From Corynebacterium canis (GTDB lineage: Bacteria > Actinomycetota > Actinomycetes > Mycobacteriales > Mycobacteriaceae), in NCBI RefSeq assembly GCF_030408595.1, contig NZ_CP047080.1, positions 680,471-744,470 of the forward strand: DNA of 64,000 bases, written 5' to 3'. Shown here one piece after another: positions 1-64,000 of the stretch. The number at the start of each line of letters is the position of its first letter. The stretch's first letter is position 1. The notes under the pieces were generated by a model, which ran no database searches, was not told the DNA's origin, and was given only the letters and a program-made list of their open reading frames with translations. The translations under genes and the position numbers were made by a program.

Positions 1-1
1 G

Positions 2-304
2 TACGCTAAGGGTTTCCTTTCCGGCGAACAATACGTGGCCATCCGCTACAACGGTTTTGCTACCGAGGACGGGCCGCCGCTGCCGTTGCGTTTCAAGGTC
101 GCCGTGGAGACCCAGGGCCAGGCGCAGGAAAGCCCCAGCTTTGCTTACGGACAAATGTTCGAAGACATGCCGAGCTTGCGCGGCGCCGGGGAAAATCAAG
201 GCGTGGTCAGCTTGGTGGTCAAAGTGCTCCTTGGCATCATGGCGCTGGGCTTTATCATCGGCCTCGGCTTCGGGCTGGTCGCGCTCGTCCGCCGGAAACG
301 CTGA
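2..304 (+). CDS. C-terminal part of a membrane-anchored protein (5' end outside window)
   Basis: The reading frame is open from the first bases of the window, so the start lies upstream. About 100 residues are visible. They end in one strongly hydrophobic segment (roughly the last 30 residues, rich in V, L, I, G) followed by a short basic tail VRRKR, the pattern of a single C-terminal membrane anchor with the tail in the cytoplasm. The part before the anchor is polar and would lie outside. No family was recognised. It ends 37 bases before hypA on the same strand, so it may share a transcript with the hydrogenase maturation genes, but nothing in the sequence ties it to hydrogenase function. 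Confidence 0.6.
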   Translation, partial: YAKGFLSGEQYVAIRYNGFATEDGPPLPLRFKVAVETQGQAQESPSFAYGQMFEDMPSLRGAGENQGVVSLVVKVLLGIMALGFIIGLGFGLVALVRRKR

Positions 305-340
305 TTGGGCGTTGGGCGCGAACCTTGTTACGTTCGAATT

Positions 341-670
341 GTGCATGAAGTGGCGTTGAGTACCCAGTTGGCGCAGGTGGTTTCGCGTGCCGCCGCGGGG
401 CGTACCGTTCGCCAGGTGCGTGTCGAGGTCGGCGCTTTGCGTCAGGTCGTGCCGGAAACCCTCGCGTACGCTTGGCGATTCGTGATCCAGGACACTCCGC
501 TGCATACCGCACGCCTGCAGATTTTGCCGGTTCCGTTGCGCCTGCAATGCGTGGCCGGCCATCTCACGGAGGTTTCCGGGGAGTTAGATTTTTCTTGCCC
601 GCGTTGCGACGCCCCGACGCACATTGTTTCGGGCGAAGAGTTCCGCGTCGTAGACATCGACGTCGACTGA
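341..670 (+). CDS. hypA: hydrogenase nickel incorporation protein HypA (first copy)
   Basis: HypA binds Ni(II) through its N-terminal Met-His-Glu and delivers it, with HypB, to the [NiFe] large subunit. The GTG at 341 is chosen because it gives the family start (M)HEVALS; an upstream TTG in frame would add 12 residues before the metal-binding His. The structural zinc site is normally two CxxC pairs. Here the second pair is intact (CPRC, near residue 86) but the first reads CVAGH, so one cysteine is missing and a nearby His may substitute. The gene is 15 bases ahead of hypB. A second hypA with a complete zinc site lies at 8659-8985 on the other strand. Confidence 0.88.
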   Translation: MHEVALSTQLAQVVSRAAAGRTVRQVRVEVGALRQVVPETLAYAWRFVIQDTPLHTARLQILPVPLRLQCVAGHLTEVSGELDFSCPRCDAPTHIVSGEEFRVVDIDVD

Positions 671-685
671 AAGGTAACAAGAACA

Positions 686-1468
686 ATGGGTCGCTTCCAT
701 CGCCACGACGGTGATGACCATCACCATCATCATGGGCACGAGCACGTTCATGAGCATGAGCATGAGCACGGTGATCATTCGGGGTACGCCACCGGGCGCG
801 AACGAATTTCCGTGCTGGAGGATATTTTTACGGAGAACGATCATTGCGCGGCGCACAATCGGGAGGCCTTCGACGCCCACCAGGTGCAGGCCGTAAATGT
901 GATGAGCTCGCCGGGTGCCGGAAAAACCGCCGTGCTGCAGCACGTTTTGCGCGCGGCGGAGGGCAAGGTGCGCATCGGCGTGATCGAAGGTGATATCGAA
1001 ACCTCCTTGGATGCCGACAGGCTCGCTGGCTTCGGGGCGCAGATTTCACTGCTGAACACCGGCAATGGATTCGGCGGGGAGTGCCATCTGGATGCGCCGA
1101 TGGTGTCCCGGGCGCTGCAGGGTTTGGATCTGCACGAGCTGGACCTCGTATTGATCGAAAACGTGGGTAATTTGGTGTGCCCCGCCGAATTCGAGGTAGG
1201 CGAGCACCGCAAAGCGATGGTCTTTTCCGTGACCGAGGGTGAGGACAAGCCGCTCAAGTACCCAGTGATGTTCCGTTCCGTGGATGCCGTCGTGGTGAAC
1301 AAGATTGACCTGCTGCCGTACCTGGATTTCGATATGGCCTTGTTCCGCGCGAACCTAGAGAAGGTCAACCCCGGCGTACCGGTGTTCGAAGTCTCCGCGA
1401 AGACCTCCCAAGGCATGGAGCAGTGGCTGAACTGGCTATCTCCTAAGCTCGCTGGCGAAAAGGAGTAG
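686..1468 (+). CDS. hypB: hydrogenase nickel incorporation GTPase HypB
   Basis: HypB is the GTPase that works with HypA to load nickel into the hydrogenase large subunit. The 260-residue protein begins with a histidine-rich stretch (residues about 7-32, runs of H with D/E), which in HypB proteins stores nickel. The G domain follows: P-loop SSPGAGKT near residue 73, the EGDIETSLDADR segment, the GECHLD metal-site region, IENVGNLVCPAEFEVGE, and the guanine-specificity motif NKID near residue 205. The ATG at 686 follows a weak AAGGTAACAAG-type site. Length and motif order fit complete HypB. It is the last gene of the hypA-hypB pair; the next 950 bases are non-coding repeats. Confidence 0.95.
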   Translation: MGRFHRHDGDDHHHHHGHEHVHEHEHEHGDHSGYATGRERISVLEDIFTENDHCAAHNREAFDAHQVQAVNVMSSPGAGKTAVLQHVLRAAEGKVRIGVIEGDIETSLDADRLAGFGAQISLLNTGNGFGGECHLDAPMVSRALQGLDLHELDLVLIENVGNLVCPAEFEVGEHRKAMVFSVTEGEDKPLKYPVMFRSVDAVVVNKIDLLPYLDFDMALFRANLEKVNPGVPVFEVSAKTSQGMEQWLNWLSPKLAGEKE

Positions 1469-1603
1469 CTGCCGCTAGGACCAGGGCGGATAGGTTGTGA
1501 GCAATTGTTGGCCCGGGCCGATGGGGGAGCGGCCTGGGCTGGGCCAGGGCTCGGCCGAGGCCGGGATCGACGGGGCCTGGGGAGGGCCGAGCTAGGGTCG
1601 ACA

Positions 1604-1777
1604 GGTTGCGCACAATGGCTGACCTGCGATCGTCCTGAATTTCTTCTTTGGAGCGCTCAACGAAGAATAAAAAGACGATTTGCAGCGTTTTCGGCCCAGA
1701 TTCGTCCGGAATTTCTTCGTGAGACCCCCGAATGAAGAATAGAAAGACCAGCCCAGGTCGGCGGTTGCGCACAACCC
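1604..1777 (+). repeat. dispersed repeat family B, copy 1
   Basis: About 174 bp closely matching copies at 18242, 23672, 28914 (inverted) and 29362 (inverted). It shares the landmarks GACCTGCGATCGTCC, GAAGAATAAAAAGACGATTT, CCCAGATTCGTCCGGAATT and GAAGAATAGAAAGACC, and ends in GTTGCGCACAAC. It contains two potential hairpins with TTCTT(T/C) and GAAGAA arms; the first loop here contains GGAGCGCTC instead of the GGGGTGGTC of copies 2 and 3. Confidence 0.85.
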
Positions 1778-1875
1778 ATCGGCGACCTAGGCGGTCGTGT
1801 GCAACCCATCGGCGACCTAGGCGGTCGTGTGCAACCCATCGGCGACCTAGGCGGTCGTGTGCAACCCATCGGCGC
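1771..1875 (+). repeat. 30-bp tandem repeat, about 3.5 copies
   Basis: Three exact or near-exact 30-bp units (1771-1800, 1801-1830, 1831-1860) and a 15-base partial unit. Each unit reads CAACCCATCGGCGACC then TAGGCGGTCGTGTG. The unit starts within the CACAACCCATCGGC end of family B copy 1, so it looks like local amplification of the repeat's edge. No spacers are present. Confidence 0.9.
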
Positions 1876-1917
1876 CGAGGTGGTTTGGGGGCCGAAATCA
1901 GCCGACGATTTTCTGTA

Positions 1918-2040
1918 CTCAGGCAGATTCGACATGCGGGCCGCCGCGCGGTGGTGTTTCCGCAGGACGCCGAACTTGCCCCGTTAGATCTGCCTCAGGC
2001 AGATTCGACACGGCCGATGGTTCGAAAAACTTCGAACTGC
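1918..2040 (+). repeat. dispersed repeat family A, copy 1, with trailing hairpin
   Basis: It begins CTCAGGCAGATTCGACATGC, has the conserved centre GGTGTTTCCGCAGGA, and closes with the 17-base palindrome ATCTGCCTCAGGCAGAT (1988-2004). About 15 bases further on is a small hairpin, GGTTCGAAAAACTTCGAAC (2020-2038). The same order recurs at 18082, 28746 (inverted), 29197, 29647, 39469 and 39707. Confidence 0.8.
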
Positions 2041-2052
2041 AACGTGCTTCTC

Positions 2053-2129
2053 GGCCTTGCCGGCAGCCCCCTCCGACCGCGCACCCACGGCCTTGCCGGC
2101 AGCCCCCTCCGACCGCGCACCCACGGCCT
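2053..2129 (+). repeat. 36-bp tandem duplication
   Basis: Two identical 36-bp units, 2053-2088 and 2089-2124, followed by the first five bases of a third. Each begins GGCCTTGCCGGCAGCC and ends GCGCACCCAC. It is non-coding as far as can be seen. Confidence 0.9.
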
Positions 2130-2424
2130 ACCCGAGAGGGTTTAATCATTCGCCCGATTTGCAGGTTTGTTTTGTAGCAGATTCATTTTTATTCGGCCTG
2201 CATTATTCAACGCTAAGTGCCCACCACGGGGCATTTTAATTCATATCTTCCGAAACTTAGTCGCGGTCGATTGCACCCCTCCCGCAATGCCCCAATTAGT
2301 GGCGCTTCTCACAAAGGGTACCCCGTTGTGATCCCATAGACCGTTTCGGGACCGACTGCTAGCATTGAGGCAAATATCCGTCTAACTAATTCGCGTTTTT
2401 ATTTTCTAGTGGAAGGCAAGCGAA

Positions 2425-3810
2425 ATGCTGGCTTCGGTTTTGGAACCCACTTCCACAGTTGCGATTGTTCTACAAGTTGTGGTCATTTTGGCCTGCCTGC
2501 TTCGTGGAACTCACTACGGTGGAATCGGACTTGGGTTAATATCCGGTTTTGGTCTGCTGATCATGGTGTTCATCTTCGGCTTGGAGCCGGGCGAACCGCC
2601 TGTATCGGTCATGTTGACCATTATCGCGGTGATCGGCTGCGCATCCGCGCTGCAGCAATCACAAGGGCTCGACGTGATGATGCAATTTGCGGAAAGACTC
2701 CTGCGCAAGAAGCCGGAGATGATTACGATCATGGCGCCGTTGACCACGTGGACGCTGACCGTGCTCTGCGGCACCGGCCATGTGGTGTACACGATGTTCC
2801 CGATCATCGAGGACATTGCGATTAAGAAGAATATCCGTCCCGAGCGCCCCATGGCGGTGGCGTCTACGGCATCGCAGATGGGCATTACGGCCTCGCCCGT
2901 CTCGGTGGCTACGGTATCGTTGGCTTCTATCCTGGCCGAAAATGCGGGGATCACGGGAAAGGCGTTTTCAATTCCGCAAATTCTTACCGTGGCAATTCCG
3001 GCTTCCTTGTGCGGTGTTCTCTTGGCTGCATTATGGTCCATGCGCCGCGGCAAGGATTTGGACAAAGACGAAGAGTTTCAGGAACGGCTTAAAGATCAGA
3101 CGTTCCGGGACGCCGTATACGGTTCCGGCGAAACGCTTTTGGACAAAGTATTTCCCCGCTCTGCCTATAATGCGGTGATTATATTCTTTGTTGCCATTGG
3201 CCTCGTTGTTATTCTCGGCGCCTTTGAAATGCTCCGCCCAGAATTCCCCGGCAAAGACGGCGGCATGGAGCCGCTTTCCATGAACCTGGTGATCCAGATG
3301 CTGATGCTGGTCGCCGGCGCGACCATCCTGATCTTCTGCCACGTGGACAATAGCAAGATCGCATCCACCGCCGTGTTTAAGGCGGGCATGACCGCGGTGT
3401 TTTCCGTGTTCGGCGTCGCCTGGATGGCGGATACGTTTTTCCAAACCCACGTGGAGGCGCTGGAGGGCAGCCTTGGTTCCGTGGTGCAGCAGGCACCGTG
3501 GGCATATGCGCTGGTGCTGTTCGTGGTGTCCAAGCTGGTGAATTCGCAGGCGGCGGCGTTGGTGGCTATCGCCCCGATCGGCCTGCAGCTAGGCGTGGCG
3601 CCGGAGGTGCTGGTCGGGTTCTATGGCGCGGCGTATGGCTACTTTATCCTGCCCACGTACCCGTCGGATCTGGCGTGTATTGGGTTCGACCGCACCGGCA
3701 CGACCCGCATCGGCCGGTTTATTATCAACCACTCCTTTATCATTCCGGGTTTGATCGGCGTGATCACCTCCTGCGTGGTCGGCAGCCTGCTGGCCCAGGT
3801 GTTTTTATAG
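2425..3810 (+). CDS. anaerobic C4-dicarboxylate transporter, DcuA/DcuB family
   Basis: A 461-residue integral membrane protein with about ten hydrophobic segments. The region CGTGHVVYTMFPIIED followed by RPERPMAVASTASQ, near residues 115-150, is characteristic of DcuA/DcuB carriers, which exchange fumarate, malate or aspartate for succinate under anaerobic conditions. The length fits the family (about 430-450). The start at 2425 follows GGAAGG at 2411-2416. It lies between hypAB and the hydrogenase structural genes on the same strand, so it could supply fumarate as electron acceptor for H2 oxidation; that link is inferred from position. A strong hairpin follows its stop. Which substrate is preferred cannot be read from the sequence. 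Confidence 0.88.
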   Translation: MLASVLEPTSTVAIVLQVVVILACLLRGTHYGGIGLGLISGFGLLIMVFIFGLEPGEPPVSVMLTIIAVIGCASALQQSQGLDVMMQFAERLLRKKPEMITIMAPLTTWTLTVLCGTGHVVYTMFPIIEDIAIKKNIRPERPMAVASTASQMGITASPVSVATVSLASILAENAGITGKAFSIPQILTVAIPASLCGVLLAALWSMRRGKDLDKDEEFQERLKDQTFRDAVYGSGETLLDKVFPRSAYNAVIIFFVAIGLVVILGAFEMLRPEFPGKDGGMEPLSMNLVIQMLMLVAGATILIFCHVDNSKIASTAVFKAGMTAVFSVFGVAWMADTFFQTHVEALEGSLGSVVQQAPWAYALVLFVVSKLVNSQAAALVAIAPIGLQLGVAPEVLVGFYGAAYGYFILPTYPSDLACIGFDRTGTTRIGRFIINHSFIIPGLIGVITSCVVGSLLAQVFL

Positions 3811-3818
3811 TGAATTTG

Positions 3819-3864
3819 CACCCCCGAGTACCCCTATCCTGAGCAAAGGGGTGCTGCGGGGGTG
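3819..3864 (+). terminator. strong hairpin after the Dcu-type gene
   Basis: Nested perfect arms: CACCCCCG (3819-3826) pairs with CGGGGGTG (3857-3864), and inside it AGTACCCCT (3827-3835) pairs with AGGGGTGCT (3847-3855) with one G-U pair, giving a stem of about 17 bp with an 11-base loop and one bulge. There is no T-run after it, so it may act as a processing or attenuation element between transporter and hydrogenase genes rather than a classical terminator. Confidence 0.6.
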
Positions 3865-4067
3865 AACCTATCCTGTGAGATTTGTTGCATTGTGCTGAGC
3901 GGGGACGAGCTGACCTGCAGTGATGGGAATAATATTCGTGCAGTTCGGGGCGGGGGAAGTGCAGAAATAAGGAGGAGCGCTAGCTGACATTCGTGGGTGG
4001 CTGTTCTGTTCTGGGGGCGATAGTCTGCAATCAGACGTCTTATTGGTAGGCATAAGGATGGATCGCA

Positions 4068-5258
4068 ATGGATTTCGGCACAAGTTGGCAGGGTTCTTCC
4101 TTGCGCGAAAACCTGGAGCGGCGGGGGGTATCGCGCCGTGATTTTATGAAGCTCTGCGGCGGGCTCGCAGCTTTGTTCGCGTACGGTGTTCCGGAGGTTC
4201 CGAAAGCCCATGCGGAAGAGATATCCACCCAGGCCCAGGAGATCGCCGATAAGCTCGGCGCGGTGGAGAAGCCGAACGTGGCGTGGCTGCAATTGCAGGA
4301 GTGCACGGGCTGCATGGAGTCCGTGTTGCGTTCGGGCGGCACCACCGTGGAGGATTTGGTGCTGGGCATGCTGAGCATGAACTATAACGAGCTGGTGATG
4401 GCGGCTTCCGGGGAGGCGGCGGAGAAGGCGTTGCATGACCTGAACGAACAGCCGCATATTTTGGTGGTCAACGGTTCTGTGCCGGTGGACGAGAACGGCG
4501 TGTTTTGCATGATTGGCGGCAAAACGGCTGAGCAGGTGCTTCGCGACGCCGCGGCCAACGCCACTGTGATCCTCGCGGTGGGCGCCTGCGCGGTGTATGG
4601 TTCGGTGCAGGCTGCGCGTCCGAATCCGACGGGCGCGGTGGGGGTGGATGAGATTATTCGGGATAAGCCGGTGATCAATGTGTCCGGCTGCCCGCCGATC
4701 GGCGAGGTGATCACCGCCACCATTACGTATGTGCTCACGCATGGCACGGCGCCGAAGGTGGATGCGGAGGGGCGTCCGTTGTTTGCCTACGATCAGCGCA
4801 TCCACGATTCCTGCCCGCGGCGTGCGCATTTCGACGCCGGGCAATTCGTCCGTTCCTTCGACGATGCGGGCGCGCGCAACGGGTGGTGCCTCTATGAGGT
4901 TGGGTGCAAGGGACCGTCCACGTTTAGCCCCTGCCCGATCATCCAGTGGAATTTGAAGTCTGGCTGGCCGATCGGGGCGGGGCACCCGTGCATCGGGTGC
5001 ACGGAGAAGGATTTCTTTGATAAGTTCACCCCGTTCTATGCCACGTTGCCGCATGTTGTGGGCGTGGGGGTAGAAGCGAGCGTCGAAAAGCTGGGGTGGG
5101 GTCTTGTTGGTGCCGCTGCTGCGGGTGCGGCTGTCCACGCGGGCATTACGGCCGTGCGGAAGTCGCGGCACCGCGAGGATGAAGAACTTTTGGCGGCCTT
5201 CGGCGAACCCGTGCCGCTGCCCATGCCCACCGTGCCTGGAAAGGAAACTGAGCAATAA
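4068..5258 (+). CDS. hyaA: [NiFe]-hydrogenase small subunit, Tat-exported
   Basis: The electron-transfer subunit of a membrane-bound hydrogenase. A twin-arginine signal, SRRDFMK at residues 22-28, precedes a hydrophobic stretch and an AHA cleavage site near residue 49, so the folded heterodimer should be exported. Cluster ligands are visible: ECTGC (residues 78-82), GAC, SGCPP, then HDSC, GWCLYEVGC, SPCP and HPCIGC. The proximal motif is CTGC-x-E-S, without the extra cysteine of the oxygen-tolerant CTCC type, so a standard 4Fe-4S cluster and oxygen sensitivity are expected. A C-terminal membrane helix (about residues 345-365) anchors it. The 396-residue length is usual. AAGGA stands before the ATG; the stop overlaps the large-subunit start by one base. 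Confidence 0.95.
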   Translation: MDFGTSWQGSSLRENLERRGVSRRDFMKLCGGLAALFAYGVPEVPKAHAEEISTQAQEIADKLGAVEKPNVAWLQLQECTGCMESVLRSGGTTVEDLVLGMLSMNYNELVMAASGEAAEKALHDLNEQPHILVVNGSVPVDENGVFCMIGGKTAEQVLRDAAANATVILAVGACAVYGSVQAARPNPTGAVGVDEIIRDKPVINVSGCPPIGEVITATITYVLTHGTAPKVDAEGRPLFAYDQRIHDSCPRRAHFDAGQFVRSFDDAGARNGWCLYEVGCKGPSTFSPCPIIQWNLKSGWPIGAGHPCIGCTEKDFFDKFTPFYATLPHVVGVGVEASVEKLGWGLVGAAAAGAAVHAGITAVRKSRHREDEELLAAFGEPVPLPMPTVPGKETEQ

Positions 5259-7003
5259 TGGCCGAACGCGTTGTCATTGACCCGTTGACCCGGATCGAGG
5301 GGCACCTGCGCATCGAATTGGAACGCGAAGGCGATTCCATTGCGAAGGCGTGGAGCGAAACCACCCAATTCCGCGGCATCGAAACCATTGTTGAGGGGCG
5401 CGACCCGCGCGATGTGTGGGCGTTCGTCGGACGTATCTGCGGCGTGTGCACCGGCACCCACTCCGTCGCCTCGATCACCGCGGTGGAGGATGCCATCGGG
5501 TCGAAGCCGCCGGTGCAGGCGCAGCTGATCCGGGATCTGGTGATGGCCAGCCAGGAGGTGCACGACCATGTGGTGCACTTCTACCACCTGCACGCGCTGG
5601 ACTGGGTGAACGTGGTATCGGCGGCGGAGGCGGACCCGGCAAAGGCCGTGGAATTCGCAAAGTCTATCGGATCCAAGTGGGTGGGCAATTCCGAAGAAAA
5701 GTTCGCCCGCGTGAAGGAGACGCTGCAGGGCGTGCTCGCGTCCGGGCAGCTTTCCATTTTCACCGGCGGGTATTGGGATCACCCGGATTACCGGCTGCCC
5801 CCGGAGGCGAACCTGATGGCGGTTTCGCACTACCTGGATGCGCTGGAATTCCAGCGTTCAATTATCCGGGTGAACACCGTGTTTGGCGGCAAGAACCCGC
5901 ACCCGAACTTCCTGGTCGGCGGCATGGCGTGCTCCATCGATCCGAATAAGTCGGAGACGGTGAACCAGGTGCAGCTGGACCAGATCGGCTCGTGGGTCGA
6001 TGAGATCGTGGACTTTGTGGAGCACTGCTACTATCCGGACGCGGTGGCCATTATGTCCGTGTACAAGGATTATTTTGATATCGGGGCCTCCTCGCCGAAT
6101 TTCTTGGCGGTGGGCATGTCTGGGACGCGGTATGCGGGGGACGTCGATAAGCAGCCCGTGTCTAACACAAACAGGTCGGTGAAGCCGGGCGTTATTTTGG
6201 ACGGCGACTACACCAAGGTGCACCCGCTGGAAATATCCAAAATCCGCGAATACATTTCCTCCGCCTGGTACGTCTACCGCGACGGCGATTCCGCTGGCGT
6301 GCACCCCGCGGTCGGCGAGACGAAGGTGAAGTACACGGGCCCGCAGCCGCCATACACGTGGCTCGCCGACAACGATAAGTACACGTGGTCGAAGGCCCCG
6401 CGTTACGACGGCCGCCCGATGCAGGTCGGCCCGATCGCTCGCGTGCTCTCCGCCTATATCCAGGGCGAGGAACTGACCAAAAAACTCGTCGACGAGGCGG
6501 CGGCGAAGCTGGGCATCAAGGTGGAGCAGCTGAATTCCACGGGCGGCCGAACCTTCGCACGCGCTGTCGAGGCGATGACCAATGCGCACCACCTTTCGGA
6601 AGAGTTGCTGCCAAAGTTTATTGAGGGCCTGCGGCACGGCGACTACAACGTGTTCGACCCCACCAAATGGGAGCCCTCCTCGTGGCCGCACAAGGCGGAT
6701 GGTTTCGCCCTGCAGGAGGTGGCGCGCGGTTGCCTGAGCCACTGGGTGAGCATCGAAGACGGCAGGGTGCGCAACTACCAGGCGGTGGTGCCAACTACCT
6801 GGCTGGCCGGCGGGCGCGACCCGCAGGGCAATATGGGGCCGTACGAGGAATCATTGGCGGGCAATGGAAAGCACCCGCTGGTGGACCCCGAACAGCCATT
6901 GGAGGCGCTGCGCACCATTCACAGCTTCGACCCGTGCATGTCCTGCGCAGTGCACATCATGGACGAGGACGGAAATATCCAGGTGCAGGTGGTCACGCCA
7001 TGA
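5258..7003 (+). CDS. hyaB: [NiFe]-hydrogenase large (catalytic) subunit
   Basis: It carries the NiFe(CN)2CO site that splits H2. The N-terminal motif is RICGVCTGTH (Cys61 and Cys64) and the C-terminal motif is DPCMSCAVH (Cys560 and Cys563), so all four metal-binding cysteines are present. The 15 residues after His566 form the tail normally cut off by the endopeptidase encoded at 8175. The 581-residue length fits group 1 membrane-bound uptake enzymes. Having no signal peptide, it must be exported together with the small subunit. Its start overlaps the small-subunit stop (TAATG) and its stop overlaps the cytochrome start (ATGA), pointing to translational coupling. Confidence 0.96.
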   Translation: MAERVVIDPLTRIEGHLRIELEREGDSIAKAWSETTQFRGIETIVEGRDPRDVWAFVGRICGVCTGTHSVASITAVEDAIGSKPPVQAQLIRDLVMASQEVHDHVVHFYHLHALDWVNVVSAAEADPAKAVEFAKSIGSKWVGNSEEKFARVKETLQGVLASGQLSIFTGGYWDHPDYRLPPEANLMAVSHYLDALEFQRSIIRVNTVFGGKNPHPNFLVGGMACSIDPNKSETVNQVQLDQIGSWVDEIVDFVEHCYYPDAVAIMSVYKDYFDIGASSPNFLAVGMSGTRYAGDVDKQPVSNTNRSVKPGVILDGDYTKVHPLEISKIREYISSAWYVYRDGDSAGVHPAVGETKVKYTGPQPPYTWLADNDKYTWSKAPRYDGRPMQVGPIARVLSAYIQGEELTKKLVDEAAAKLGIKVEQLNSTGGRTFARAVEAMTNAHHLSEELLPKFIEGLRHGDYNVFDPTKWEPSSWPHKADGFALQEVARGCLSHWVSIEDGRVRNYQAVVPTTWLAGGRDPQGNMGPYEESLAGNGKHPLVDPEQPLEALRTIHSFDPCMSCAVHIMDEDGNIQVQVVTP

Positions 7004-8178
7004 GCACCAAAGTGATTCGCGTGGCCACCAGTTACCCCGTGCGCAAGCTCAGCCCGGGGCGGCTGCTGGCCATGGCGGCGGTATCGCCGGAAGGGTCCCA
7101 GGATCCGGTGGATATGGCGCTGGACGCCTCGCTGAAAGTGAACCGCCCCGATATTACGCCGACGTTTACCAGCGATTTTAGCCCGGCCAGGCCGCAGCGG
7201 AAATATTCGCTGGCGCAGGTGGAGCTGCCCCAGGTGGGGCACGTGATGGTGATGCGGGGCGACCTGCAGGCCGTCATGGAGCAGGCGAATATGACGCGCG
7301 AGGAGCGCGCCTTGATCGTCCGCAACGCCGATATCCAGGACAAGGCGGGGCGCCGTTGCCTCGCCGTGGCGCGCGCGGATATCGCCCCCGATGGCACGGT
7401 GGGGGAGTACTACATGGAAGGGTTTGTGGCGCTTTCGCTGGAAAACCCGCAGGAGCTGGCCTCCAATGTTGCCGCGAACCCCAATGAATGGGTGCGCGTA
7501 AATATCTGGTCCGCCACGCTGCGCTTCCAGCACTGGGCGAACATGGTGCTGATCGTGCTGATGAGCCTTTCCGGGTACTACATCATGCGCCCGTTCTTCG
7601 GCCCGGCGGCGGAGGCCGGCCCGGACGTTGGCTATCTCATGGGGTGGATCCGGATGATCCACTATGTGTCGGCGTTTTTGTGGCTGGGGCTCGGGTTTTC
7701 CCGGCTGGTGTTGAGCTTTACGGCGAAGGACCGGCAGCTGCGGTGGCGTTCGCTGTGGCCGCTGAATTCCAAGGAGGACGTGAAGAACCTGTGGGGGACC
7801 ATGCAGTACTACATGTTCCTGCGCAAACACGGCCCGCTGTACTTGGCGCATAACCCGCTGCAGCAATTGTCCTATACGGGCATCTATGCGATGTGCTTTA
7901 TTCAAATGCTTACCGGGTTGATGCTGTACGGCCTGTATCACCAGGACAATATGTTCTGGATGCTGGTTTCTTACCCGGTGCACTGGTTTGGCATTCCGGT
8001 GATCCGGCTGATTCACTCGCTGATCATGTTTATCTTGTGGGCGTTCGTGTGGCTGCACGTATATTTGGCCATTCGTGCGGACGCCTTGGAGCGCCACGGC
8101 GGCGTGTCCTCCATGTTTAACGGTGGCGTGTGGTTGCGCCGCGGCGCCCGCCCCGTGGATGCCCCGGAGATCGGATGA
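7000..8178 (+). CDS. hydrogenase cytochrome b subunit with an N-terminal P-type-ATPase N-domain-like extension
   Basis: Residues about 168-380 form a b-type cytochrome of the HyaC/HupC kind, with four main membrane segments and histidines placed for heme (RFQHW near 178, MIHY, RLIH, WLHVY). It should pass electrons from the small subunit to menaquinone. Ordinary HyaC proteins are about 230 residues; this one has 392. The extra N-terminal part lacks membrane segments and recalls the nucleotide-binding domain of P-type ATPases: LLAMAAVSPEGSQDPVDMAL, then FSPARPQRKYS, then VMRGDLQAVMEQA where ATPases have xxKGAPxxxxxx, then AGRRCLAVARAD, then YYMEGFVAL. The usual adenine-site Lys is Arg here. 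The start at 7000 gives an ATGA overlap with the large subunit. Confidence 0.85.
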   Translation: MSTKVIRVATSYPVRKLSPGRLLAMAAVSPEGSQDPVDMALDASLKVNRPDITPTFTSDFSPARPQRKYSLAQVELPQVGHVMVMRGDLQAVMEQANMTREERALIVRNADIQDKAGRRCLAVARADIAPDGTVGEYYMEGFVALSLENPQELASNVAANPNEWVRVNIWSATLRFQHWANMVLIVLMSLSGYYIMRPFFGPAAEAGPDVGYLMGWIRMIHYVSAFLWLGLGFSRLVLSFTAKDRQLRWRSLWPLNSKEDVKNLWGTMQYYMFLRKHGPLYLAHNPLQQLSYTGIYAMCFIQMLTGLMLYGLYHQDNMFWMLVSYPVHWFGIPVIRLIHSLIMFILWAFVWLHVYLAIRADALERHGGVSSMFNGGVWLRRGARPVDAPEIG

Positions 8179-8690
8179 TTGTCCTTGGCATTGGCAACCC
8201 GATCATGGGCGATGACGGCATCGGCCTGGCCATTATGCGGCGGTTGCGCGCGGCCGCGGATGCGCCGGTGGATGACCTTGATTGGGTGCCCAGCCGGCAC
8301 AGCGTCGCAGCCGAAGATACTGTCGAATTCATCGATGGCGGCACGAGCGGCATAGAGCTGCTTCCGGTGATCCAACAGGCCGAAGATTTGATCGTTTTGG
8401 ACGCCGTTGCCGCCCCCGGTGCCGCCCCCGGTACGGTGGTGGTGCTCGAGGGCGATCAGGTGCCGCGCCTGCTTAATTCCAAGTTGTCGCCGCACCAGGT
8501 CGGCCTGCTGGACCTGCTGGCCACGGCGAAGTTATTGGGCCACGAGCCGCGCCGGGTTGCGGTGGTGGGTATTGTGCCCGCCTCTGCCGAGCTCCACGTC
8601 GGGCTTAGCGACGCCGCGCAAAACGCCCTCCCGAACGCGGTTGCGGCCGCGCGGGAGGTTATGGATCGGTGGCGAGATCCACATAGGTGA
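8175..8690 (+). CDS. hyaD: hydrogenase maturation endopeptidase (HyaD/HycI family)
   Basis: This protease cuts the C-terminal tail from the nickel-loaded large subunit. The 171-residue protein starts MIVLGIGNPIMGDDGIG, the family signature with the acidic residue that senses nickel; FIDGGTSGIEL supplies the second acidic ligand, and LSPHQVGLLDLL the histidine. The ATG at 8175 overlaps the stop of the cytochrome gene (ATGA), so the four genes from 4068 form one coupled operon. Its 3' end overlaps by 32 bases, tail to tail, the second hypA on the opposite strand. Confidence 0.93.
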   Translation: MIVLGIGNPIMGDDGIGLAIMRRLRAAADAPVDDLDWVPSRHSVAAEDTVEFIDGGTSGIELLPVIQQAEDLIVLDAVAAPGAAPGTVVVLEGDQVPRLLNSKLSPHQVGLLDLLATAKLLGHEPRRVAVVGIVPASAELHVGLSDAAQNALPNAVAAAREVMDRWRDPHR

Positions 8691-8985
8691 TCTCGAATTC
8701 CCGCCCGTGGCGCAGGTCCGCGGTCGGGGTGCCACACGCCGGACAGGTCAATGCGAAAAATTCATCGATTTCCTGCTCGCAGGCACAGCTGGGGCAGAAC
8801 ACGGTGGCGGGGATGAGCTCTAATACGAGTTCGCCTTCGCCGACCACCTGCCAGGCGGCGTAGAGGGCGTCTTCGACCACGCCCGAGCGGGTGCCTACCC
8901 GCAGTGCGACGCGTAGAATGGGGCGGTCACCAGCGGCTTTCTTTGCGGCGCCGATGACACCAGTGAGCAGGCCAAGTTCATGCAC
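8659..8985 (-). CDS. hypA: second HypA nickel-insertion protein, complete zinc site
   Basis: A 108-residue HypA. The GTG at 8985 gives the family start (M)HELGLL, and both zinc pairs are intact: CPSC near residue 70 and CPAC near residue 88. It runs opposite to all its hydrogenase neighbours. Its start faces the HupK-like gene at 9012 across only 26 bases, and its end overlaps the protease gene by 32 bases. It differs strongly in sequence from the first HypA at 341-670, so it is not a recent duplicate; each copy may serve a different target, for example the large subunit and the HupK-like protein. The Shine-Dalgarno site is weak. Confidence 0.88.
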   Translation of the reverse strand: MHELGLLTGVIGAAKKAAGDRPILRVALRVGTRSGVVEDALYAAWQVVGEGELVLELIPATVFCPSCACEQEIDEFFALTCPACGTPTADLRHGREFEITYVDLATDP

Positions 8986-9011
8986 ACTCTCATTATGGAA
9001 AGGCTTTAGCC

Positions 9012-10043
9012 ATGAGTACAACCTTGCGGCTCGACCACTTTCTGGACCCGTTCGAGGCCCGCGTCGTGGTCACCGAGCACGGACCTAGGTTCGACCTTTC
9101 CGCCCTGCCGCGGCTGGACCATATGCTGCTTGGCCGCAATGTGCTTGAGGTGCCCGATATAGTGAAGCGCCTGTGCGGGATTTGCCCGGTGACGCATCAC
9201 TTGGCGGGCATGCGCGCCCTAGATAGCTTGTTCGATGCCCCGCCCCCGCCGGCCGCCCGGAACGTGCGCGCGCTGCTGCATTATGGCTCGGTGCTGGACG
9301 CCGTGGCCCCTAAGCTATTTGGCCACGCGCCGGAGCGCGCCGTGGAGCTCAAGCGCTTTGGCAAGGCGGTGTTGGCGTTAGCGGGCTGCCCGGGGCATTT
9401 CCCGGACGTGGCGATCCCCGGCGGCGTGCGGGAGCCGCGTCTTGGGTCGCTCGAGGTTCCCGAACCTGTGTTCGTTCCTGATTTGGATTGGGAGGATGGT
9501 TTTACGGGCCTTTCCCTCCGCCTGGAAACCGAAGGTGAGTTCGACCCGCTCGGTGGCTGGTTGTCCACGGGCGAACCCGTCGCCGAATGGCCGCAGCTGA
9601 TTACCGAGACCGACCCCGACCAGCCCGCCCCGCGCCCGCTCTACCGGGGTCGCCCGTACCGCGTGGGCCCGCTGGCGCAATTCGGTTCCATGCACCCCCT
9701 GGCCGCGCAAGCCACCCAGCTTAATCACGCATTAGCCCAGGTCAAACGCCTTCTCCGCGCCGATTATTCCGGCCCGTGGGTCACCCCCGGCAGCTTGCGC
9801 GACGGCACCGGCGTGGGGCTTGTCGACGGCCCCCGTGGCATCCTCGCCCACGTATATACGGCCGCCGATGGGGTGCTGGTTTCTTGCCAAATCCTGACGC
9901 CGACCGCGCAAAACGAACCCTGGTTGGCGGCTATGCTCGGTGCCCTTGATCCCGAGGCGGCGATTCGCGCCGCCGATCCGTGCCTGCCCTGCACCTCGGC
10001 CCCGGAGGGCCAAATGAACGTTAGGACCGTCCCATGTGCCTAG
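9012..10043 (+). CDS. orphan hydrogenase large-subunit-like protein, possible HupK/HoxV-type scaffold
   Basis: A 343-residue relative of [NiFe] large subunits, well short of catalytic subunits (450-600). It keeps an L1 motif, RLCGICPVTHH (Cys55, Cys58), closer to the RICGICPVxH of soluble group 3 enzymes than to its neighbour, and an L2-like motif DPCLPC (Cys324, Cys327). The residue three places after the last cysteine, His or Arg in maturing subunits, is Ala here, and the protein ends 16 residues on, so protease processing is doubtful. No partner small subunit is nearby. It overlaps hypC by 10 bases. HupK/HoxV are large-subunit-like scaffolds for the Fe(CN)2CO unit, and that role fits the position best; it is inferred. 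Confidence 0.75.
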   Translation: MSTTLRLDHFLDPFEARVVVTEHGPRFDLSALPRLDHMLLGRNVLEVPDIVKRLCGICPVTHHLAGMRALDSLFDAPPPPAARNVRALLHYGSVLDAVAPKLFGHAPERAVELKRFGKAVLALAGCPGHFPDVAIPGGVREPRLGSLEVPEPVFVPDLDWEDGFTGLSLRLETEGEFDPLGGWLSTGEPVAEWPQLITETDPDQPAPRPLYRGRPYRVGPLAQFGSMHPLAAQATQLNHALAQVKRLLRADYSGPWVTPGSLRDGTGVGLVDGPRGILAHVYTAADGVLVSCQILTPTAQNEPWLAAMLGALDPEAAIRAADPCLPCTSAPEGQMNVRTVPCA

Positions 10044-10270
10044 GAATCCCCGCGAAGATTATCGAAATTACGTCCGGACCGCTGCCTCATGCGGTGCTCG
10101 ATTTCGCAGGCCAAAACCGCGCCTGTTCCTTGGCGTATGTCCCCGAGGCTCAGGTCGGGGACTATGTCCTCATTCAGAACGGCTTTGCGATGTCTATTAT
10201 GGATGAAGCGTCTGCGCTAGAGTCATTGGCCACAATCGAAGAATTCAACCTAATTCAGAGAGATCTATAA
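10034..10270 (+). CDS. hypC: hydrogenase assembly chaperone HypC/HybG
   Basis: A 78-residue protein beginning MCLGIPAKI, with the essential Cys2 that binds the Fe(CN)2CO intermediate from HypD and hands it to the large-subunit precursor. The beta-barrel pattern GDYVLIQNGFAMSIMDEASALESL is typical of the family. Its start overlaps the HupK-like gene by 10 bases, so the two are probably co-translated. Its HypD, HypE and HypF partners are not in the window and must be encoded elsewhere, perhaps upstream. Confidence 0.95.
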   Translation: MCLGIPAKIIEITSGPLPHAVLDFAGQNRACSLAYVPEAQVGDYVLIQNGFAMSIMDEASALESLATIEEFNLIQRDL

Positions 10271-10324
10271 GTTCTTAGCTCCGGGTGGAGTTCTATAGGA
10301 TCTGCTCCACCGAAAGGAGTTTGT

Positions 10325-11443
10325 ATGACCCAACGCAACCCCTTCCGACCGAGTTTCGGCGTTTCGCCCCTGTATTTGGCTGGCCGCGAGGAATCCCTGC
10401 AGGACTTTCGCCTCGGATTGGCAGAGGGCCTCGGCAGCCCCTATCGCGCGCTCCTTGTTTCCGGAGCTCGCGGCATCGGCAAAACTGTGTTCCTCAATGA
10501 GGTTGAAGACGTAGCCACCCAAGCCGGATGGGTGGTGGCCCGCGCCTACCCCGACGCTCACCTCGTGGATACCCTAGTGGACTCCACCATTCCCAAAATC
10601 ATGAAAAGTCTTGGGGAAACCGGCAGCAAGCACAGCTTTACCGGCGCCTCCATCGCGGGCATCGGTTCAATTTCTACCTCTGTCCAAGCCGCCGAGCAGC
10701 CCGCGCCCACCCTGATTTCCCGGCTCCGCGAACTCGCCACATTCGTACGCAAGTACGAGGCCGGGGTGCTCGTTACCGTGGATGAGGTGCAAAGCGCCGA
10801 CCCCGAACTCATGCATCAGCTGGCCACCGCCGTCCAAGACCTAATCCGCGACGAGTTCGATATTGCGTTCGTGGCCGCCGGCTTGCCGCTGGGCATTCAG
10901 CAACTCCTCCAACACGATGGCACCACCTTTCTGCGCCGCGCCGAACGCGTGGAACTCGCGCCCGTGACCATTCCCGAGGCCCGCCAGGCGATCGTGCATA
11001 CCGTCCACGAGGGCGGCAAAAGCATTACTGACGACGCCGCGGACGCCGCCGCCGAGCTCAGCCAAGGGTATCCGTACCTCATCCAGCTCGTCGGTTCCGT
11101 GATCTGGACCTACGCCACCCTCGAACACCGAGACGAGATCACCCTGAGCGATGTGCGCGAAGCCCGCCCCCAAGTCATTCGACGCATGGGTGCCCAAGTG
11201 CACCGGCCCGCGATAGCCAATGCGCCCGATAGCCAAGTGGCCATGCTCAAAACCATGGCCACCCTTATGGACGGCGACAATCCCGTATCCACCGGCGAGC
11301 TCGCCAAGGCCCTCGGCGTGAAACCGAACGCGATATCGGTGCGGCGCGCCCACCTGCTCGCCCGCGAACTTATCGTCTCCCCCCGCTACGGTCACATCGC
11401 CTTCACCCTGCCCTATATGAAGGAATTCTTGCTCAGCACTTAA
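10325..11443 (+). CDS. AAA-family ATP-binding protein, function unknown
   Basis: A 372-residue predicted ATPase. The P-loop is SGARGIGKT (near residues 46-54) and the Walker B is VLVTVDEVQ (near 150-158); the helical lid region with YPYLIQLVGSVIW follows. The last 80 residues look like a winged-helix domain (STGELAKALGVKPNAISVRRAHL). This is the layout of small AAA/STAND-type proteins annotated simply as ATP-binding protein and often linked to mobile or defence loci, but no partner gene is visible. AAAGGAG lies 5 bases before the ATG. A hairpin, GGTGGAG (10284) with CTCCACC (10305), sits in the leader after hypC. Not assigned to the hydrogenase. Confidence 0.8.
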   Translation: MTQRNPFRPSFGVSPLYLAGREESLQDFRLGLAEGLGSPYRALLVSGARGIGKTVFLNEVEDVATQAGWVVARAYPDAHLVDTLVDSTIPKIMKSLGETGSKHSFTGASIAGIGSISTSVQAAEQPAPTLISRLRELATFVRKYEAGVLVTVDEVQSADPELMHQLATAVQDLIRDEFDIAFVAAGLPLGIQQLLQHDGTTFLRRAERVELAPVTIPEARQAIVHTVHEGGKSITDDAADAAAELSQGYPYLIQLVGSVIWTYATLEHRDEITLSDVREARPQVIRRMGAQVHRPAIANAPDSQVAMLKTMATLMDGDNPVSTGELAKALGVKPNAISVRRAHLLARELIVSPRYGHIAFTLPYMKEFLLST

Positions 11444-12490
11444 CGCTGGAACGGCCCTTGCCCTCGCGCCGCCGCCGAACCCCCTAGCCACCACGGCCGT
11501 AACAAGCGCCCCAGCTTCACAGCTAAAGAAGTGCACGTCCCATACGATCCCACATACCCCCGCACACCCTCGTACCCCCGCCCGCGAAATCTGCCTGCGT
11601 TACCTGCCGTGTCAGATGTGCCTGAGGCAGATTCGTCGCGGCTGCGTTTCCCCAGGACAACTCGGCCGAAAAATCAGGCAGATCCGGCGGAGCCAGGCAG
11701 ATGTGACGGGGCCGGACAGCAGCCAGGCAGATGTGACGGGGCCGGACAGCAGCCAGGCAGATTGTACGTGGCTGGTGAGTGCGGGTTCCGGTGGTTCACA
11801 ATCGATGTCGTTGCAACGTGTTCGAGGCGGCCGTGACCTATCGCAGGCACGAGTGAGCTGCCCCTGCGGCATGGGGTGGCATTTGGTACTGAGGATCTGC
11901 CTGGTTTCTTGCCGCGTCAGATCTGCCTGAGGCAGATGTAACACGGCCGTTTCGTGTTCCTGCGGAAACACCACCGCGCGCCGAGCGGCATGTCGAATCT
12001 GCCTGAGCATGGTAAATCGCCGGCCCTGAGCGCGGAAAATTCCGGCCTCCAACTCGCCACATCACCTGGCGTGACGGTGAGAATCTGCCTGCGGTGCCTG
12101 CCGTGTCAGATCTGCCTGAGGCAGATTCGTCACGGCCGCATTTCCCCAGGAAAACTCGGCCTAAAAACCAGGCAGATCTCGTGCGGCCAGGCAGATGTGA
12201 CATAGCAGGAGCGCGAACAGGCAGATTTGACGTAGCTGGGGAAAGCGGGAGCTTCAGCTACGCGTAGTTTGCAGGGAGCTGCGGGCAGACGGAAGTGGCG
12301 CGGCTGGCGCGGCGTGAGAATGGGCCGGGGTGCGCCGGGTTTCGGGCTCACCGAAAAGTGTGGGCGCGCACCAATGGGGCAGGTCGGCGAGCAAGTCGCA
12401 GTACTGGGGTGGTGCAGCGAGGATTCGGCGTTAAAGTTCGGCGCTAGGATTCGCCGTAAGGATTCGGCCCGTCGGATTCGGCGTGAGGAT
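11444..12490. other. 1.05-kb non-coding region rich in family A fragments
   Basis: No gene was recognised. It contains several complete or partial family A repeats in both orientations (about 11611-11684, 11908-12010 inverted, 12100-12200), many scattered CAGGCAGAT words, a 30-bp tandem pair at 11701-11760 and degenerate GGATTCGGC repeats at 12419-12515 reaching into the end of the next gene. Palindromic TCTGCCTGAGGCAGA cores appear near 11625, 11925 and 12115. Confidence 0.65.
11701..11760 (+). repeat. exact 30-bp tandem pair
   Basis: Two identical 30-base units (11701-11730 and 11731-11760), each containing GTGACGGGGCCGGACAGC and ending CCAGGCAG, the family A core word. A third start (ATTGTACG) follows but diverges. 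Confidence 0.95.
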
Positions 12491-12515
12491 TCAGCCGTTC
12501 GGATTCGCGTCGGGT
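12419..12515 (+). repeat. degenerate GGATTCGGC repeat
   Basis: Six loosely spaced copies of (A/C)GGATTC(G/A)(G/C)C with gaps of about 10-17 bases. The last copies form the 3' end of the DUF559-like gene on the minus strand, where they encode its Ala/Asn/Pro-rich tail. Confidence 0.6.
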
Positions 12516-13480
12516 TTTGGCGCGTGTGTGTTGGTTTCGGCGCGGTGGATGGCGCGGCGCAGGGTGGTGATCAATTCGCGGGGTTTTTGCAGTAGCCCGT
12601 GGGTGATACGCAGTGGTTCCCAGCCGAGTTCGCGTAGCCGGATCAACACTTTGGCATCGTAGTCACGTTGGCTGCGTTGGAGGTGGTGGGCACCGTCGTA
12701 GAACAAACCAACACGAATATCGGGCCAGCCGGAATCAAGCACGGTCAGCAGGGGTGTGCCGTCGTCGACTAGCGCACCGGAATCATAGATTGGGATTTGT
12801 ACCTCCAGGTGTTGGCGCAGCTGCTCGGCAATCAGGCGTAGTACGGTTTCCGGGGGCGACTGGGCCCCTGTGCGGGATAGCTTCAGCAGTTTTTTCAGCT
12901 GGCGGGCGCTGAAAATATTGCGGGCGATGTCACGCACCAGCTGAAAGTTCAGTGTGGTGCATGCGCGCAGCGCGTCAATCAACTGGATGGCGCGGACTTC
13001 CCAGTTGGCAAGGTTGGGTACTTGGTAGACCCACCAGGAGTGGCGGTCGCGCTGCAGATCAATCAGGCAATCCACCAGGGCGTATTCGGGGGCGACGACC
13101 TGCATGCCGGGCAGTTCCTGGTCCGGTGTCCACACCCTGGTGCCTGGTCGCAGTCTGCGGCGGGTGGCGTCGAACACGCTGTGGCTGCGTTGGAAATTAC
13201 TGGCCACATGCACGGTGATGTGGGCATCATCCACCCAGTACTTCAAACCGGCATAGGCTGCGGCGGCCCAGCCGCCGATAATGACATTCGGGGTTTGGGT
13301 GAAATGCGCCCGAGCCCGCAACATGATCGGGGCGGCAAACCCCAGGCGTTGCGGGTGATACCGCGAACCCCACTCCACCTCCCGGCTCGCCCGACAATAC
13401 CCACGCGGCATGGCAAGCCGACGAGTGATGTTGATGAAAGAGGTATCAAGCAGTTTGGTGCGACGCTGAAACAAACCCAT
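12491..13480 (-). CDS. DUF559/Vsr-like domain protein, hypothetical
   Basis: About 329 residues. The C-terminal part (SPPETVLRLI, VLDSGWPDIRVGLFYDG, HH, QRDYD, LRELGWEPLRIT) matches the pattern of actinobacterial DUF559 proteins, which have the fold of very-short-patch-repair nucleases; the usual acidic residue before YDG is Phe here, so nuclease activity is doubtful. The N-terminal part (YHPQRLGFAAPIML and TPNVIIGGWAAA) resembles the helix-rich region found with AbiEi-like proteins. The start is uncertain: ATG at 13480 (MGLFQRR) is used, ATG at 13534 is also possible. Both flanks are repeat-rich or empty, so it sits alone as a likely accessory gene. Confidence 0.6.
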   Translation of the reverse strand: MGLFQRRTKLLDTSFINITRRLAMPRGYCRASREVEWGSRYHPQRLGFAAPIMLRARAHFTQTPNVIIGGWAAAAYAGLKYWVDDAHITVHVASNFQRSHSVFDATRRRLRPGTRVWTPDQELPGMQVVAPEYALVDCLIDLQRDRHSWWVYQVPNLANWEVRAIQLIDALRACTTLNFQLVRDIARNIFSARQLKKLLKLSRTGAQSPPETVLRLIAEQLRQHLEVQIPIYDSGALVDDGTPLLTVLDSGWPDIRVGLFYDGAHHLQRSQRDYDAKVLIRLRELGWEPLRITHGLLQKPRELITTLRRAIHRAETNTHAPKPDANPNG

Positions 13481-13743
13481 AGCACCAGGAATAACCCCAA
13501 AACAGCACAAAACCCAGGGTTTCCCCGCACACATCCCACCAACCTGTGGATAACCCCAAACAATCCACAGGCATGTAGGGTTCCAGCGGCCACAAGGTGG
13601 CGCCCAGCAGGGAGGAGGAGTATAAAGTTCATGGTTTTTGAAGCGCGATTTACCTTAAATGGAAATTCGCCCGCCGAAAAAACGTACCGAGGGGCCTGCC
13701 CTCACGGGTGACTAAGGCGAATTGGGAAAGTCGAGTTACGCGG

Positions 13744-13950
13744 CTATTTCCTGCTGCTGCGCCAACTCACCACGGTGAGTACGACCAATACGAGTGCCAG
13801 TGCGGCGGGCCACACTGCGGGTTCGGGGGCGAAGAGGTTGAGGATCGCTTGGATGACCGATACCACCGCGAAGAAGGAAAGGAAGCCCGTGAGGGTGTCA
13901 CGCTGGAGGCGCCTCCTTGTTTCGCGGGTGGGATCGTTATCATCGCGCAT
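13744..13950 (-). CDS. small membrane protein, unknown
   Basis: 68 residues: a charged N-terminus (MRDDNDPTRETRRR), two hydrophobic segments (about residues 20-42 and 45-62) and a basic end. No family recognised. It follows the sugar permease gene at 13967 by 16 bases on the same strand, so it is probably the last gene of the transporter operon. In C. glutamicum the trehalose importer cluster also contains a small unassigned membrane protein; whether this one corresponds to it cannot be judged by eye. Confidence 0.6.
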   Translation of the reverse strand: MRDDNDPTRETRRRLQRDTLTGFLSFFAVVSVIQAILNLFAPEPAVWPAALALVLVVLTVVSWRSSRK

Positions 13951-13966
13951 AGCCCGATTCTAGCAA

Positions 13967-14788
13967 TTACGCTTTCACGCCACCGGCCGTGAGACCAGCG
14001 ACGATGCGGCGCTGGAACACCAACACCATAATCACCAGCGGGATAGTCACCAATGATCCTGCAGCCATGATCGAAGCGTACGGGAATTCGAACGAGCTGG
14101 GCCCGGAGAAGCGGGCGATAGCCACCGTAACAGGTTCCGTCGCCGTGGAGGACAATTGCTTGGCCAGCATGAACTCGTTCCACGTTGCGATAAACGCCAA
14201 GATTGCGGTGGTAAACAAGGCGGGGGCGGCGAGGGGCAGCAACACGAGCCGGAATGCTTGGCCGCGCGTCGCGCCGTCGACACGCGCTGCCTCCTCTAAC
14301 TCCCAGGGAAGCTGACGGAAGAAGGACACCAGGGTATAAATAGTCAACGGCAAAGCAAAGGAAATATTCGGAATGATGAGCGCACGGTAGGTGCCAATCC
14401 AGCCGAGGTCGCCAAACAGCTGAAACAGCGGCGTGACCAGCGCAATTCCGGGAAACATTGAAGCGCCGAGCACAATGCCCGTGACAATGCCCTTGCCGCG
14501 GAAATCCAGGCGGGCCAAAGCGTACGCCGTAAACACGCCCACCAGCACCGCCAGGAAGGTTGTTACCGCGCCCACCAAGAGCGAATTGCCGATCGCGCGC
14601 AGGAAATTATTGCCCTCGTCGGTGGCCAGTGCGTCCTGGAAATTCTCCAGGGTGACGTGGGTGGGCCACGGCGTGGTATCGAAGGTGAACTGCTTATTGC
14701 GCAGGGCGGTGATCAGCATCCAATAAAACGGTGCGAGGCCCCAGATCAAAATGAGTACCACGCCGGCGTATGTGCGAACGGTTTTCAT
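13967..14788 (-). CDS. sugar (probably trehalose) ABC transporter permease, SugB/TusG-like
   Basis: A 273-residue carbohydrate ABC permease of the MalG type with six membrane segments. The coupling motif EEAARVDGATRGQAFRLVLLPLAAP (EAA loop, near residues 175-200) docks onto the ATPase. It overlaps the preceding permease by 4 bases (ATGA), so both are made together and should form the heterodimeric channel. Similarity to the LpqY-SugAB / TusEFG importers of mycobacteria and corynebacteria suggests trehalose as substrate; that rests on family resemblance only. Confidence 0.85.
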   Translation of the reverse strand: MKTVRTYAGVVLILIWGLAPFYWMLITALRNKQFTFDTTPWPTHVTLENFQDALATDEGNNFLRAIGNSLLVGAVTTFLAVLVGVFTAYALARLDFRGKGIVTGIVLGASMFPGIALVTPLFQLFGDLGWIGTYRALIIPNISFALPLTIYTLVSFFRQLPWELEEAARVDGATRGQAFRLVLLPLAAPALFTTAILAFIATWNEFMLAKQLSSTATEPVTVAIARFSGPSSFEFPYASIMAAGSLVTIPLVIMVLVFQRRIVAGLTAGGVKA

Positions 14789-15738
14789 CGTTGTGCTCCT
14801 TCTTTACGGGCCTGGCGGCCGGAAACGTCGGCACCGAAGAACCTGATCATCACGAACGCAACGGCGAAAATCAGGAGGAAAACCAGGGTAGAAAGGGCGG
14901 ACGCGGAATTGAAGTTATTCTGGCGCATATCGTCGACCACCAGTTGCGAAATCGTCGCCGTCGGGGAGTTCGACGAGCTGGAAATCATGATCACCGGCAG
15001 ATCGTACATGCGCAGCGCGTCCAGCGTGCGGAACAAAATCGCCACCATGAGCGCGGGTTTGACCAGCGGCATGGTGATCCGCGTGAAAATCTGCCAGCGG
15101 CTGGCGCCATCTACGCGGGCGGCCTCGTATAGCTCATTGGGGATCATCTGCAGGCCCGCCAGGATAAGCAGCGCCATAAACGGGGTGGTCTTCCACACGT
15201 CGGCGATAATCACGGCGACGCGGGCCGCCCACGGGTCCGTGGTCCAATGGATACTGGTGCCTAGCAGGGAATTCACAATGCCCCTGTCGGCGAAGATAAA
15301 CTGCCAGAGTTTGGCGGTAACGGCCGTGGGAATCGCCCACGGGATCAGCACCGCGGCGCGCAGGAACGCCCGGCCCTTAAACTCCTTGTTCATCACGGTT
15401 GCCATCCACATGCCCAGCACCGTTTCCATTGCGACGGTCACCACGGCAAACATTAAGGTGATGCGGACGGCGGGCCAGAAGTCGGTGGCTAGCACGCCGG
15501 GCGGGCAGGTGCCCACCACGCCGTCCGCACCCATGCAGCGCTGCGTCAGCCAGTACATATAGTGTTCCAGCCCGGCGAAGCCCCCCTCGACGAAGACGCC
15601 GGTGGTGGGGTCTAGGTGTTTATCGGCTTGGAACGAAAGCCAAATGGCCCGCAGGATCGGATAGCCAATGACGATGGCCAGCACCGTCAACGTCGGGGCA
15701 ATGAGCAGAACGACTGCGCGATTCGATTTGTGAGACAT
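14785..15738 (-). CDS. sugar (probably trehalose) ABC transporter permease, SugA/TusF-like
   Basis: A 317-residue MalF-type permease with six membrane segments and the EAA loop YEAARVDGASRWQIFTRITMP near residues 205-225. A periplasm-side loop between the first two helices (about residues 45-75) contains HYMYWLTQRCMG. It is followed, with a 4-base overlap, by the partner permease. An intrinsic terminator separates it from the binding-protein gene upstream, so the permeases are probably made at a lower level than the binding protein. No ATP-binding subunit gene is in the cluster; a shared MsiK/TusK-type ATPase encoded elsewhere would be needed. Confidence 0.87.
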   Translation of the reverse strand: MSHKSNRAVVLLIAPTLTVLAIVIGYPILRAIWLSFQADKHLDPTTGVFVEGGFAGLEHYMYWLTQRCMGADGVVGTCPPGVLATDFWPAVRITLMFAVVTVAMETVLGMWMATVMNKEFKGRAFLRAAVLIPWAIPTAVTAKLWQFIFADRGIVNSLLGTSIHWTTDPWAARVAVIIADVWKTTPFMALLILAGLQMIPNELYEAARVDGASRWQIFTRITMPLVKPALMVAILFRTLDALRMYDLPVIMISSSSNSPTATISQLVVDDMRQNNFNSASALSTLVFLLIFAVAFVMIRFFGADVSGRQARKEGAQR

Positions 15739-15791
15739 TGCGCTCCTTCAGGTGCTCCTCACATACACGACTTATAGGACAACGACCAAAA

Positions 15792-15814
15792 GGGGAGAGC
15801 ACTACACTCTCCCC
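15792..15814 (-). terminator. intrinsic terminator between binding protein and permeases
   Basis: Read on the minus strand, GGGGAGAG (15814-15807) and CTCTCCCC (15799-15792) form an 8-bp perfect stem with a 7-base loop, followed at once by TTTT. It lies 21 bases after the binding-protein stop and 54 bases before the permease start. Partial read-through here would give more binding protein than permease. Confidence 0.75.
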
Positions 15815-15834
15815 TCAATCAGGCCGCAAGCTGA

Positions 15835-17109
15835 TTACTTTGCGGCATTCGTGATAGCGGCCGTCATATCTGCTGCGGCATCGTCGATGCTCTTATCGGC
15901 GGTCAACGCCGCGTAGGCGTTATCCTGGATCGCCTTGGAAATTGCCGGATAGAACGGGCTCACCGGGCGCGGGGCCGCGGCTTCCAGCGATTGCTTCAGC
16001 GCCGGCAGGTACGGGTATTTCTCCGTCAGCGAGGCGTCGTCGTAGATGGATGCGAGCACCGGCGGGAACGCGGCCTCGGCGAAGGAGGTTTGATTTTCCT
16101 CGCTCACAATGAATTCGATGAAGTCGCGGGCCGTGGCCTTTGCCTTGGAATTCACATTGATGCCGTTGTTGTAGCCGCCGAGGGTGGACACGCCCACGCC
16201 GTCCTTGCCAACTAGCGGCTGGACCTCGAACTTATCTTTGACCGCGGAGTTATCTTCGGAAGCGTTATCGAACATGTAGGGCCAGTTGATGGCGTACGCG
16301 GTTTCGCCGCCGACGAAGGCGAGGTTCGTTTCCTCTTCCGTCGCGCCCGTGGAGGACTTGGAGATCGTGCCGTCCTTGTAGGCGTCCACCATAGCCTGCA
16401 TGCCTTCCTTAGCGGCAGGCGTATCGACGTCCGGCGTCTTACCGTCTTCCTTCACCACATGGCCGCCCCATCCCTCAATGAAGCCAACGGTATTCACCGT
16501 AAGACCCTCATACTGCTTGAGCTGCAGGGTCAAGCATTCCTTGTTTTCCGGCAGCGACTTGCAAGATTCCTTGAGGTCAGCAAAGGTCTTGGGGGCTTCC
16601 GCCACCAATTCCGTGTTGCGATACAGCAACTGACCGTTCGTGTTCTGCGGGACCGCGTACAGGGTGCCGTTATAGGTGGCGGACTCGACGGTGGGCTGCA
16701 GGAGCTTGGAGGTATCCATCTCCAAATCGCCGGTCAGCGGGGCCAGCCATTGGTTCGCGGCGAAGTCCGCCGTCCAGATCACGTCGAGCGCCATCACATC
16801 GTAATCGCTGCTCTTTGCCTGCAAGGATTGAACGAGTGTTTCACGCTGGTCATCCGATTCGCCAGCGAGTTCCTTCAGCGTTACCTGCTCGTCTGGGTGT
16901 TCGGAATTCCACTTTTCGATGATCGGCTTGAGCTTGTCAGTGTCGTTCTTACCCATTGCAAAGGTAATGGGGCCACGCTCACCAGAAGCCCCGTCGGTAG
17001 ACGAGGCGCCACTGCTGGTGGTGCCATCCGAGCCGCCGTCGGAGGCGCATCCGACAAGTATTGCGGCGGAGGCAAGCAGTGAAATTGTTGCTGCTGCAAT
17101 GCGCTTCAT
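15835..17109 (-). CDS. sugar-binding lipoprotein of the ABC importer, LpqY/TusE-like
   Basis: A 424-residue extracellular solute-binding protein (family 1). The lipobox is AAILVGC with the lipidated Cys at residue 21, followed by a Ser/Gly/Asp-rich linker. The body has the features of this family: PITFAMGKNDTDKLKPIIEKWN at the start of the first lobe, DVMALDVIWTADFAANQWL, and AINWPYMFDN near residue 280. It should capture sugar outside the membrane for the two permeases downstream. A terminator with T-run follows its stop. The 150-base upstream region up to 17260 contains the promoter and is the place to look for an operator. Confidence 0.88.
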   Translation of the reverse strand: MKRIAAATISLLASAAILVGCASDGGSDGTTSSGASSTDGASGERGPITFAMGKNDTDKLKPIIEKWNSEHPDEQVTLKELAGESDDQRETLVQSLQAKSSDYDVMALDVIWTADFAANQWLAPLTGDLEMDTSKLLQPTVESATYNGTLYAVPQNTNGQLLYRNTELVAEAPKTFADLKESCKSLPENKECLTLQLKQYEGLTVNTVGFIEGWGGHVVKEDGKTPDVDTPAAKEGMQAMVDAYKDGTISKSSTGATEEETNLAFVGGETAYAINWPYMFDNASEDNSAVKDKFEVQPLVGKDGVGVSTLGGYNNGINVNSKAKATARDFIEFIVSEENQTSFAEAAFPPVLASIYDDASLTEKYPYLPALKQSLEAAAPRPVSPFYPAISKAIQDNAYAALTADKSIDDAAADMTAAITNAAK

Positions 17110-17260
17110 GGGAATACTTCTTTCTCGTTTGGTTTTTCTGACGCAAGCGACAGAAGAAATTCACGTCCCCCCTAATGTAGTAACCCGAGTCACCCACTTG
17201 GTTAGGATGTGGGCTATTTAACCCAACTCGGGGGTGAAGCGCACGCGGCATTTTTGAAAT

Positions 17261-17908
17261 TCACGGCAGCAGCGGAAGGCTCACACGCTCAGCGCGGGCA
17301 ATCTCGTCGAGACGCGCGGCGTTGACAAGCCCGGTAACAATCACCGCGGAACCCCCGACGGCCAGCGGTTCCAATACCTGAGCGGCAAAACCAGCGTCGT
17401 CGATCCAGCCGGTAGACAACGTGCGCACCCGCGGCGGCAACGACGACGACACCAAATCAGGCAACGCCGGAGTCGGGGCATCAAACACATCGCCATACAA
17501 GCGGACCGTCGGACCAAAATCCACAACACCCGGGGGTAGCTCCCCACCCGTTTCCGCAACGCCGCGGCCCAACGGATCATCCGTAACAAAAGCCAAATAA
17601 CCGTTCAAATCCCGCGCGCGCTCCGGAGAGGTAAACAACACATCCCCGGTAGGGCCGAAATGCGGCGTGATCCCCGCCGCGAACGCGCCCAACGCCAATA
17701 CCGCCGCCTGCCAACTCGCCGGGAGGTCGATGCCGATGGACTCGCCTGGGGTCAGATCGAACTCATCCAACAGCATATTTGCCACCTTCGCAGCCCAATT
17801 GTCCAGCGTGGTCGCCGAAAAATCGAGGCGGGCGCCGGAGGATTCGTAATACACCGTCAAGCGGGGAGCGCTGGCATCAGATTCAAGAAGGTGACGTAGC
17901 AATTCCAT
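17261..17908 (-). CDS. TIGR03089 family protein (acyl-CoA synthetase-like N-domain)
   Basis: About 215 residues. The start MELLRHLLES with LTVYYESSGARLDFSATTLDNWAAKVANML and LPASWQAAVLALGAFAAGI is the TIGR03089 signature, a short actinobacterial family resembling the N-terminal part of AMP-forming acyl-CoA synthetases but lacking the AMP-binding and C-terminal domains. The ATG at 17908 is preferred over 17944 because it matches the family start. It neighbours the LCP gene as in mycobacteria (Rv3268-Rv3267). Its role is unknown. Confidence 0.85.
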   Translation of the reverse strand: MELLRHLLESDASAPRLTVYYESSGARLDFSATTLDNWAAKVANMLLDEFDLTPGESIGIDLPASWQAAVLALGAFAAGITPHFGPTGDVLFTSPERARDLNGYLAFVTDDPLGRGVAETGGELPPGVVDFGPTVRLYGDVFDAPTPALPDLVSSSLPPRVRTLSTGWIDDAGFAAQVLEPLAVGGSAVIVTGLVNAARLDEIARAERVSLPLLP

Positions 17909-18081
17909 GCGGCCCAGCGTATGCGAAGAAGGTGACGAGTTCACACAGTGGGTGCCAAAACCAAGACGGCAAAGACGCTGATAGGTCGGGGTAAAAAATG
18001 AGATAGGCGGCGTGGGGCTTGCGCTTGGGGTCGGGTGTTGCAGTGGTTTCGAGGGGTTAGATCGGCCGATGGTTGTCCGCG

Positions 18082-18200
18082 TTCAGGCAGATTCGACACG
18101 CCGGCCGTTGCGGGGTGGTGTTTTCGCAGGACGCGGAACTTGCCATGTCAGATCTGCCTGAGGCAGATCCGGCTAAGGGGGTTGGTTCGCGAAAATTTAA
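18082..18200 (+). repeat. dispersed repeat family A, copy at 18.1 kb
   Basis: It begins GTTCAGGCAGATTCGACACG, has the centre GGTGGTGTTTTCGCAGGACGC, and closes with GATCTGCCTGAGGCAGATC. The trailing hairpin is degenerate here (GGTTCGCGAAAATTTAACC). Confidence 0.8.
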
Positions 18201-18241
18201 CCCCCATCGTCTGGGAAGCGCCGCTGGCCCTGCCTGCCGAT

Positions 18242-18417
18242 AGGTTGTGTGCAGCCGTTGACCTGCGATCGTCCGGATTTTCTTCATTGGGGTGGTCAAC
18301 GAAGAATAAAAAGACGATTTGCAGCGTTTTTGGCCCAGATTCGTCCGGAATTTCTTCGTTGCACCCCCGAATGAAGAATAGAAAGACCAGCCCCAGGTCG
18401 GCGGTTGCGCACAACCA
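18242..18417 (+). repeat. dispersed repeat family B, copy 2
   Basis: Starts AGGTTGTGTGCAGCCGTTG and ends GGTTGCGCACAACC. Two hairpins: TTCTTC-A-TTG / CAA-C-GAAGAA with loop GGGTGGT (about 18280-18306), and TTCTTC-G-TT / AA-T-GAAGAA with loop containing GCACCCCCG (about 18352-18378). The loop words GGGGTG and CACCCC are reverse complements, so the two loops could pair with each other. Confidence 0.88.
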
Positions 18418-18477
18418 ATCGGCAACTTGGGTGCCCGACCACAACCCACCGCCCAGGCGCCCGACCTATCCAATCTC

Positions 18478-20085
18478 CTAGTTCACGCAGCGGGGGCCGT
18501 CGCCGCCCGCGTCGAAGCTGGGGGATTCGCTCTCTTCGCTTACTGGCTCGCCGGGCTGGCCAACCGAACTCGAGGCGGTGCTGCTTTGGCCCACGGCATC
18601 GGCGTTTTCGGAGACGGGTCCGGTGTAGTCGGTGTGTACCACCACCGCCAATTCGCCGGCGGCGAGGGAGGGGGAGACACCAACGGGGACGTCGCCAAGC
18701 AGTTTTGCCAGTTCGCGGGCGGCGGGGTCGTTGGCATTCGCCGCCAACACACGAGAGTCGGTGTAAAGGCCGGCCTGCGCGTTGGTGATCTCCACGACGT
18801 TGTAGCCGAGTTCGGTAAGGTGCCCGCCCACGCGGGCGCCTTCGCCGGAGACTCCGCCCGCGTTCAGCACGTAGATATCGGCGGTGTGCTGCGGTTTTGG
18901 CTCTTGGGATTCCGCGGGGGTTTCGCTGGTGCTGTGCTCGGTGCTTTCGGTGCCGCTGGCTTCCGTGCGCTCCTCGACCGGCTTGAGCAATTGCTCGAAG
19001 AACCGGTGGACTTGCTTGGTGTCCACGGTGACCACGGATTCGCCGTAGTCGCCGACGCCATCGATGCTGGTCACCGGAATGGTTTCAAAGTGCACGTTGC
19101 CGCCCGCTAGGTTTTGCAGCTGCAGGCCGAATTGCGTGATGTCCCAGTTTTCGTCGATGGTCACACTGCGCATCACGGCGGTAGAAAGTTCGTTCAATTT
19201 GCCGGGGGAGGAGAGGGTGCCGGAGGAAAGCACTTTGTTTACCAGCGAGGCCATAAATACCTGCTGGCGCACGATCCGGTCGAGGTCGCCGCGCGGCAGG
19301 CCGTGGCGTTGGCGCACGAACGAGAGTGCGTCTGGCCCATTGAGGGTTTGCCGGCCGGCGGGGAAGTTCGCGCCGGAGAATTCATCGTAGGTGGCTTCTT
19401 TGAGGCACACGTCTACGCCGCCAACGGCGTCGGTAAGCAGGACGAAGCCGAGCAAACCCACCTCGGCGTAGTGGTCCACGGTCACGCCGGTAAGCCCCGC
19501 CACGGTTTCGCTCAAGGCGCGGCGCCCAGCGTCCTTGGCTTGGTTTTCGCGATTGGATTCGTCGGTTTCGCCCTCTTCGATGAGTTCGCCCAGGCGTTTG
19601 GCTTTGTGGTTGCCGTACACGCCGTTGATTTTCATATTGCCGAACTCGTCGTCGTGGATATATGTGTCGCGCGGGATCGAGATCGCGGTGGCGGAGGTTC
19701 CGTCGTTGGGCACGCGGATCAGCATGATCGTGTCGGTATTGTCGTTGGGTTCATCGCCGGCGCGCAGCATGGCGATTTCTTCGTCGGTGAGCGCGTTGCC
19801 TTGGGCGTCGGAGCGCGAGTCGGAGCCCACCAGCAGGATGTCGGTGGCACCGTCTTTGGCCTGCCCGGGGCGGGTATCGCCGTCGCCCAGGCCGAGGTCG
19901 CCGGTGCCGGCCACGGTTTGGCTGAGCACGCCGACGAATTGGTAGCCCATGCCGGAGAACACAAGGACCAGGGTTGACATGATTGCTAGGAGGATGCGAA
20001 CGGCTCGGGGGCCTGCTTGCCGCAGCACCGCGGGTTTTGCGGGTGCGGCTTTAATGTTGCGGACGGTCCGGTACCGGTCGGTCAC
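18478..20085 (-). CDS. LytR-CpsA-Psr (LCP) family cell-wall ligase with LytR_C domain
   Basis: A 535-residue protein: cytoplasmic N-terminus, one membrane helix (about residues 28-52), then an extracellular LCP domain with DILLVGSDSR, AISIPRDTYIH, MKINGVYGN and FVRQRHGLPRGDLDRIVRQQ, containing the arginines and aspartates that hold the polyprenyl pyrophosphate. A LytR_C domain (DIYVLNAGGVSGEGARVGGHL, near residues 395-480) and a Ser/Glu-rich tail follow. LCP enzymes in this order attach arabinogalactan to peptidoglycan (Lcp1/CpsA1). It diverges from rmlD, 61 bases away, as in mycobacteria (Rv3267/Rv3266c). Confidence 0.93.
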   Translation of the reverse strand: MTDRYRTVRNIKAAPAKPAVLRQAGPRAVRILLAIMSTLVLVFSGMGYQFVGVLSQTVAGTGDLGLGDGDTRPGQAKDGATDILLVGSDSRSDAQGNALTDEEIAMLRAGDEPNDNTDTIMLIRVPNDGTSATAISIPRDTYIHDDEFGNMKINGVYGNHKAKRLGELIEEGETDESNRENQAKDAGRRALSETVAGLTGVTVDHYAEVGLLGFVLLTDAVGGVDVCLKEATYDEFSGANFPAGRQTLNGPDALSFVRQRHGLPRGDLDRIVRQQVFMASLVNKVLSSGTLSSPGKLNELSTAVMRSVTIDENWDITQFGLQLQNLAGGNVHFETIPVTSIDGVGDYGESVVTVDTKQVHRFFEQLLKPVEERTEASGTESTEHSTSETPAESQEPKPQHTADIYVLNAGGVSGEGARVGGHLTELGYNVVEITNAQAGLYTDSRVLAANANDPAARELAKLLGDVPVGVSPSLAAGELAVVVHTDYTGPVSENADAVGQSSTASSSVGQPGEPVSEESESPSFDAGGDGPRCVN

Positions 20086-20146
20086 TGAGAATCTCCCAAA
20101 GTTACGATGGTCCTTGTTTGTATTTCTAGTTCAAGGAGTCTAAGGC

Positions 20147-20989
20147 ATGCGTGTCGCAGTGACAGGTGGAGGCGGCCAAGTCGCCGCCGCGTTGCGTCTG
20201 ACACAACCACCTCACGCTCAGGCACACTACCTTACGCGCGGTGATCTTGATATTACTGATTCGGTGGCGGTGGCCACACATCCCGCGCTGGACGTGGACG
20301 TGATTATCAACGCGGCGGCGTACACGGCCGTAGATGATGCCGAGCGCGGCGCGGAGGTAGCGCAGGCGGTGAATGCAGCCGCCCCGGGTTTTTTGGCGCA
20401 GCGGGGCCCTTACTTGGTGCAGCTAAGCACCGACTACGTGTTCGGGGGTAATTTGCGTAGACCGTTGCGTATCGACGACCCGACGTCCCCCACCACCGTT
20501 TATGGCGCAACGAAGTTGGCGGGCGAGCGCGCAGCCTTGGCGGCTTCGAACAATGTGGCGGTGGTGCGAACGGCCTGGGTCTATAGCGGGAATACGCTTC
20601 CGGAACACACGTGTTTTGTGTCCACCATGCTGCGCTTGGCGGCCGCCGGGGACGGGGAAATCCGTGTTGTTGATGATCAAATTGGCAGCCCCACCTATGC
20701 GTTGGATTTGGCCCGGGGGTTGTGGGAATTGGCGGAATCGCGGGCGACGGGCGTGTTGCATGCGGTGGGTGCGGGCCAGGCCTCGTGGTGGGAGGTGGCC
20801 CGGGAGACCTTTGCGGCGGCGGGAGAAGATCCGAATCGGGTTTTAGCATGTTCTTCTGAGGATTTTCCCAGGCCAGCGGCACGTCCGGCTTGGTCGGTAT
20901 TAGACACAAGCTCATGGACCGCTGCGGGTTTGTGCCCATTGCCAGCGTGGCAAACGGGTGTAGCACGAGCGACTATGGCTAGAATCTAG
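20147..20989 (+). CDS. rmlD: dTDP-4-dehydrorhamnose reductase RmlD
   Basis: The last step of dTDP-L-rhamnose synthesis, needed for the arabinogalactan-peptidoglycan linker. A Rossmann start MRVAVTGGGGQVAAAL (one Gly of GxxGQxG replaced by Ala), DVIINAAAYTAVDDAE, QLSTDYVFGG, and the catalytic Tyr-x3-Lys in VYGATKLAGE are visible; 280 residues is normal. CAAGGAGTC stands 11 bases before the ATG. Its TAG overlaps the GTG of the rhamnosyltransferase gene by one base, so the two are coupled: donor synthesis and donor use. Confidence 0.93.
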   Translation: MRVAVTGGGGQVAAALRLTQPPHAQAHYLTRGDLDITDSVAVATHPALDVDVIINAAAYTAVDDAERGAEVAQAVNAAAPGFLAQRGPYLVQLSTDYVFGGNLRRPLRIDDPTSPTTVYGATKLAGERAALAASNNVAVVRTAWVYSGNTLPEHTCFVSTMLRLAAAGDGEIRVVDDQIGSPTYALDLARGLWELAESRATGVLHAVGAGQASWWEVARETFAAAGEDPNRVLACSSEDFPRPAARPAWSVLDTSSWTAAGLCPLPAWQTGVARATMARI

Positions 20990-21882
20990 TGGCTGTGAAG
21001 ACTCCCATAGCCGTAATCACCGTCACGTACTCGCCTGGCAAGTACCTGAAAGACTTCCTGCAATCCGTCCCGGGCGCGACCGAAAGGCCAACGCTCGTGG
21101 TGATGGCCGATAACGGTTCCACCGATGGGGCGCCGGAGGCGGCCGTGGGTCCGGGCGTGGAATTGCTCCAAACCGGCGGCAATATCGGGTACGGCAGTGC
21201 GGTGAACGCGGCGGCAAGGGCGCTGGCGGGGCGTCGAAAAGCGGGGGAAGTGGACGGGGAGTTCTTCGTGGTGAGCAACCCCGATGTGGTGTTCGACGCC
21301 GGTGCAATCGACCGCATGATTGAGTGCGCGCGCAACCACGACACGGCGGCGGCAATCGGGCCGTATATCCGCGAGGCCGACGGCTCCGCATACCCCTCGG
21401 CGCGGGCGGTACCCACGCTGCGCAACGGCATCGGGCACGCGCTATTCGGCGCGATATGGCCAACTAACCCCTGGACGCGGGCCTATCGCGATGACGCCGA
21501 TATGAGCCGGGAACGCCCCGCCGGTTGGCTCTCCGGCTCCTGCCTGCTGCTGCGCTGGGACGCCTTCGACGCCATCGGCGGCTTCGACGAACGCTACTTT
21601 ATGTACATGGAGGACGTGGACCTCGGCGATCGCCTGGGGCGCGCCGGATACCTCAATATGTTCTGTCCCGCGGCGCAGATCACACACGCTAAGGGGCACG
21701 CCGCGGGGGCGCACCCCGAAATCATGCTGCCCGCCCACCACGACAGCGCCTACCGGTTCCAGGCGGATCGGCACGCCGCGTGGTGGCAAGCCCCGCTGCG
21801 CGCGGCGCTGTGGGTGGCGCTCAAAGCCCGGGCCGTGCTGGCGGTCGGCGTGGCCAAGATCCGTACCAAAACTTCCGCATGA
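20989..21882 (+). CDS. wbbL: GT2 rhamnosyltransferase WbbL
   Basis: WbbL adds rhamnose to GlcNAc-PP-decaprenyl, building the linker between peptidoglycan and arabinogalactan on the inner face of the membrane. The 297-residue GT2 fold shows PIAVITVTYSPG, ADNGSTDGAP, VVSNPDVVFD (DxD-like) and FDERYFMYMEDVDLGDRL with the catalytic acidic residues. It starts with GTG at 20989, overlapping the rmlD stop by one base. The following manC gene starts 11 bases after its stop. The order matches Rv3266c-Rv3265c-Rv3264c. Confidence 0.92.
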   Translation: MAVKTPIAVITVTYSPGKYLKDFLQSVPGATERPTLVVMADNGSTDGAPEAAVGPGVELLQTGGNIGYGSAVNAAARALAGRRKAGEVDGEFFVVSNPDVVFDAGAIDRMIECARNHDTAAAIGPYIREADGSAYPSARAVPTLRNGIGHALFGAIWPTNPWTRAYRDDADMSRERPAGWLSGSCLLLRWDAFDAIGGFDERYFMYMEDVDLGDRLGRAGYLNMFCPAAQITHAKGHAAGAHPEIMLPAHHDSAYRFQADRHAAWWQAPLRAALWVALKARAVLAVGVAKIRTKTSA

Positions 21883-21893
21883 AAGGCCCTCTT

Positions 21894-22991
21894 GTGACGA
21901 TGAGCGATATATCTACCGTGGCGAGCAATACCGATGCCGTCATTCTCGTCGGCGGGAAGGGGACTCGGCTGCGGCCGCTGACCGTGTCCACGCCGAAGCC
22001 AATGCTGCCCACGGCGGGTGTGCCATTTTTGACCCATCTCTTGGCTCGCATTAAGGCGGCCGGGATCACCCATGTTGTGTTGGGCACATCCTTTAAGGCT
22101 GAGGTTTTTGAGGAATATTTCGGTGACGGCTCTGAGCTAGGGCTCGAAATCGAATATGTGGTGGAGAAGGAAGCTCTGGGCACCGGCGGCGGAATCAGAA
22201 ACGTGTACGACCGGTTGCGGCACGATACCGTGATGGTGTTCAACGGGGACGTATTGGGCGGCACCGATCTGACCGCCGTGCTGGACACCCACGTGGCCAA
22301 GGATGCGGACGTGACCATGCACCTGGTGCGGGTGGCCGATCCGCGCGCGTTTGGGTGCGTGCCCACCGATCGGGAGGGGCGCGTGCAAGCGTTCTTGGAG
22401 AAGACTGAGGATCCGCCGACGGATCAGATCAACGCCGGGTGCTATGTGTTCCGGCGGGAGCTGATTGAAAGCATTCCCGCAGGTAGGGCGGTGAGTGTGG
22501 AGCGCGATACCTTCCCGCGGCTGCTGGAGGAAGGGCGCCGGGTGTATGGCCATGTGGATCACGCATATTGGCGAGACATGGGTACCCCGGACGACTTTGT
22601 GCGGGGCTCTTCGGACCTGGTTCGCGGCATCGCGTATTCGCCCATTTTGCAAGGGCGGACCGGGGAAAGTATCGTTGATGAAACTGCCGGCGTGAAGGAC
22701 GGCGTGCTGCTGTTGGGCGGCACGGTGGTGGGGCGCGGGACCGAGATTGGTGCCGGATGTCGCCTCGATGCCACCGTGGTGTTTGACGGTGTCACGATTG
22801 AGCCTGGCGCGGTGATAGAAAATTCGATAATCGCCTCCGGGGTACATATTGGGGCCAATGCACGTATTGCCGATTGCGTTATCGGCGAAGGCGCGCAGAT
22901 CGGCGCGCGGTGCGAATTGCGCAAAGGTATGCGGGTGTGGCCGGGGGTAGTTATCCCGGATAATGGGATTCGTTTTTCATCCGATGCTTAA
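21894..22991 (+). CDS. manC: mannose-1-phosphate guanylyltransferase (GDP-mannose pyrophosphorylase)
   Basis: It makes GDP-mannose from mannose 1-phosphate and GTP, for mannosyl lipids and lipoarabinomannan. The nucleotidyltransferase signature is VILVGGKGTRLRPLTVSTPKPMLP; FNGDVLGG carries the metal-binding Asp. The last 110 residues (GVHIGANARIADCVIGEGAQIG) form a left-handed beta-helix. The start is either GTG 21894, 7 bases after AAAGG, or ATG 21900; further upstream codons lie inside wbbL. In mycobacteria the gene at this place is called manB (Rv3264c), while the phosphomannomutase at 25054 carries the same symbol in corynebacteria. Confidence 0.92.
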   Translation: MTMSDISTVASNTDAVILVGGKGTRLRPLTVSTPKPMLPTAGVPFLTHLLARIKAAGITHVVLGTSFKAEVFEEYFGDGSELGLEIEYVVEKEALGTGGGIRNVYDRLRHDTVMVFNGDVLGGTDLTAVLDTHVAKDADVTMHLVRVADPRAFGCVPTDREGRVQAFLEKTEDPPTDQINAGCYVFRRELIESIPAGRAVSVERDTFPRLLEEGRRVYGHVDHAYWRDMGTPDDFVRGSSDLVRGIAYSPILQGRTGESIVDETAGVKDGVLLLGGTVVGRGTEIGAGCRLDATVVFDGVTIEPGAVIENSIIASGVHIGANARIADCVIGEGAQIGARCELRKGMRVWPGVVIPDNGIRFSSDA

Positions 22992-23265
22992 CGGGGGCTG
23001 TGCGTAGTACTGGTGGTACATAGAGTTAATTAAGCCGTATTGCCACTACATGTAGTACCCCTGCTGTTCACCCCCGCCATTGTCATTATGTGGCTGGAGT
23101 GACTGTTGGTAAAGAAGTGAAACAGAATTAGCTTGAAAATCACACATCTTTCAAAGTGGGTTGACGATCGCCTCGGAAGCAATGTGTAATCACAACTGTT
23201 CATCTCCACGCCGCTTATATAGCGCGGCATGGAACCAAAGTAACGGAGAAACTGAGGAGCGTAGC

Positions 23266-23577
23266 GTGGAAGATTTCGCTAGCGACGCAACTCTCCGCGA
23301 CGCCACGGGCAGTGTGGATAGCTCGGCCCTTACTCTGGACGAGCTGTTTGGCTTTGTGGAGCAAGAGTGGCAGGAACAGGCCCTTTGTGCTCAAACTGAC
23401 CCGGAGGCATTCTTCCCAGAAAAGGGTGGCTCCACTCGCGAAGCTAAACGCATCTGTCAAGCGTGCGCCGTGCGGGACGAATGTCTAGAGTACGCGCTGG
23501 AGCATGACGAACGCTTCGGCATATGGGGCGGGCTTTCCGAACGAGAACGCCGCCGCCTTAAGCGTCAGATAGGTTGA
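23266..23577 (+). CDS. whiB2: WhiB-family iron-sulfur regulator, WhiB2/WhmD type
   Basis: A 103-residue WhiB protein. Four cluster cysteines are visible: QALCAQTDPE, then RICQACAVRDEC (C-x2-C-x5-C). The GIWGGLSERER turn and the basic tail RRRLKRQIG follow, used to contact sigma factor and DNA. GTG 23266 is chosen because GAGGAG lies 7 bases ahead and the family starts with an acidic N-terminus (MEDFASD). WhiB2/WhmD controls septation and division genes in mycobacteria. The 274-base upstream region contains a perfect palindrome, ACTACATGTAGT (23045-23056), a candidate operator. A hairpin follows the stop. Confidence 0.92.
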   Translation: MEDFASDATLRDATGSVDSSALTLDELFGFVEQEWQEQALCAQTDPEAFFPEKGGSTREAKRICQACAVRDECLEYALEHDERFGIWGGLSERERRRLKRQIG

Positions 23578-23598
23578 TGTGCAAGCGTTGACAATGGC

Positions 23599-23628
23599 CC
23601 CGGTTTACCGCTGGTAACCGGGGCCAAT
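23599..23628. terminator. bidirectional hairpin after whiB2
   Basis: GGCCCCGGTTTACC (23597-23610) pairs with GGTAACCGGGGCC (23614-23626), one T bulged, loop GCT. A 34-base copy of this segment, with two changes, recurs at 23941-23974, where it forms the 3' end of the COG3824 gene. There is no strong T-run. Confidence 0.6.
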
Positions 23629-23671
23629 ATCGTGCTCGGGCAGATTCGACGCGACGGTCGGTTTCCCCTGA

Positions 23672-23850
23672 TAGGTTGTGTGCAGCCGTTGACCTGCGAT
23701 CGTCCGGAATTTCTTCATTGGGGTGGTCAACGAAGAATAAAAAGTCGATTTGCAGCATTTTTGGCCCAGATTCGTCCGGAATTTCTTCGTTAGCGGACCC
23801 AATGAAGAATAGAAAGACCGGCCCCAGGTCGGTAGTTGCGCGCAACTCAT
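23672..23850 (+). repeat. dispersed repeat family B, copy 3
   Basis: Starts AGGTTGTGTGCAGCCGTTG and ends AGTTGCGCGCAACT. First hairpin loop GGGTGGT as in copy 2; second loop AGCGGACCC, which differs. The copy lies between two 34-bp direct repeats (23601-23634, 23941-23974). The 90 bases after it are proline/arginine-coding-like GC-rich sequence without a gene. Confidence 0.85.
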
Positions 23851-23944
23851 CGGCAGGCGCGGTCCGGCGCACCATCGGCAGCGCGCGGTCGGCGGCCGCA
23901 CCCCATCGGCGGCGCCGCCACCACCACGAACCTCGTCAAGCGGT

Positions 23945-24397
23945 TTACCACTGGTAACCGGGGTCAATATCGTGTGGGGCAATGTTTAGGTGCGTGGCCA
24001 GCAACGCCACGAGTGCGGTGTGGATCAGATTCTGGCGCTCCTCCAACGTCCGGCTCCGCTGCTCGATCGGGGTGCGGAACAGCACGATGCGGGGCCGGGT
24101 GGGGTTGCCCTTGGCGTCGATGCCCGCCGGGATCACGCGGCCGAGCGGCACTTGGCCATCGGCAAACACCTCGTCGGTAAAGAATTCTATGCCATGCAGC
24201 CGCATGCGCGGCACCAGGTCAACGGCGATATCAAGATTGCCTAATTGCTGAGCGTAGCGGCGGTAAAGGGGCGCGTAGGCGTCGAGGACCAAGGCGTCGA
24301 AACGCTGGGAACGTGTGCGGTAGCGGGGAACTTGGCGGGGAAACAGCGGCCCCCGAACCCCGCGCCCATGGCGATCCCGAAAACTCCGTATCCGCAT
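23945..24397 (-). CDS. COG3824/MMP-like family protein (Rv3259-like)
   Basis: 150 residues: basic N-terminus RDRHGRGVRGPLFP, RSQRFDALVLDAY, VPLGRVIPAG, RIVLFRTPIEQR and the family end IDPGYQW. Members are annotated as minimal metalloprotease-like. The metal-binding segment usually starts with His-Glu; here it reads LIHTALVALLATHL, with the Glu replaced by Thr, so proteolytic activity is unlikely. It faces whiB2 tail to tail, as in mycobacteria (Rv3260c/Rv3259). The last codons lie in a 34-bp sequence that is duplicated next to whiB2. Confidence 0.75.
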   Translation of the reverse strand: MRIRSFRDRHGRGVRGPLFPRQVPRYRTRSQRFDALVLDAYAPLYRRYAQQLGNLDIAVDLVPRMRLHGIEFFTDEVFADGQVPLGRVIPAGIDAKGNPTRPRIVLFRTPIEQRSRTLEERQNLIHTALVALLATHLNIAPHDIDPGYQW

Positions 24398-24527
24398 ACT
24401 GCAATACTCTATTCATCTTCGCCTCAGAAACCAGTCGGGCACGCCGGGTCTTTTTATGCGCCTGTTGCGCAGCGCTTGGGAGTGGCGGGCTACCTAAAGG
24501 TGAACTTTAGGTCTAAACTCTGCACTT

Positions 24528-24989
24528 GTGAGCAATTTCCGACGCTGTTCCCGCCCAGGCTGCGGCAAACCCGCCGTGGCGACACTGACGTACGCCTACT
24601 CGGAGTCCACGGCGGTGGTCGGGCCACTTGCGCCCAATAGCGAGCCGCACAGCTGGGACCTGTGCGAGGCCCACGCGGCGAAAATCACGGCGCCGCTCGG
24701 CTGGGAAATGCTCCGCGTGGACGATATTGAACACGACGATGCCGATGATGACCTCACCGCGCTGGCAAAGGCCGTGCGCGAGGCGGGGCGGAATGCGAGC
24801 GGGCTGGTCTTGCAAGAATTCGACGGCCACGGCCACGCGCACGGGCAGCGGCAGCCGCGGGCGCAACGCCAGCAACGGGCGCAGCGGAACAATACGGGGA
24901 CGAATCACCCGGTGCATCGTCCGAAAACACCGCCGATTCACCGGAAGGGACATCTTTTCGTTGTGCCCGACACGGAGGCCTCACCCTAG
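24528..24989 (+). CDS. DUF3499 family protein (Rv3258c-like)
   Basis: 153 residues starting FRRCSRPGCGKPAVATLTYAYSESTAVVGPL and continuing SWDLCEAHAAKITAPLGWEMLRV, the DUF3499 signature. CSRPGC, with the CEAH pair about 35 residues later, looks like a small zinc site. The second half is low complexity (H/G/Q/R/N) and probably unstructured. It starts with GTG 24528. It lies between the COG3824 gene (divergent) and manB, as in mycobacteria. Function unknown. Confidence 0.85.
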   Translation: MSNFRRCSRPGCGKPAVATLTYAYSESTAVVGPLAPNSEPHSWDLCEAHAAKITAPLGWEMLRVDDIEHDDADDDLTALAKAVREAGRNASGLVLQEFDGHGHAHGQRQPRAQRQQRAQRNNTGTNHPVHRPKTPPIHRKGHLFVVPDTEASP

Positions 24990-25053
24990 GCTTTTGCCGG
25001 AAACAAAGTAGAATGCTCGGGTATTGGTTTTCACGCACCCCAAGGAGTGTTCT

Positions 25054-26430
25054 ATGCGTACCCGGGAATCGGTTGAGGCCGTAATCAAGGCTTATGACGT
25101 CCGCGGCGTGGTAGGTGACGGTTTCGACGCAGATTTCATGCGTGACACGGGGGCTTCCTTTGGCCGTCTGATGCGCGGGGAGGGCGCGGGCGTGGTCGTG
25201 GTCGGACACGATATGCGCGATTCCTCGCCGGAGCTTTCCGCCGCGTTTGCCTCGGGCGTGGCCTCGCAGGGGCTCGATGTGATCGCGCTGGGGCTTACCT
25301 CCACCGATGAGTTGTACTACGCTTCCGGCGTGCTCGAATGCCCGGGCGCGATGTTTACCGCGAGCCATAATCCGGCGCAGTATAACGGCATTAAGATGTG
25401 CCGATCCGGCGCGCGACCCGTGGGCCAGGAGTCCGGCTTACGCACGATTATCGACGACCTGATTAACGGCGTCCCCGCATACTCCGGCGCCGTAGGCACC
25501 ATCGAAGATCGCGATGTGCTGGTTGGCTACGGTGAGTTTTTGCGCGGGCTGGTGGATCTGACCGGCATCCGCCCGCTGGTGGTGGCCGTGGACGCCGGCA
25601 ATGGCATGGGCGGGCTGACCGTTCCCGAGGTGCTTAAGGGCCTGCCGCTGACCGTGAAACCCTTGTATTTTGAGTTGGACGGCACGTTTCCTCACCATGA
25701 GGCGAACCCGCTGGAGCCGAAAAACTTGGTTGACCTGCAGAAATTCGTGGTGGACACGGGGGCGGACATCGGCCTTGCCTTTGACGGTGACGCCGACCGG
25801 TGCTTCGTCGTAGATGAAACCGGTGCGCCGGTCAGCCCGTCGGCCATTTGCGCGCTGGTGGCGCGGCGGTACCTGGAAACTTACCCGGGGGCGACCATTA
25901 TTCATAACCTGATCACCTCTAAATTCGTGCCGGAATCGATCCGCGCGGCGGGCGGCGTCCCGGAGCGCACCCGCGTCGGCCATTCCTTTATTAAGGCGCG
26001 CATGGCGGAGACCGGTGCCGTGTTTGGCGGCGAGCATTCCGCCCACTATTACTTCACCGAGTTCTTTAATGCGGATTCCGGGATGCTCGCGGCCCTGCAT
26101 GTGCTGGCGGCGCTGGGGCAGCAGGACAAGCCATTGTCCCAGCTTATGGCCGAATACAGCCCGTATGTGGCCTCCGGCGAGATCAATTCCAGGTTGGAGT
26201 CCGCCGCCGCGCAGCAGGAACGTACGCAGGCGGTGTTGGACGCGTTTGCGCACCGTACCGAGGCCATCGATCGTCTCGACGGCGTGACGGTTGAGCTCGC
26301 AGGTACCCCCGCGTGGTTCAACGTGCGCGCCTCCAATACGGAGCCGTTGCTGCGTCTGAATGTTGAGGCGCCTACGCAGGAAGAAGTGGATTCTTTGGTG
26401 GCGGAGATTTTGGGGATCATTCGCGCCTAG
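25054..26430 (+). CDS. manB: phosphomannomutase ManB (PmmA)
   Basis: It interconverts mannose 6-phosphate and mannose 1-phosphate, feeding manC. The catalytic serine loop is TASHNPAQYNGIK, the magnesium loop DGDADR, the sugar-binding loop GEHSAHYYF and the phosphate-binding loop RASNTEPLLRLN, in that order along 458 residues of a complete alpha-D-phosphohexomutase. ATG 25054 is chosen because CAAGGAG lies 9 bases ahead. The next gene starts 20 bases downstream; manB, the SIS-like gene and manA form one mannose-activation cluster. Confidence 0.94.
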   Translation: MRTRESVEAVIKAYDVRGVVGDGFDADFMRDTGASFGRLMRGEGAGVVVVGHDMRDSSPELSAAFASGVASQGLDVIALGLTSTDELYYASGVLECPGAMFTASHNPAQYNGIKMCRSGARPVGQESGLRTIIDDLINGVPAYSGAVGTIEDRDVLVGYGEFLRGLVDLTGIRPLVVAVDAGNGMGGLTVPEVLKGLPLTVKPLYFELDGTFPHHEANPLEPKNLVDLQKFVVDTGADIGLAFDGDADRCFVVDETGAPVSPSAICALVARRYLETYPGATIIHNLITSKFVPESIRAAGGVPERTRVGHSFIKARMAETGAVFGGEHSAHYYFTEFFNADSGMLAALHVLAALGQQDKPLSQLMAEYSPYVASGEINSRLESAAAQQERTQAVLDAFAHRTEAIDRLDGVTVELAGTPAWFNVRASNTEPLLRLNVEAPTQEEVDSLVAEILGIIRA

Positions 26431-26450
26431 GTCCGCTACTCTTGGACGGT

Positions 26451-27434
26451 ATGGACGTCTCCGCTTCGGATGGTTCTCGCTACGACCCAGAATTCGTGCG
26501 CTTTTTCGATGTCGCACATACCGGGGCCCACGTGCGTGCCATCTCCCAATATGTCGCCGCCGGGGAATTGGCGGACCTAGAACACATGAGCGCCCGGAGC
26601 GTGATTGTGTATTCCGCCAACGCCGAAGACGCCGCCGTGGTCAACCTCGTGGTGTCCGCGCTCGAGGTGCCGTGCCCGGTGATGGTGACTTCTCGGTTCC
26701 CCTTGTTCCTTGGCCCGCTGGATATCCTGCTGGTTGCCACCGATGGTTCCCTGAACGCCGAGGAGCAGGCCACCGCCGCGCTTACCGAGGCGTCGCGACG
26801 CGGGGCGCGCGTGCTTTTGGTGCAGAGCTCCGCCGAACTGAGGGACGAAACGCGGGCCCCGGTTTTGCCCGTGCCGCCGACTGCCGGGGCCGCCCAGAAT
26901 CCCGTCCGCTTGGCCTACGCGGTGGCCGCCGTGGCCCGCTCCCTGACGCTGGATAAACGCGTGGTATCGGAGGAATTAGAACGCGTGGCCGACGTGTTGG
27001 ATGAGGACCTTATGGCGCTCAGCCCGCAGCGCGACCTTTCCGTAAACCCGGCAAAGGCGTTGCGATATTCCACCGCCGATGCGTGCGTGGTGCACACGGC
27101 GACCCCGGAATTCCAAACCGCCGCCGAGGTGATCGCCCGCGTGTGGCAACGCTGGGGGATCCCGTGTTTCGCCGCAGATCACACGGCGTTGCAGGCGTTG
27201 AGCCACGACAATCCAGTAAGCAACGATATTTTTCATGACCCCTTCTTGGACGATGCGCCCGAAATGCTACCCTTGAAGGTTGTTGTGTGGGGCGCCGAGG
27301 GTGCCCCTAGTGTTGCGTTTGCTTCGGCGACCTACGCGCAGCATTGCGCGGATGCAAACTTGGGTGCTTTAGCAACGGCGGCGCGTTTTATCGTGCGTGC
27401 CGCCGCCGCAGCCATCTTCGAACTTGATGAATAG
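26451..27434 (+). CDS. SIS-like / TobH family protein (Rv3256c-like)
   Basis: A 327-residue protein with alternating beta strands and helices (ARSVIVYSANAEDAAVVNLVV, GPLDILLVATDGS, GARVLLVQSS, and C-terminally KVVVWGAEG), matching the sugar-isomerase-like proteins always found between manB and manA in Corynebacteriales. The position suggests a role in mannose phosphate metabolism; no active site can be named. ATG 26451 is used; a TTG 9 bases upstream is less likely. Its stop lies 10 bases before the GTG chosen for manA. Confidence 0.8.
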   Translation: MDVSASDGSRYDPEFVRFFDVAHTGAHVRAISQYVAAGELADLEHMSARSVIVYSANAEDAAVVNLVVSALEVPCPVMVTSRFPLFLGPLDILLVATDGSLNAEEQATAALTEASRRGARVLLVQSSAELRDETRAPVLPVPPTAGAAQNPVRLAYAVAAVARSLTLDKRVVSEELERVADVLDEDLMALSPQRDLSVNPAKALRYSTADACVVHTATPEFQTAAEVIARVWQRWGIPCFAADHTALQALSHDNPVSNDIFHDPFLDDAPEMLPLKVVVWGAEGAPSVAFASATYAQHCADANLGALATAARFIVRAAAAAIFELDE

Positions 27435-27444
27435 GACAAACTTC

Positions 27445-28647
27445 GTGAAATTGCTGTCTGGTGTTATCCGTGCCTACCCTTGGGGCTCCCGCACCGCGAT
27501 TGCAAGGTTACGAGGCGAACAGCCCACCTCCGCCCCGGAAGCCGAACTCTGGTTCGGTGCGCACCCGGGCGGTTCGTCGCTGATCGCCGGTACCCCGCTC
27601 ATTGATATCATTGCCGCCGATCCCGCTGGCACGCTCGGCCCCCGGGTGGTTGCGGAGTTCGGGGAACGCCTGCCGTTCCTGATGAAGATCCTCGCCGCCG
27701 CCGAGCCGCTATCGTTGCAGGCGCATCCGTCCCGCGCCCAGGCGATGGAGGGGTATCAACGTGAGAATGCCGCCGGCGTTCCCGTGAGCGCCCCGATGCG
27801 CAACTATAAGGACGATAATCATAAGCCGGAATTATTAGTGGCGCTCACCGAGTTTGAGGCGATGGCGGGTTTCCGCCCGCTGTCCGAAACGTCTGTGCTT
27901 TTCGACGCCCTGGCTTGCCCAGCGTTAGAACGCTACCGCAGCATGCTTGTGGGGGATCCGGCGGAGGAGGAATCTAACCTTCGGGCGCTGTTTACCACCT
28001 GGATCACCATTCCCACCACCGCCCGCCACCAGCTTATCGACGCGCTAGTGGAGCGCGCCCGCGACCATCTTTCCAGCACCTCGGAATGCGGCTGGATTGA
28101 GGAGGCCTGCAAAAACCTGTTGGCTTTGGCGGACCGCTACCCGGGCGACGTCGGCGTCCTCGGTGCCTTGCTTTTGAATAAGCTCACGCTGCAACCGGGC
28201 GAGGCAATCTACCTGGAGGCGGGGCAGCTTCATGCCTATGTTCACGGCATGGGCGTGGAGATCATGGCCAATAGCGATAACGTATTGCGCGGCGGCCTGA
28301 CCTCGAAATACGTCGATGTTCCCGAGCTGGTCAAGGTCCTTGACTTCCACAGTTTGCGCCGCGTGGTCCGGCACCCTGAGTCCGACGACTCCGGCTGGGA
28401 CCACTACCCGGTTCCCATCGACGAGTTTTCCCTCGCCGCCACCACGCTGAACGCCGACGAATCCCGCGCCTTTGCCATCACCGGCCCCACAATCGTGTTG
28501 TGCACTAACGGCCGCGCGTTGGCCCGCAGCGGCGCCGAAGAGCTCACCATTGGCCCCGCCCAAGCCATCTGGCTGCCCGCCGGTGCGGGCTCGGTGGAGC
28601 TCATCAGCCAACACCCCGGCACCCAACTCTTCCGCGCCACCGTCTAA
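27445..28647 (+). CDS. manA: mannose-6-phosphate isomerase ManA (type I)
   Basis: It interconverts fructose 6-phosphate and mannose 6-phosphate, the entry to GDP-mannose. Type I zinc isomerase motifs: AYPWGSRTAI, LQAHPSRAQAMEG (zinc His), NYKDDNHKPELLVAL (zinc Glu and His) and YLEAGQLHAYVHGMGVEIMANSDNVLRGGLTSKYVD. 400 residues is usual. GTG 27445 is favoured because AGGA lies 8 bases ahead; ATG 27427 would overlap the upstream gene and has no site. The region after its stop is 1.2 kb of repeats. Confidence 0.93.
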   Translation: MKLLSGVIRAYPWGSRTAIARLRGEQPTSAPEAELWFGAHPGGSSLIAGTPLIDIIAADPAGTLGPRVVAEFGERLPFLMKILAAAEPLSLQAHPSRAQAMEGYQRENAAGVPVSAPMRNYKDDNHKPELLVALTEFEAMAGFRPLSETSVLFDALACPALERYRSMLVGDPAEEESNLRALFTTWITIPTTARHQLIDALVERARDHLSSTSECGWIEEACKNLLALADRYPGDVGVLGALLLNKLTLQPGEAIYLEAGQLHAYVHGMGVEIMANSDNVLRGGLTSKYVDVPELVKVLDFHSLRRVVRHPESDDSGWDHYPVPIDEFSLAATTLNADESRAFAITGPTIVLCTNGRALARSGAEELTIGPAQAIWLPAGAGSVELISQHPGTQLFRATV

Positions 28648-28745
28648 CGAGCCTACGTCCACGAATCTCAGGCCGTTTCGGAAACCACTTCCGCACCTCG
28701 AACCGCTCGCGCAAAGTTAGAAATATATCGAACCATCCGCCCTGT

Positions 28746-28836
28746 CAGATCTGCCTCAGGCAGATGTAACACGGCGGTTTGGCGCTCCTGCGGAAACACC
28801 ACCACTCGGCGACCGCCGTGTCGAATCTGCCTGAGC
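28746..28836 (-). repeat. dispersed repeat family A, copy at 28.7 kb
   Basis: Begins with the palindrome ATCTGCCTCAGGCAGAT (28749-28765), has the centre CTCCTGCGGAAACACCACC and ends GTGTCGAATCTGCCTGAG, the reverse of the copy at 1918. Confidence 0.82.
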
Positions 28837-28913
28837 GCGGAAAACCATCGGCCGATTCCGGACCCCAAGTCACCCCAGCGGCAGTAAGTTGTGCGCCACC
28901 GCCGAGGTCACCG

Positions 28914-29093
28914 ATGAGTTGTGCGCAACCATCGACCTGGGGCTGGTCTTTCTATTCTTCATTGACCACCTCAACGAAGAAATCCCGGACGAATCTGGAC
29001 CAAAAACGCCGCAGCTCGTCTTTCCATTCTTCGTTGAGGTGCCCAATGAAGAAATTCCGGACGATCGCAGGTCAACGGCTGTGCACAACCTAT
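28914..29093 (-). repeat. dispersed repeat family B, copy 4
   Basis: Starts GAGTTGTGCGCAACC and ends CTGTGCACAACC. The two hairpins read TTCTTC-A-TTG-ACCACCT-CAA-C-GAAGAA and TTCTTC-G-TTG-AGGTGCC-CAA-T-GAAGAA. The second stem-loop is almost the reverse complement of the first (one change), while the flanks (TCTTTCYA before, ATYCCGGACGA after) are direct repeats. Confidence 0.88.
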
Positions 29094-29159
29094 CCGGAGC
29101 CGCACGCGACCTATCGGCGGATCACCCGCGGCCCAGTCACACAAGGCTTTTTCGTGCGG

Positions 29160-29285
29160 TCGAGTTCGAACTTTCTCGAACTAACCCCCTTCGCCGGATC
29201 TGCCTCAGGCACATCGAACACGGCCGTTTTGCCCACCTGCGGAAACATCCCTCCGAACGCCCCGGCATGTCGAATCTGCCTGAGC
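29160..29285 (-). repeat. dispersed repeat family A with hairpin, copy at 29.2 kb
   Basis: The hairpin GAGTTCGAACTTTCTCGAAC (29162-29181) precedes GATCTGCCTCAGGCACATC and the centre CACCTGCGGAAACATCC; the end is ATGTCGAATCTGCCTGAG. The palindrome has one change (CAC for CAG). Confidence 0.8.
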
Positions 29286-29361
29286 GCGGAAGACCATTGG
29301 CCGATTTCGGACCCCAAGTCATCCCAGCGGCAGTAAGTTGTGCGCCACCGCCGAGGTCACC

Positions 29362-29556
29362 GATGAGTTGTGCGCAACCGCCGACCTGGGACTCGTCTTT
29401 CTATTCTTCATTCGGGGGTCTTACGAAGAAATTCCGGACGAATCTGGGCCAAAAACGCTGACCAAAAACGCCGCAGCTCGTCTTTCCATTCTTCGTTGAG
29501 CGCTCCAAAGAAGAAATTCAGGACGATCGCAGGTCAACGGTCGTGCACACTCTATC
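29362..29556 (-). repeat. dispersed repeat family B, copy 5, with internal 18-bp duplication
   Basis: Starts GAGTTGTGCGCAACC. The middle contains CCAAAAACGCTGACCAAAAA, a local duplication that lengthens this copy to about 195 bp. The second hairpin has the GAGCGCTC loop of copy 1 in the opposite sense. Confidence 0.82.
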
Positions 29557-29607
29557 CGGAATCGCACACGACTTGTCGGTGGAGGCTGCCGGGAGAGCAT
29601 TCCCAGA

Positions 29608-29736
29608 CGATACGGTTCGAACTTTCTCGAACCAACCTCCTTAACTGGATCTGCCTCAGGCACATCTCACAGGGCAAGTTCGGCGTCCTGCGGAAACACC
29701 ACCGCGCGGCGGTCGGCGTGTCGAATCTGCCTGAGC
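29608..29736 (-). repeat. dispersed repeat family A with hairpin, copy at 29.6 kb
   Basis: Hairpin GGTTCGAACTTTCTCGAACC at 29611-29630 (perfect arms GGTTCGA/TCGAACC), then GATCTGCCTCAGGCACATC, centre GTCCTGCGGAAACACCACC and end GTGTCGAATCTGCCTGAG. Confidence 0.82.
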
Positions 29737-29844
29737 TCGGATTTTGCGGAGCTTGTGGGGCGTGGGGCGCGGCAGGAAGGTTTTGGACAAACGAAACCCG
29801 CCTCCGATTGGATCGGGGCGGGTTGAGGGCTTTAGTGACGCGGG

Positions 29845-31254
29845 TTACTTATCGGAATCGGTGTTCCTAGACGGCTTCAAAGTCTTGGTTTCCTTTGCGC
29901 TTTGTGTGGACTGCTCATCCCGCTTTGCACGCTCGCGCTTGGCCTTATCCGACGTGTCCTGTCGTTCCTCTTCGCGTTCTTTTTCTTCGCGTTCCTTTTC
30001 CTCGCGGGCCTTCTTTTCTTCCTCGGTCTCGTCCGGATTGGGCTCGCCCGTGGGTTCCTTATCTGCGTCGACGTCAAGGTCCGTGCCATTGGGCTCGGGG
30101 GCTTCGGGCTTAGGGGTAGACGTCTTCGGGGTGGAAGGCTTCAGCAAATCCAACACGCCGAACAGGCCACGGCGTTCGCCAACGAGAACGGCGTCGCCGC
30201 CGTTGCCACCGGCGTCACCGTTGTCGGCGTCATCATCGTGGATGATGACCTCGTGTTCGGTGGTCTGTGCCGGAGGCGCTGGAGGATCCTGTGGCGGAGC
30301 CGGGTTCGGTTCCGGTTCCGGCTGCGGCTGGGCAGTCGGCGTTGGCACCGGCTGAGGCTGAGGCTGAGGCTCGGGTTGCGGCTGAGGCTGAGGTTCGGGC
30401 TCAGGCTGCGGGTTCGGCTGCGGGGCAGGTGGCTCCGGCGAGGGCTCAGTCGTGGGATTCGGCGCCGGTGGATTTGGAGCCGGCGGGTTTGGCGCAGGCT
30501 GATTCGAGGTAGGCGGGTTCGGCGCCGGGGGATTAGGCGCCGGCGGGTTCGGGGCGGGCTCCGGTTCCGAGGTCGGATCGGAAGGCTTCGGCTCGGGGCG
30601 CGGCGTGGTTGGCCGCGGCGGCTCGGGCTGCGGGGACTCCGAGTGCGGCGGGTTCGGAGCGGACTCGCTCGGCTCCGAAATGTTATCGTTCGGGCCGGGC
30701 TGCCCACCGTGGTCCGGATTCGGATTCGGGGCAGGGGGCTGAGGTTGTGGGGCCGGAGCTTGGTTGTCGTTCGGTGCGGCCGGGGCGTCGATAAGCGTGG
30801 ACGTGGTGGTGTTGCCCGGCTGCTGGGGAGCTACGGTCTGACTGCCGGTGGGCTCGGGTTGAGCGGGTGCGCCGGGGTTTGTGACAGTAGTAGAAACCAC
30901 CGTCATAGCGGTGGTTGTGCTGACGTTATCCGGTTGCGGCCGGTACAGGCGTGTCGGAGTATTCGCCGAGCCGGTAGAAATGTGTGCGTTCGGCGCGAGA
31001 AACGGGTCCCCACGCAGGGCGGCAATGATCGGCGGGAGGTCCGTTGTACCTGGTGCGGAAGGCATCGTCGACGCGGGCGCTGGCGCTGAAAAGTAGGAGA
31101 GCTGAGATTGAGAGGAAGATGTGGTGTGCTGCATGCCAGCCACAGTTTCTCGTGGTGTGGCCTCAGAAAACTTCCACACGAGAATGCCAATGACCGCTGC
31201 GGCGAAACACCCCGCAGCGACAAAGGCGAGAAAGCTCTGGGTCTCCGCTTTCAA
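29845..31254 (-). CDS. membrane-anchored proline-rich protein, unknown
   Basis: 469 residues. A short cytoplasmic start, one membrane helix (residues about 7-30) and then a long outside part: a Ser/Thr/Pro region, a Pro-rich region (about 150-330) with many PAPNPP, PQPEP and PQPQP repeats, an acidic patch (HEVIIHDDDADNGDAGGNGGD) and a highly charged Lys/Glu/Arg end (EEKKAREEKEREEKEREEE) likely to form a helix. No enzyme domain is present. It could span the peptidoglycan. It converges with manA across the repeat block and diverges from the DUF4259 gene. Confidence 0.75.
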   Translation of the reverse strand: MKAETQSFLAFVAAGCFAAAVIGILVWKFSEATPRETVAGMQHTTSSSQSQLSYFSAPAPASTMPSAPGTTDLPPIIAALRGDPFLAPNAHISTGSANTPTRLYRPQPDNVSTTTAMTVVSTTVTNPGAPAQPEPTGSQTVAPQQPGNTTTSTLIDAPAAPNDNQAPAPQPQPPAPNPNPDHGGQPGPNDNISEPSESAPNPPHSESPQPEPPRPTTPRPEPKPSDPTSEPEPAPNPPAPNPPAPNPPTSNQPAPNPPAPNPPAPNPTTEPSPEPPAPQPNPQPEPEPQPQPQPEPQPQPQPVPTPTAQPQPEPEPNPAPPQDPPAPPAQTTEHEVIIHDDDADNGDAGGNGGDAVLVGERRGLFGVLDLLKPSTPKTSTPKPEAPEPNGTDLDVDADKEPTGEPNPDETEEEKKAREEKEREEKEREEERQDTSDKAKRERAKRDEQSTQSAKETKTLKPSRNTDSDK

Positions 31255-31362
31255 CGGCGACGCTCCTCAACTACATTGACAGGTAACAAGCTGGTAACAG
31301 CGCTGAGACTAGCACGGCCAGCGAATCTACCTCAATACCTTCCGTCAAAGTAGGGGAATGCC

Positions 31363-31716
31363 ATGGGCACCTGGGACATGAAAATATTCGCCGAAGACAC
31401 CAATGTGGACTTTCTTGATGAGCTTTCCGGTTTGGAGGACGAAGACATCATCGAAGCGATCGAAGATGCGTGCAAGCTTGTTTTGAGTGAAACAAAGGTG
31501 TCCGTCGACGAGCAGCAAAATGGTTTCTGCGCTGCAACTATTGCGGCGATTTGGGCGGGCGCGCCGTATTCCGCAGGTGACGTCGTGGATGAGTATCCAT
31601 TTATTCGAGAACTCGCTGGTTCCGGCAGCGAAGAACTCAATGCCGCGGCGTCTGAAGTTTTGGAGAAGATTGAGGTCGATGAAGACCTCGATGTCTATTT
31701 GGAAGCGCTCAATTGA
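31363..31716 (+). CDS. DUF4259 family protein
   Basis: 117 residues, MGTWDMKIFAEDTNVDFLDELSGL, followed by AIWAGAPYSAGD and an acidic end; this is the DUF4259 pattern (MGxWGxxxFxxDxxxDFLxEL). These small cytosolic acidic proteins have no known function. GTAGGGG lies 6 bases before the ATG. It precedes sahH by about 150 bases but has no obvious functional tie to it. Confidence 0.8.
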   Translation: MGTWDMKIFAEDTNVDFLDELSGLEDEDIIEAIEDACKLVLSETKVSVDEQQNGFCAATIAAIWAGAPYSAGDVVDEYPFIRELAGSGSEELNAAASEVLEKIEVDEDLDVYLEALN

Positions 31717-31748
31717 TCCATTCCTCGTGAAAGTGCTCCACATCACAA

Positions 31749-31764
31749 AGTGAGTTTAGTCACG
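31749..31764. promoter_or_regulatory. candidate GlxR (CRP-type) site upstream of sahH
   Basis: AGTGAGTTTAGTCACG fits the GTGA-N6-TCAC core of the corynebacterial cAMP-responsive regulator GlxR. It lies 105 bases before the sahH start. It was found by eye; binding is not shown. Confidence 0.4.
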
Positions 31765-31868
31765 CGGTAGTCACATTGTTCACTCTGGTACATGTTCCTG
31801 AGAATCGGCTCCGGGTGGCTACAGTAGGGTGCGTAGGTTTTCTCAACGCTTCAGGAGCACACTCACGA

Positions 31869-33308
31869 ATGTTTAAGGTCGCTGATCTCTCTTTGGCCGA
31901 GGCGGGCCGCCACCAGATCCGCCTCGCGGAATACGAAATGCCCGGGCTGATGGAATTGCGTCGGGAGTACGCGGCCGAGCAACCTCTCAAGGGCGCGCGC
32001 ATCGCAGGCTCCATCCATATGACCGTGCAAACCGCGGTGCTCATTGAAACGCTCACGGCGTTGGGGGCCGAGGTCCGGTGGGCGTCCTGCAATATTTTCT
32101 CCACCCAGGACGAAGCGGCGGCGGCCGTGGTCGTGGGCGCCGGCACCCCGGCGGACCCCCAAGGCGTGCCGGTGTTCGCGTGGAAGGGCGAAACCCTCGA
32201 AGAATACTGGTGGTGCCTCGACCAGGTGTTTGACTGGGGTACGGACGCGAACGGCGTGGAAATCCTGCCCAATATGATCCTCGACGACGGCGGCGATGCC
32301 ACCATGGCGGTGATCCGCGGCACGCAATTCGAGGCGGCCGGCCTCGTTCCGCCCGTCCAGGACGGTGATTCCGACGAGTACATCGCCTTCCTCGCCATGT
32401 TGCGCGCTTCCTTGGAGCGGGACGCCACCCGCTGGACCCGCATCGGCAAGGCGGTTAAGGGCGTGACGGAGGAAACCACTACCGGCGTGCATCGGCTGTA
32501 TCATTTCGCCGAGGAAGGGGTGCTGCCGTTCCCGGCGATGAACGTGAATGACGCCGTGACAAAGTCGAAGTTTGATAATAAGTACGGAACCCGCCATTCC
32601 TTGATCGACGGGATTAACCGCGCCACCGATATGTTGATGGGCGGTAAGAACGTGCTTATCTGCGGTTACGGCGACGTCGGCAAGGGCTGTGCGGAGGCCA
32701 TGGCCGGGCAGGGCGCGCGCGTGAAGGTGACGGAGGCGGACCCCATTAACGCATTGCAGGCGCTTATGGACGGCTTCCCCGTGGTCACCGTTGAGCAGGC
32801 GATTGCCGACGCCGATATTGTGATCACCGCCACCGGTAACCTCGGCATTATTTCCTTCGAGCACATGTTGCAGATGAAGGATCACGCCGTGCTGGGCAAT
32901 ATCGGCCACTTTGATAATGAGATTGATATGCACTCGTTGCTGCACCGCGATGATGTGTCCCGGCTGACCATTAAGCCGCAGGTCGATGAGTTTACGCTTC
33001 CGAACGGCCGCTCCATCGTGGTGCTGTCCGAGGGCCGCCTGCTGAACCTGGGCAACGCGACGGGGCACCCGAGCTTTGTGATGTCCACCTCCTTTGCGGA
33101 CCAGACCATCGCGCAGATCGAGCTGTTTTGCCACGGCGAGAAGTACCGCAATGAGGTGTACCGCCTGCCCAAGATCCTCGATGAAAAGGTCGCACGCATT
33201 CACGTCGAAGCTTTGGGCGGGACGCTCACCGAGCTCACCAAAGAACAGGCTGAGTACATCGGCGTGGACGTGGCGGGCCCGTATAAGCCGGAGCATTACC
33301 GCTACTAA
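31869..33308 (+). CDS. sahH: adenosylhomocysteinase SahH
   Basis: It hydrolyses S-adenosylhomocysteine to homocysteine and adenosine, closing the methyl cycle. The 479-residue protein begins [27 protein letters not shown], shows [15 protein letters not shown] and DDGGDATM, and has the NAD-binding segment [16 protein letters not shown] near residue 262 and the C-terminal KPEHYRY that completes the neighbour's NAD site. ATG 31869 is chosen because AGGAG lies 11 bases ahead; an upstream GTG-type extension would add 31 unrelated residues. Its stop overlaps the tmk start (TAATG). Confidence 0.96.
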
Positions 33309-33916
33309 TGATTGTTGCAATTGAGGGTATCGACGGCGCGGGTAAGAATACGCTGGTCCGCGCGTTAACGGAGCGTATCGACGCCCGCGTCATCGCCTTT
33401 CCGCGTTATGCTTGCTCGATCCACGCACAACTGGCCGCACGGGCCCTTCACGGCCAGATGGGTGACCTCACCGACAGCATTTATGGGATGGCAACTTTGT
33501 TCGCCTTGGATCGTTTCGGCGCTAAGGGCGAATTGGTCGGCGATTCCGGGTTGGTGTTGCTGGACCGATATGTTGCCTCCAATGCGGCCTATTCGGCCGC
33601 GCGTTCGGGGGATGATGCGGTGATCGATTGGGTGTACGAGCTGGAGTTTGGCACCCTTGGGCTGCCGTTGCCGGACCTGCAGGTGCTGTTGGATACCCCG
33701 GTTGGCCTGGCTGCCGAGCGTGCGGAATTGCGCGCGCAGCAGGATGCGTCCCGCGCGCGGGACGCATATGAGGTCGATGGGGGCTTGCAAACTCGAACGG
33801 CTGAGGTATATCGTCGGTTGGCGTCTCGGAGTTGGGCTTCCGAGTGGTTAGTGGCCCCGCATGATGCCGACGCGGGGGCCGTAGCAGAGGTGATCCTCCA
33901 CCGTTTTGGAATGTAG
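33308..33916 (+). CDS. tmk: thymidylate kinase Tmk
   Basis: It phosphorylates dTMP to dTDP. P-loop EGIDGAGKNT at residues 5-14 (Asn where most have Ser or Thr before the final Thr), the LLDRYVASNAAYSAAR segment with the DRY-type motif, and a lid region rich in Arg (RAELRAQQDASRARDAYE). 202 residues is typical. It is translationally coupled to sahH by a one-base overlap and followed after 18 bases by mtrA, the order found across Corynebacteriales. Confidence 0.93.
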   Translation: MIVAIEGIDGAGKNTLVRALTERIDARVIAFPRYACSIHAQLAARALHGQMGDLTDSIYGMATLFALDRFGAKGELVGDSGLVLLDRYVASNAAYSAARSGDDAVIDWVYELEFGTLGLPLPDLQVLLDTPVGLAAERAELRAQQDASRARDAYEVDGGLQTRTAEVYRRLASRSWASEWLVAPHDADAGAVAEVILHRFGM

Positions 33917-33934
33917 TGTGCAACTATAGGAGCC

Positions 33935-34615
33935 ATGAACGCAACCATTCTTGTCGTCGATGATGACCCCGCAATTTCTGAGATGCTTTCCATCATCTTG
34001 GAATCTGAGGGTTTTAATATTGTGGCGGTGATGGACGGAGCGGAAGCTGTGTCCACCGCCGAACGGGTTCAGCCGGACCTTATCTTGCTGGATTTGATGC
34101 TGCCCGGAATGAACGGCATTGATATTTGTCGCACCATCCGGCAAACCTCAAGCGTGCCTATTGTGATGCTGACCGCGAAGACCGACACCGTTGATGTGGT
34201 CCTTGGGTTGGAGTCCGGCGCGGACGATTACGTAAATAAGCCGTTTAAGCCGAAGGAGCTCGTTGCTCGGATTCGGGCGCGCTTGCGCCGCACCGAGGAT
34301 AATCCCGCCGAGGTGATCGAGATCGGTGATCTTACCGTCGATGTGCCGGGGCATGTGGTTACCCGCGGTGGTGAAGAAATCCAGCTCACGCCGCTCGAAT
34401 TTGATCTCCTGTTGGAGCTTGCCAGCAAGCCCCGCCAGGTGTTTACCCGGGAGGAGCTGTTGGAAAAGGTGTGGGGTTACCGCCACGCTTCTGATACTCG
34501 CTTGGTGAACGTGCATGTGCAGAGACTGCGCGCCAAGATCGAGAAGGATCCGGAGAATCCTCAGATTATTCTCACCGTGCGAGGCGTGGGCTATAAGACG
34601 GGATTCGGCGAGTAG
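33935..34615 (+). CDS. mtrA: two-component response regulator MtrA
   Basis: An OmpR-family regulator (226 residues). Receiver domain: acidic pair DDDP at 9-12, phosphorylated Asp53 in LLDLMLPG, Thr in MLTAK, Lys in NKPF. Effector: winged helix with TPLEFDLLLELASKPRQVFTREELLEKVWGY and the recognition helix region RLVNVHVQRLRAKIE. MtrA controls cell-wall hydrolases, osmostress and division genes in corynebacteria and mycobacteria. mtrB follows after 6 bases. Confidence 0.97.
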   Translation: MNATILVVDDDPAISEMLSIILESEGFNIVAVMDGAEAVSTAERVQPDLILLDLMLPGMNGIDICRTIRQTSSVPIVMLTAKTDTVDVVLGLESGADDYVNKPFKPKELVARIRARLRRTEDNPAEVIEIGDLTVDVPGHVVTRGGEEIQLTPLEFDLLLELASKPRQVFTREELLEKVWGYRHASDTRLVNVHVQRLRAKIEKDPENPQIILTVRGVGYKTGFGE

Positions 34616-34621
34616 TCCATC

Positions 34622-36226
34622 GTGGTTGCCGACGTCCGGCGGAAGTTTTTCCTACTCCGCCACCAAGCGGTAGAACTTTGGCGCACGTCTCTGCAAGTAC
34701 GCGTCATTGGTTCGATTTTGGCTGCCACCGTGCTGGTGGTGGCCGTGCTTGGCCTGTTTATGGTGAACGTGGTCGCACAGCGACTGGTGGACGCCAAACT
34801 GGAGATCGCGAGCTCGGAGATTGACCGTGCTCGCATCGCGGTGGAGCAGCAGATTGCCGCTACGGACTCGTCGAACTCGCTACAAACCCGGGTGAATTCC
34901 GCGCGCGCGGCGCTGGCGAATCGCAACGGTGCCGCCGCCGACCCATCGACGGTGTTCGAGCCGGTGCTGATCGTCGACGACGGCTCGGACATCACCTCGC
35001 CGGAGGGATACCAGATCCCGGAACGGTTGCGTCATTTTGTGAGCGAAGGGCAGGTGTCCTTCCAATACGCCACGATCAATCGCGTCGACGGAAACCCCTA
35101 TAAGGCACTGATTATCGGCTCCCCGACGGATTCCGATATCCCCGGGCTGCAGGTGTATTTAGTCATGCCCTTGGAGGCGGAGGAATCCACGCTGGCCCTG
35201 ATGCGCGGCCTGCTTTCGGCGGGTGGTGTGGTCCTTGTGGTGTTGATCGTGGGCATCGCCTGGCTGCTCACGCAACAGGTCACCGCGCCGGTGCGCTCGG
35301 CGAGCCGCATCGCGCAGCGCTTTTCCGCTGGCCACCTGCGCGAACGCATGGTGGTGGAGGGCGAGGACGAGATGGCCCGCCTCGCGGTGAGCTTTAACAC
35401 CATGGCGGAGAACCTGTCCAAGCAGATCCATCAATTGGAGGAGTATGGCAATCTGCAGCGGCAATTTACCTCGGATGTGTCCCACGAGCTGCGCACGCCG
35501 CTGACCACCGTGCGCATGGCTGCGGACATGATCGCGGATAATTCGGATTCGCTGGATCCGTATACGCAACGCGCCAGCCAGCTGATGGTCCGCGAGCTGG
35601 ATCGTTTTGAATCCCTGCTCAATGATCTGCTGGAGATCTCCCGCCACGATGCGGGTGTGGCGGATCTTTCCGAAAGCCAGACGGACATTAAGACGTGCGT
35701 GGCCGCCGCGTGGAAGCAGGTGCATCACCTCGCCGAGAAGCTAGGCGTCACCGTGACCTTTAGCCAGCCGGAGGGGCCGGTGCCGGTGACGGTGGATTCC
35801 CGCCGCATCGAACGTATCTTGCGCAACCTGCTGGCCAATGCCATTGACCACAGCGAAGGCAAGCCCGTGGAGGTAGACGTAGTGGCTACTGACGACGCCG
35901 TGGCCATCGCCGTCACCGATCACGGCGTGGGGTTGAAGCCGGGCCAGGAAGAACTGGTGTTTAACCGTTTCTGGCGGGCCGATCCGGCGCGCAAGCGCCA
36001 TTCCGGCGGCACCGGCCTGGGCTTGGCAATCGCACATGAGGACGCCCAATTGCACGGCGGCAGGCTGGACGCGGTCGGCGAACCGGGGCGCGGATCCAGG
36101 TTCCGATTGACCTTGCCGCGCGAGCCCAAGGCCCCCTACAAGGAGAGCCCTATTCCATTGGAGCTGCCGCCCGTGCCGGGTCCGAAACATGCCGCACAGT
36201 CGCCGTCGAAGGAGGTAAGCGTATGA
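34622..36226 (+). CDS. mtrB: two-component sensor histidine kinase MtrB
   Basis: 534 residues. Two membrane helices (about residues 30-52 and 196-220) enclose an extracellular sensor region; a HAMP domain with VRSASRIAQRFSAGHL follows. The phospho-accepting His is in DVSHELRTPLTTVRMAAD, the N box in LRNLLANAIDHSEG, and the ATP-lid glycines in GGTGLGLAIAHE. It starts with GTG 34622. The last four bases overlap lpqB (ATGA). The partner regulator is MtrA. Confidence 0.96.
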   Translation: MVADVRRKFFLLRHQAVELWRTSLQVRVIGSILAATVLVVAVLGLFMVNVVAQRLVDAKLEIASSEIDRARIAVEQQIAATDSSNSLQTRVNSARAALANRNGAAADPSTVFEPVLIVDDGSDITSPEGYQIPERLRHFVSEGQVSFQYATINRVDGNPYKALIIGSPTDSDIPGLQVYLVMPLEAEESTLALMRGLLSAGGVVLVVLIVGIAWLLTQQVTAPVRSASRIAQRFSAGHLRERMVVEGEDEMARLAVSFNTMAENLSKQIHQLEEYGNLQRQFTSDVSHELRTPLTTVRMAADMIADNSDSLDPYTQRASQLMVRELDRFESLLNDLLEISRHDAGVADLSESQTDIKTCVAAAWKQVHHLAEKLGVTVTFSQPEGPVPVTVDSRRIERILRNLLANAIDHSEGKPVEVDVVATDDAVAIAVTDHGVGLKPGQEELVFNRFWRADPARKRHSGGTGLGLAIAHEDAQLHGGRLDAVGEPGRGSRFRLTLPREPKAPYKESPIPLELPPVPGPKHAAQSPSKEVSV

Positions 36227-37917
36227 GGAGGCTCGGCGTGGTGGTAGTCGCGGCGTCGATACTCGCCGCCTGTACGACGGTGCCGGGGGACTCTTCGCCG
36301 CAAGCCTTGCGTTCGTTCACGCCGGCGCAAACGAGTACGGCGGCCGCGGGACCGGTGGCGGGGCGGGAGCCGGACCTGCTGCTGCGCGATTTTTTTGCGG
36401 CTTCGGCGGTGCCCACGCAGCGTCACCAATCGGCGCGCGCCTTTCTGACCAAACGTATGGGCGAGGAGTGGGACGATCAATCGACGACCATGATCCTGGA
36501 TCGCATCGACCTGAACGCGAAACCGGGGGCCTCGAACGACGCGATCTCGTACGTGGTGCGCGGCACGGTTGTCGGCTCGCTGGGCACCGGCGGCGTGTAC
36601 CGGCCCGACCACGGCGACTACGAAACTGTTATCGAACTCCGGCGCGAAGAAGGGGAGTGGCGCATCTCCGGGCTGCCCGCCGGGGTGATCATGGAACGCG
36701 CGGAAATGCGCAAGAATTACCAGCCGTACCACCTGTTTTTCTTCGACCCCACCGAGAAATTCCTGGTGCGCGACCGGCGTTGGGTGTACAACGGCCAAGC
36801 CAGCCTGGACACGGCGCTGATCTCGCTGCTTATGGAAGGGCCGCAGGGGCCGCTCGCCCAAGGCGTGGTGACCAAGGTGCCCAAGGATTCCGCCTTTACC
36901 GGCAAACACGAAGGCAAATATACGTTCACAGGCCTGGGCGAATTGGACGAGGAAGCCCGGCATCGCTTTACCGCGCAGCTCACGTGGACGCTGGCTTCGG
37001 CGGGGGTGAACGCGCCCTATAGCGTGGACTTCGATGGCTCGCAGGAAACCGATCTCAGTGTCGAAGACGTGGCCGAGTTCAACCCCAATGCCGACGACGG
37101 CGCGATCGCTCCCCTGTACGCGCTGAGCAGCGGTTCCTTATACACGGTGGACTCCTCGCGCGCGGCCCCGGTGGCCGGGAAGTTCGGATCCTCCGGTTCG
37201 ATAGAATCTGCGGATGTTTCCTCCAGTGCGGGGGTGACGGCGGCGGTGATAGCGCGCGGCGAGGGGGAGGACCGGAAGTCCACGCTGGAGCTGTCCCGGC
37301 AAGATGGGCAGGTTAGCGAGGTGCTGCAGGCCCGCTCGTTATCCAGACCTACGTTCGAACACGATGGCACCGCGCTGTGGACGGTTTCCGACGGCAAGCA
37401 GGTCGTCCGCGTGGCGCGCTCGACCACCACCGGCGAGCTGGCGCAGATCGAGGTGGACACCACCGAGCTTGATCAATCCGAGGAGCCCATTAGCGTCCTG
37501 CGCCTTTCGCGAACTGGCGTGCGAGTCGCGGTGATTATGGGAGGCCGCGTCTACGTGGGGACCGTGGCGCGCCCGGCCGCCGGGGAGCGCAAGATCGTGG
37601 ATGTGATCGAGGTGGCGCCGACCATTGGCGATACCGCACTCACGCTCGATTGGCAGCAAGACGATTCGCTGCTGGTGGGCACCGCAAGCTCGGAGGCGCC
37701 GGTGTGGCGGGTGGAGGTCGACGGTTCCGCGCTGTCCTCGTTGCCCACGGGCAATGTCACCGCTCCCGTGGTGGCTATCGCGGCGAGTTCGAACACGATC
37801 TATATCACCGATTCCCGCGCTGTGCTGCGGTTACCTACCTCCGCTGAGGGTTCGGCCTTCTGGCGCGAGGTGCCCGCATTGCAGGGTACCCGCGCGGCAC
37901 CCGTGGTTGCGGACTAA
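36223..37917 (+). CDS. lpqB: lipoprotein LpqB, MtrAB accessory protein
   Basis: A 564-residue lipoprotein with lipobox SILAAC (Cys17). The first half holds a GerMN-type domain (about 170-290, with QASLDTALISLLMEGPQGPLAQGVVTKVP), the second half a beta-propeller-like LpqB domain (ALSSGSLYTVDSS through VVAIAASSNTIYITDSRAVLRL). LpqB interacts with the extracellular part of MtrB and modulates MtrA phosphorylation in mycobacteria. Its stop overlaps the comF-like start by one base. Confidence 0.94.
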   Translation: MRRLGVVVVAASILAACTTVPGDSSPQALRSFTPAQTSTAAAGPVAGREPDLLLRDFFAASAVPTQRHQSARAFLTKRMGEEWDDQSTTMILDRIDLNAKPGASNDAISYVVRGTVVGSLGTGGVYRPDHGDYETVIELRREEGEWRISGLPAGVIMERAEMRKNYQPYHLFFFDPTEKFLVRDRRWVYNGQASLDTALISLLMEGPQGPLAQGVVTKVPKDSAFTGKHEGKYTFTGLGELDEEARHRFTAQLTWTLASAGVNAPYSVDFDGSQETDLSVEDVAEFNPNADDGAIAPLYALSSGSLYTVDSSRAAPVAGKFGSSGSIESADVSSSAGVTAAVIARGEGEDRKSTLELSRQDGQVSEVLQARSLSRPTFEHDGTALWTVSDGKQVVRVARSTTTGELAQIEVDTTELDQSEEPISVLRLSRTGVRVAVIMGGRVYVGTVARPAAGERKIVDVIEVAPTIGDTALTLDWQQDDSLLVGTASSEAPVWRVEVDGSALSSLPTGNVTAPVVAIAASSNTIYITDSRAVLRLPTSAEGSAFWREVPALQGTRAAPVVAD

Positions 37918-38525
37918 TGGAATTATTGCTGCCGCAGTCCTGTGCCGGCTGTGGTGTCGCCGGTACGCGCCTGTGTGCGAATTGTCGAACGGGCCTGCGA
38001 CATCCTCCATACCGCGTTGCGACGCCCGTAGACCCGCTCGCTCCGGTATGGGCGCTGTCTCCGTACGCCGGCGTGCACCGGCAGGTAATCCTAGCCATGA
38101 AGGAGCGGGGTCGCATGGATATTCGAGCCGATATCGGGGCGGTGATCGGGGCGGCGATTCGCTTCCTGATCGCGCGCGGGGAGGTGGCCGATGATGTCAC
38201 GCTGGTGCCCGCCCCGACGCGTCGCAAAAACGCTCGATTGCGGGGTGGGGATCCGGTGACCGCGATCTGCCGCGCGAGCGGTTTTCCCACCGCGTGTTGC
38301 CTCGAACACAGTAGCAAGGTCCGAGACTCCGTTGGGTTGAGTCCCGGACAGCGGCGGGCGAATCTCGCCCACGGAGTGCGGCTGGTAGCCGTACACGATG
38401 TGCCCAGAAAAATCCTGTTGGTGGACGACGTTGTGACCACGGGGGCAACGGGGGAAGCCGCAGCGAGCGTGCTACGAAGTGCGGGTGCGCAGGTCACCGG
38501 CATCTTGGTTGTATGTTCGGCATAA
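37917..38525 (+). CDS. ComF-family phosphoribosyltransferase-like protein
   Basis: 202 residues. An N-terminal zinc motif, CAGCGVAGTRLCANC (residues 9-23), and a type I phosphoribosyltransferase domain with the PRPP loop KILLVDDVVTTGATG near residue 165. ComFC proteins are required for DNA uptake in competent bacteria; in actinobacteria this gene sits invariably after lpqB (Rv3242c) and its role is not settled. It is coupled to lpqB (TAATG). Confidence 0.88.
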   Translation: MELLLPQSCAGCGVAGTRLCANCRTGLRHPPYRVATPVDPLAPVWALSPYAGVHRQVILAMKERGRMDIRADIGAVIGAAIRFLIARGEVADDVTLVPAPTRRKNARLRGGDPVTAICRASGFPTACCLEHSSKVRDSVGLSPGQRRANLAHGVRLVAVHDVPRKILLVDDVVTTGATGEAAASVLRSAGAQVTGILVVCSA

Positions 38526-38638
38526 CGCATGGCGGGATGGTTATGACCAGATGTATTCTGAGGGTGCAGTTCACCGTTGGACGCTGTGAGTAAATCCGCC
38601 CACAGTGTGCGGTGGCCGATACCGGGAGGTAAGAGCAC

Positions 38639-39301
38639 GTGACCAGACCTGCTGAAAGCAACGTTCTGCGCCCCGAAACTCAGGTGAGTATCACCGGCCG
38701 TAATGTGGAAGTTCCTGAGCATTTCGCGGAGCGAGTGCAAAAGAAACTTGCCAAGATCGAGCACCTCGATCCCACCCTCACGTTTTTCCATGTTGAGCTT
38801 CAGCATGAGCCGAATCCGCGCCGCGCTGATGAGAGTGACAAGATCCAGATCACCGCGACCGGCAAGGGCCATATCGCCCGCGCCGAGGCGAAGGAAGATA
38901 GCTTCTACGCCGCGTTGGAGACCGCACTTGCACGCATGGAGCGCTCGCTGCGCAAGGTGAAGGCGCGCCGGAAGATCAGTCGTTCAGGGCACCGCGCGCC
39001 GATGGGCACGGGTGCACTAGCAGCCGAGCTCGTTACCGAGGTCGCCCCGAAGGTCGAGGTGAAGGGGGAATTCGATGAGGATCCCTATGCAGACGCCGTC
39101 AGCGATGTGATGCCTGGCCAGATTGTTCGCACAAAGGAACACCCTGCAACCCCGATGAGCGTGGATGATGCGCTCAGTGAAATGGAGCTGGTGGGACACG
39201 ATTTCTACCTGTTTGTCAATGAAGAGACCGGCCGCCCGTCGGTGGTGTACCGCCGCCACGCGTTTGATTATGGCCTGATCAGCTTGGCAACTGACGCCTA
39301 A
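38639..39301 (+). CDS. hpf: ribosome hibernation promoting factor, long form (HPF)
   Basis: 220 residues: an N-terminal S30AE domain (VSITGRNVEVPEHFAERVQKKLAKIE, residues about 14-110) that occupies the mRNA channel of the 30S subunit, and a C-terminal dimerisation domain (VRTKEHPATPMSVDDALSEMELVGHDFYLFVNEETGRPSVVYRR) that joins two ribosomes into 100S particles. GTG 38639 is used, after GGGAGG. A hairpin terminator follows. Fragments of the 3' end of this gene are duplicated twice further on (39907-40178). Confidence 0.94.
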   Translation: MTRPAESNVLRPETQVSITGRNVEVPEHFAERVQKKLAKIEHLDPTLTFFHVELQHEPNPRRADESDKIQITATGKGHIARAEAKEDSFYAALETALARMERSLRKVKARRKISRSGHRAPMGTGALAAELVTEVAPKVEVKGEFDEDPYADAVSDVMPGQIVRTKEHPATPMSVDDALSEMELVGHDFYLFVNEETGRPSVVYRRHAFDYGLISLATDA

Positions 39302-39320
39302 AATTTTTTCAATTATGCGG

Positions 39321-39344
39321 ACCCGCCTCCTTGTGGAGGCGGGT
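39321..39344 (+). terminator. hpf terminator hairpin
   Basis: ACCCGCCTCC (39321-39330) and GGAGGCGGGT (39335-39344) form a perfect 10-bp stem with loop TTGT, 20 bases after the stop. The T-tail is weak (TCGTTG). A decayed copy of the same hairpin lies near 40155-40172. Confidence 0.75.
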
Positions 39345-39439
39345 TCGTTGCTGCATGTGCTTGGTGCGTAGAACCTGGGTTGCGCAGGTTTAGCAGGACA
39401 ATGCGTTGCGGATGTGTTGGGCTTCGCCGTTGTAGTTGT

Positions 39440-39793
39440 GCTGCGGACGCTGGCTCGCGAAACCCCTGCTCAGGCAGATTCGACATGCCGGGGTGCTCGG
39501 GACGGTGTTTCCGCAGGAACGCAAAACGGCCGTGTTAGATGTGCCTGAGGCAGATTTAGCGGGGCCAATGATTCGAAAAATCTCTAACTGTGCGCGCGGT
39601 TCGGGCTGCGAAAAACCTGGGTTCGCGCCCGCCGCGCGCCTCAGCCCCGGCGGTCGGGTTTCGTCGTGGTTATTTTGCTGCGGACGCTGGCTCGCGAAAC
39701 CCCTGCTCAGGCAGATTCGACATGCCGGGGTGCTCGGGACGGTGTTTCCGCAGGAACGCAAAACGGCCGTGTTAGATGTGCCTGAGGCAGATC
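39440..39793 (+). repeat. 117-bp direct repeats, each carrying a family A element
   Basis: 39440-39556 and 39677-39793 are essentially identical, 237 bases apart. Each begins GCTGCGGACGCTGGCTCGCG, then holds a family A element (39469-39555; 39707-39793) with centre GACGGTGTTTCCGCAGGAACGC and end GTGCCTGAGGCAGAT. The first is followed by GATTCGAAAAATCTCTAAC and the second by the hairpin GGCTCGAATACTTCGAGC (39808-39825). Confidence 0.9.
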
Positions 39794-39906
39794 TGCTAGG
39801 GCTTGATGGCTCGAATACTTCGAGCTTGCATGTGTGGATCGGTCGTGTCCCGAGCCGGTCTGTGCTTGGTTGGCTCGGAAAAGTCAAAGTATTTAAAGGG
39901 GTGCGC

Positions 39907-40178
39907 GATGTGATGCCCGGCCAGATTGTTCGCACATTCGGCTACCCTGCAACCCCGATGAGCGTGGGTGATGCGCTCAGTGAAATGGAGTTGGTTAGAC
40001 GCGATTTCCGCCTGCTTGGCAGCTGACGCCTAAAACTTGTCCACCTTAGAACCTCATAGGCTAAATCGATCGCTTCAACGTGAGGGTGAGTAGCGTATGG
40101 CCTGATGGGCGTCGGCTTTGACGCCTCAAGCTTTTCTACTTTTTCGCGGCGCGCCACCCCGTGGAGGTGGGTTCGCTG
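39907..40178 (+). pseudogene. duplicated 3' fragments of hpf
   Basis: 39907-40030 repeats hpf codons from DVMPGQIVRT through PATPMSV-DDALSEMELV and, after a deletion, ends with AGCTGACGCCTAAAA, the hpf stop region. 40096-40178 repeats the last hpf bases from TATGGCCTGAT through TGACGCCT and a decayed terminator hairpin. Both lack the ribosome-binding N-terminal domain and a start. They lie downstream of the family A direct repeats and just before secA. Confidence 0.82.
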
Positions 40179-40251
40179 ATGAGTGGGCTCAGAGAGTAGA
40201 ATGGCCGAGACTGTTGATAAAAACCCTCAATTTTTGTAAGGACTTAAGCCC

Positions 40252-42885
<2,634 letters not shown>

Positions 42886-42944
42886 CCCGGCGTTCCACCG
42901 GCCTAGGTGCGGGCGGGATGCCTAGCCGACCTCACAGGCGGGCG

Positions 42945-43364
42945 CTAAAGGATGCGCAAGGATTCCAGGCGGATGTCGCCGTCGGGGGTCACCTGGATCT
43001 TGGCGGCGTAGGCGTAAGTTAAGCCGGCGAGGCTGCACGCCCCCGCGAGGTTCAGGGTGCCGGGGGCGCAGCGGTGCGCATGGATCGATCGGATGCTGGC
43101 GTTGCCGCGTTGCGCGTAAACCTTGCGCCGCACGCTGACGTGGCGTACGACGGCGGGGGAGTAGCGGGACGTCGATAAGCTGGCGGGAGGTTTTCTGCCT
43201 GCGGCAACCTCTAATGCGGCGGTGATCAGGCGGTGCACAATGCGTTCGTTGCAGGGGAGGGGGCCCGTCGTGGTAGTCGGCGGCGGCAGCGGATCGGCGG
43301 TTGCATCGTCTGGGCCGCCCTGCCAAATTTTCAGGTGATTGCAGCCGGGAATAGCGGTGAGCAT
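42945..43364 (-). CDS. Rv3235-family protein (DUF6459-like)
   Basis: About 139 residues. RLITAALEVAAGRKPPASLSTSRYSPAVVRHVSVR followed by SIRSIHAHRCAPGTLNLAGACSLAGLTYAYAAKIQ is the pattern of the small Rv3235-like family found downstream of secA in Actinobacteria. Function unknown. The start is uncertain: ATG 43364 has GGGGGG 8 bases ahead; GTG 43406 would add 14 residues. It converges with secA. Confidence 0.7.
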   Translation of the reverse strand: MLTAIPGCNHLKIWQGGPDDATADPLPPPTTTTGPLPCNERIVHRLITAALEVAAGRKPPASLSTSRYSPAVVRHVSVRRKVYAQRGNASIRSIHAHRCAPGTLNLAGACSLAGLTYAYAAKIQVTPDGDIRLESLRIL

Positions 43365-43495
43365 GTGCGGACCCCCCAAGAATCCAAAGGAATTTATATT
43401 GCGCACGGTGACAACTGTGGGTATTCGGGATAGTTTTACTATGACACGAATTGCGGGCGCATGGGCGCTGAATTTAAACCGAAGGAGAATATACG

Positions 43496-43906
43496 GTGCG
43501 AGGCTTAGTCGTTGAGTATAACGGCGTATTGGACGGAACAGACGAAGATCAGCGCAGGTGGCGCAACCTGTTAGCCGCCGCCCGCGCGCAAGGCATAGGT
43601 ACGGTCATTCTTTCGAATGAAGAGGATGCGGGCAGAATCTCCGCCATGCAGGCATTGCGTGCCGACGGCGTGGTGGACGCCGTGGTGCTTTCCAAGGACA
43701 CGGGCATTGAAAAGCCGGAGCCGGAGGCCTTCCAGATCGCGGCCGATGTGGTGGAGTTGGATCGCAGGGATTGCGTGCTCGTGGATAGCGAAATCCTGAA
43801 TGTGCGCGCCGCGGTGGATGCCGGTTTGGTGGGGGTGTACTACCAGCAATTCGATCGTGCTGTCGTAGAGATCACGGGGCTATTCGGTCTAGAGGGCGAA
43901 TTCTAG
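43496..43906 (+). CDS. HAD-like protein lacking the catalytic nucleophile
   Basis: 136 residues with a HAD-type Rossmann core: GIGTVILSNEED (motif II), DTGIEKPEPEAFQIAADVV (motif III Lys) and DCVLVDSEILNVRAAVDAGLVGVYY (motif IV). Motif I, which should read DxDGT, is LVVEYNGVLDG, so both catalytic aspartates are gone and phosphatase activity is not expected. GTG 43496 follows AAGGAGA. Its stop overlaps the next gene's GTG by one base. Confidence 0.8.
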   Translation: MRGLVVEYNGVLDGTDEDQRRWRNLLAAARAQGIGTVILSNEEDAGRISAMQALRADGVVDAVVLSKDTGIEKPEPEAFQIAADVVELDRRDCVLVDSEILNVRAAVDAGLVGVYYQQFDRAVVEITGLFGLEGEF

Positions 43907-44409
43907 TGCGAGTGTATGTTCCTGCCACGTTCAGCATTCTCGGCGAGCTCCACGATCGCGGCGAGTTTTTTGCACGCTCGGGTTGGGGGTTTGCGGTTAC
44001 CCCCGCGTTGCTGGATTTTTACACGGCGGGGGACGAGGAAGAGATTGCGCATTCCGCCTTTGATGATGCCGCGCGGGCGTCGTTACGCCTGTTGAGCGGT
44101 GGGGACACGCCGTTTCCGCAGCGTCGCGTGGTGGTCACCGTGGAGGTGCCGGATTCGCAGGTGACGCTGCAGCCGGAGCTGGGGGAATCCGTGGTGCGGC
44201 TGGCCCCGGCGAAGCTCGAATTGGCGCAGGTAGCGGCGATTCACGTGGATGTTGAGGAAAGCGAGGCGGCGACCGCGGCGGCAGTGGCTGCGGTGGATGC
44301 GGCGGATTTGGGCGATGAGGACGCGGAGCTGGCGGTCGGCGATGCTATCGATAACCTGATGGCTTGGTACGATCCGGCAGAGCTTCCGCTACTTGTATCT
44401 TTGTTCTAA
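43906..44409 (+). CDS. DUF6912 family protein
   Basis: 167 residues beginning (M)RVYVPATFSILGELHDRGEF and ending WYDPAELPLLVSLF, the usual frame of this actinobacterial family of unknown function. The middle has EIAHSAFDDAARASLRLL and an alanine-rich acidic helix. Starts with GTG, coupled to the HAD-like gene. The desaturase electron-transfer gene follows after 85 bases. Confidence 0.8.
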   Translation: MRVYVPATFSILGELHDRGEFFARSGWGFAVTPALLDFYTAGDEEEIAHSAFDDAARASLRLLSGGDTPFPQRRVVVTVEVPDSQVTLQPELGESVVRLAPAKLELAQVAAIHVDVEESEAATAAAVAAVDAADLGDEDAELAVGDAIDNLMAWYDPAELPLLVSLF

Positions 44410-44494
44410 TCTCTGGCGGGCTTCGGATTTTCAAATGAACCTACGTGTGCGTAAGCTACGGTGACGTTACTTCAGCACACGATAGGAGCCTCAC

Positions 44495-45535
44495 GTGGCA
44501 CCAGCCCTCCCGCGCGACGGCTTGCGCTCTTTGCGGAGCGCGCTCCGACGCTTTACCACGCCGCTGCTTCCGGACGACTATACGCAGCTAGTGAACCCAC
44601 TTTGGTCGGCCCGCGAATTGCGTGGGCGAATCGAACACGTGGACAGGCCCACGGCGGATACGGTAAGCCTGAGCATCCGCCCCGGTTGGGGGGTGCCGGT
44701 GGACTTTCACGCCGGCCAATACATAGGCATAGGGGTGCCTATCGACGGCCGCTTCACCTGGCGTAGCTACTCACTGACCTGCGCCCCGCAGCCCGCCGCC
44801 GACCTATTGACTATTACGGTCCGGGCGGTGGAACGCGGGAAGCTTTCGAACCACCTGGTGGGCACGGCGACGCCCGGCATGATGGTGCGCCTGGCGGCCC
44901 CGGCGGGGGAGTTTCATCTCACCGATCCGGTGCCGGAGAAGCTGCTTTTCGTTTCCGCGGGCACCGGGATTACCCCCATTGTTGGGATGCTGCGTACGTT
45001 GGCGGAGCGCGATCAGCTTGGGGACGTGGTGGTGGTGCATTCGGTGCGTCACCGTGGGGACCTGCTGTTTGCGGAGGTGCTTCAGGGGTTGCCGATCCCG
45101 GTGCATATCCAGGTGACCAGCGAAGATGGGCGCTTGGGGGCCGCCGACCTTGAGCGGTTGGTGCCGGACGTGGCCGAGCGCGTGATGTACGCCTGCGGGC
45201 CTTCCACGATGTTGGATGAGCTGGAGGCGCGTTGGCCGGAGGTGCGCACCGAGCGCTTTACGCTGGATCGCGCCTCGGATGCTACCGGCGGGGTGATCAG
45301 TTTCGGCGATCGCGCTAGCGTGTCCGCGGACGGGGCCACCACCATTTTGGAGGCGGGGGAGGGCGCGGGCGTGCAGCTGCCTTTCGGTTGCCGCATGGGC
45401 ATCTGTCAAACGTGTGTGCGGCCGCTTGAGGACGGTCATGCGCACGACTTGCGCACCGGGGAAACCCATCACCCCGGGGAGCGCATTCGTACGTGTGTTT
45501 GTGTTGCTGCGGGGAATTTACGGATCGGGCTGTAG
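44495..45535 (+). CDS. ferredoxin reductase-type oxidoreductase (desaturase partner, Rv3230c-like)
   Basis: 346 residues. FAD-binding barrel with RSYSLT, NAD(P)-binding domain with LLFVSAGTGITPIVGMLRTL and MYACGPSTMLDEL, and a C-terminal plant-type 2Fe-2S domain with CRMGICQTC and a later CVC. This architecture supplies electrons from NADPH to membrane desaturases; Rv3230c does so for DesA3. The desaturase gene follows 8 bases after its stop. Confidence 0.9.
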   Translation: MAPALPRDGLRSLRSALRRFTTPLLPDDYTQLVNPLWSARELRGRIEHVDRPTADTVSLSIRPGWGVPVDFHAGQYIGIGVPIDGRFTWRSYSLTCAPQPAADLLTITVRAVERGKLSNHLVGTATPGMMVRLAAPAGEFHLTDPVPEKLLFVSAGTGITPIVGMLRTLAERDQLGDVVVVHSVRHRGDLLFAEVLQGLPIPVHIQVTSEDGRLGAADLERLVPDVAERVMYACGPSTMLDELEARWPEVRTERFTLDRASDATGGVISFGDRASVSADGATTILEAGEGAGVQLPFGCRMGICQTCVRPLEDGHAHDLRTGETHHPGERIRTCVCVAAGNLRIGL

Positions 45536-45543
45536 GAGAAACA

Positions 45544-46824
45544 ATGGCAATTGATAATATCCGTGCGTATTCGCACTTGACCGATGAAGACATCGAGGAG
45601 ATCGGCCGGCGGCTGGACGCCATCAAGCAGGAGGTGGAAGACTCCCTCGGTGCGCGCGACGTTGCATATATTAAAGGGCTGATCCGGTTCCAGCGCGGCC
45701 TTGAATTGGCCGGTCGGGCCACCCTGCTGTTCAGCCACAAGCGGCCCTGTTTCTGGGCGGGCAGCGGCATGCTGGCGCTTTCCAAAATCTTGGAAAATAT
45801 GGAGATCGGCCACAATGTGATCCACGGGCAGTGGGATTGGATGAACGACCCCGAAATCCACTCCACCACCTGGGAATGGGACATGACCTGCCCGAGCTCC
45901 CAATGGATGCACTCGCATAACTTTGTGCACCACAAGTACACCAATATCATCGGCATGGATAACGACGTCGGATACGGAATCCTGCGCGTGACCCGCGACC
46001 GCGCCTGGTCCCCGATGTACGCCTTCCAGCCGGTGACCAATGTGGTGCTGGCCTCGCTTTTTCAATGGGCCATTGCCTTCTACGATGTGGAGCTTGGGCG
46101 CTTCTTTGCGGGCAAACAAACCTGGGAGGAAACGGCGCCGCGATTTTGGGAGGCCGTGCGCAAATCCCGCAATCAGGTGCTCAAGGATTATGTGCTGTAT
46201 CCCGCGCTGAGCGGCCCGAACTTCCTGCACACCGTCGCCGCCAACGCCGTGGCGAACTGGACGCGGAGCGTGTGGGCCTACGCCGTGATCTTCTGCGGGC
46301 ACTTCCCGGATGAGGCGGAGACCTTTACCAAGGAGCAATTGCGCACCGAGACCCACGCCGAGTGGTACCTGCGGCAGATGCTCGGGTCCGCTAATTTCCA
46401 CGGCGGGAAGGCGTTGACTATCCTTTCCGGGAACCTGAACTATCAGATCGAGCACCACCTGTTCCCCGATATGCCTTCCAACCGGCTGGCCGAGGTGGGT
46501 AAAAAGGTGCAGCAGCTGGCGGCGGAGTTTGATCTGCCCTATAACGTGGATTCCTTCCCCATGCAATTCCTGAAGGTGCAGCGCACCTTGTTGAAGCTCA
46601 CGCTGCCGAACCGTTTCCTGGTGGCGTCGCCGCACAACGCCCCCGAGGTGCGCTCTAATGAGGCGTTCCGCGAGAACCCGGATGTGGAGTGCCAATTGCA
46701 TATCGGCGCCGACGAGCACGGCGTGCGCCACGGTTTGAAACAGGGATTGAAATTGTTAAAAGCAATTCGACCCGGAGTGCGCGAAGTAGTGGGTTGTTAT
46801 CTCGGCCGCACAAAGAAAAATTGA
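45544..46824 (+). CDS. desA3: membrane fatty-acid desaturase, DesA3-like
   Basis: 426 residues. Three histidine boxes hold the di-iron site: HNVIHGQWDW (about residue 95), HSHNFVHHKYTN (about 120) and QIEHHLFPDMP (about 302), with hydrophobic segments between them. Such acyl desaturases make oleate from stearoyl-CoA using the upstream reductase. ATG 45544 follows AGGAG by 5 bases. The last 45 residues are basic and include a paralogue-variable region. The two genes are one operon. Confidence 0.92.
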   Translation: MAIDNIRAYSHLTDEDIEEIGRRLDAIKQEVEDSLGARDVAYIKGLIRFQRGLELAGRATLLFSHKRPCFWAGSGMLALSKILENMEIGHNVIHGQWDWMNDPEIHSTTWEWDMTCPSSQWMHSHNFVHHKYTNIIGMDNDVGYGILRVTRDRAWSPMYAFQPVTNVVLASLFQWAIAFYDVELGRFFAGKQTWEETAPRFWEAVRKSRNQVLKDYVLYPALSGPNFLHTVAANAVANWTRSVWAYAVIFCGHFPDEAETFTKEQLRTETHAEWYLRQMLGSANFHGGKALTILSGNLNYQIEHHLFPDMPSNRLAEVGKKVQQLAAEFDLPYNVDSFPMQFLKVQRTLLKLTLPNRFLVASPHNAPEVRSNEAFRENPDVECQLHIGADEHGVRHGLKQGLKLLKAIRPGVREVVGCYLGRTKKN

Positions 46825-47023
46825 GCAAAACTTAATTTGCTGAGAGAAAGCTGAGCCTTTCGTAATTCCCTTGTATGTGTCTACCTGCACATTCAGCCCT
46901 TTTGCGCGCCGCTCTCCATACGGGGGTAGCGAACCTGAGCTGTTTGTAGGAAAAGTGACAAAATGGCATATTGGGAGCTTCGAGAGCCATCGAGGTGGCC
47001 ATGAATTACGGAAGGCAAAGCAT

Positions 47024-49489
47024 ATGTTGCAGCTGAGACTGGGCACGAGGGCGGTGACCACACTGCTCGCGGTTGTCACGGTGTTGTTCGCACTCGTGGT
47101 TCCGACCGCGCACGCGCAAAACCCGCTACGTGTTGAGGTCACCTCGGCCAGTCTGATCAAATCCGATGCAACCGGCGTGCCTGCCGCAGAGGGCGACCGG
47201 GCCCAGCTGTATAGCGGCGATGTGGCGCGCGTGTCCATCGGCTTTGATGTGCTCAATCCCGCCGACGCGCAGCCCGGGGATACGTTGACCGTGCGCACCC
47301 CGCCCGAGCTCACGGTGCAGCCCGATGCGCCCTTCCAGCTGCGTTTCGCGGAGGACGCGGAGCACCCCGCAGGTTCGTGCCAGCCGGCCGAGCAGGAAAT
47401 TGTGTGCACGCTCGCCGCAGGGTTCCCCGAGCACGTTGCCGCCGGCGAGCTGTGGTTCTTATCGACGGTCGCGCGGCCCACCGAAGGCACCGAGCTTAGC
47501 TTCGACGTCAACGGCGTCCCTGCGGTTGCCCCGGTGCCATTGGGTGTGAGGGAGCGGCCTCAGGGTTTTCAGGTGCAAGCCTTTGATGTGGTGAGTACCC
47601 CGATCCTGCCCAATGTGAAGTCCATTCCGTGGAGCGTGCGCTTTCATGGTGGCGTTGTCGCCGCCGATCTTGGGCTTAGCTTCGACGGTGCGACCGTGCA
47701 CACCATCGAGTTTGAGGCTCGCCCCGATACCACCCGCCAAGTGCTCCCCGCGGGCGAGGAATACGCGAGCGTGCTGAACACTTGGGGCCTTGCGGAAACC
47801 AATTCGGAGGCGGACCCAAGCCAGCCGCGCCGCATGCTTGCCAAGGTTGGCGCTTCCGTGGCCGATGGCTTTGAAATGAAGGTGGAGTTTACGGAGCAGG
47901 GTACCGCCACCATCGCGCTAACCGGCCCGTTTCGCCCAGACGCCAATTATGCGTTGAGCGCGCATATGCCCATTCGTTCGGAGTTCCAGAACCGGGTGTG
48001 TGGTTTTGATTATCGCAATGACATCACCCTGCTCGGCGCGAATATCCAGGCGAAATCCAGCCCGGTGCGCTGCACCGACGCCGGCGGCGGCAATATCGCG
48101 CTGGCCCCCGGTTTCGGCGGCTTTGCCATCAGCAAGACCTTCCACAATCCGGACGGCGTCCCGGACGATCAGTTCCTTGATGCCGAGTACCAGGTGAAGG
48201 CGAAGTACACCTTCCCCGACGATACCCGGGCTGCGGATTACCAGGTCGATGGCGTTGGCTATGCCGCGCCCGGCACCCTGAACGAGGCCGGTACCGGCGG
48301 CGAGGTGCTGGTGGCGCTGTTGCCTCAGGACGGCAGGCTCCAGGGCGTGCTCGACGGCATGCTGCCCAAGGGCACCAAGGTGGAGTTCTCCGAGGTGCTG
48401 CCCCGCGTGCCCGGCATCGTGTGGAAGGCCCCGGTGTTCCAGCCGAGCAGCCTGATCATTGAAAGCCTGAAGACCCAGGAGGTGTCGCTTTCCAATACGA
48501 TCCAAAAGATCGTCAGCGAAACAGCCCCCGTCAAGATTTTTAAAAAGGTCGAGGGAGACCTGAAAAACCCGCCCCAATCCTTCGATTTCCACGTGCAATG
48601 CGAGGGCGCGGCGGACCGGGAGATCCGCGTCCAGGTGAACAAGGAAACCGGCGTGGGCAATTACGAGGTGGGCAAGAAGTGCACCATAACGGAAAAGGAT
48701 TCCTCGGTGCCCGCAGGCTATCGGCTGGAAAAGCCGGTGACCCAAACGGTGGAGATCCCGGCCGGCGGCCACACCTTCCATTTTATGAATACCTATACCC
48801 GTGACCACGGCAAACTCGGGCATTTCACGCTCACCAAAGTGGTCGAGGCGGATCCGGGCCTGGCGGTGCCAGCGACCTTCGATTTCGCCTACCGTTGCGA
48901 ACGCGAGGACACCGAGGACATTTTCACCGGCAAGCTGGAAAAGGTGCTGCCCAATACCCCGACGCAATCCCCAGGCGTGCCCGAAGGTTTCAGCTGTGCG
49001 GTCACCGAGCTCAACGCGGATATCGACGGCGCCGACCTAGAAGTTCTTAACCCCGGCACCGTCAAGGTTGGCGAGGCCATTTCGGTAACCAATGTGTACC
49101 GGCGCATCGTGCCGCTGCAGGGCACCTTTACCATCAAAAAGGTGGTCAAGGCCGATCCCGGCATGAAAACCCCGGAGAGCTTTAGCTTTGATTATCGCTG
49201 CACCAAACCCGGCGAGCAGGACATCGTGGGCAAGGTGACCAATGTAAAGGCCGGCGCCACGGGTTCCTCCGCCCGCGTCCCGTACGGCTATAAGTGCACC
49301 GTCACCGAGCGTGACGCGAGTATCGACGGCGCGGACTGGACGCTCAAAGTTTCCGGCGAGGTTGCAGCCGGCGAGGTTGCCACCGTGACTAATACCTATA
49401 CACGCGCCCAATCGTCGGTGTTGCGCCCGCACTCCAGCATCCCATGGTGGCTGCTCGGCATCCCATTGCTCGGGGGCTTAGCCAAGTGA
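47024..49489 (+). CDS. secreted surface protein with three DUF5979 domains
   Basis: 821 residues. A signal peptide (residues 1-33, ending TAHAQ), an N-terminal adhesin-like beta region (about 35-330), then a domain with YQVKAKYTFPDD, and three DUF5979-type repeats of about 100 residues at 495-600, 605-700 and 705-805, each beginning F-x-(I/L)-x-K-V-V and containing CxVTE and VTNxY. The end (SSIPWWLLGIPLLGGLAK) is hydrophobic but has no LPxTG motif and only one terminal Lys, so sortase anchoring is not predicted. ATG 47024 follows GGAAGG; an upstream start would place 51 polar residues before the signal peptide. Confidence 0.85.
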   Translation: MLQLRLGTRAVTTLLAVVTVLFALVVPTAHAQNPLRVEVTSASLIKSDATGVPAAEGDRAQLYSGDVARVSIGFDVLNPADAQPGDTLTVRTPPELTVQPDAPFQLRFAEDAEHPAGSCQPAEQEIVCTLAAGFPEHVAAGELWFLSTVARPTEGTELSFDVNGVPAVAPVPLGVRERPQGFQVQAFDVVSTPILPNVKSIPWSVRFHGGVVAADLGLSFDGATVHTIEFEARPDTTRQVLPAGEEYASVLNTWGLAETNSEADPSQPRRMLAKVGASVADGFEMKVEFTEQGTATIALTGPFRPDANYALSAHMPIRSEFQNRVCGFDYRNDITLLGANIQAKSSPVRCTDAGGGNIALAPGFGGFAISKTFHNPDGVPDDQFLDAEYQVKAKYTFPDDTRAADYQVDGVGYAAPGTLNEAGTGGEVLVALLPQDGRLQGVLDGMLPKGTKVEFSEVLPRVPGIVWKAPVFQPSSLIIESLKTQEVSLSNTIQKIVSETAPVKIFKKVEGDLKNPPQSFDFHVQCEGAADREIRVQVNKETGVGNYEVGKKCTITEKDSSVPAGYRLEKPVTQTVEIPAGGHTFHFMNTYTRDHGKLGHFTLTKVVEADPGLAVPATFDFAYRCEREDTEDIFTGKLEKVLPNTPTQSPGVPEGFSCAVTELNADIDGADLEVLNPGTVKVGEAISVTNVYRRIVPLQGTFTIKKVVKADPGMKTPESFSFDYRCTKPGEQDIVGKVTNVKAGATGSSARVPYGYKCTVTERDASIDGADWTLKVSGEVAAGEVATVTNTYTRAQSSVLRPHSSIPWWLLGIPLLGGLAK

Positions 49490-49660
49490 CCCCGGTGGTG
49501 CGCGTGCCTGATTCGAGGGAGGAAGAAGTAGCCCCGCCCAAATGTAAGATAACCGCAGCATAACAGGATGTAGCAAAATCGCTGAGGTGTTGCGCATCGC
49601 GCTGGCGTCGGCCCGTATTCGTGTTTAGCTGGTACGGGAACTAGCAGAAAGGCGGCCACC

Positions 49661-51289
49661 GTGTGTGTAAGTTTTCAGCTCACCGGCGAATCTCAGCTCA
49701 CCGTGGACGGGGTGCGCGTGTACCGCATCCGGGCGTTGCGCAATATCCCACACCACGGGGTGCGTAAAGGGGATCGGGGCGGCTGGGTCGCCTCCGAACG
49801 CACCGATAAGGGCAAGCCCCGGCTTGGCAAGCACGCGTGGTTGAGTGGGGAGGCCATGCTTTTGGACCAAGCGCGGCTTAGCGGGTCAGCCCACGTTTCC
49901 GGCCATGCGGTGGTGCGCGGCCGGGCGCGCATTCGCGGCAATGCCCGCGTGTATGGGGAGGCGCGGGTGGCGGGTCGCGCCCAGGTGTCCGGCCACGCCC
50001 GAGTGTTCGGTTTCGCCAGCGTGGTAGAACAAGCCCATCTCACCGGCCACGCCCAGGTGTTCGATTCGGCGATCGTGGCGGGCAAGGCCGTGGTGGCGGG
50101 CATGTCATGGGTCCGGGGCCATGCCAGCGTGGCGGAGCAGGCCCGCGTGGTGGGGGATAGCGAACTCACCCAATTCGTCCGGGTATCCGGCCGCGCGAAG
50201 GTTGAGGACGTCACCCTCGAAGGCCAGGTGGAAATCTCCGACGACGCACACCTGTTCGGCGGCGTGCGCGTGCCGTGCTATGGCCGCATCGGCGGCACCG
50301 CCAGCGTCGGAGACAGCTCGCATTGCGTGCTCATTTCCCCGTTCGGCCCGGCGGGGGAAACGCTGATGATCACCCGCCAACGAGACAATTCCCCACGCAT
50401 TACGCTGGGCGGATGGGCGTGCGACTCGTGGAAGGAATTCCACCGAGAGGTGCGTCGTTGGGAGTGCCGCAGGTGGCGTCAGTGGCTCCCGATATTGCGC
50501 GCGCAGATCAAGGCGTGGCGGGTCGCCACGGCACCGCCTGCACCCGGTCTAAGTTTCGAACTCACCAATGTGCAAAAGGCCGTGGGACTTTCCCCGGAGG
50601 TGCTGGTGCGGATCCGCGCCACCCGGGATATTCCGGAGCAGGGGGTACGCCGCGGGGACTTGGGCGGTTGGGTGGCCGGGGCGTTTACAAGCAGTGGTGA
50701 GCCGCGCATAGCGGGAACCGCATGGTTGCACGATAATGCGGAGCTGCGTGCCGACGCCCGCATTCAAGAAAACGCAAAAGTGTTCGGCAAGGCGGTATTG
50801 GATGATTCCGTGATCGCCGACGGCAACGCACGCATCGGGGGCGCCGCCGAGGTGACCGGCCGGTGTCGCGTCACGGGCAATGCCGTGGTGGATGGGCACG
50901 CCTGCCTCGCCGACGATGTGTTCGTCTGCCGCGACGCCTACGCCGGTGGCAACGCATGGCTAAGCGGCAGCATAAGTTTGTTTGACGACGCCCGGGTGGC
51001 CGGTAACGCAGTCATCCGCGGCGACGCGTGGCTCGCCGCCGGCGCGGATATCACGGAAGGGGATCACGTGAAATCTTTCGAGAATATTGGGCCGGGCCGG
51101 AACGTCACCTTGTACCGCAGCAGCGACGGCAGCCTGCGCATTGTCGAGGACGAGTGGGATCCTCACTCGTGGTCCGTCCAGGAGTTTGACCAGCAGATTC
51201 GCGCGCGGAATTGGGATGACCCGGTATGGCTCGCCGAATATCACAACGTGCTGCGCGTGGCTCAACTCTTGTCCCGCCGCTGGGCCTGA
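49661..51289 (+). CDS. duplicated beta-helix (polymer-forming/hexapeptide-like) protein
   Basis: 542 residues in two homologous halves. Each begins with FxLT then RIRAxRxIPxxGVRxGDxGGWVA (residues about 22-48 and 312-337), runs through many six-residue steps of the type GxAxVx/GNARVxGxA, which build a left-handed beta-helix, and ends with a segment containing (D/E)W-CDSW or DPHSW before EF (about 255 and 510). No acyltransferase His or Lys site is evident. The protein has no signal peptide. Similar short repeats occur in phage and YdcK-like proteins. It starts with GTG after AAAGG. Function unknown. Confidence 0.72.
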   Translation: MCVSFQLTGESQLTVDGVRVYRIRALRNIPHHGVRKGDRGGWVASERTDKGKPRLGKHAWLSGEAMLLDQARLSGSAHVSGHAVVRGRARIRGNARVYGEARVAGRAQVSGHARVFGFASVVEQAHLTGHAQVFDSAIVAGKAVVAGMSWVRGHASVAEQARVVGDSELTQFVRVSGRAKVEDVTLEGQVEISDDAHLFGGVRVPCYGRIGGTASVGDSSHCVLISPFGPAGETLMITRQRDNSPRITLGGWACDSWKEFHREVRRWECRRWRQWLPILRAQIKAWRVATAPPAPGLSFELTNVQKAVGLSPEVLVRIRATRDIPEQGVRRGDLGGWVAGAFTSSGEPRIAGTAWLHDNAELRADARIQENAKVFGKAVLDDSVIADGNARIGGAAEVTGRCRVTGNAVVDGHACLADDVFVCRDAYAGGNAWLSGSISLFDDARVAGNAVIRGDAWLAAGADITEGDHVKSFENIGPGRNVTLYRSSDGSLRIVEDEWDPHSWSVQEFDQQIRARNWDDPVWLAEYHNVLRVAQLLSRRWA

Positions 51290-51292
51290 TCC

Positions 51293-51572
51293 CTGCGGGC
51301 TGCAATTGGTGCGCCTATATACATGCATGGCCGAATTACGTCACAGTGACGAAAAGCGCGGGCGATCCGTTACAAACAACCTATTTCCACGCGCTGAGTT
51401 GAACGGTGTCTACCGATATTTTTTACATCAAAATCCGGAAATCTGTGTAAAACATATCGCCCTGGCGGCCCTGGGCGGCCCGAGATGATGAAAATTACAC
51501 AAAATCCGGCTTTCGTGTGTAAAAAACTTCATCTGCAGTGCACAACCCATCGCTTTCGCCCGCCGACCGGTC
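51293..51572 (+). repeat. 280-bp direct repeat, copy 1
   Basis: About 95% identical to 51668-51947 (offset 375). Internal structure: the palindrome CGTCACAGTGACG (51338-51350), a Tn-like AT stretch TTTTTTACATC, and TTACACA/TGTGTAA arms 14 bases apart around 51494-51521. The edges are CTGCGGGCTGCAATTGG and GCCGACCGGTC. Confidence 0.9.
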
Positions 51573-51667
51573 AGTCCGTGGTGTCTTCGGGGGTCTAAGT
51601 CGGGGCTATATGGCAACACCTAGGAATGTGGCTTGCTATTATTTTGTGCTCTATATTTACAGGCCTG

Positions 51668-51947
51668 CTGCGGGCTGCAATTGGCTCGCCTATATACATG
51701 TGTGGCCGAATTACGTCACAGTGACGAAAAGCGCGGGCGATCCGTTACAAACAACCTATTTCCACGCGCTGAGTTGAACGGTGTCTACCGATATTTTTTA
51801 CATCAAAATCCGGAAATCTGTGTAAAAGATATCGCGCTGGCGGCTCTGGGCGGCCCGAGATGATGAAAATTACACAAAATCCGGCTTTCGTGTGTAAAAA
51901 ACTTCATCTGCCGTGCACGACCTATTGCTTTCGCCCGCCGACCGGTC
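51668..51947 (+). repeat. 280-bp direct repeat, copy 2
   Basis: Second copy; it differs from the first at about a dozen positions (for example GTGTGG for GCATGG, GATATCGCGC for CATATCGCCC) while keeping all inverted repeats, including CGTCACAGTGACG (51713-51725) and the TTACACA/TGTGTAA arms. Confidence 0.9.
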
Positions 51948-52012
51948 GGACTGGGTGCGGTTTGGGCCATCGCGCGGTCGACCATTAAGGTCAGGTGTAC
52001 TTGCGCGTGGAT

Positions 52013-53455
52013 TTAGCTCTTGTCGTGCCGAGGGGTGTGATCGGTGGTGTCCCGAGTCCATGTTGCGGTGGTAAACGGTTGCATGCGCTGATCCTTGTCG
52101 GTAAGGATGCCCCACAGTCGGACTGCCAGCGCCGCCGCGACAACTGCTACGAACATAGGAAGGTAGCCTTGGGCCTGCATATCGGTGAACTCGATGGCGG
52201 CAATCATGCCGAACATCGGTGCGGCCATGGTGGTGGACAGGAACGCGGCCGCCCCCATCAGGGCGCAGGCGCCGAGGGGGACTTGGGGGAAGAGGGGGTC
52301 AATAAGCAGGCCGATAATGGCGCCGATGATCGCGCCGAGCGAAAACGCTGGGGTGAGGGTACCGCCGACTGTGCCTACTCGGAAACAGATCAGCACCATC
52401 ATCACCCGTGCGATCCCCAGCACGCAGAGGGTGCCGAGCGGCAGACCGATGGTGAAAATGGTGTCGGCGGCCCAGCGGCCGTTGGCGCTCACCCCGGGGA
52501 TCAGATAGGCGGCCACCGCCACCCCGCAGAACGCGAGCGGCATTTGCCACAGGATGCGCCAATCCAATGGTCGGGCGGCCGCGGCTGCGCGGGCCGCGAT
52601 GCCGAACCAATGGCCCGCCATGCCCGCTAGGAACCCGACGATCACGGCGGCCACCACATTATGAAAATCTTCGGTGAGCGGCACCGTGTGATAGATCGGG
52701 TGCGGGGTGATAAACAGCCCAGTGGTGGCCACCGCCGTGGCGGAGGTGAGCATCGCGGTGACCACGGTGCGGGTGGACATCTCTACCAGCAACAATTCCA
52801 AGGTGAACAATGCGCCGGCGAGCGGCAAATGGAACGAGGCCGCGAGCCCCGCCCCCGCCGCGGAGGCGATCACGATGCGGCGGGAATGCAGATCCAAGCG
52901 GAACCAAGACGCGATGCTGGTAGCCGATAGGCCGCCCGCAAGGCGTGGGGCGTTTTCGCGGCCAACGGGAGCGCCGGCCGCCACGGAAATCACCTGGATA
53001 AACACGCTGAGCAGCGTTTCCACGGTGGGCATCCGACGGCCCTGCATCGCGCCGGGAACCGAGACCATCGGACGCCCGAATCTGCCTAAGAGATACCACG
53101 CCCAGGAGGTGATAAAACCCACCACGATCAGGCTTACCGCCAAGCGCGCAGGGGATACCGCGGAACCCGGATCCAGGGTGATCAGGTGGTTGGTTCCGTA
53201 CACCAGTTCCTCCGTGAGCACGATGGCATAGTTCAAACCTGCCACCAGCAGGCCCGTCACTGCGCCCGCTAGGACCGAGATCAGCGCGAGGCGATTCAGC
53301 GGGGTTTCCGTCATGGCCTCGCGGTCCAATGCGGGCAACATGGGGGGTTCTGCGACGATGCGGTCGTGATGGGCGTCGATAAGCTTACGTTCGCTCAACC
53401 CCCGGCCGGAACGATCGTGGCTGCGGGAATGCCCACTACCCACCCACCAGCCCAT
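52013..53455 (-). CDS. CLC-family chloride channel/antiporter
   Basis: 480 residues with about ten hydrophobic segments. CLC selectivity regions are visible: GAPVGRENAP (gating Glu, in place of GxxxGxEGP), SFHLPLAGALFTLELLLVE (FxxPxAG with the inner Glu), and GGTLTPAFSLGAIIGAIIG (GxFxP-like). It should move chloride, possibly against protons. ATG 53455 is one base after the rsgA stop, with GAGGA about 11 bases ahead inside rsgA, so it is the last gene of the aroA-rsgA-clc run. The first 65 residues are poorly conserved; a start at the METS-like ATG further in is possible. Confidence 0.85.
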   Translation of the reverse strand: MGWWVGSGHSRSHDRSGRGLSERKLIDAHHDRIVAEPPMLPALDREAMTETPLNRLALISVLAGAVTGLLVAGLNYAIVLTEELVYGTNHLITLDPGSAVSPARLAVSLIVVGFITSWAWYLLGRFGRPMVSVPGAMQGRRMPTVETLLSVFIQVISVAAGAPVGRENAPRLAGGLSATSIASWFRLDLHSRRIVIASAAGAGLAASFHLPLAGALFTLELLLVEMSTRTVVTAMLTSATAVATTGLFITPHPIYHTVPLTEDFHNVVAAVIVGFLAGMAGHWFGIAARAAAAARPLDWRILWQMPLAFCGVAVAAYLIPGVSANGRWAADTIFTIGLPLGTLCVLGIARVMMVLICFRVGTVGGTLTPAFSLGAIIGAIIGLLIDPLFPQVPLGACALMGAAAFLSTTMAAPMFGMIAAIEFTDMQAQGYLPMFVAVVAAALAVRLWGILTDKDQRMQPFTTATWTRDTTDHTPRHDKS

Positions 53456-53456
53456 G

Positions 53457-54437
53457 TTAGGACCAATCCTCGTTGCTGCGTAGCGCCTGCAGCAGCGTAC
53501 GCACCGCCGCGGCCCGGCGGGCGCTGGACCCCGACAATGCATTCAGCCCGCAATCCGGATCCGTCAGGTGATCGCAGCCGCGGGCGCACTCCGCTGCAGC
53601 AGCCGCAAGATCATCGAACACACTAATGATTGTATCGGCTTCCACATGGGCGAGGCCGAAGGAACGAATCCCGGGCGTATCAATGATCCAACCGCCGTGG
53701 GGCAAGCGCAACGCCACCGACTGGCTGGATGTGTGCCGCCCTTTGCCGACGCCGGAAACCTCGCCGGTGGCGCGATCCGCATCCGGAACTAGGCGGTTTA
53801 CCAAGGTGGATTTGCCCACGCCGGAATGGCCGATTAAGGCGGTAATGTGGCCGTCGACAAATTCCTCCACGCGTTCGATCGGATCGGCAATGCCGCACAC
53901 CACCACCGGCACCTCCAGATCCGTAAACAAGGCGGCGAACTCCGTAGGATCCCCGAGATCGGACTTGGTTAGGCAAATAATCGGGCGCACGCCGCCCACG
54001 AACGCGGCGATCAATGCGCGCTCTACAAACCCCGAACGGGGCGGCGGATCGGCGATGGCGGAGACGATCAATAATTGCTCCGCATTGCCAACGATCACGC
54101 GTTCGTATGGGTCGATATCATCCGCCGTGCGGCGCAATACGCTCGTACGTTCCTCAAGGCGCACGATTCGCGCCAGCGTGCCCGGGGTCCCCGAAGTATC
54201 ACCCACCACGGCTACGCGGTCACCAACCACGATGGGCGTGCGGCCGAGTTCGCGGGCGCGCATACAGGTAACCGGTGTGTCCGCGCCGTCGATAATTACC
54301 CCCCACCGGCCGCGGTCTTTTGTGACCACCATGCCCACCTCGGCGTGCTCGTGCGCGGGACGGTCCTTGGTTCGCGGCCGCGAGCCCTTCCCAGGGCGGA
54401 TTCGAACATCTGATTCGTCCCACGAGCGCTTAGCCAT
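53457..54437 (-). CDS. rsgA: ribosome small subunit-dependent GTPase RsgA
   Basis: A circularly permuted GTPase that helps 30S maturation. 326 residues: an N-terminal OB fold ([34 protein letters not shown]), then G4 LTKSDLGD, G1 [15 protein letters not shown]2/G3 [13 protein letters not shown] and [10 protein letters not shown], and the zinc region [20 protein letters not shown] 54437 ([10 protein letters not shown]) matches the family start and overlaps the aroA end by 8 bases; longer starts would lie inside aroA. The aroA-rsgA order is the mycobacterial one (Rv3227-Rv3228). Confidence 0.93.
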
Positions 54438-55704
54438 TGGCCATGTCCCCCCACATCTGGGCAAAGCCGGGCAGCGTCTTATCGGTGGTCTCAACGTTTT
54501 CGATCTGCATGCCGGGCACCCGCAGGCCAAGGATCGCGCCCGCCGTGGCAATGCGGTGATCCGCGTAACTGCACCAAATTCCGCCGCGCAAGGGACGCGG
54601 CGAAATATGCAAACCATCAGGCAATTCGATGCAGGAGCCGCCCAGATTATTGATCTCGCGGGCCAATGCCGCCAACCGGTCCGTCTCGTGGCCGCGCAAA
54701 TGCGCGATGCCCGTCAGCCGCGAATCGCCCTCCGCGAGCGCGGCCAAGGCGGCGATGGTGGGGGTCAATTCGCCGATATCGCCAAGATCTAACGTCACGC
54801 CTTGGAGCGGGTTATCCGGGCCGGTTACCGTCAAAGTGCCATTGGAAAGCGTGACCGAACAGCCCATCTGCTCTAGGATGCCGCGGAACGCATCGCCCGG
54901 TTGCGTGGTGCGGCTCGGCCAATCCGGGATGCGCACCGTGCCGCCGGTGACGGCCGCCGCCGCAAGGAACGGGGTGGCGTTGGACAAGTCCGGTTCGATC
55001 TGCCACGTGCGGCCGTGGATCGGGCCGGGCGATACGCTCCACTCCGCGTCGCCGGTGCGCACCGTCACGCCCGCCGCGCGCAGCATCTCCACCGTCATAT
55101 CGATGTGCGGGGTGCTTGGGATGCGGCGGCCCTCGTGGCGAACACACAGGCCATCTGTGTAGCGGGCGCCGGCCAATAATAGGCCCGAAACGAATTGCGA
55201 AGACGCGCTGGCGTCAATGGTGACAACCCCGCCGGCGGGCTGGCCGCCGCTAATGCTAAACGGCAGCCTTTCGCCAATCACGGTGACCCCGAGGTCACGC
55301 AAGGCGTTGAGGATCGTATCCATCGGGCGCACCCGCGCCTGCGCGTCGCCATCGAAATGCGTGTTGCCCTTGGCCAGGGCCGCGACCGGCGGGACGAAGC
55401 GCATCACGGTGCCGGCCAAGCCGCAGTCCACGTCGCCGCCATGCAGCGGGCGGGGGTGAACGTGGATCGTGGAGCCATCAATATCCAGCTCGGCGCCTAG
55501 GTTCTGCAGCGCGGACATCATCAGGTCGGTGTCCCGGCTGCGCAGCGCCCCCAGCAATGTGGAGGGCCCGTCCGCCAACGCGGCTAGGATCAACGCCCGG
55601 TTCGTCATCGATTTCGAACCCGGGATGCGCTGCGTCCACACGATAGGGTGACTCGCCGTGGGGGCGGCCCACAACGGTGTTGCCGATGCTGTTAATTCAC
55701 TCAC
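54430..55704 (-). CDS. aroA: 3-phosphoshikimate 1-carboxyvinyltransferase (EPSP synthase) AroA
   Basis: Sixth step of the shikimate pathway, joining phosphoenolpyruvate to shikimate 3-phosphate. 424 residues with [40 protein letters not shown] (the LxxGNxGTxxR region reads CGLAGTVMR), [15 protein letters not shown], and [17 protein letters not shown]. It ends MWGDMANG, overlapping the rsgA start. The YbaK gene follows it on the other side with 17 bases between, same strand. Confidence 0.93.
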
Positions 55705-55721
55705 ACTCCCATGATAAAGGG

Positions 55722-56237
55722 TTACGCAACCAGATCAGCGAACCTTGCGCTGGTCACCGCGGCAAGGTCCGCAGGTGCCAGCCCGATATCCAAGCCGCGC
55801 TTGCCGCCCGATACGAAAATCTCTGCAAACCCCTCGGCGCTCGCATCGATGGCAGTGGGGAGCGGGCGCTTCTGGCCAAGCGGGGAAATCCCGCCCGGAA
55901 TATAGCCAGACGAGCGTTGCGCATCCGCGGAATCCGCCATCACAGCCTTAGCAACGCCGAAGGCTGCGGCCGCTTTCTTGAGGCTCAGCGAATGCGTTAC
56001 GGGGATCACGGCAACGGCAAGCTGCCGCTTGGAACCCTTGCCGGCTGTGAGATCTATCACTAATGTCTTAAAAACCTGATTGGAATCTATGTTCAATTGC
56101 AGCTGGAGCGCTTCAGCAGCATGGGCACCATAGTCCCCGTCGCCAGCGTCGAAGGTATGCACGCGGTGGGCAATCGCGGCGTCGATAAGCACCTGGAGAG
56201 CGGCAGTGGCGGCCGCGTGCTTCTTCTTCTTTGCCAT
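55722..56237 (-). CDS. ybaK: Cys-tRNA(Pro)/Cys-tRNA(Cys) deacylase, YbaK/EbsC family
   Basis: 171 residues. The conserved Lys of the deacylase site is in VFKTLVIDL (K62), followed by [47 protein letters not shown], the YbaK signature. It clears cysteine from mischarged tRNA-Pro. It starts with ATG 56237, 33 bases from the divergent sigma factor gene, and ends 17 bases before aroA, so it probably heads the ybaK-aroA-rsgA-clc transcript. Confidence 0.92.
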
Positions 56238-56270
56238 AGTTTCACGTTATACCCCTTAAAATAGTGCCTC

Positions 56271-56876
56271 ATGACGGAAAACTCCTCCGCTCGGTTCGAA
56301 GCCGAAGCCCTCCCGCTTCTGGACCAGCTCTACGGCGGTGCGCTGCGCATGACCCGCAACCCCGCCGACGCCGAAGACCTCGTACAAGAAACCTATATGC
56401 GGGCCTACCAAGCCTTCGATAGCTTCAAACCAGGCACCAACCTGAAAGCCTGGCTATACCGGATCATGACCAACCTATACATCAACTCCTACCGCAAGGC
56501 GCAACGGCAACCGTCGCAACTCCCCACCGAAGAAATCACCGACCATCAGCTACTACAATCCTCGCAACACCTCTCCACCGGGCTTGAATCCGCCGAAGTG
56601 GAAGCGCTGAAACTCCTGCCAAACTCGCAGATCACCGAAGCGCTGAACAACCTGCCGGAAGAATACAGAATGGTGGTGTACTACGCCGATGTGGAAGGGC
56701 TTGCATATAAAGAAATCGCCGAAATCATGGATACGCCGCTCGGCACGGTGATGAGCAGACTACATCGGGGAAGAAAACAACTCCGAGCCGTGTTGAAGGA
56801 TGTGGCTCAAGAACACGGCATTGGGCTCACACGCCCAAAGGTGGAAACAACCAAGCGGAAGGCACCGGCAAAATGA
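56271..56876 (+). CDS. sigH: ECF sigma factor SigH (SigR type)
   Basis: 201 residues. Region 2 [47 protein letters not shown] and region 4 [48 protein letters not shown]. In actinobacteria this sigma factor controls the thiol-oxidative and heat stress response and is held inactive by a zinc anti-sigma factor, here encoded directly after it with a 4-base overlap (ATGA). Its promoter must lie in the 33 bases shared with ybaK or inside it; the ATG has little leader. Confidence 0.95.
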
Positions 56877-57130
56877 AAGAAGACCACGAATGCTTTTGCG
56901 GCTGTGAAGACGCCTACGAAGCGCTCTTCTTATTGCTGGACGGGCACATGGAGCAAGCCGAAGCCCAGCGGCTCAAAGAACGCGTGCTGGCCTGCCCCGC
57001 CTGCTTCGAAGCGCTAGGGATCGAACAGGAAGTCCGGGCGCTCGTGCGCCAATGCTGCGGCGTGCATGCGCCCGTGCGGTTGCGGGAGCGCATCACGATA
57101 GCCATCCGGATTGAGCAACGGCGGGGGTAA
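56873..57130 (+). CDS. rshA: anti-sigma factor RshA (RsrA/ZAS family) with altered zinc motif
   Basis: 85 residues. The family keeps His-x3-Cys-x2-Cys, a redox-sensitive zinc site. Here the segment is [19 protein letters not shown], with Arg in place of His at the first position; CGC alters from CAC by one base. Upstream, [14 protein letters not shown] carries three cysteines and one His that could supply another ligand. The C-terminal [14 protein letters not shown] is as in relatives. It binds SigH until oxidation releases it; with the missing His, zinc affinity or redox threshold may differ. It is coupled to sigH by a 4-base overlap and followed by a bidirectional terminator. Confidence 0.9.
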
Positions 57131-57175
57131 TTTGCGGGGGACAGGCGGCTGGTCCAACTACCCCCAAACACGCGA

Positions 57176-57210
57176 AAGGCCGTTATCCCAATCCGAGGGA
57201 TAACGGCCTT
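57176..57210. terminator. bidirectional terminator between rshA and bL37
   Basis: AAGGCCGTTATCCC (57176-57189) and GGGATAACGGCCTT (57197-57210) form a perfect 14-bp stem with a 7-base loop. It serves the convergent rshA and bL37 genes. T-runs are short on both sides. Confidence 0.85.
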
Positions 57211-57227
57211 ACACTCCAAGCTTGGGC

Positions 57228-57302
57228 TTAGGAGTTGGGGCGTTTGCCGTGGTTTGCCTTGCCCTTGCGACGGTCCTTGCGCTTACGTCCACGCTTGCTC
57301 AT
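57228..57302 (-). CDS. ribosomal protein bL37 (24 residues)
   Basis: The minus strand encodes MSKRGRKRKDRRKGKANHG followed by KRPNS, a 24-residue, almost entirely basic peptide. It is the actinobacterial 50S protein bL37 (AURKAIP1/COX24-like), described in mycobacterial ribosome structures. AAGGAGAAACGC stands directly before the ATG at 57302. The place between rshA and whiB1 is the conserved one. Confidence 0.93.
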   Translation of the reverse strand: MSKRGRKRKDRRKGKANHGKRPNS

Positions 57303-57372
57303 GCGTTTCTCCTTGGAAATCGGGGTGAAAACTTCTCACCACTGTAGCCGCTTCTGAGCGTGGGATAAAATT

Positions 57373-57633
57373 TTAGACAGTCGCGCGGGTGCGGGTACGA
57401 CCACGGTTCTTACGGCGCTTGAGTGCACGGCGTTCGTCTTCGCTCATGCCGCCCCAAACGCCAGCATCCTGGCCGGATTCCAGTGCCCATGCCAGGCACT
57501 GGGAGGTCACGGGGCAACGGTTGCACACAACCTTAGCGGTTGCAATCTGTGCGAGTGCGGGTCCCGAGTTGCCGACCGGGAAGAAGAGCTCGGGGTCTTC
57601 ATCGCGGCACACTGCCTTGTGGCGCCAATCCAT
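57373..57633 (-). CDS. whiB1: WhiB-family iron-sulfur regulator WhiB1
   Basis: 86 residues starting MDWRHKAVCRDEDPELFFPVGNSGPA, with the four cluster cysteines in AVC and VCNRCPVTSQC, the GVWGGMSEDERR turn and a basic tail RRKNRGRTRTR. WhiB1 is an essential nitric-oxide-sensitive transcription factor that binds the main sigma factor. AGGAGAA lies directly before the start. The bL37 gene follows it on the same strand after 70 bases. Confidence 0.95.
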   Translation of the reverse strand: MDWRHKAVCRDEDPELFFPVGNSGPALAQIATAKVVCNRCPVTSQCLAWALESGQDAGVWGGMSEDERRALKRRKNRGRTRTRATV

Positions 57634-58083
57634 GTTTGTTCTCCTTCTCGTGTCAGGTTGTTCTCAGCTTAAAATTACGCTGCATAATTGATACTCGCAA
57701 GGGGTGCGTGAGCACTCTCACGAGATCGGGGTAAAACGGGGGAGGAGATCGCTATCGGACTTCGTTGATGAAATCGTATGACGTCTCCGGCTACTGCAAA
57801 ATAATGGCACGCTACGAGTTTCTTGGCTAGAGTTTAGGTTGAAAATGTGTCAGAAATCACAAGAGAGGGTGCCACGACGGCTGCGTTATATGGATCGTGC
57901 ACACCTCGAATTACCCACCTGCCGCGCCAAAAAACACCGCCCCTACCTGCGGAAATAATTGTTTTGTCGCGGTGAGTATATTGTGCGCCATTCCGTCAAT
58001 TCGCGGAATCTGCAGCAGGGGGATCGCACGGGTGTGTTTCCTGAGCGCGGGGGCAAAGTTGTGCGCAGGTAAACTTGTTCACT
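57634..58083. other. 450-bp intergenic region between divergent whiB1 and a membrane protein gene
   Basis: It should hold the whiB1 promoter and leader (left part) and the promoter of the gene at 58084 (right part). The DNA is less GC-rich than its surroundings around 57650-57850. No gene, repeat or clear operator was seen. Confidence 0.55.
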
Positions 58084-58497
58084 GTGACTGATTCGAAATA
58101 TTTGCCGCCGGCCACCGTGCGCCGCGCTGGGTGGTTGAGCCTAGCCGAGGCGGTCGTCGGCATTATCTTCGCGATATTTCTGCTGTTTCACCAGGATATA
58201 GGCAAGATTTGGACGGAAAACCCGCGCGGGCTCTACCTAATCCTCGGCACCCCGCTGTTTTTGATCATTGTGTTCGGAACCGTAGGCGTGGCCGCCTGGA
58301 TGATGGTGCGCGGACGCCGCTGGGGCCGCGGCCCGGTTGTCATGTGGAACATTTTCCTCCTCCCGCTGGCTTATTACGTTGCCCAAGCGGGCCAGTGGAT
58401 TTGGGGGGTCCCCGTGCTGCTCCTCGGCATTTTCGGGCTCAGCCAATTGTTTAGCAAGACGGCGGTCAGCTGGACCACCGCCCGCTACCGGGACTAG
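58084..58497 (+). CDS. conserved four-helix membrane protein (Rv3217c-like)
   Basis: About 137 residues with four hydrophobic segments: LAEAVVGIIFAIFLLF, LYLILGTPLFLIIVFGTVGVAAWMMV, PVVMWNIFLLPLAYYVAQ and WGVPVLLLGIFGLSQLF. No known function. GTG 58084 is used; a TTG 9 bases upstream is less likely. Its TAG stop shares the palindrome CTAG with the stop of the convergent gene, a 4-base overlap. Confidence 0.75.
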   Translation: MTDSKYLPPATVRRAGWLSLAEAVVGIIFAIFLLFHQDIGKIWTENPRGLYLILGTPLFLIIVFGTVGVAAWMMVRGRRWGRGPVVMWNIFLLPLAYYVAQAGQWIWGVPVLLLGIFGLSQLFSKTAVSWTTARYRD

Positions 58498-59654
58498 CGC
58501 AAACCGACCAGTTGTTCGCCCCGCTTTTCCACCAAGGTGTCTCCCACCAAAGCGAGCGACACCCTGCCCTCGTAGCCGCTCCGATCCACGGGGATCGTAT
58601 ATTCGATTTCCCCATTGCTCCAATTGGCTACGGCAATACCGTCCCGCACGGGGAACAGCAACCTATCCCCAACGGCGGTTCCTGTGCCCAGGGCGTCCTT
58701 AAAGATGTGAGTTACGCTCAGATCCTCAGGTTTTAACAAGTAAAGCCGTGCCCCATCGAACCATGTCATGTGGTGCGGCAGGTCCGCCATTTCCCGGGAG
58801 TCCGGCACCGGCGCCCGTTCCACCTCCGCCACGATGGGATGCTCGGTGACATATGAGAGAATCCGTGGAGTTGGCTGAGCCACATACACGGCCGCCCCGG
58901 TCTGTCCCACGGCCACGAGCTGCGCCTCGGAACCCGGAATGGAGATATCCCGCGTGATTTTCGGTTCCCGCGAATCATCCGGCACGCGTTTTTGGTAGCG
59001 CAGCATCGTTTCCGGGCAGGTTTCCACGACCGCCACCAGGGATTTCCGGGTTCCGGCGCTGTGGATTACGCATTCTTCGTGGGGTTGCAGGTTCGGTTCC
59101 GCCTTGATCGGCGAGTCGCCGTATTCGACTGTGCGCACCATGTCGCTGCGCCAGAGTTCCACGCGTTCCTCGTTATAGGTTCCTACCGCATCGTTGGAGC
59201 TGAGCGGCCAGACTTCGGCGGGTGCTGCGGCGCTGCGGGTTGCTCGGTAGGTGCCGGACGCGGCGTCGATAGACGTGACGTCGCCGCAGCCCGCGCTATT
59301 GCGGAACGTTGCCACCACCGTGTGAAACGCCGCCGCGAGTGAGCACACGTCCAGGTCACGGGCGTAGGTCCATATGGTTTCGCCGGTGCTGGGGTCCATC
59401 GCCGTAACCGTGCTTTTCGACGCCGCGACCACAATGCCGTCAATATTCACCGGGCGGGCACCCACCGACGTATCTGTGGCCTCCCAAATCTGGGTGACCG
59501 AACGCGGCGGGGAGGTCGGCGTTGGGGCAGGGGTGAATTGCTCACTGGCGGATTGGAGCTCCGCGTGGCGCGCCGGCGCGTGGTACCAAACATTGCCTAT
59601 GCCCAAGACGGCGCACGTGGTCAGTGCCGCGGCGATAACGATATTGCGATTCAT
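58494..59654 (-). CDS. membrane-anchored PQQ-like beta-propeller protein (Rv3212-like)
   Basis: 386 residues. One N-terminal membrane helix (residues 4-24), a Pro/Thr linker, then a repeat-containing propeller: VNIDGIVVAASKSTVTAMDPSTGETIWTYARD is a PQQ-type blade (the GETIW motif), and WPLSSNDAVGTYNEERVELW, LVAVGQTGAAVYVAQP and GDRLLFPVRDGIAVANWSNGEIEYTIPV are later blades. Two cysteines per region (DVCSLAAA, AGCGDV, EECVIHS, ETCPET) could make disulfides. ATG 59654 overlaps the stop of the RNA helicase gene by 4 bases, so it is coupled to it. Function unknown. Confidence 0.8.
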   Translation of the reverse strand: MNRNIVIAAALTTCAVLGIGNVWYHAPARHAELQSASEQFTPAPTPTSPPRSVTQIWEATDTSVGARPVNIDGIVVAASKSTVTAMDPSTGETIWTYARDLDVCSLAAAFHTVVATFRNSAGCGDVTSIDAASGTYRATRSAAAPAEVWPLSSNDAVGTYNEERVELWRSDMVRTVEYGDSPIKAEPNLQPHEECVIHSAGTRKSLVAVVETCPETMLRYQKRVPDDSREPKITRDISIPGSEAQLVAVGQTGAAVYVAQPTPRILSYVTEHPIVAEVERAPVPDSREMADLPHHMTWFDGARLYLLKPEDLSVTHIFKDALGTGTAVGDRLLFPVRDGIAVANWSNGEIEYTIPVDRSGYEGRVSLALVGDTLVEKRGEQLVGLR

Positions 59655-60976
59655 CGGCGCCGCCGAGTTCCGGTGCGACGCGGGCCGCGCAATTGCCGTT
59701 GGGTCCGAATGGCCCCGACACCGCCGAAAACCTTGCGGGCGGGGCCAACGGTGCCGGTGGCTGAGGCGGGGATGTCGAGGGCGCTGAAAAGCTCGGGCGA
59801 GGTGGAAAACCACTGCGGAGGGTTCGGCTGCTCCAACCCCAGCTCCGCATTGATCGCCTGCCATTTCGGCAGCTCATCGTAGCCCACCAAAGTCACGGCG
59901 GTACCAGAATGTCCAGCGCGGCCCGTGCGCCCGATGCGGTGCACATACGTCATCTCATCGTCGGGGGTTTGGTAATTGATCACGTGGGTGACATCCGTAA
60001 CATCGATGCCACGGGCCGCGACATCCGTGGCCACGAGTATATCGATCGTTCCGTCGCGGAACGCCGCTAGCGATTTCTCCCGTGCCACCTGGCCCATATC
60101 CCCGTGCACCGCGCCTACCGTGAACCCGCAGGCCGCGAGCTCTTCCGCAACCTGCGCCGCCGTGCGCTTCGTGCGGGTAAAAATGATCGTCCGGCCGCGG
60201 CCTTCCGCCTGCAATACCCGCGAGGTAATCGCCGTCTTATCCATTCGGTGCGCCTGGAACACCACCTGGCGCGTGGTGGAATGCGTCTGCCCCGCATTCG
60301 GCGATTCCGCCCTAATGTGCATCGGTTTGTGCATAAAGCTGCGCGCCAAGGTAATGATCGGGCCCGGCATGGTGGCGGAAAACAGCATCGTTTGGTGCGG
60401 GTGCGTCAACGCCTTGAGCAGCTTTTCAATGTCCGGGAGGAAGCCTAGGTCTAGCATCTCGTCAGCTTCATCAAGGACGAGGATTGCCACGCGGTCCAAG
60501 GCGAGGCTGTGTCGCTGATATAAGTCAATGAGGCGGCCCGGTGTGCCCACAACAATGTCTATGCCCTTTTGTAAGGCGGAAATCTGTTCCTCATAGGGCT
60601 TGCCCCCATAAATGGTAAGGATTCTTAGGGGCAGATTTTTAGCTGCTACCTCTAGGTCTTCGCCTACCTGGATGGCCAGTTCACGCGTGGGCACGACGAT
60701 GAGCGCGCGGGGTGTTCCGTCGATTTCCTCGACATCGGCGGAGTCGAACACGCGGTCTAAGACGGGGATGCCGAAGCCGAGCGTTTTGCCCATGCCGGTG
60801 CGGGCCTGGCCGATAATATCCCCGCCATCCAGCGCGACTGGCAGCGTGAGCTCCTGAATCGCAAAGGTGTGCGTGATCCCGGCGGCGGCGAGGGCGTCCG
60901 TAATTTCGATTGCGACGCCGAGTTCCGCGAAGGTCGGGCCGACTGAACCTGGGGTACCGTGAACTTGAGCAGACAC
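59651..60976 (-). CDS. rhlE: DEAD-box RNA helicase, RhlE type
   Basis: About 441 residues. Motifs in order: Q region FAIQELTLPVAL, I ARTGMGKT, Ia PTRELAIQ, II VLDEADEMLDLGF, III SATMP, V ATDVAARGIDV, VI HRIGRTGRAGHSG. The C-terminal tail is basic (RTQRQLRGPRRTGTRRRR). The usual PTxIQ of the Q motif is FAIQ. GTG 60976 is preferred because the region before it lacks family similarity; the assignment is uncertain, with no clear Shine-Dalgarno site. The gene order rhlE then Rv3212-like matches mycobacteria (Rv3211-Rv3212). Confidence 0.9.
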   Translation of the reverse strand: MSAQVHGTPGSVGPTFAELGVAIEITDALAAAGITHTFAIQELTLPVALDGGDIIGQARTGMGKTLGFGIPVLDRVFDSADVEEIDGTPRALIVVPTRELAIQVGEDLEVAAKNLPLRILTIYGGKPYEEQISALQKGIDIVVGTPGRLIDLYQRHSLALDRVAILVLDEADEMLDLGFLPDIEKLLKALTHPHQTMLFSATMPGPIITLARSFMHKPMHIRAESPNAGQTHSTTRQVVFQAHRMDKTAITSRVLQAEGRGRTIIFTRTKRTAAQVAEELAACGFTVGAVHGDMGQVAREKSLAAFRDGTIDILVATDVAARGIDVTDVTHVINYQTPDDEMTYVHRIGRTGRAGHSGTAVTLVGYDELPKWQAINAELGLEQPNPPQWFSTSPELFSALDIPASATGTVGPARKVFGGVGAIRTQRQLRGPRRTGTRRRR

Positions 60977-61193
60977 GTCATTGATACTAGTTGTCTGGTG
61001 TCTATGATGGTGCAGGGCCCTCGATTCAGGGCGCGTCAGTGCACGGCTTTTCCGCCACAAGCACATAGCATGAGTACTGCATAGGCAAAGTATGAAAGCC
61101 GGCAGTAGCCAGTATTTGAAGCCACGCGGTGCCGTGAGCTTTCATGTAGTGGATGTGCGCTTTCATGCATGCTTTCAAGAAAGAGTGGAGTAA

Positions 61194-61418
61194 ATGGACA
61201 TTAAAATTGGGTTTAGCGATTCCGCACGGGAACTCGTTGTGGTATCCAACCAGACGCAGGACGAAGTGCTTGCGTTGGTAACCGCCGCGGTGGCCGATGA
61301 CGCTGGTGTCCTGCAGCTGGCCGACGATAAAGGCCGCCAGTATGTGGTGCGTAATAGCCGCATTGCCTATGTGGAGGTGGGGAAAAACCAAGCGCGACAG
61401 GTTGGTTTCGCCGGGTAA
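61194..61418 (+). CDS. DUF3107 family protein (Rv3208A-like)
   Basis: 74 residues: MDIKIGFSDSARELVVVSNQTQDEVLALVTAAVADDAGVL, then LADDKGRQYVVRNSRIAYVEVG and a basic end. DUF3107 proteins bind ATP/Mg in some structures; their role is unknown. GGAG lies 5 bases before the ATG. Divergent from rhlE, and followed by the DUF3152 gene. Confidence 0.88.
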   Translation: MDIKIGFSDSARELVVVSNQTQDEVLALVTAAVADDAGVLQLADDKGRQYVVRNSRIAYVEVGKNQARQVGFAG

Positions 61419-61524
61419 GCGTTCCCGGCTGTGCGCGTGTGTGATCCCCTCCGGTTAGCGCCCTTTACCCAAGGGTGAATGTTGATTTTCGTTCATCATG
61501 CAGGCTCGTTCAAGGGAGTAAGCC

Positions 61525-62424
61525 ATTTCTAGGCAACGCCGTCCAGAGCCGGAACCGCTGCTCGTTCGATTTGCCCGTGAATTCGGGTGGCGGGCGTATG
61601 CGATTCCGGTGCTGTTTGTGATTACTATTTGGGTGTTCGTTGATGTGTTATTGGGCAGCACCACCGATGGTGCCACCAATACCACGGCGGATCGAACCGC
61701 CGCGACCTCCGTGGTTACCTCCGCGGTGACCGGTCGTGGCAGTGGCCCGAATCCTGCGGAATCGGAGAAACCGCACTTGGCCACCGGGGACCTGCCCCCG
61801 GGCGCGCCCTATGCGGAGGCCGGGGTGGGCACCTTCCGCCTGGTGGGTGCGCCCGGCGAGCAAATGGGGCAGGGCCTGGAGCGGGTGTTTACCTATGTGG
61901 TGGAGATTGAAGACGGCATTGATACGACTGTGTACGGCGGGGACGATAGCTTCGCCGCGATGATTGATGCGACCTTGGGGAATCCGAAGGGCTGGATCGG
62001 CGACCCTAAGTTCGGTTTCCGGCATGTCGGCCCGGACGAGGAGCCCGATTTAAGAATTCAGCTGGCTTCCGCCCAAACTACGCACAACAACTGCGGTTTT
62101 GATATTAAAATGGAGACTAGCTGCTTTACCTCAGCCGGCAATCGCGTGATTTTAAATGAATCTCGCTGGGTGCGGGGCGCACTTCCTTTCGAAGGTGACC
62201 TGGGCTCTTACCGCCAGTACATGGTGAACCACGAGGTGGGCCATGGCATTGGGTTTGCCAGCCACCAGCCGTGTGCGAAAGACGGCGAATTGGCGCCGAT
62301 TATGATGCAGCAGACGTTGAGTGTGAATAATTCCGAGTTGCATGGGATTAACCCAGAGGAGGTCTACCCGGATGACAACGCAACCTGCGCGACAAACCCG
62401 TGGCCCTTCCCCCACGCCGGTTAA
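61525..62424 (+). CDS. DUF3152 zincin-like membrane protein, probable ATT start
   Basis: 299 residues if started at 61525: a basic N-terminus SRQRRPEPEPLLVRFAREFGWRAYAIP, a membrane helix (VLFVITIWVFVDVLLG, about 29-44), a Ser/Thr/Pro linker, and the DUF3152 domain with TFRLVGAPGEQMGQGLERVFTYVVEIEDGID and the metal site NHEVGHGIGFASHQPC. The frame is closed by TAA at 61519 and contains no ATG, GTG or TTG until GTG 61609, which lies in the middle of the membrane helix. GGGAG (61514-61518) is 6 bases before ATTTCTAGG. An ATT start (one base from ATG) is therefore proposed. It overlaps moeZ by 53 bases. Confidence 0.8.
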   Translation: MSRQRRPEPEPLLVRFAREFGWRAYAIPVLFVITIWVFVDVLLGSTTDGATNTTADRTAATSVVTSAVTGRGSGPNPAESEKPHLATGDLPPGAPYAEAGVGTFRLVGAPGEQMGQGLERVFTYVVEIEDGIDTTVYGGDDSFAAMIDATLGNPKGWIGDPKFGFRHVGPDEEPDLRIQLASAQTTHNNCGFDIKMETSCFTSAGNRVILNESRWVRGALPFEGDLGSYRQYMVNHEVGHGIGFASHQPCAKDGELAPIMMQQTLSVNNSELHGINPEEVYPDDNATCATNPWPFPHAG

Positions 62425-63487
62425 CGCCCACCGCTACGCCCGCCACCTGACCCTTCCCGGCATTGGCCTGGAGGGGCAGCGCGCGTTATTGGGTGCCCGC
62501 GTGTTGTGCGTCGGCGCCGGCGGACTCGGTTCCCCCGTGATCCAATACCTTGCCGCTGCGGGCGTAGGCACCCTGGGCATTATCGATGGAGATGCGGTGG
62601 AAGAATCCAATCTCCAGCGCCAAGTAATTCACTCCCTGCGCGCGGTGGGGGAGGCGAAGGTAACCTCGGCGGCGCAGTGGGTGGAGGCGCTGAACCCGGA
62701 CGTGAAGGTGGAGCAATACGATTCCCGCCTGAACGCCGGCAATGTGGTGGATACCCTGTCCCGCTACGACATTGTGGTGGACGGCTCCGATAATTTTGCC
62801 ACCCGCTACCTCGTGTCGGACCATTGCGCGGACCTGGGGATCCCCGTGGTGTGGGGCGCGGTGTACCGTTTCGAAGGCCAGATTTCCGTGTTTGCGGAGG
62901 GCTATACCCTGCGCGACGTGTACCCGGAACCCCCGGCGAACGCACAAAATTGCGCCGAGGCCGGCGTGTTGGGAGTGCTGCCCGGGGTGATCGGCACGAT
63001 GATGGCTGCGGAGGTAATCAAATTGATCACCGTAGTCGGCGAGCCCCTGGTAGGCAGGATCGGTATTTGGGACGGCGCCCGGGCGAATTTCCGCACGGTG
63101 CGCTTTGCGCAATCCCCGGATAGTGAGGCGTTGCGGCATACGTTTTCCCAGGCCCCCGCGTGCGAATTGGAATCCCCCACACAGGTGCGTTCGGTTCCGG
63201 TTTCCGAGTGGCAGGATTTGGTTGCTTCCGGCGTCACGATCATCGATGTCCGCGAGCCACACGAATGGCGCGGCGGGGTCTTAGGGCAGCCTGTGTTCGC
63301 CCCCTTATCCGCCCTGCGCAACGACGATTTTTCCAGCGTTGCCCAATTAGATAGGGAGCGCCCTGTCGCCGTGTATTGCGCGGCCGGCGCCCGTTCCCGG
63401 GTAGCGGCGCTGTTGCTGGAAGGCGCGGGTTTCGTTGATGTGACCTCCTTGGATGGCGGTATCACCGCTTGGTGGATGCGTGATTAA
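62372..63487 (+). CDS. moeZ: MoeZ-type adenylyltransferase/sulfurtransferase
   Basis: 371 residues. An E1-like ThiF/MoeB domain (RYARHLTLPGIGLEGQRAL, VGAGGLGSPVIQYLAAAGVG, DGDAVEESNLQRQV, DGSDNFATRYLV, CAEAGVLGVLPG) adenylates the C-terminus of small sulfur carriers such as MoaD, ThiS or CysO; the C-terminal rhodanese domain (about 285-371) with VAVYCAAGARSR brings the persulfide on its Cys. ATG 62372 follows AGAGGAGG by 10 bases and lies within the end of the DUF3152 gene, as in mycobacteria (Rv3207c-Rv3206c). Confidence 0.93.
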   Translation: MTTQPARQTRGPSPTPVNAHRYARHLTLPGIGLEGQRALLGARVLCVGAGGLGSPVIQYLAAAGVGTLGIIDGDAVEESNLQRQVIHSLRAVGEAKVTSAAQWVEALNPDVKVEQYDSRLNAGNVVDTLSRYDIVVDGSDNFATRYLVSDHCADLGIPVVWGAVYRFEGQISVFAEGYTLRDVYPEPPANAQNCAEAGVLGVLPGVIGTMMAAEVIKLITVVGEPLVGRIGIWDGARANFRTVRFAQSPDSEALRHTFSQAPACELESPTQVRSVPVSEWQDLVASGVTIIDVREPHEWRGGVLGQPVFAPLSALRNDDFSSVAQLDRERPVAVYCAAGARSRVAALLLEGAGFVDVTSLDGGITAWWMRD

Positions 63488-63488
63488 A

Positions 63489-64000
63489 ATGTCCGCCATG
63501 GACCTGATTCCTGACCGTGTTCGAAGCGCCTTCCATGTAGGCACCGGCCCTGCCGAAGTGTTGGGGCAAGCCTGGGATTATGGTGTCCGCATCAATCACA
63601 CCGTGTTGTCGCAGGTGATTGACCCGGTGCAGGCTTCGTGGTCCGCGAAGGTTCGGGAAACGCTACAGCCTTTGGGTGTGCGCATGGTCCGCCCCGTTCG
63701 CGCCACCGATGGTCGCCTCGTGGTGAGCGGCTGGCGCGCCTCCGCATTTGTGGAGGGCGAGGTGGCCCGGCGTGTAGACGAAACCGTGTGTGCCGCGCTC
63801 CGGCTTGCCGACGCCCTGGCCGACCTGCCCGTACCCGACAGCGCCGTTTCCTCCGTCCGCGCGCCTTGGTCCCATCACGATTTATTCGCCGTGGCGGACC
63901 GCGCGGCCTGGTCGGCGAACCCGGCCGGCGTGTTGGAATCCGGCCTCGATGTCACGGCCACCCCCAAGGAAGAACAGCTCGCGGCCCTGCATCTCGCTGC
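63489..64000 (+). CDS. TIGR02569 family protein (3' end outside window)
   Basis: The open frame runs to the window end: (M)SAMDLIPDRVRSAFHVGTGPAEVLGQAWDYGVRINHTVLSQV, then VRPVRATDGRLVVSGWRASAFVEGEVARRVDETV and WSHHDLFAVADRAAW. This is the TIGR02569 actinobacterial family (Rv3205c), which directly follows moeZ in mycobacteria; members resemble aminoglycoside phosphotransferase-type kinases. The start is ATG 63489 or ATG 63498. Only about 170 residues are visible. Confidence 0.8.
   Translation, partial: MSAMDLIPDRVRSAFHVGTGPAEVLGQAWDYGVRINHTVLSQVIDPVQASWSAKVRETLQPLGVRMVRPVRATDGRLVVSGWRASAFVEGEVARRVDETVCAALRLADALADLPVPDSAVSSVRAPWSHHDLFAVADRAAWSANPAGVLESGLDVTATPKEEQLAALHLA

Follow-up and report, generated by a model that had tools for sequence, protein, structure and literature searches.

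What is the long N-terminal part of the hydrogenase cytochrome HyaC in this Corynebacterium genome, and what could it do at a hydrogenase? The window, that is, the whole 64-kb stretch of DNA analysed, covers positions 680471-744470 of the 3.05-Mb chromosome. The hyaC open reading frame lies at 7000-8178 (+ strand, as are all features below unless indicated), its ATG overlapping the stop codon of hyaB (ATGA), and encodes 392 residues. The product was recognized as a [NiFe]-hydrogenase b-type cytochrome carrying an N-terminal P-type ATPase nucleotide-binding (N) domain from the reading frame and its translation, matches to PF01292 and TIGR02125, and a full-length structural model. Three parts were delimited: the P-type ATPase-like N domain (residues 1-148; 7000-7443), a linker of lower model confidence (residues 149-163; 7444-7488; pLDDT 65 in the 151-160 block), and a four-helix cytochrome b domain (residues 164-392; 7489-8175; from the model and the loop charges).

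The surrounding genes form a hydrogenase operon. Upstream are HyaA, the small subunit (4068-5258; PF14720, PF01058), in which an RRDFMK Tat-type motif was read from the sequence, and HyaB, the large subunit (5258-7003; PF00374, E 2.1e-203). On HyaA the Pfam Tat model reached 11.7 bits, short of its cut-off; the motif itself is consistent with export of the hydrogenase. Downstream are a HyaD/HycI-type maturation protease (8175-8690; PF01750), a putative maturation protein (8659-9021, - strand) with a CxxC pattern from which we take it to be HypA-like, and a short hydrogenase-large-subunit-like protein (9012-10043; partial PF00374 match, E 1.2e-13), presumably HupK-like by name. The last two genes keep their place in most loci.

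The identity of the N-terminal part was established by sequence profile, fold and phylogeny. Residues 22-145 matched positions 319-439 of TIGR01647, the P-type H+-ATPase model (E 1.3e-5 when the full protein was searched, E 1.9e-6 with the isolated 166-residue N-terminal part); the matched stretch is the N-domain region of the model. The score (26.4 bits, against a full-length cut-off of 615.5) fell short as expected for one domain alone. Of 15 corynebacterial domains, counting that of the window, 8 matched TIGR01647 at an E limit of 10 (best E 2.2e-8). At the same limit, Pfam, the library that the earlier note had named, gave a P-type match in 0/15 of these domains. Profile-profile alignment (hhalign) of 57 Actinomycete-type HyaC domains with 22 pump N domains gave a probability of 97.7 (E 1.5e-12, 138 columns), and 75 Geobacteraceae-type rows against the same 22 pumps gave 99.8 (E 3.4e-29); five column-shuffled controls all stayed below 1% probability. 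These controls and the fold rule out a chance resemblance to pumps. Residues 1-162 aligned to Pma1 379-546, so that the domain begins at about residue 1. The earlier note had placed a P-type N domain at residues 20-150 or so; the identity stood and the start did not, while the N-domain motifs it listed lie at the positions it named. It had also said what would count against its claim, the absence of a profile or fold match, and the opposite was found, since both profile and predicted fold match the P-type ATPase N domain. The N-terminal part of HyaC is thus a complete, hinge-to-hinge P-type ATPase N domain, closest to the P3A H+-pump type. The same note had called the phosphorylation and actuator domains absent, and none of the motifs DKTGT, TGES and GDGxxND was found in the 392 residues. 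Without a phosphorylation domain, HyaC should be unable to pump or to phosphorylate itself.

A 15-row domain profile run against PDB sequences (E up to 10) returned 13 rows, of which 12 were P-type ATPases; with a best E of 0.026 and none below 0.001, this is suggestive only. A single-sequence phmmer search of PDB sequences with the window domain found nothing, and PHROGs gave no match. Other candidates were set aside: a match of the Actinomycete domains to the cytochrome alignment (hhalign 31%, E 5.1e-4) spanned only 14 columns and was taken as noise, and NCBIfam models for GlmU (best E 9.1e-4) and ExbD (E 0.0069) had no counterpart among the 50 fold matches listed. The HyaC of Citrifermentans bremense (locus L135, protein P0122) has the same layout as that of the window. 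Its first 163 residues matched TIGR01647 with E 1.7e-13 and AHA2 (PDB 5ksd) with E 7.9e-4, residues 1-165 matched a P-type ATPase fragment (P0233) with E 1.6e-13 and 35% identity, and residues 12-154 matched pump-sized frames in genome searches (best E 3.8e-19, identity up to 36%).

The remainder of the protein is a hydrogenase b-type cytochrome, the membrane subunit through which electrons from the hydrogenase enter respiration. Over residues 170-375 it matched two families above their cut-offs: PF01292 (Ni_hydr_CYTB) with 86.9 bits against 30.1, and TIGR02125 with 131.1 bits against the curated 121.5. The full-length model (pLDDT 87.9) matched both Pma1 and the cytochrome b of E. coli hydrogenase-1 (4gd3_A; Foldseek E 9.1e-6), with long helices at 172-196, 208-241, 286-311 and 332-364. 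The E. coli HyaC (PDB 4gd3) shares the family (TIGR02125, PF01292) and the four helices with residues 164-392 of the window protein, but its solved chain, of 179 residues, is too short to hold such an N domain. His178, His221, His284, His339 and His353 were invariant in 35 fused HyaC rows; binding of two b hemes and reduction of quinone are inferred from family membership. The position of the N domain against the membrane part is predicted with uncertainty, the linker being of lower confidence in the model. Basic residues (Lys/Arg) outnumber acidic ones (Asp/Glu) by 8 to 3 in loop 2 and by 4 to 2 at the C terminus; loops 1 (1 and 1) and 3 (0 and 1) have no positive excess. By the positive-inside rule, this pattern would place both termini, and with the N terminus the N domain, in the cytoplasm. 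Charge pattern and homology together indicate that the N domain is probably on the cytoplasmic side and the hydrogenase on the outer side, which fits the cytoplasmic face proposed earlier.

The distribution of the fusion was followed in genomes at increasing distance. Among 101 Corynebacterium genomes, 22 matched. A HyaC frame was obtained from 21 of them, with the N domain in 19 and without it in two (G039, G097); the 22nd genome (G036) was a weak match. Counted by match to the domain profile, 39 of 242 Corynebacterium genomes were positive at E <= 9e-42, the next best match being E 3.3e-6 in a 772-residue frame. At the level of the order, 3 of 298 genomes matched across the N domain. At the level of the class, one of 394 genomes had the N domain and ten more, including one whose match lies at a contig edge, matched in the cytochrome part only (E <= 1.1e-40). 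In named genomes, 55 of 80 HyaC loci (the best 80 of 268 relatives) were fused, one of these being cut by the contig end; within the same 80, the fused loci belonged to Actinomycetota and to Geobacteraceae, and one further record carried the label Bacillota. Fused taxa include Corynebacterium, Propionibacteriaceae, Bifidobacteriaceae, Cellulomonas, Mobiluncus, Arcanobacterium, Nocardioides and Citrifermentans. The fusion recurs in other actinobacterial hydrogenase loci, where the earlier note had suggested looking, and is not restricted to them. The other 25 of these best 80 loci comprised 20 from Gemmatimonadota, four from Corynebacterium (L124, L125, L127, L141) and one that starts at a contig edge (L123). 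The fusion was present in 12 of 48 genomes from the family to which Citrifermentans belongs and in 2 of 345 from its phylum, Desulfobacterota; most Desulfobacterota HyaC among the matches listed are without the N domain. A degenerate N domain hidden in unfused HyaC was also considered: N-terminal stretches were compared with three profiles (best E 0.019), those of L129-L163 were also read by eye, and none was convincing.

A protein search over the 7998 candidates sharing most words yielded at least 108 proteins. Most were fused HyaC (385-409 residues), and seven were shorter than 240 residues. Four proteins (P0220, P0228, P0231, P0232; Geomonas is the named source of two) consist of an N domain, 44-50% identical to that of Citrifermentans HyaC, and stop after one hydrophobic helix, with no cytochrome and no Pfam domain listed. 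A search for separate N-domain proteins, made with P0228 in 47 genomes from the family of Citrifermentans, found only pumps and frames of HyaC length or longer.

Operons were compared by looking for the window's own genes. Among Actinomycete loci that extend far enough for gene order to be read, most keep the succession hyaA-hyaB-hyaC-hyaD together with hypA and the hupK-like gene. Exceptions include L073, in which the hyaD and hypA matches lie far downstream; L085, in which hypA and the hupK-like gene differ in place and orientation; L079, with hypA 3' of the hupK-like gene; L087 and L094, with no separate hupK-like match within the stretch examined; and L135 and L128, in which only hyaA, hyaB and hyaC were matched. 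The unfused Corynebacterium loci L124, L125, L127 and L141 keep the same operon order. Because unfused Corynebacterium operons keep the same neighbours, the N domain is regarded as a separable module.

A quick cytochrome tree was built from 90 rows (54 fused and 36 of 60 unfused, the other 24 being dropped). The fused label requires 6 changes on it, one of them a contig-edge artefact (L119), and many forks are weak. The unfused Corynebacterium rows L020/L026 and L021 fall inside the fused rows, which makes at least two losses likely; the unfused Gemmatimonadota stand beside a group of Geobacteraceae and L128. In a tree of N domains, which contains long branches, a single branch (support 100/100) separated 35 selected HyaC rows from 23 rows of pumps. 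Two pump genes of the window's genome (L033/L200 and L034/L201, each present twice as loci) were excluded from the pump sets as more distant pump types. In the same N-domain tree, which is unrooted, Geobacteraceae-type rows, L128 and the pumps came together opposite the remaining Actinomycete rows, and a grouping of Actinomycete rows with the pumps was not rejected (p-AU 0.31). The fusion may have arisen once or more than once: the split between HyaC and pumps is a single branch, yet alternative groupings are compatible, and in the cytochrome tree unfused Gemmatimonadota adjoin the Geobacteraceae group.

Selection was estimated by the Nei-Gojobori method in 22 pairs, some sharing rows; 20 gave finite dN/dS for the N domain and two were saturated. 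The median was about 0.12 (range 0 to 0.59 in the 20 finite pairs); several pairs, with dS near or above 1, give rough values. The ratio was below 0.6 in 20/20 and below 0.32 in 19/20 finite pairs, and exceeded that of the cytochrome in 14/20. The N domain is under purifying selection.

The nucleotide pocket was judged from the alignment, without the use of coordinates. Counts were made on 133 non-redundant HyaC N domains (58 Actinomycete-type, including L128, and 75 Geobacteraceae-type) and 22 P3A-like pumps, rows at least 85% identical having been dropped. Asp38 (7111-7113), the equivalent of the pumps' conserved Asp/Glu and presumably of SERCA Glu442, is Asp in 126/133 HyaC. Arg86-Gly87 (7255-7260) takes the place of the Lys-Gly of the pumps' KGAP motif: the first residue, at what we take to be the position of SERCA Lys515, is Arg in 132/133 HyaC and Lys in 22/22 pumps, and Gly is found in 133/133. 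Arg119 (7354-7356), which we assume to correspond to SERCA Arg560, is Arg in 120/133 HyaC and 22/22 pumps. Ala63 (7186-7188) occupies the position of the adenine-stacking Phe, presumably SERCA Phe487; it is Phe in 22/22 pumps and in 4/133 HyaC. At this position, the Phe of the pumps' PFDP motif, Ala is found in 51/58 Actinomycete-type rows and Pro or Leu in 65/75 Geobacteraceae-type rows. P1B pumps are likewise without an adenine-stacking Phe, which is a criterion for P2 and P3 types. The window genome's pump gene L034/L201 also lacks the KGAP Lys.

Ranked by conservation among 148 positions in the 133 HyaC N domains, Gly87 was second, Arg86 fourth, Asp38 eighth and Arg119 thirteenth; several core positions (Ala26, Gly141, Ala124) were as conserved as the pocket. 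One study reportedly concerned residues Thr441, Glu442, Lys515, Arg560 and Leu562. The pocket is re-tuned, with high conservation of Asp38, Arg86 and Arg119 and the stacking Phe gone. As Asp38, Gly87 and Arg119 are shared with the pumps, a ligand is plausible, not necessarily ATP or ADP. The conserved charges could instead make a structural salt bridge, and replacement of the Phe could mean that nucleotide binding was lost. In SERCA, Phe487 and Arg560 are described as anchoring the nucleotide (PMC3203174), and a bacterial equivalent of Arg560 is given in PMC11977196.

The kept pocket charges, the selection, the cytoplasmic place and the separability together favour a ligand-responsive regulator. 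In the reading that we prefer, and to which we would give an even chance, the N domain most likely serves regulation from the cytoplasm, in response to a ligand that carries phosphate. A small ligand of this kind, a nucleotide or nucleotide-like metabolite, would bind the former ATP pocket on the side of Asp38, Arg86 and Arg119. Whether the site is filled or not would be signalled through the linker of about 15 residues to helix 1 and the strand at 164-168, and might tune electron transfer to quinone or the stability of the complex. As the stacking Phe is gone and Lys has become Arg, the ligand or its mode of binding is probably unlike that of the pumps. More tentatively, a pump N domain may have been detached and put to a new use in two phyla: sensing a small molecule in the cytoplasm and exerting allosteric control over a respiratory hydrogenase whose active site lies on the opposite side. 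Its re-tuned pocket would then recognise not ATP but, for example, an alarmone, a cyclic dinucleotide or some phosphorylated metabolite.

A docking or assembly role is somewhat unlikely, but is the best of the alternatives. The domain would bind no small ligand and would offer a cytoplasmic surface to a partner, such as a quinol-using reductase, a maturation factor or another HyaC. Loss of the stacking Phe agrees with this, as do the maturation genes adjoining hyaC in most loci; pump N domains, too, contact the A domain, according to PMC11977196. However, three of the most strictly kept residues are pocket positions, and no conserved extra partner gene is known from loci that were checked for the window's own genes. 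The earlier note had proposed a nucleotide-sensing module tying H2 oxidation to energy state, here read as a classical ATP/ADP sensor. Although Asp38, Gly87 and Arg119 are kept, the fold is intact and the charges suggest the cytoplasmic side, Phe is retained in 4/133 only and the KGAP Lys is Arg in 132/133; since the Phe is replaced, plain ATP sensing is disfavoured, and we consider it improbable. A neutral relic, or a tag for membrane insertion or stability with no specific role, would fit the absence of the domain from L020, L021 and L026, the 20 Gemmatimonadota loci and most Desulfobacterota HyaC among the matches listed, but the low dN/dS (under 0.6 in every finite pair and under 0.32 in 19) and a pocket pattern common to Actinomycetes and Geobacteraceae make it very improbable. 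An erroneous joining of two genes, in annotation or assembly, found no support, has practically no probability and is excluded by independent genomes, the frame being single and unbroken in 19/21 corynebacterial HyaC, 55/80 loci (one cut by the contig end; best 80 of 268) and 12/48 genomes of the Citrifermentans family.

Compared with the P3A H+-ATPases (Pma1, PDB 9ugb; AHA2, 5ksd), the window's N domain stands without attached P, A and pump membrane domains, and differs in the KGAP Lys, now Arg, and in the replaced adenine-stacking Phe. The nucleotide-binding domain of the Mg-ATPase (PDB 3gwi) is a 164-residue piece of a pump solved separately, not a natural fusion to a cytochrome. To our knowledge, natural N domains outside P-type pumps have not been described, and we know of no regulation of membrane-bound uptake hydrogenases by a cytoplasmic ligand-binding domain. 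No description of the HyaC/N-domain fusion was found in the open-access PMC literature (titles and abstract starts among the matches listed); the earlier note, too, knew of none. Free of the pump cycle, these naturally isolated N domains are usable for binding studies, and operons with and without the domain provide natural pairs inside a single genus. The fusion raises the possibility that a small intracellular molecule governs the use of hydrogen; if the domain is indeed a metabolite sensor, anaerobic or facultative Actinomycetes and Geobacteraceae would couple H2 oxidation directly to the state of the cell at the level of the enzyme.

The forward-strand gene at 9012-10043 codes for a HupK-like protein of 343 aa, which is related to the large subunit of the hydrogenase but short, with a partial match to PF00374. 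When loci were compared using the genes of the window as queries, this gene was found to adjoin the operon in most Actinomycete loci. Two short tandem repeats lie 3' of the AAA ATPase gene, with units of 30 bases (2.4 perfect copies; 11691-11762) and 27 bases (3.3 copies; 12421-12508).

In the hyaC locus of Corynebacterium mendelii (L073, 5566-13197), the hyaD and hypA matches are located about 5 kb 3' of hyaC, not adjoining it. The HyaC of locus L110 clustered with Mobiluncus curtisii in the cytochrome tree; the record is titled Tissierella sp. Marseille-P2918 and labelled Bacillota. Given this discrepancy, either the record is mislabelled or contaminated, or the gene was transferred.

The protein search also returned four proteins of 223-237 aa (P0220, P0228, P0231 and P0232; Geomonas is the named source of two) with the N domain and a single hydrophobic helix, without the cytochrome. 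These are possibly stand-alone, membrane-anchored N domains.

Immediately 5' of hyaA, a forward-strand gene (2425-3810) codes for a DcuA/DcuB-type C4-dicarboxylate carrier, as assigned by family match. Among the stretches examined for the 80 named loci (the best 80 of 268 relatives), such a gene was detected in only two, L071 and L072, which are also the window's nearest relatives in that set. Its position beside hyaA hints at H2-fumarate respiration.
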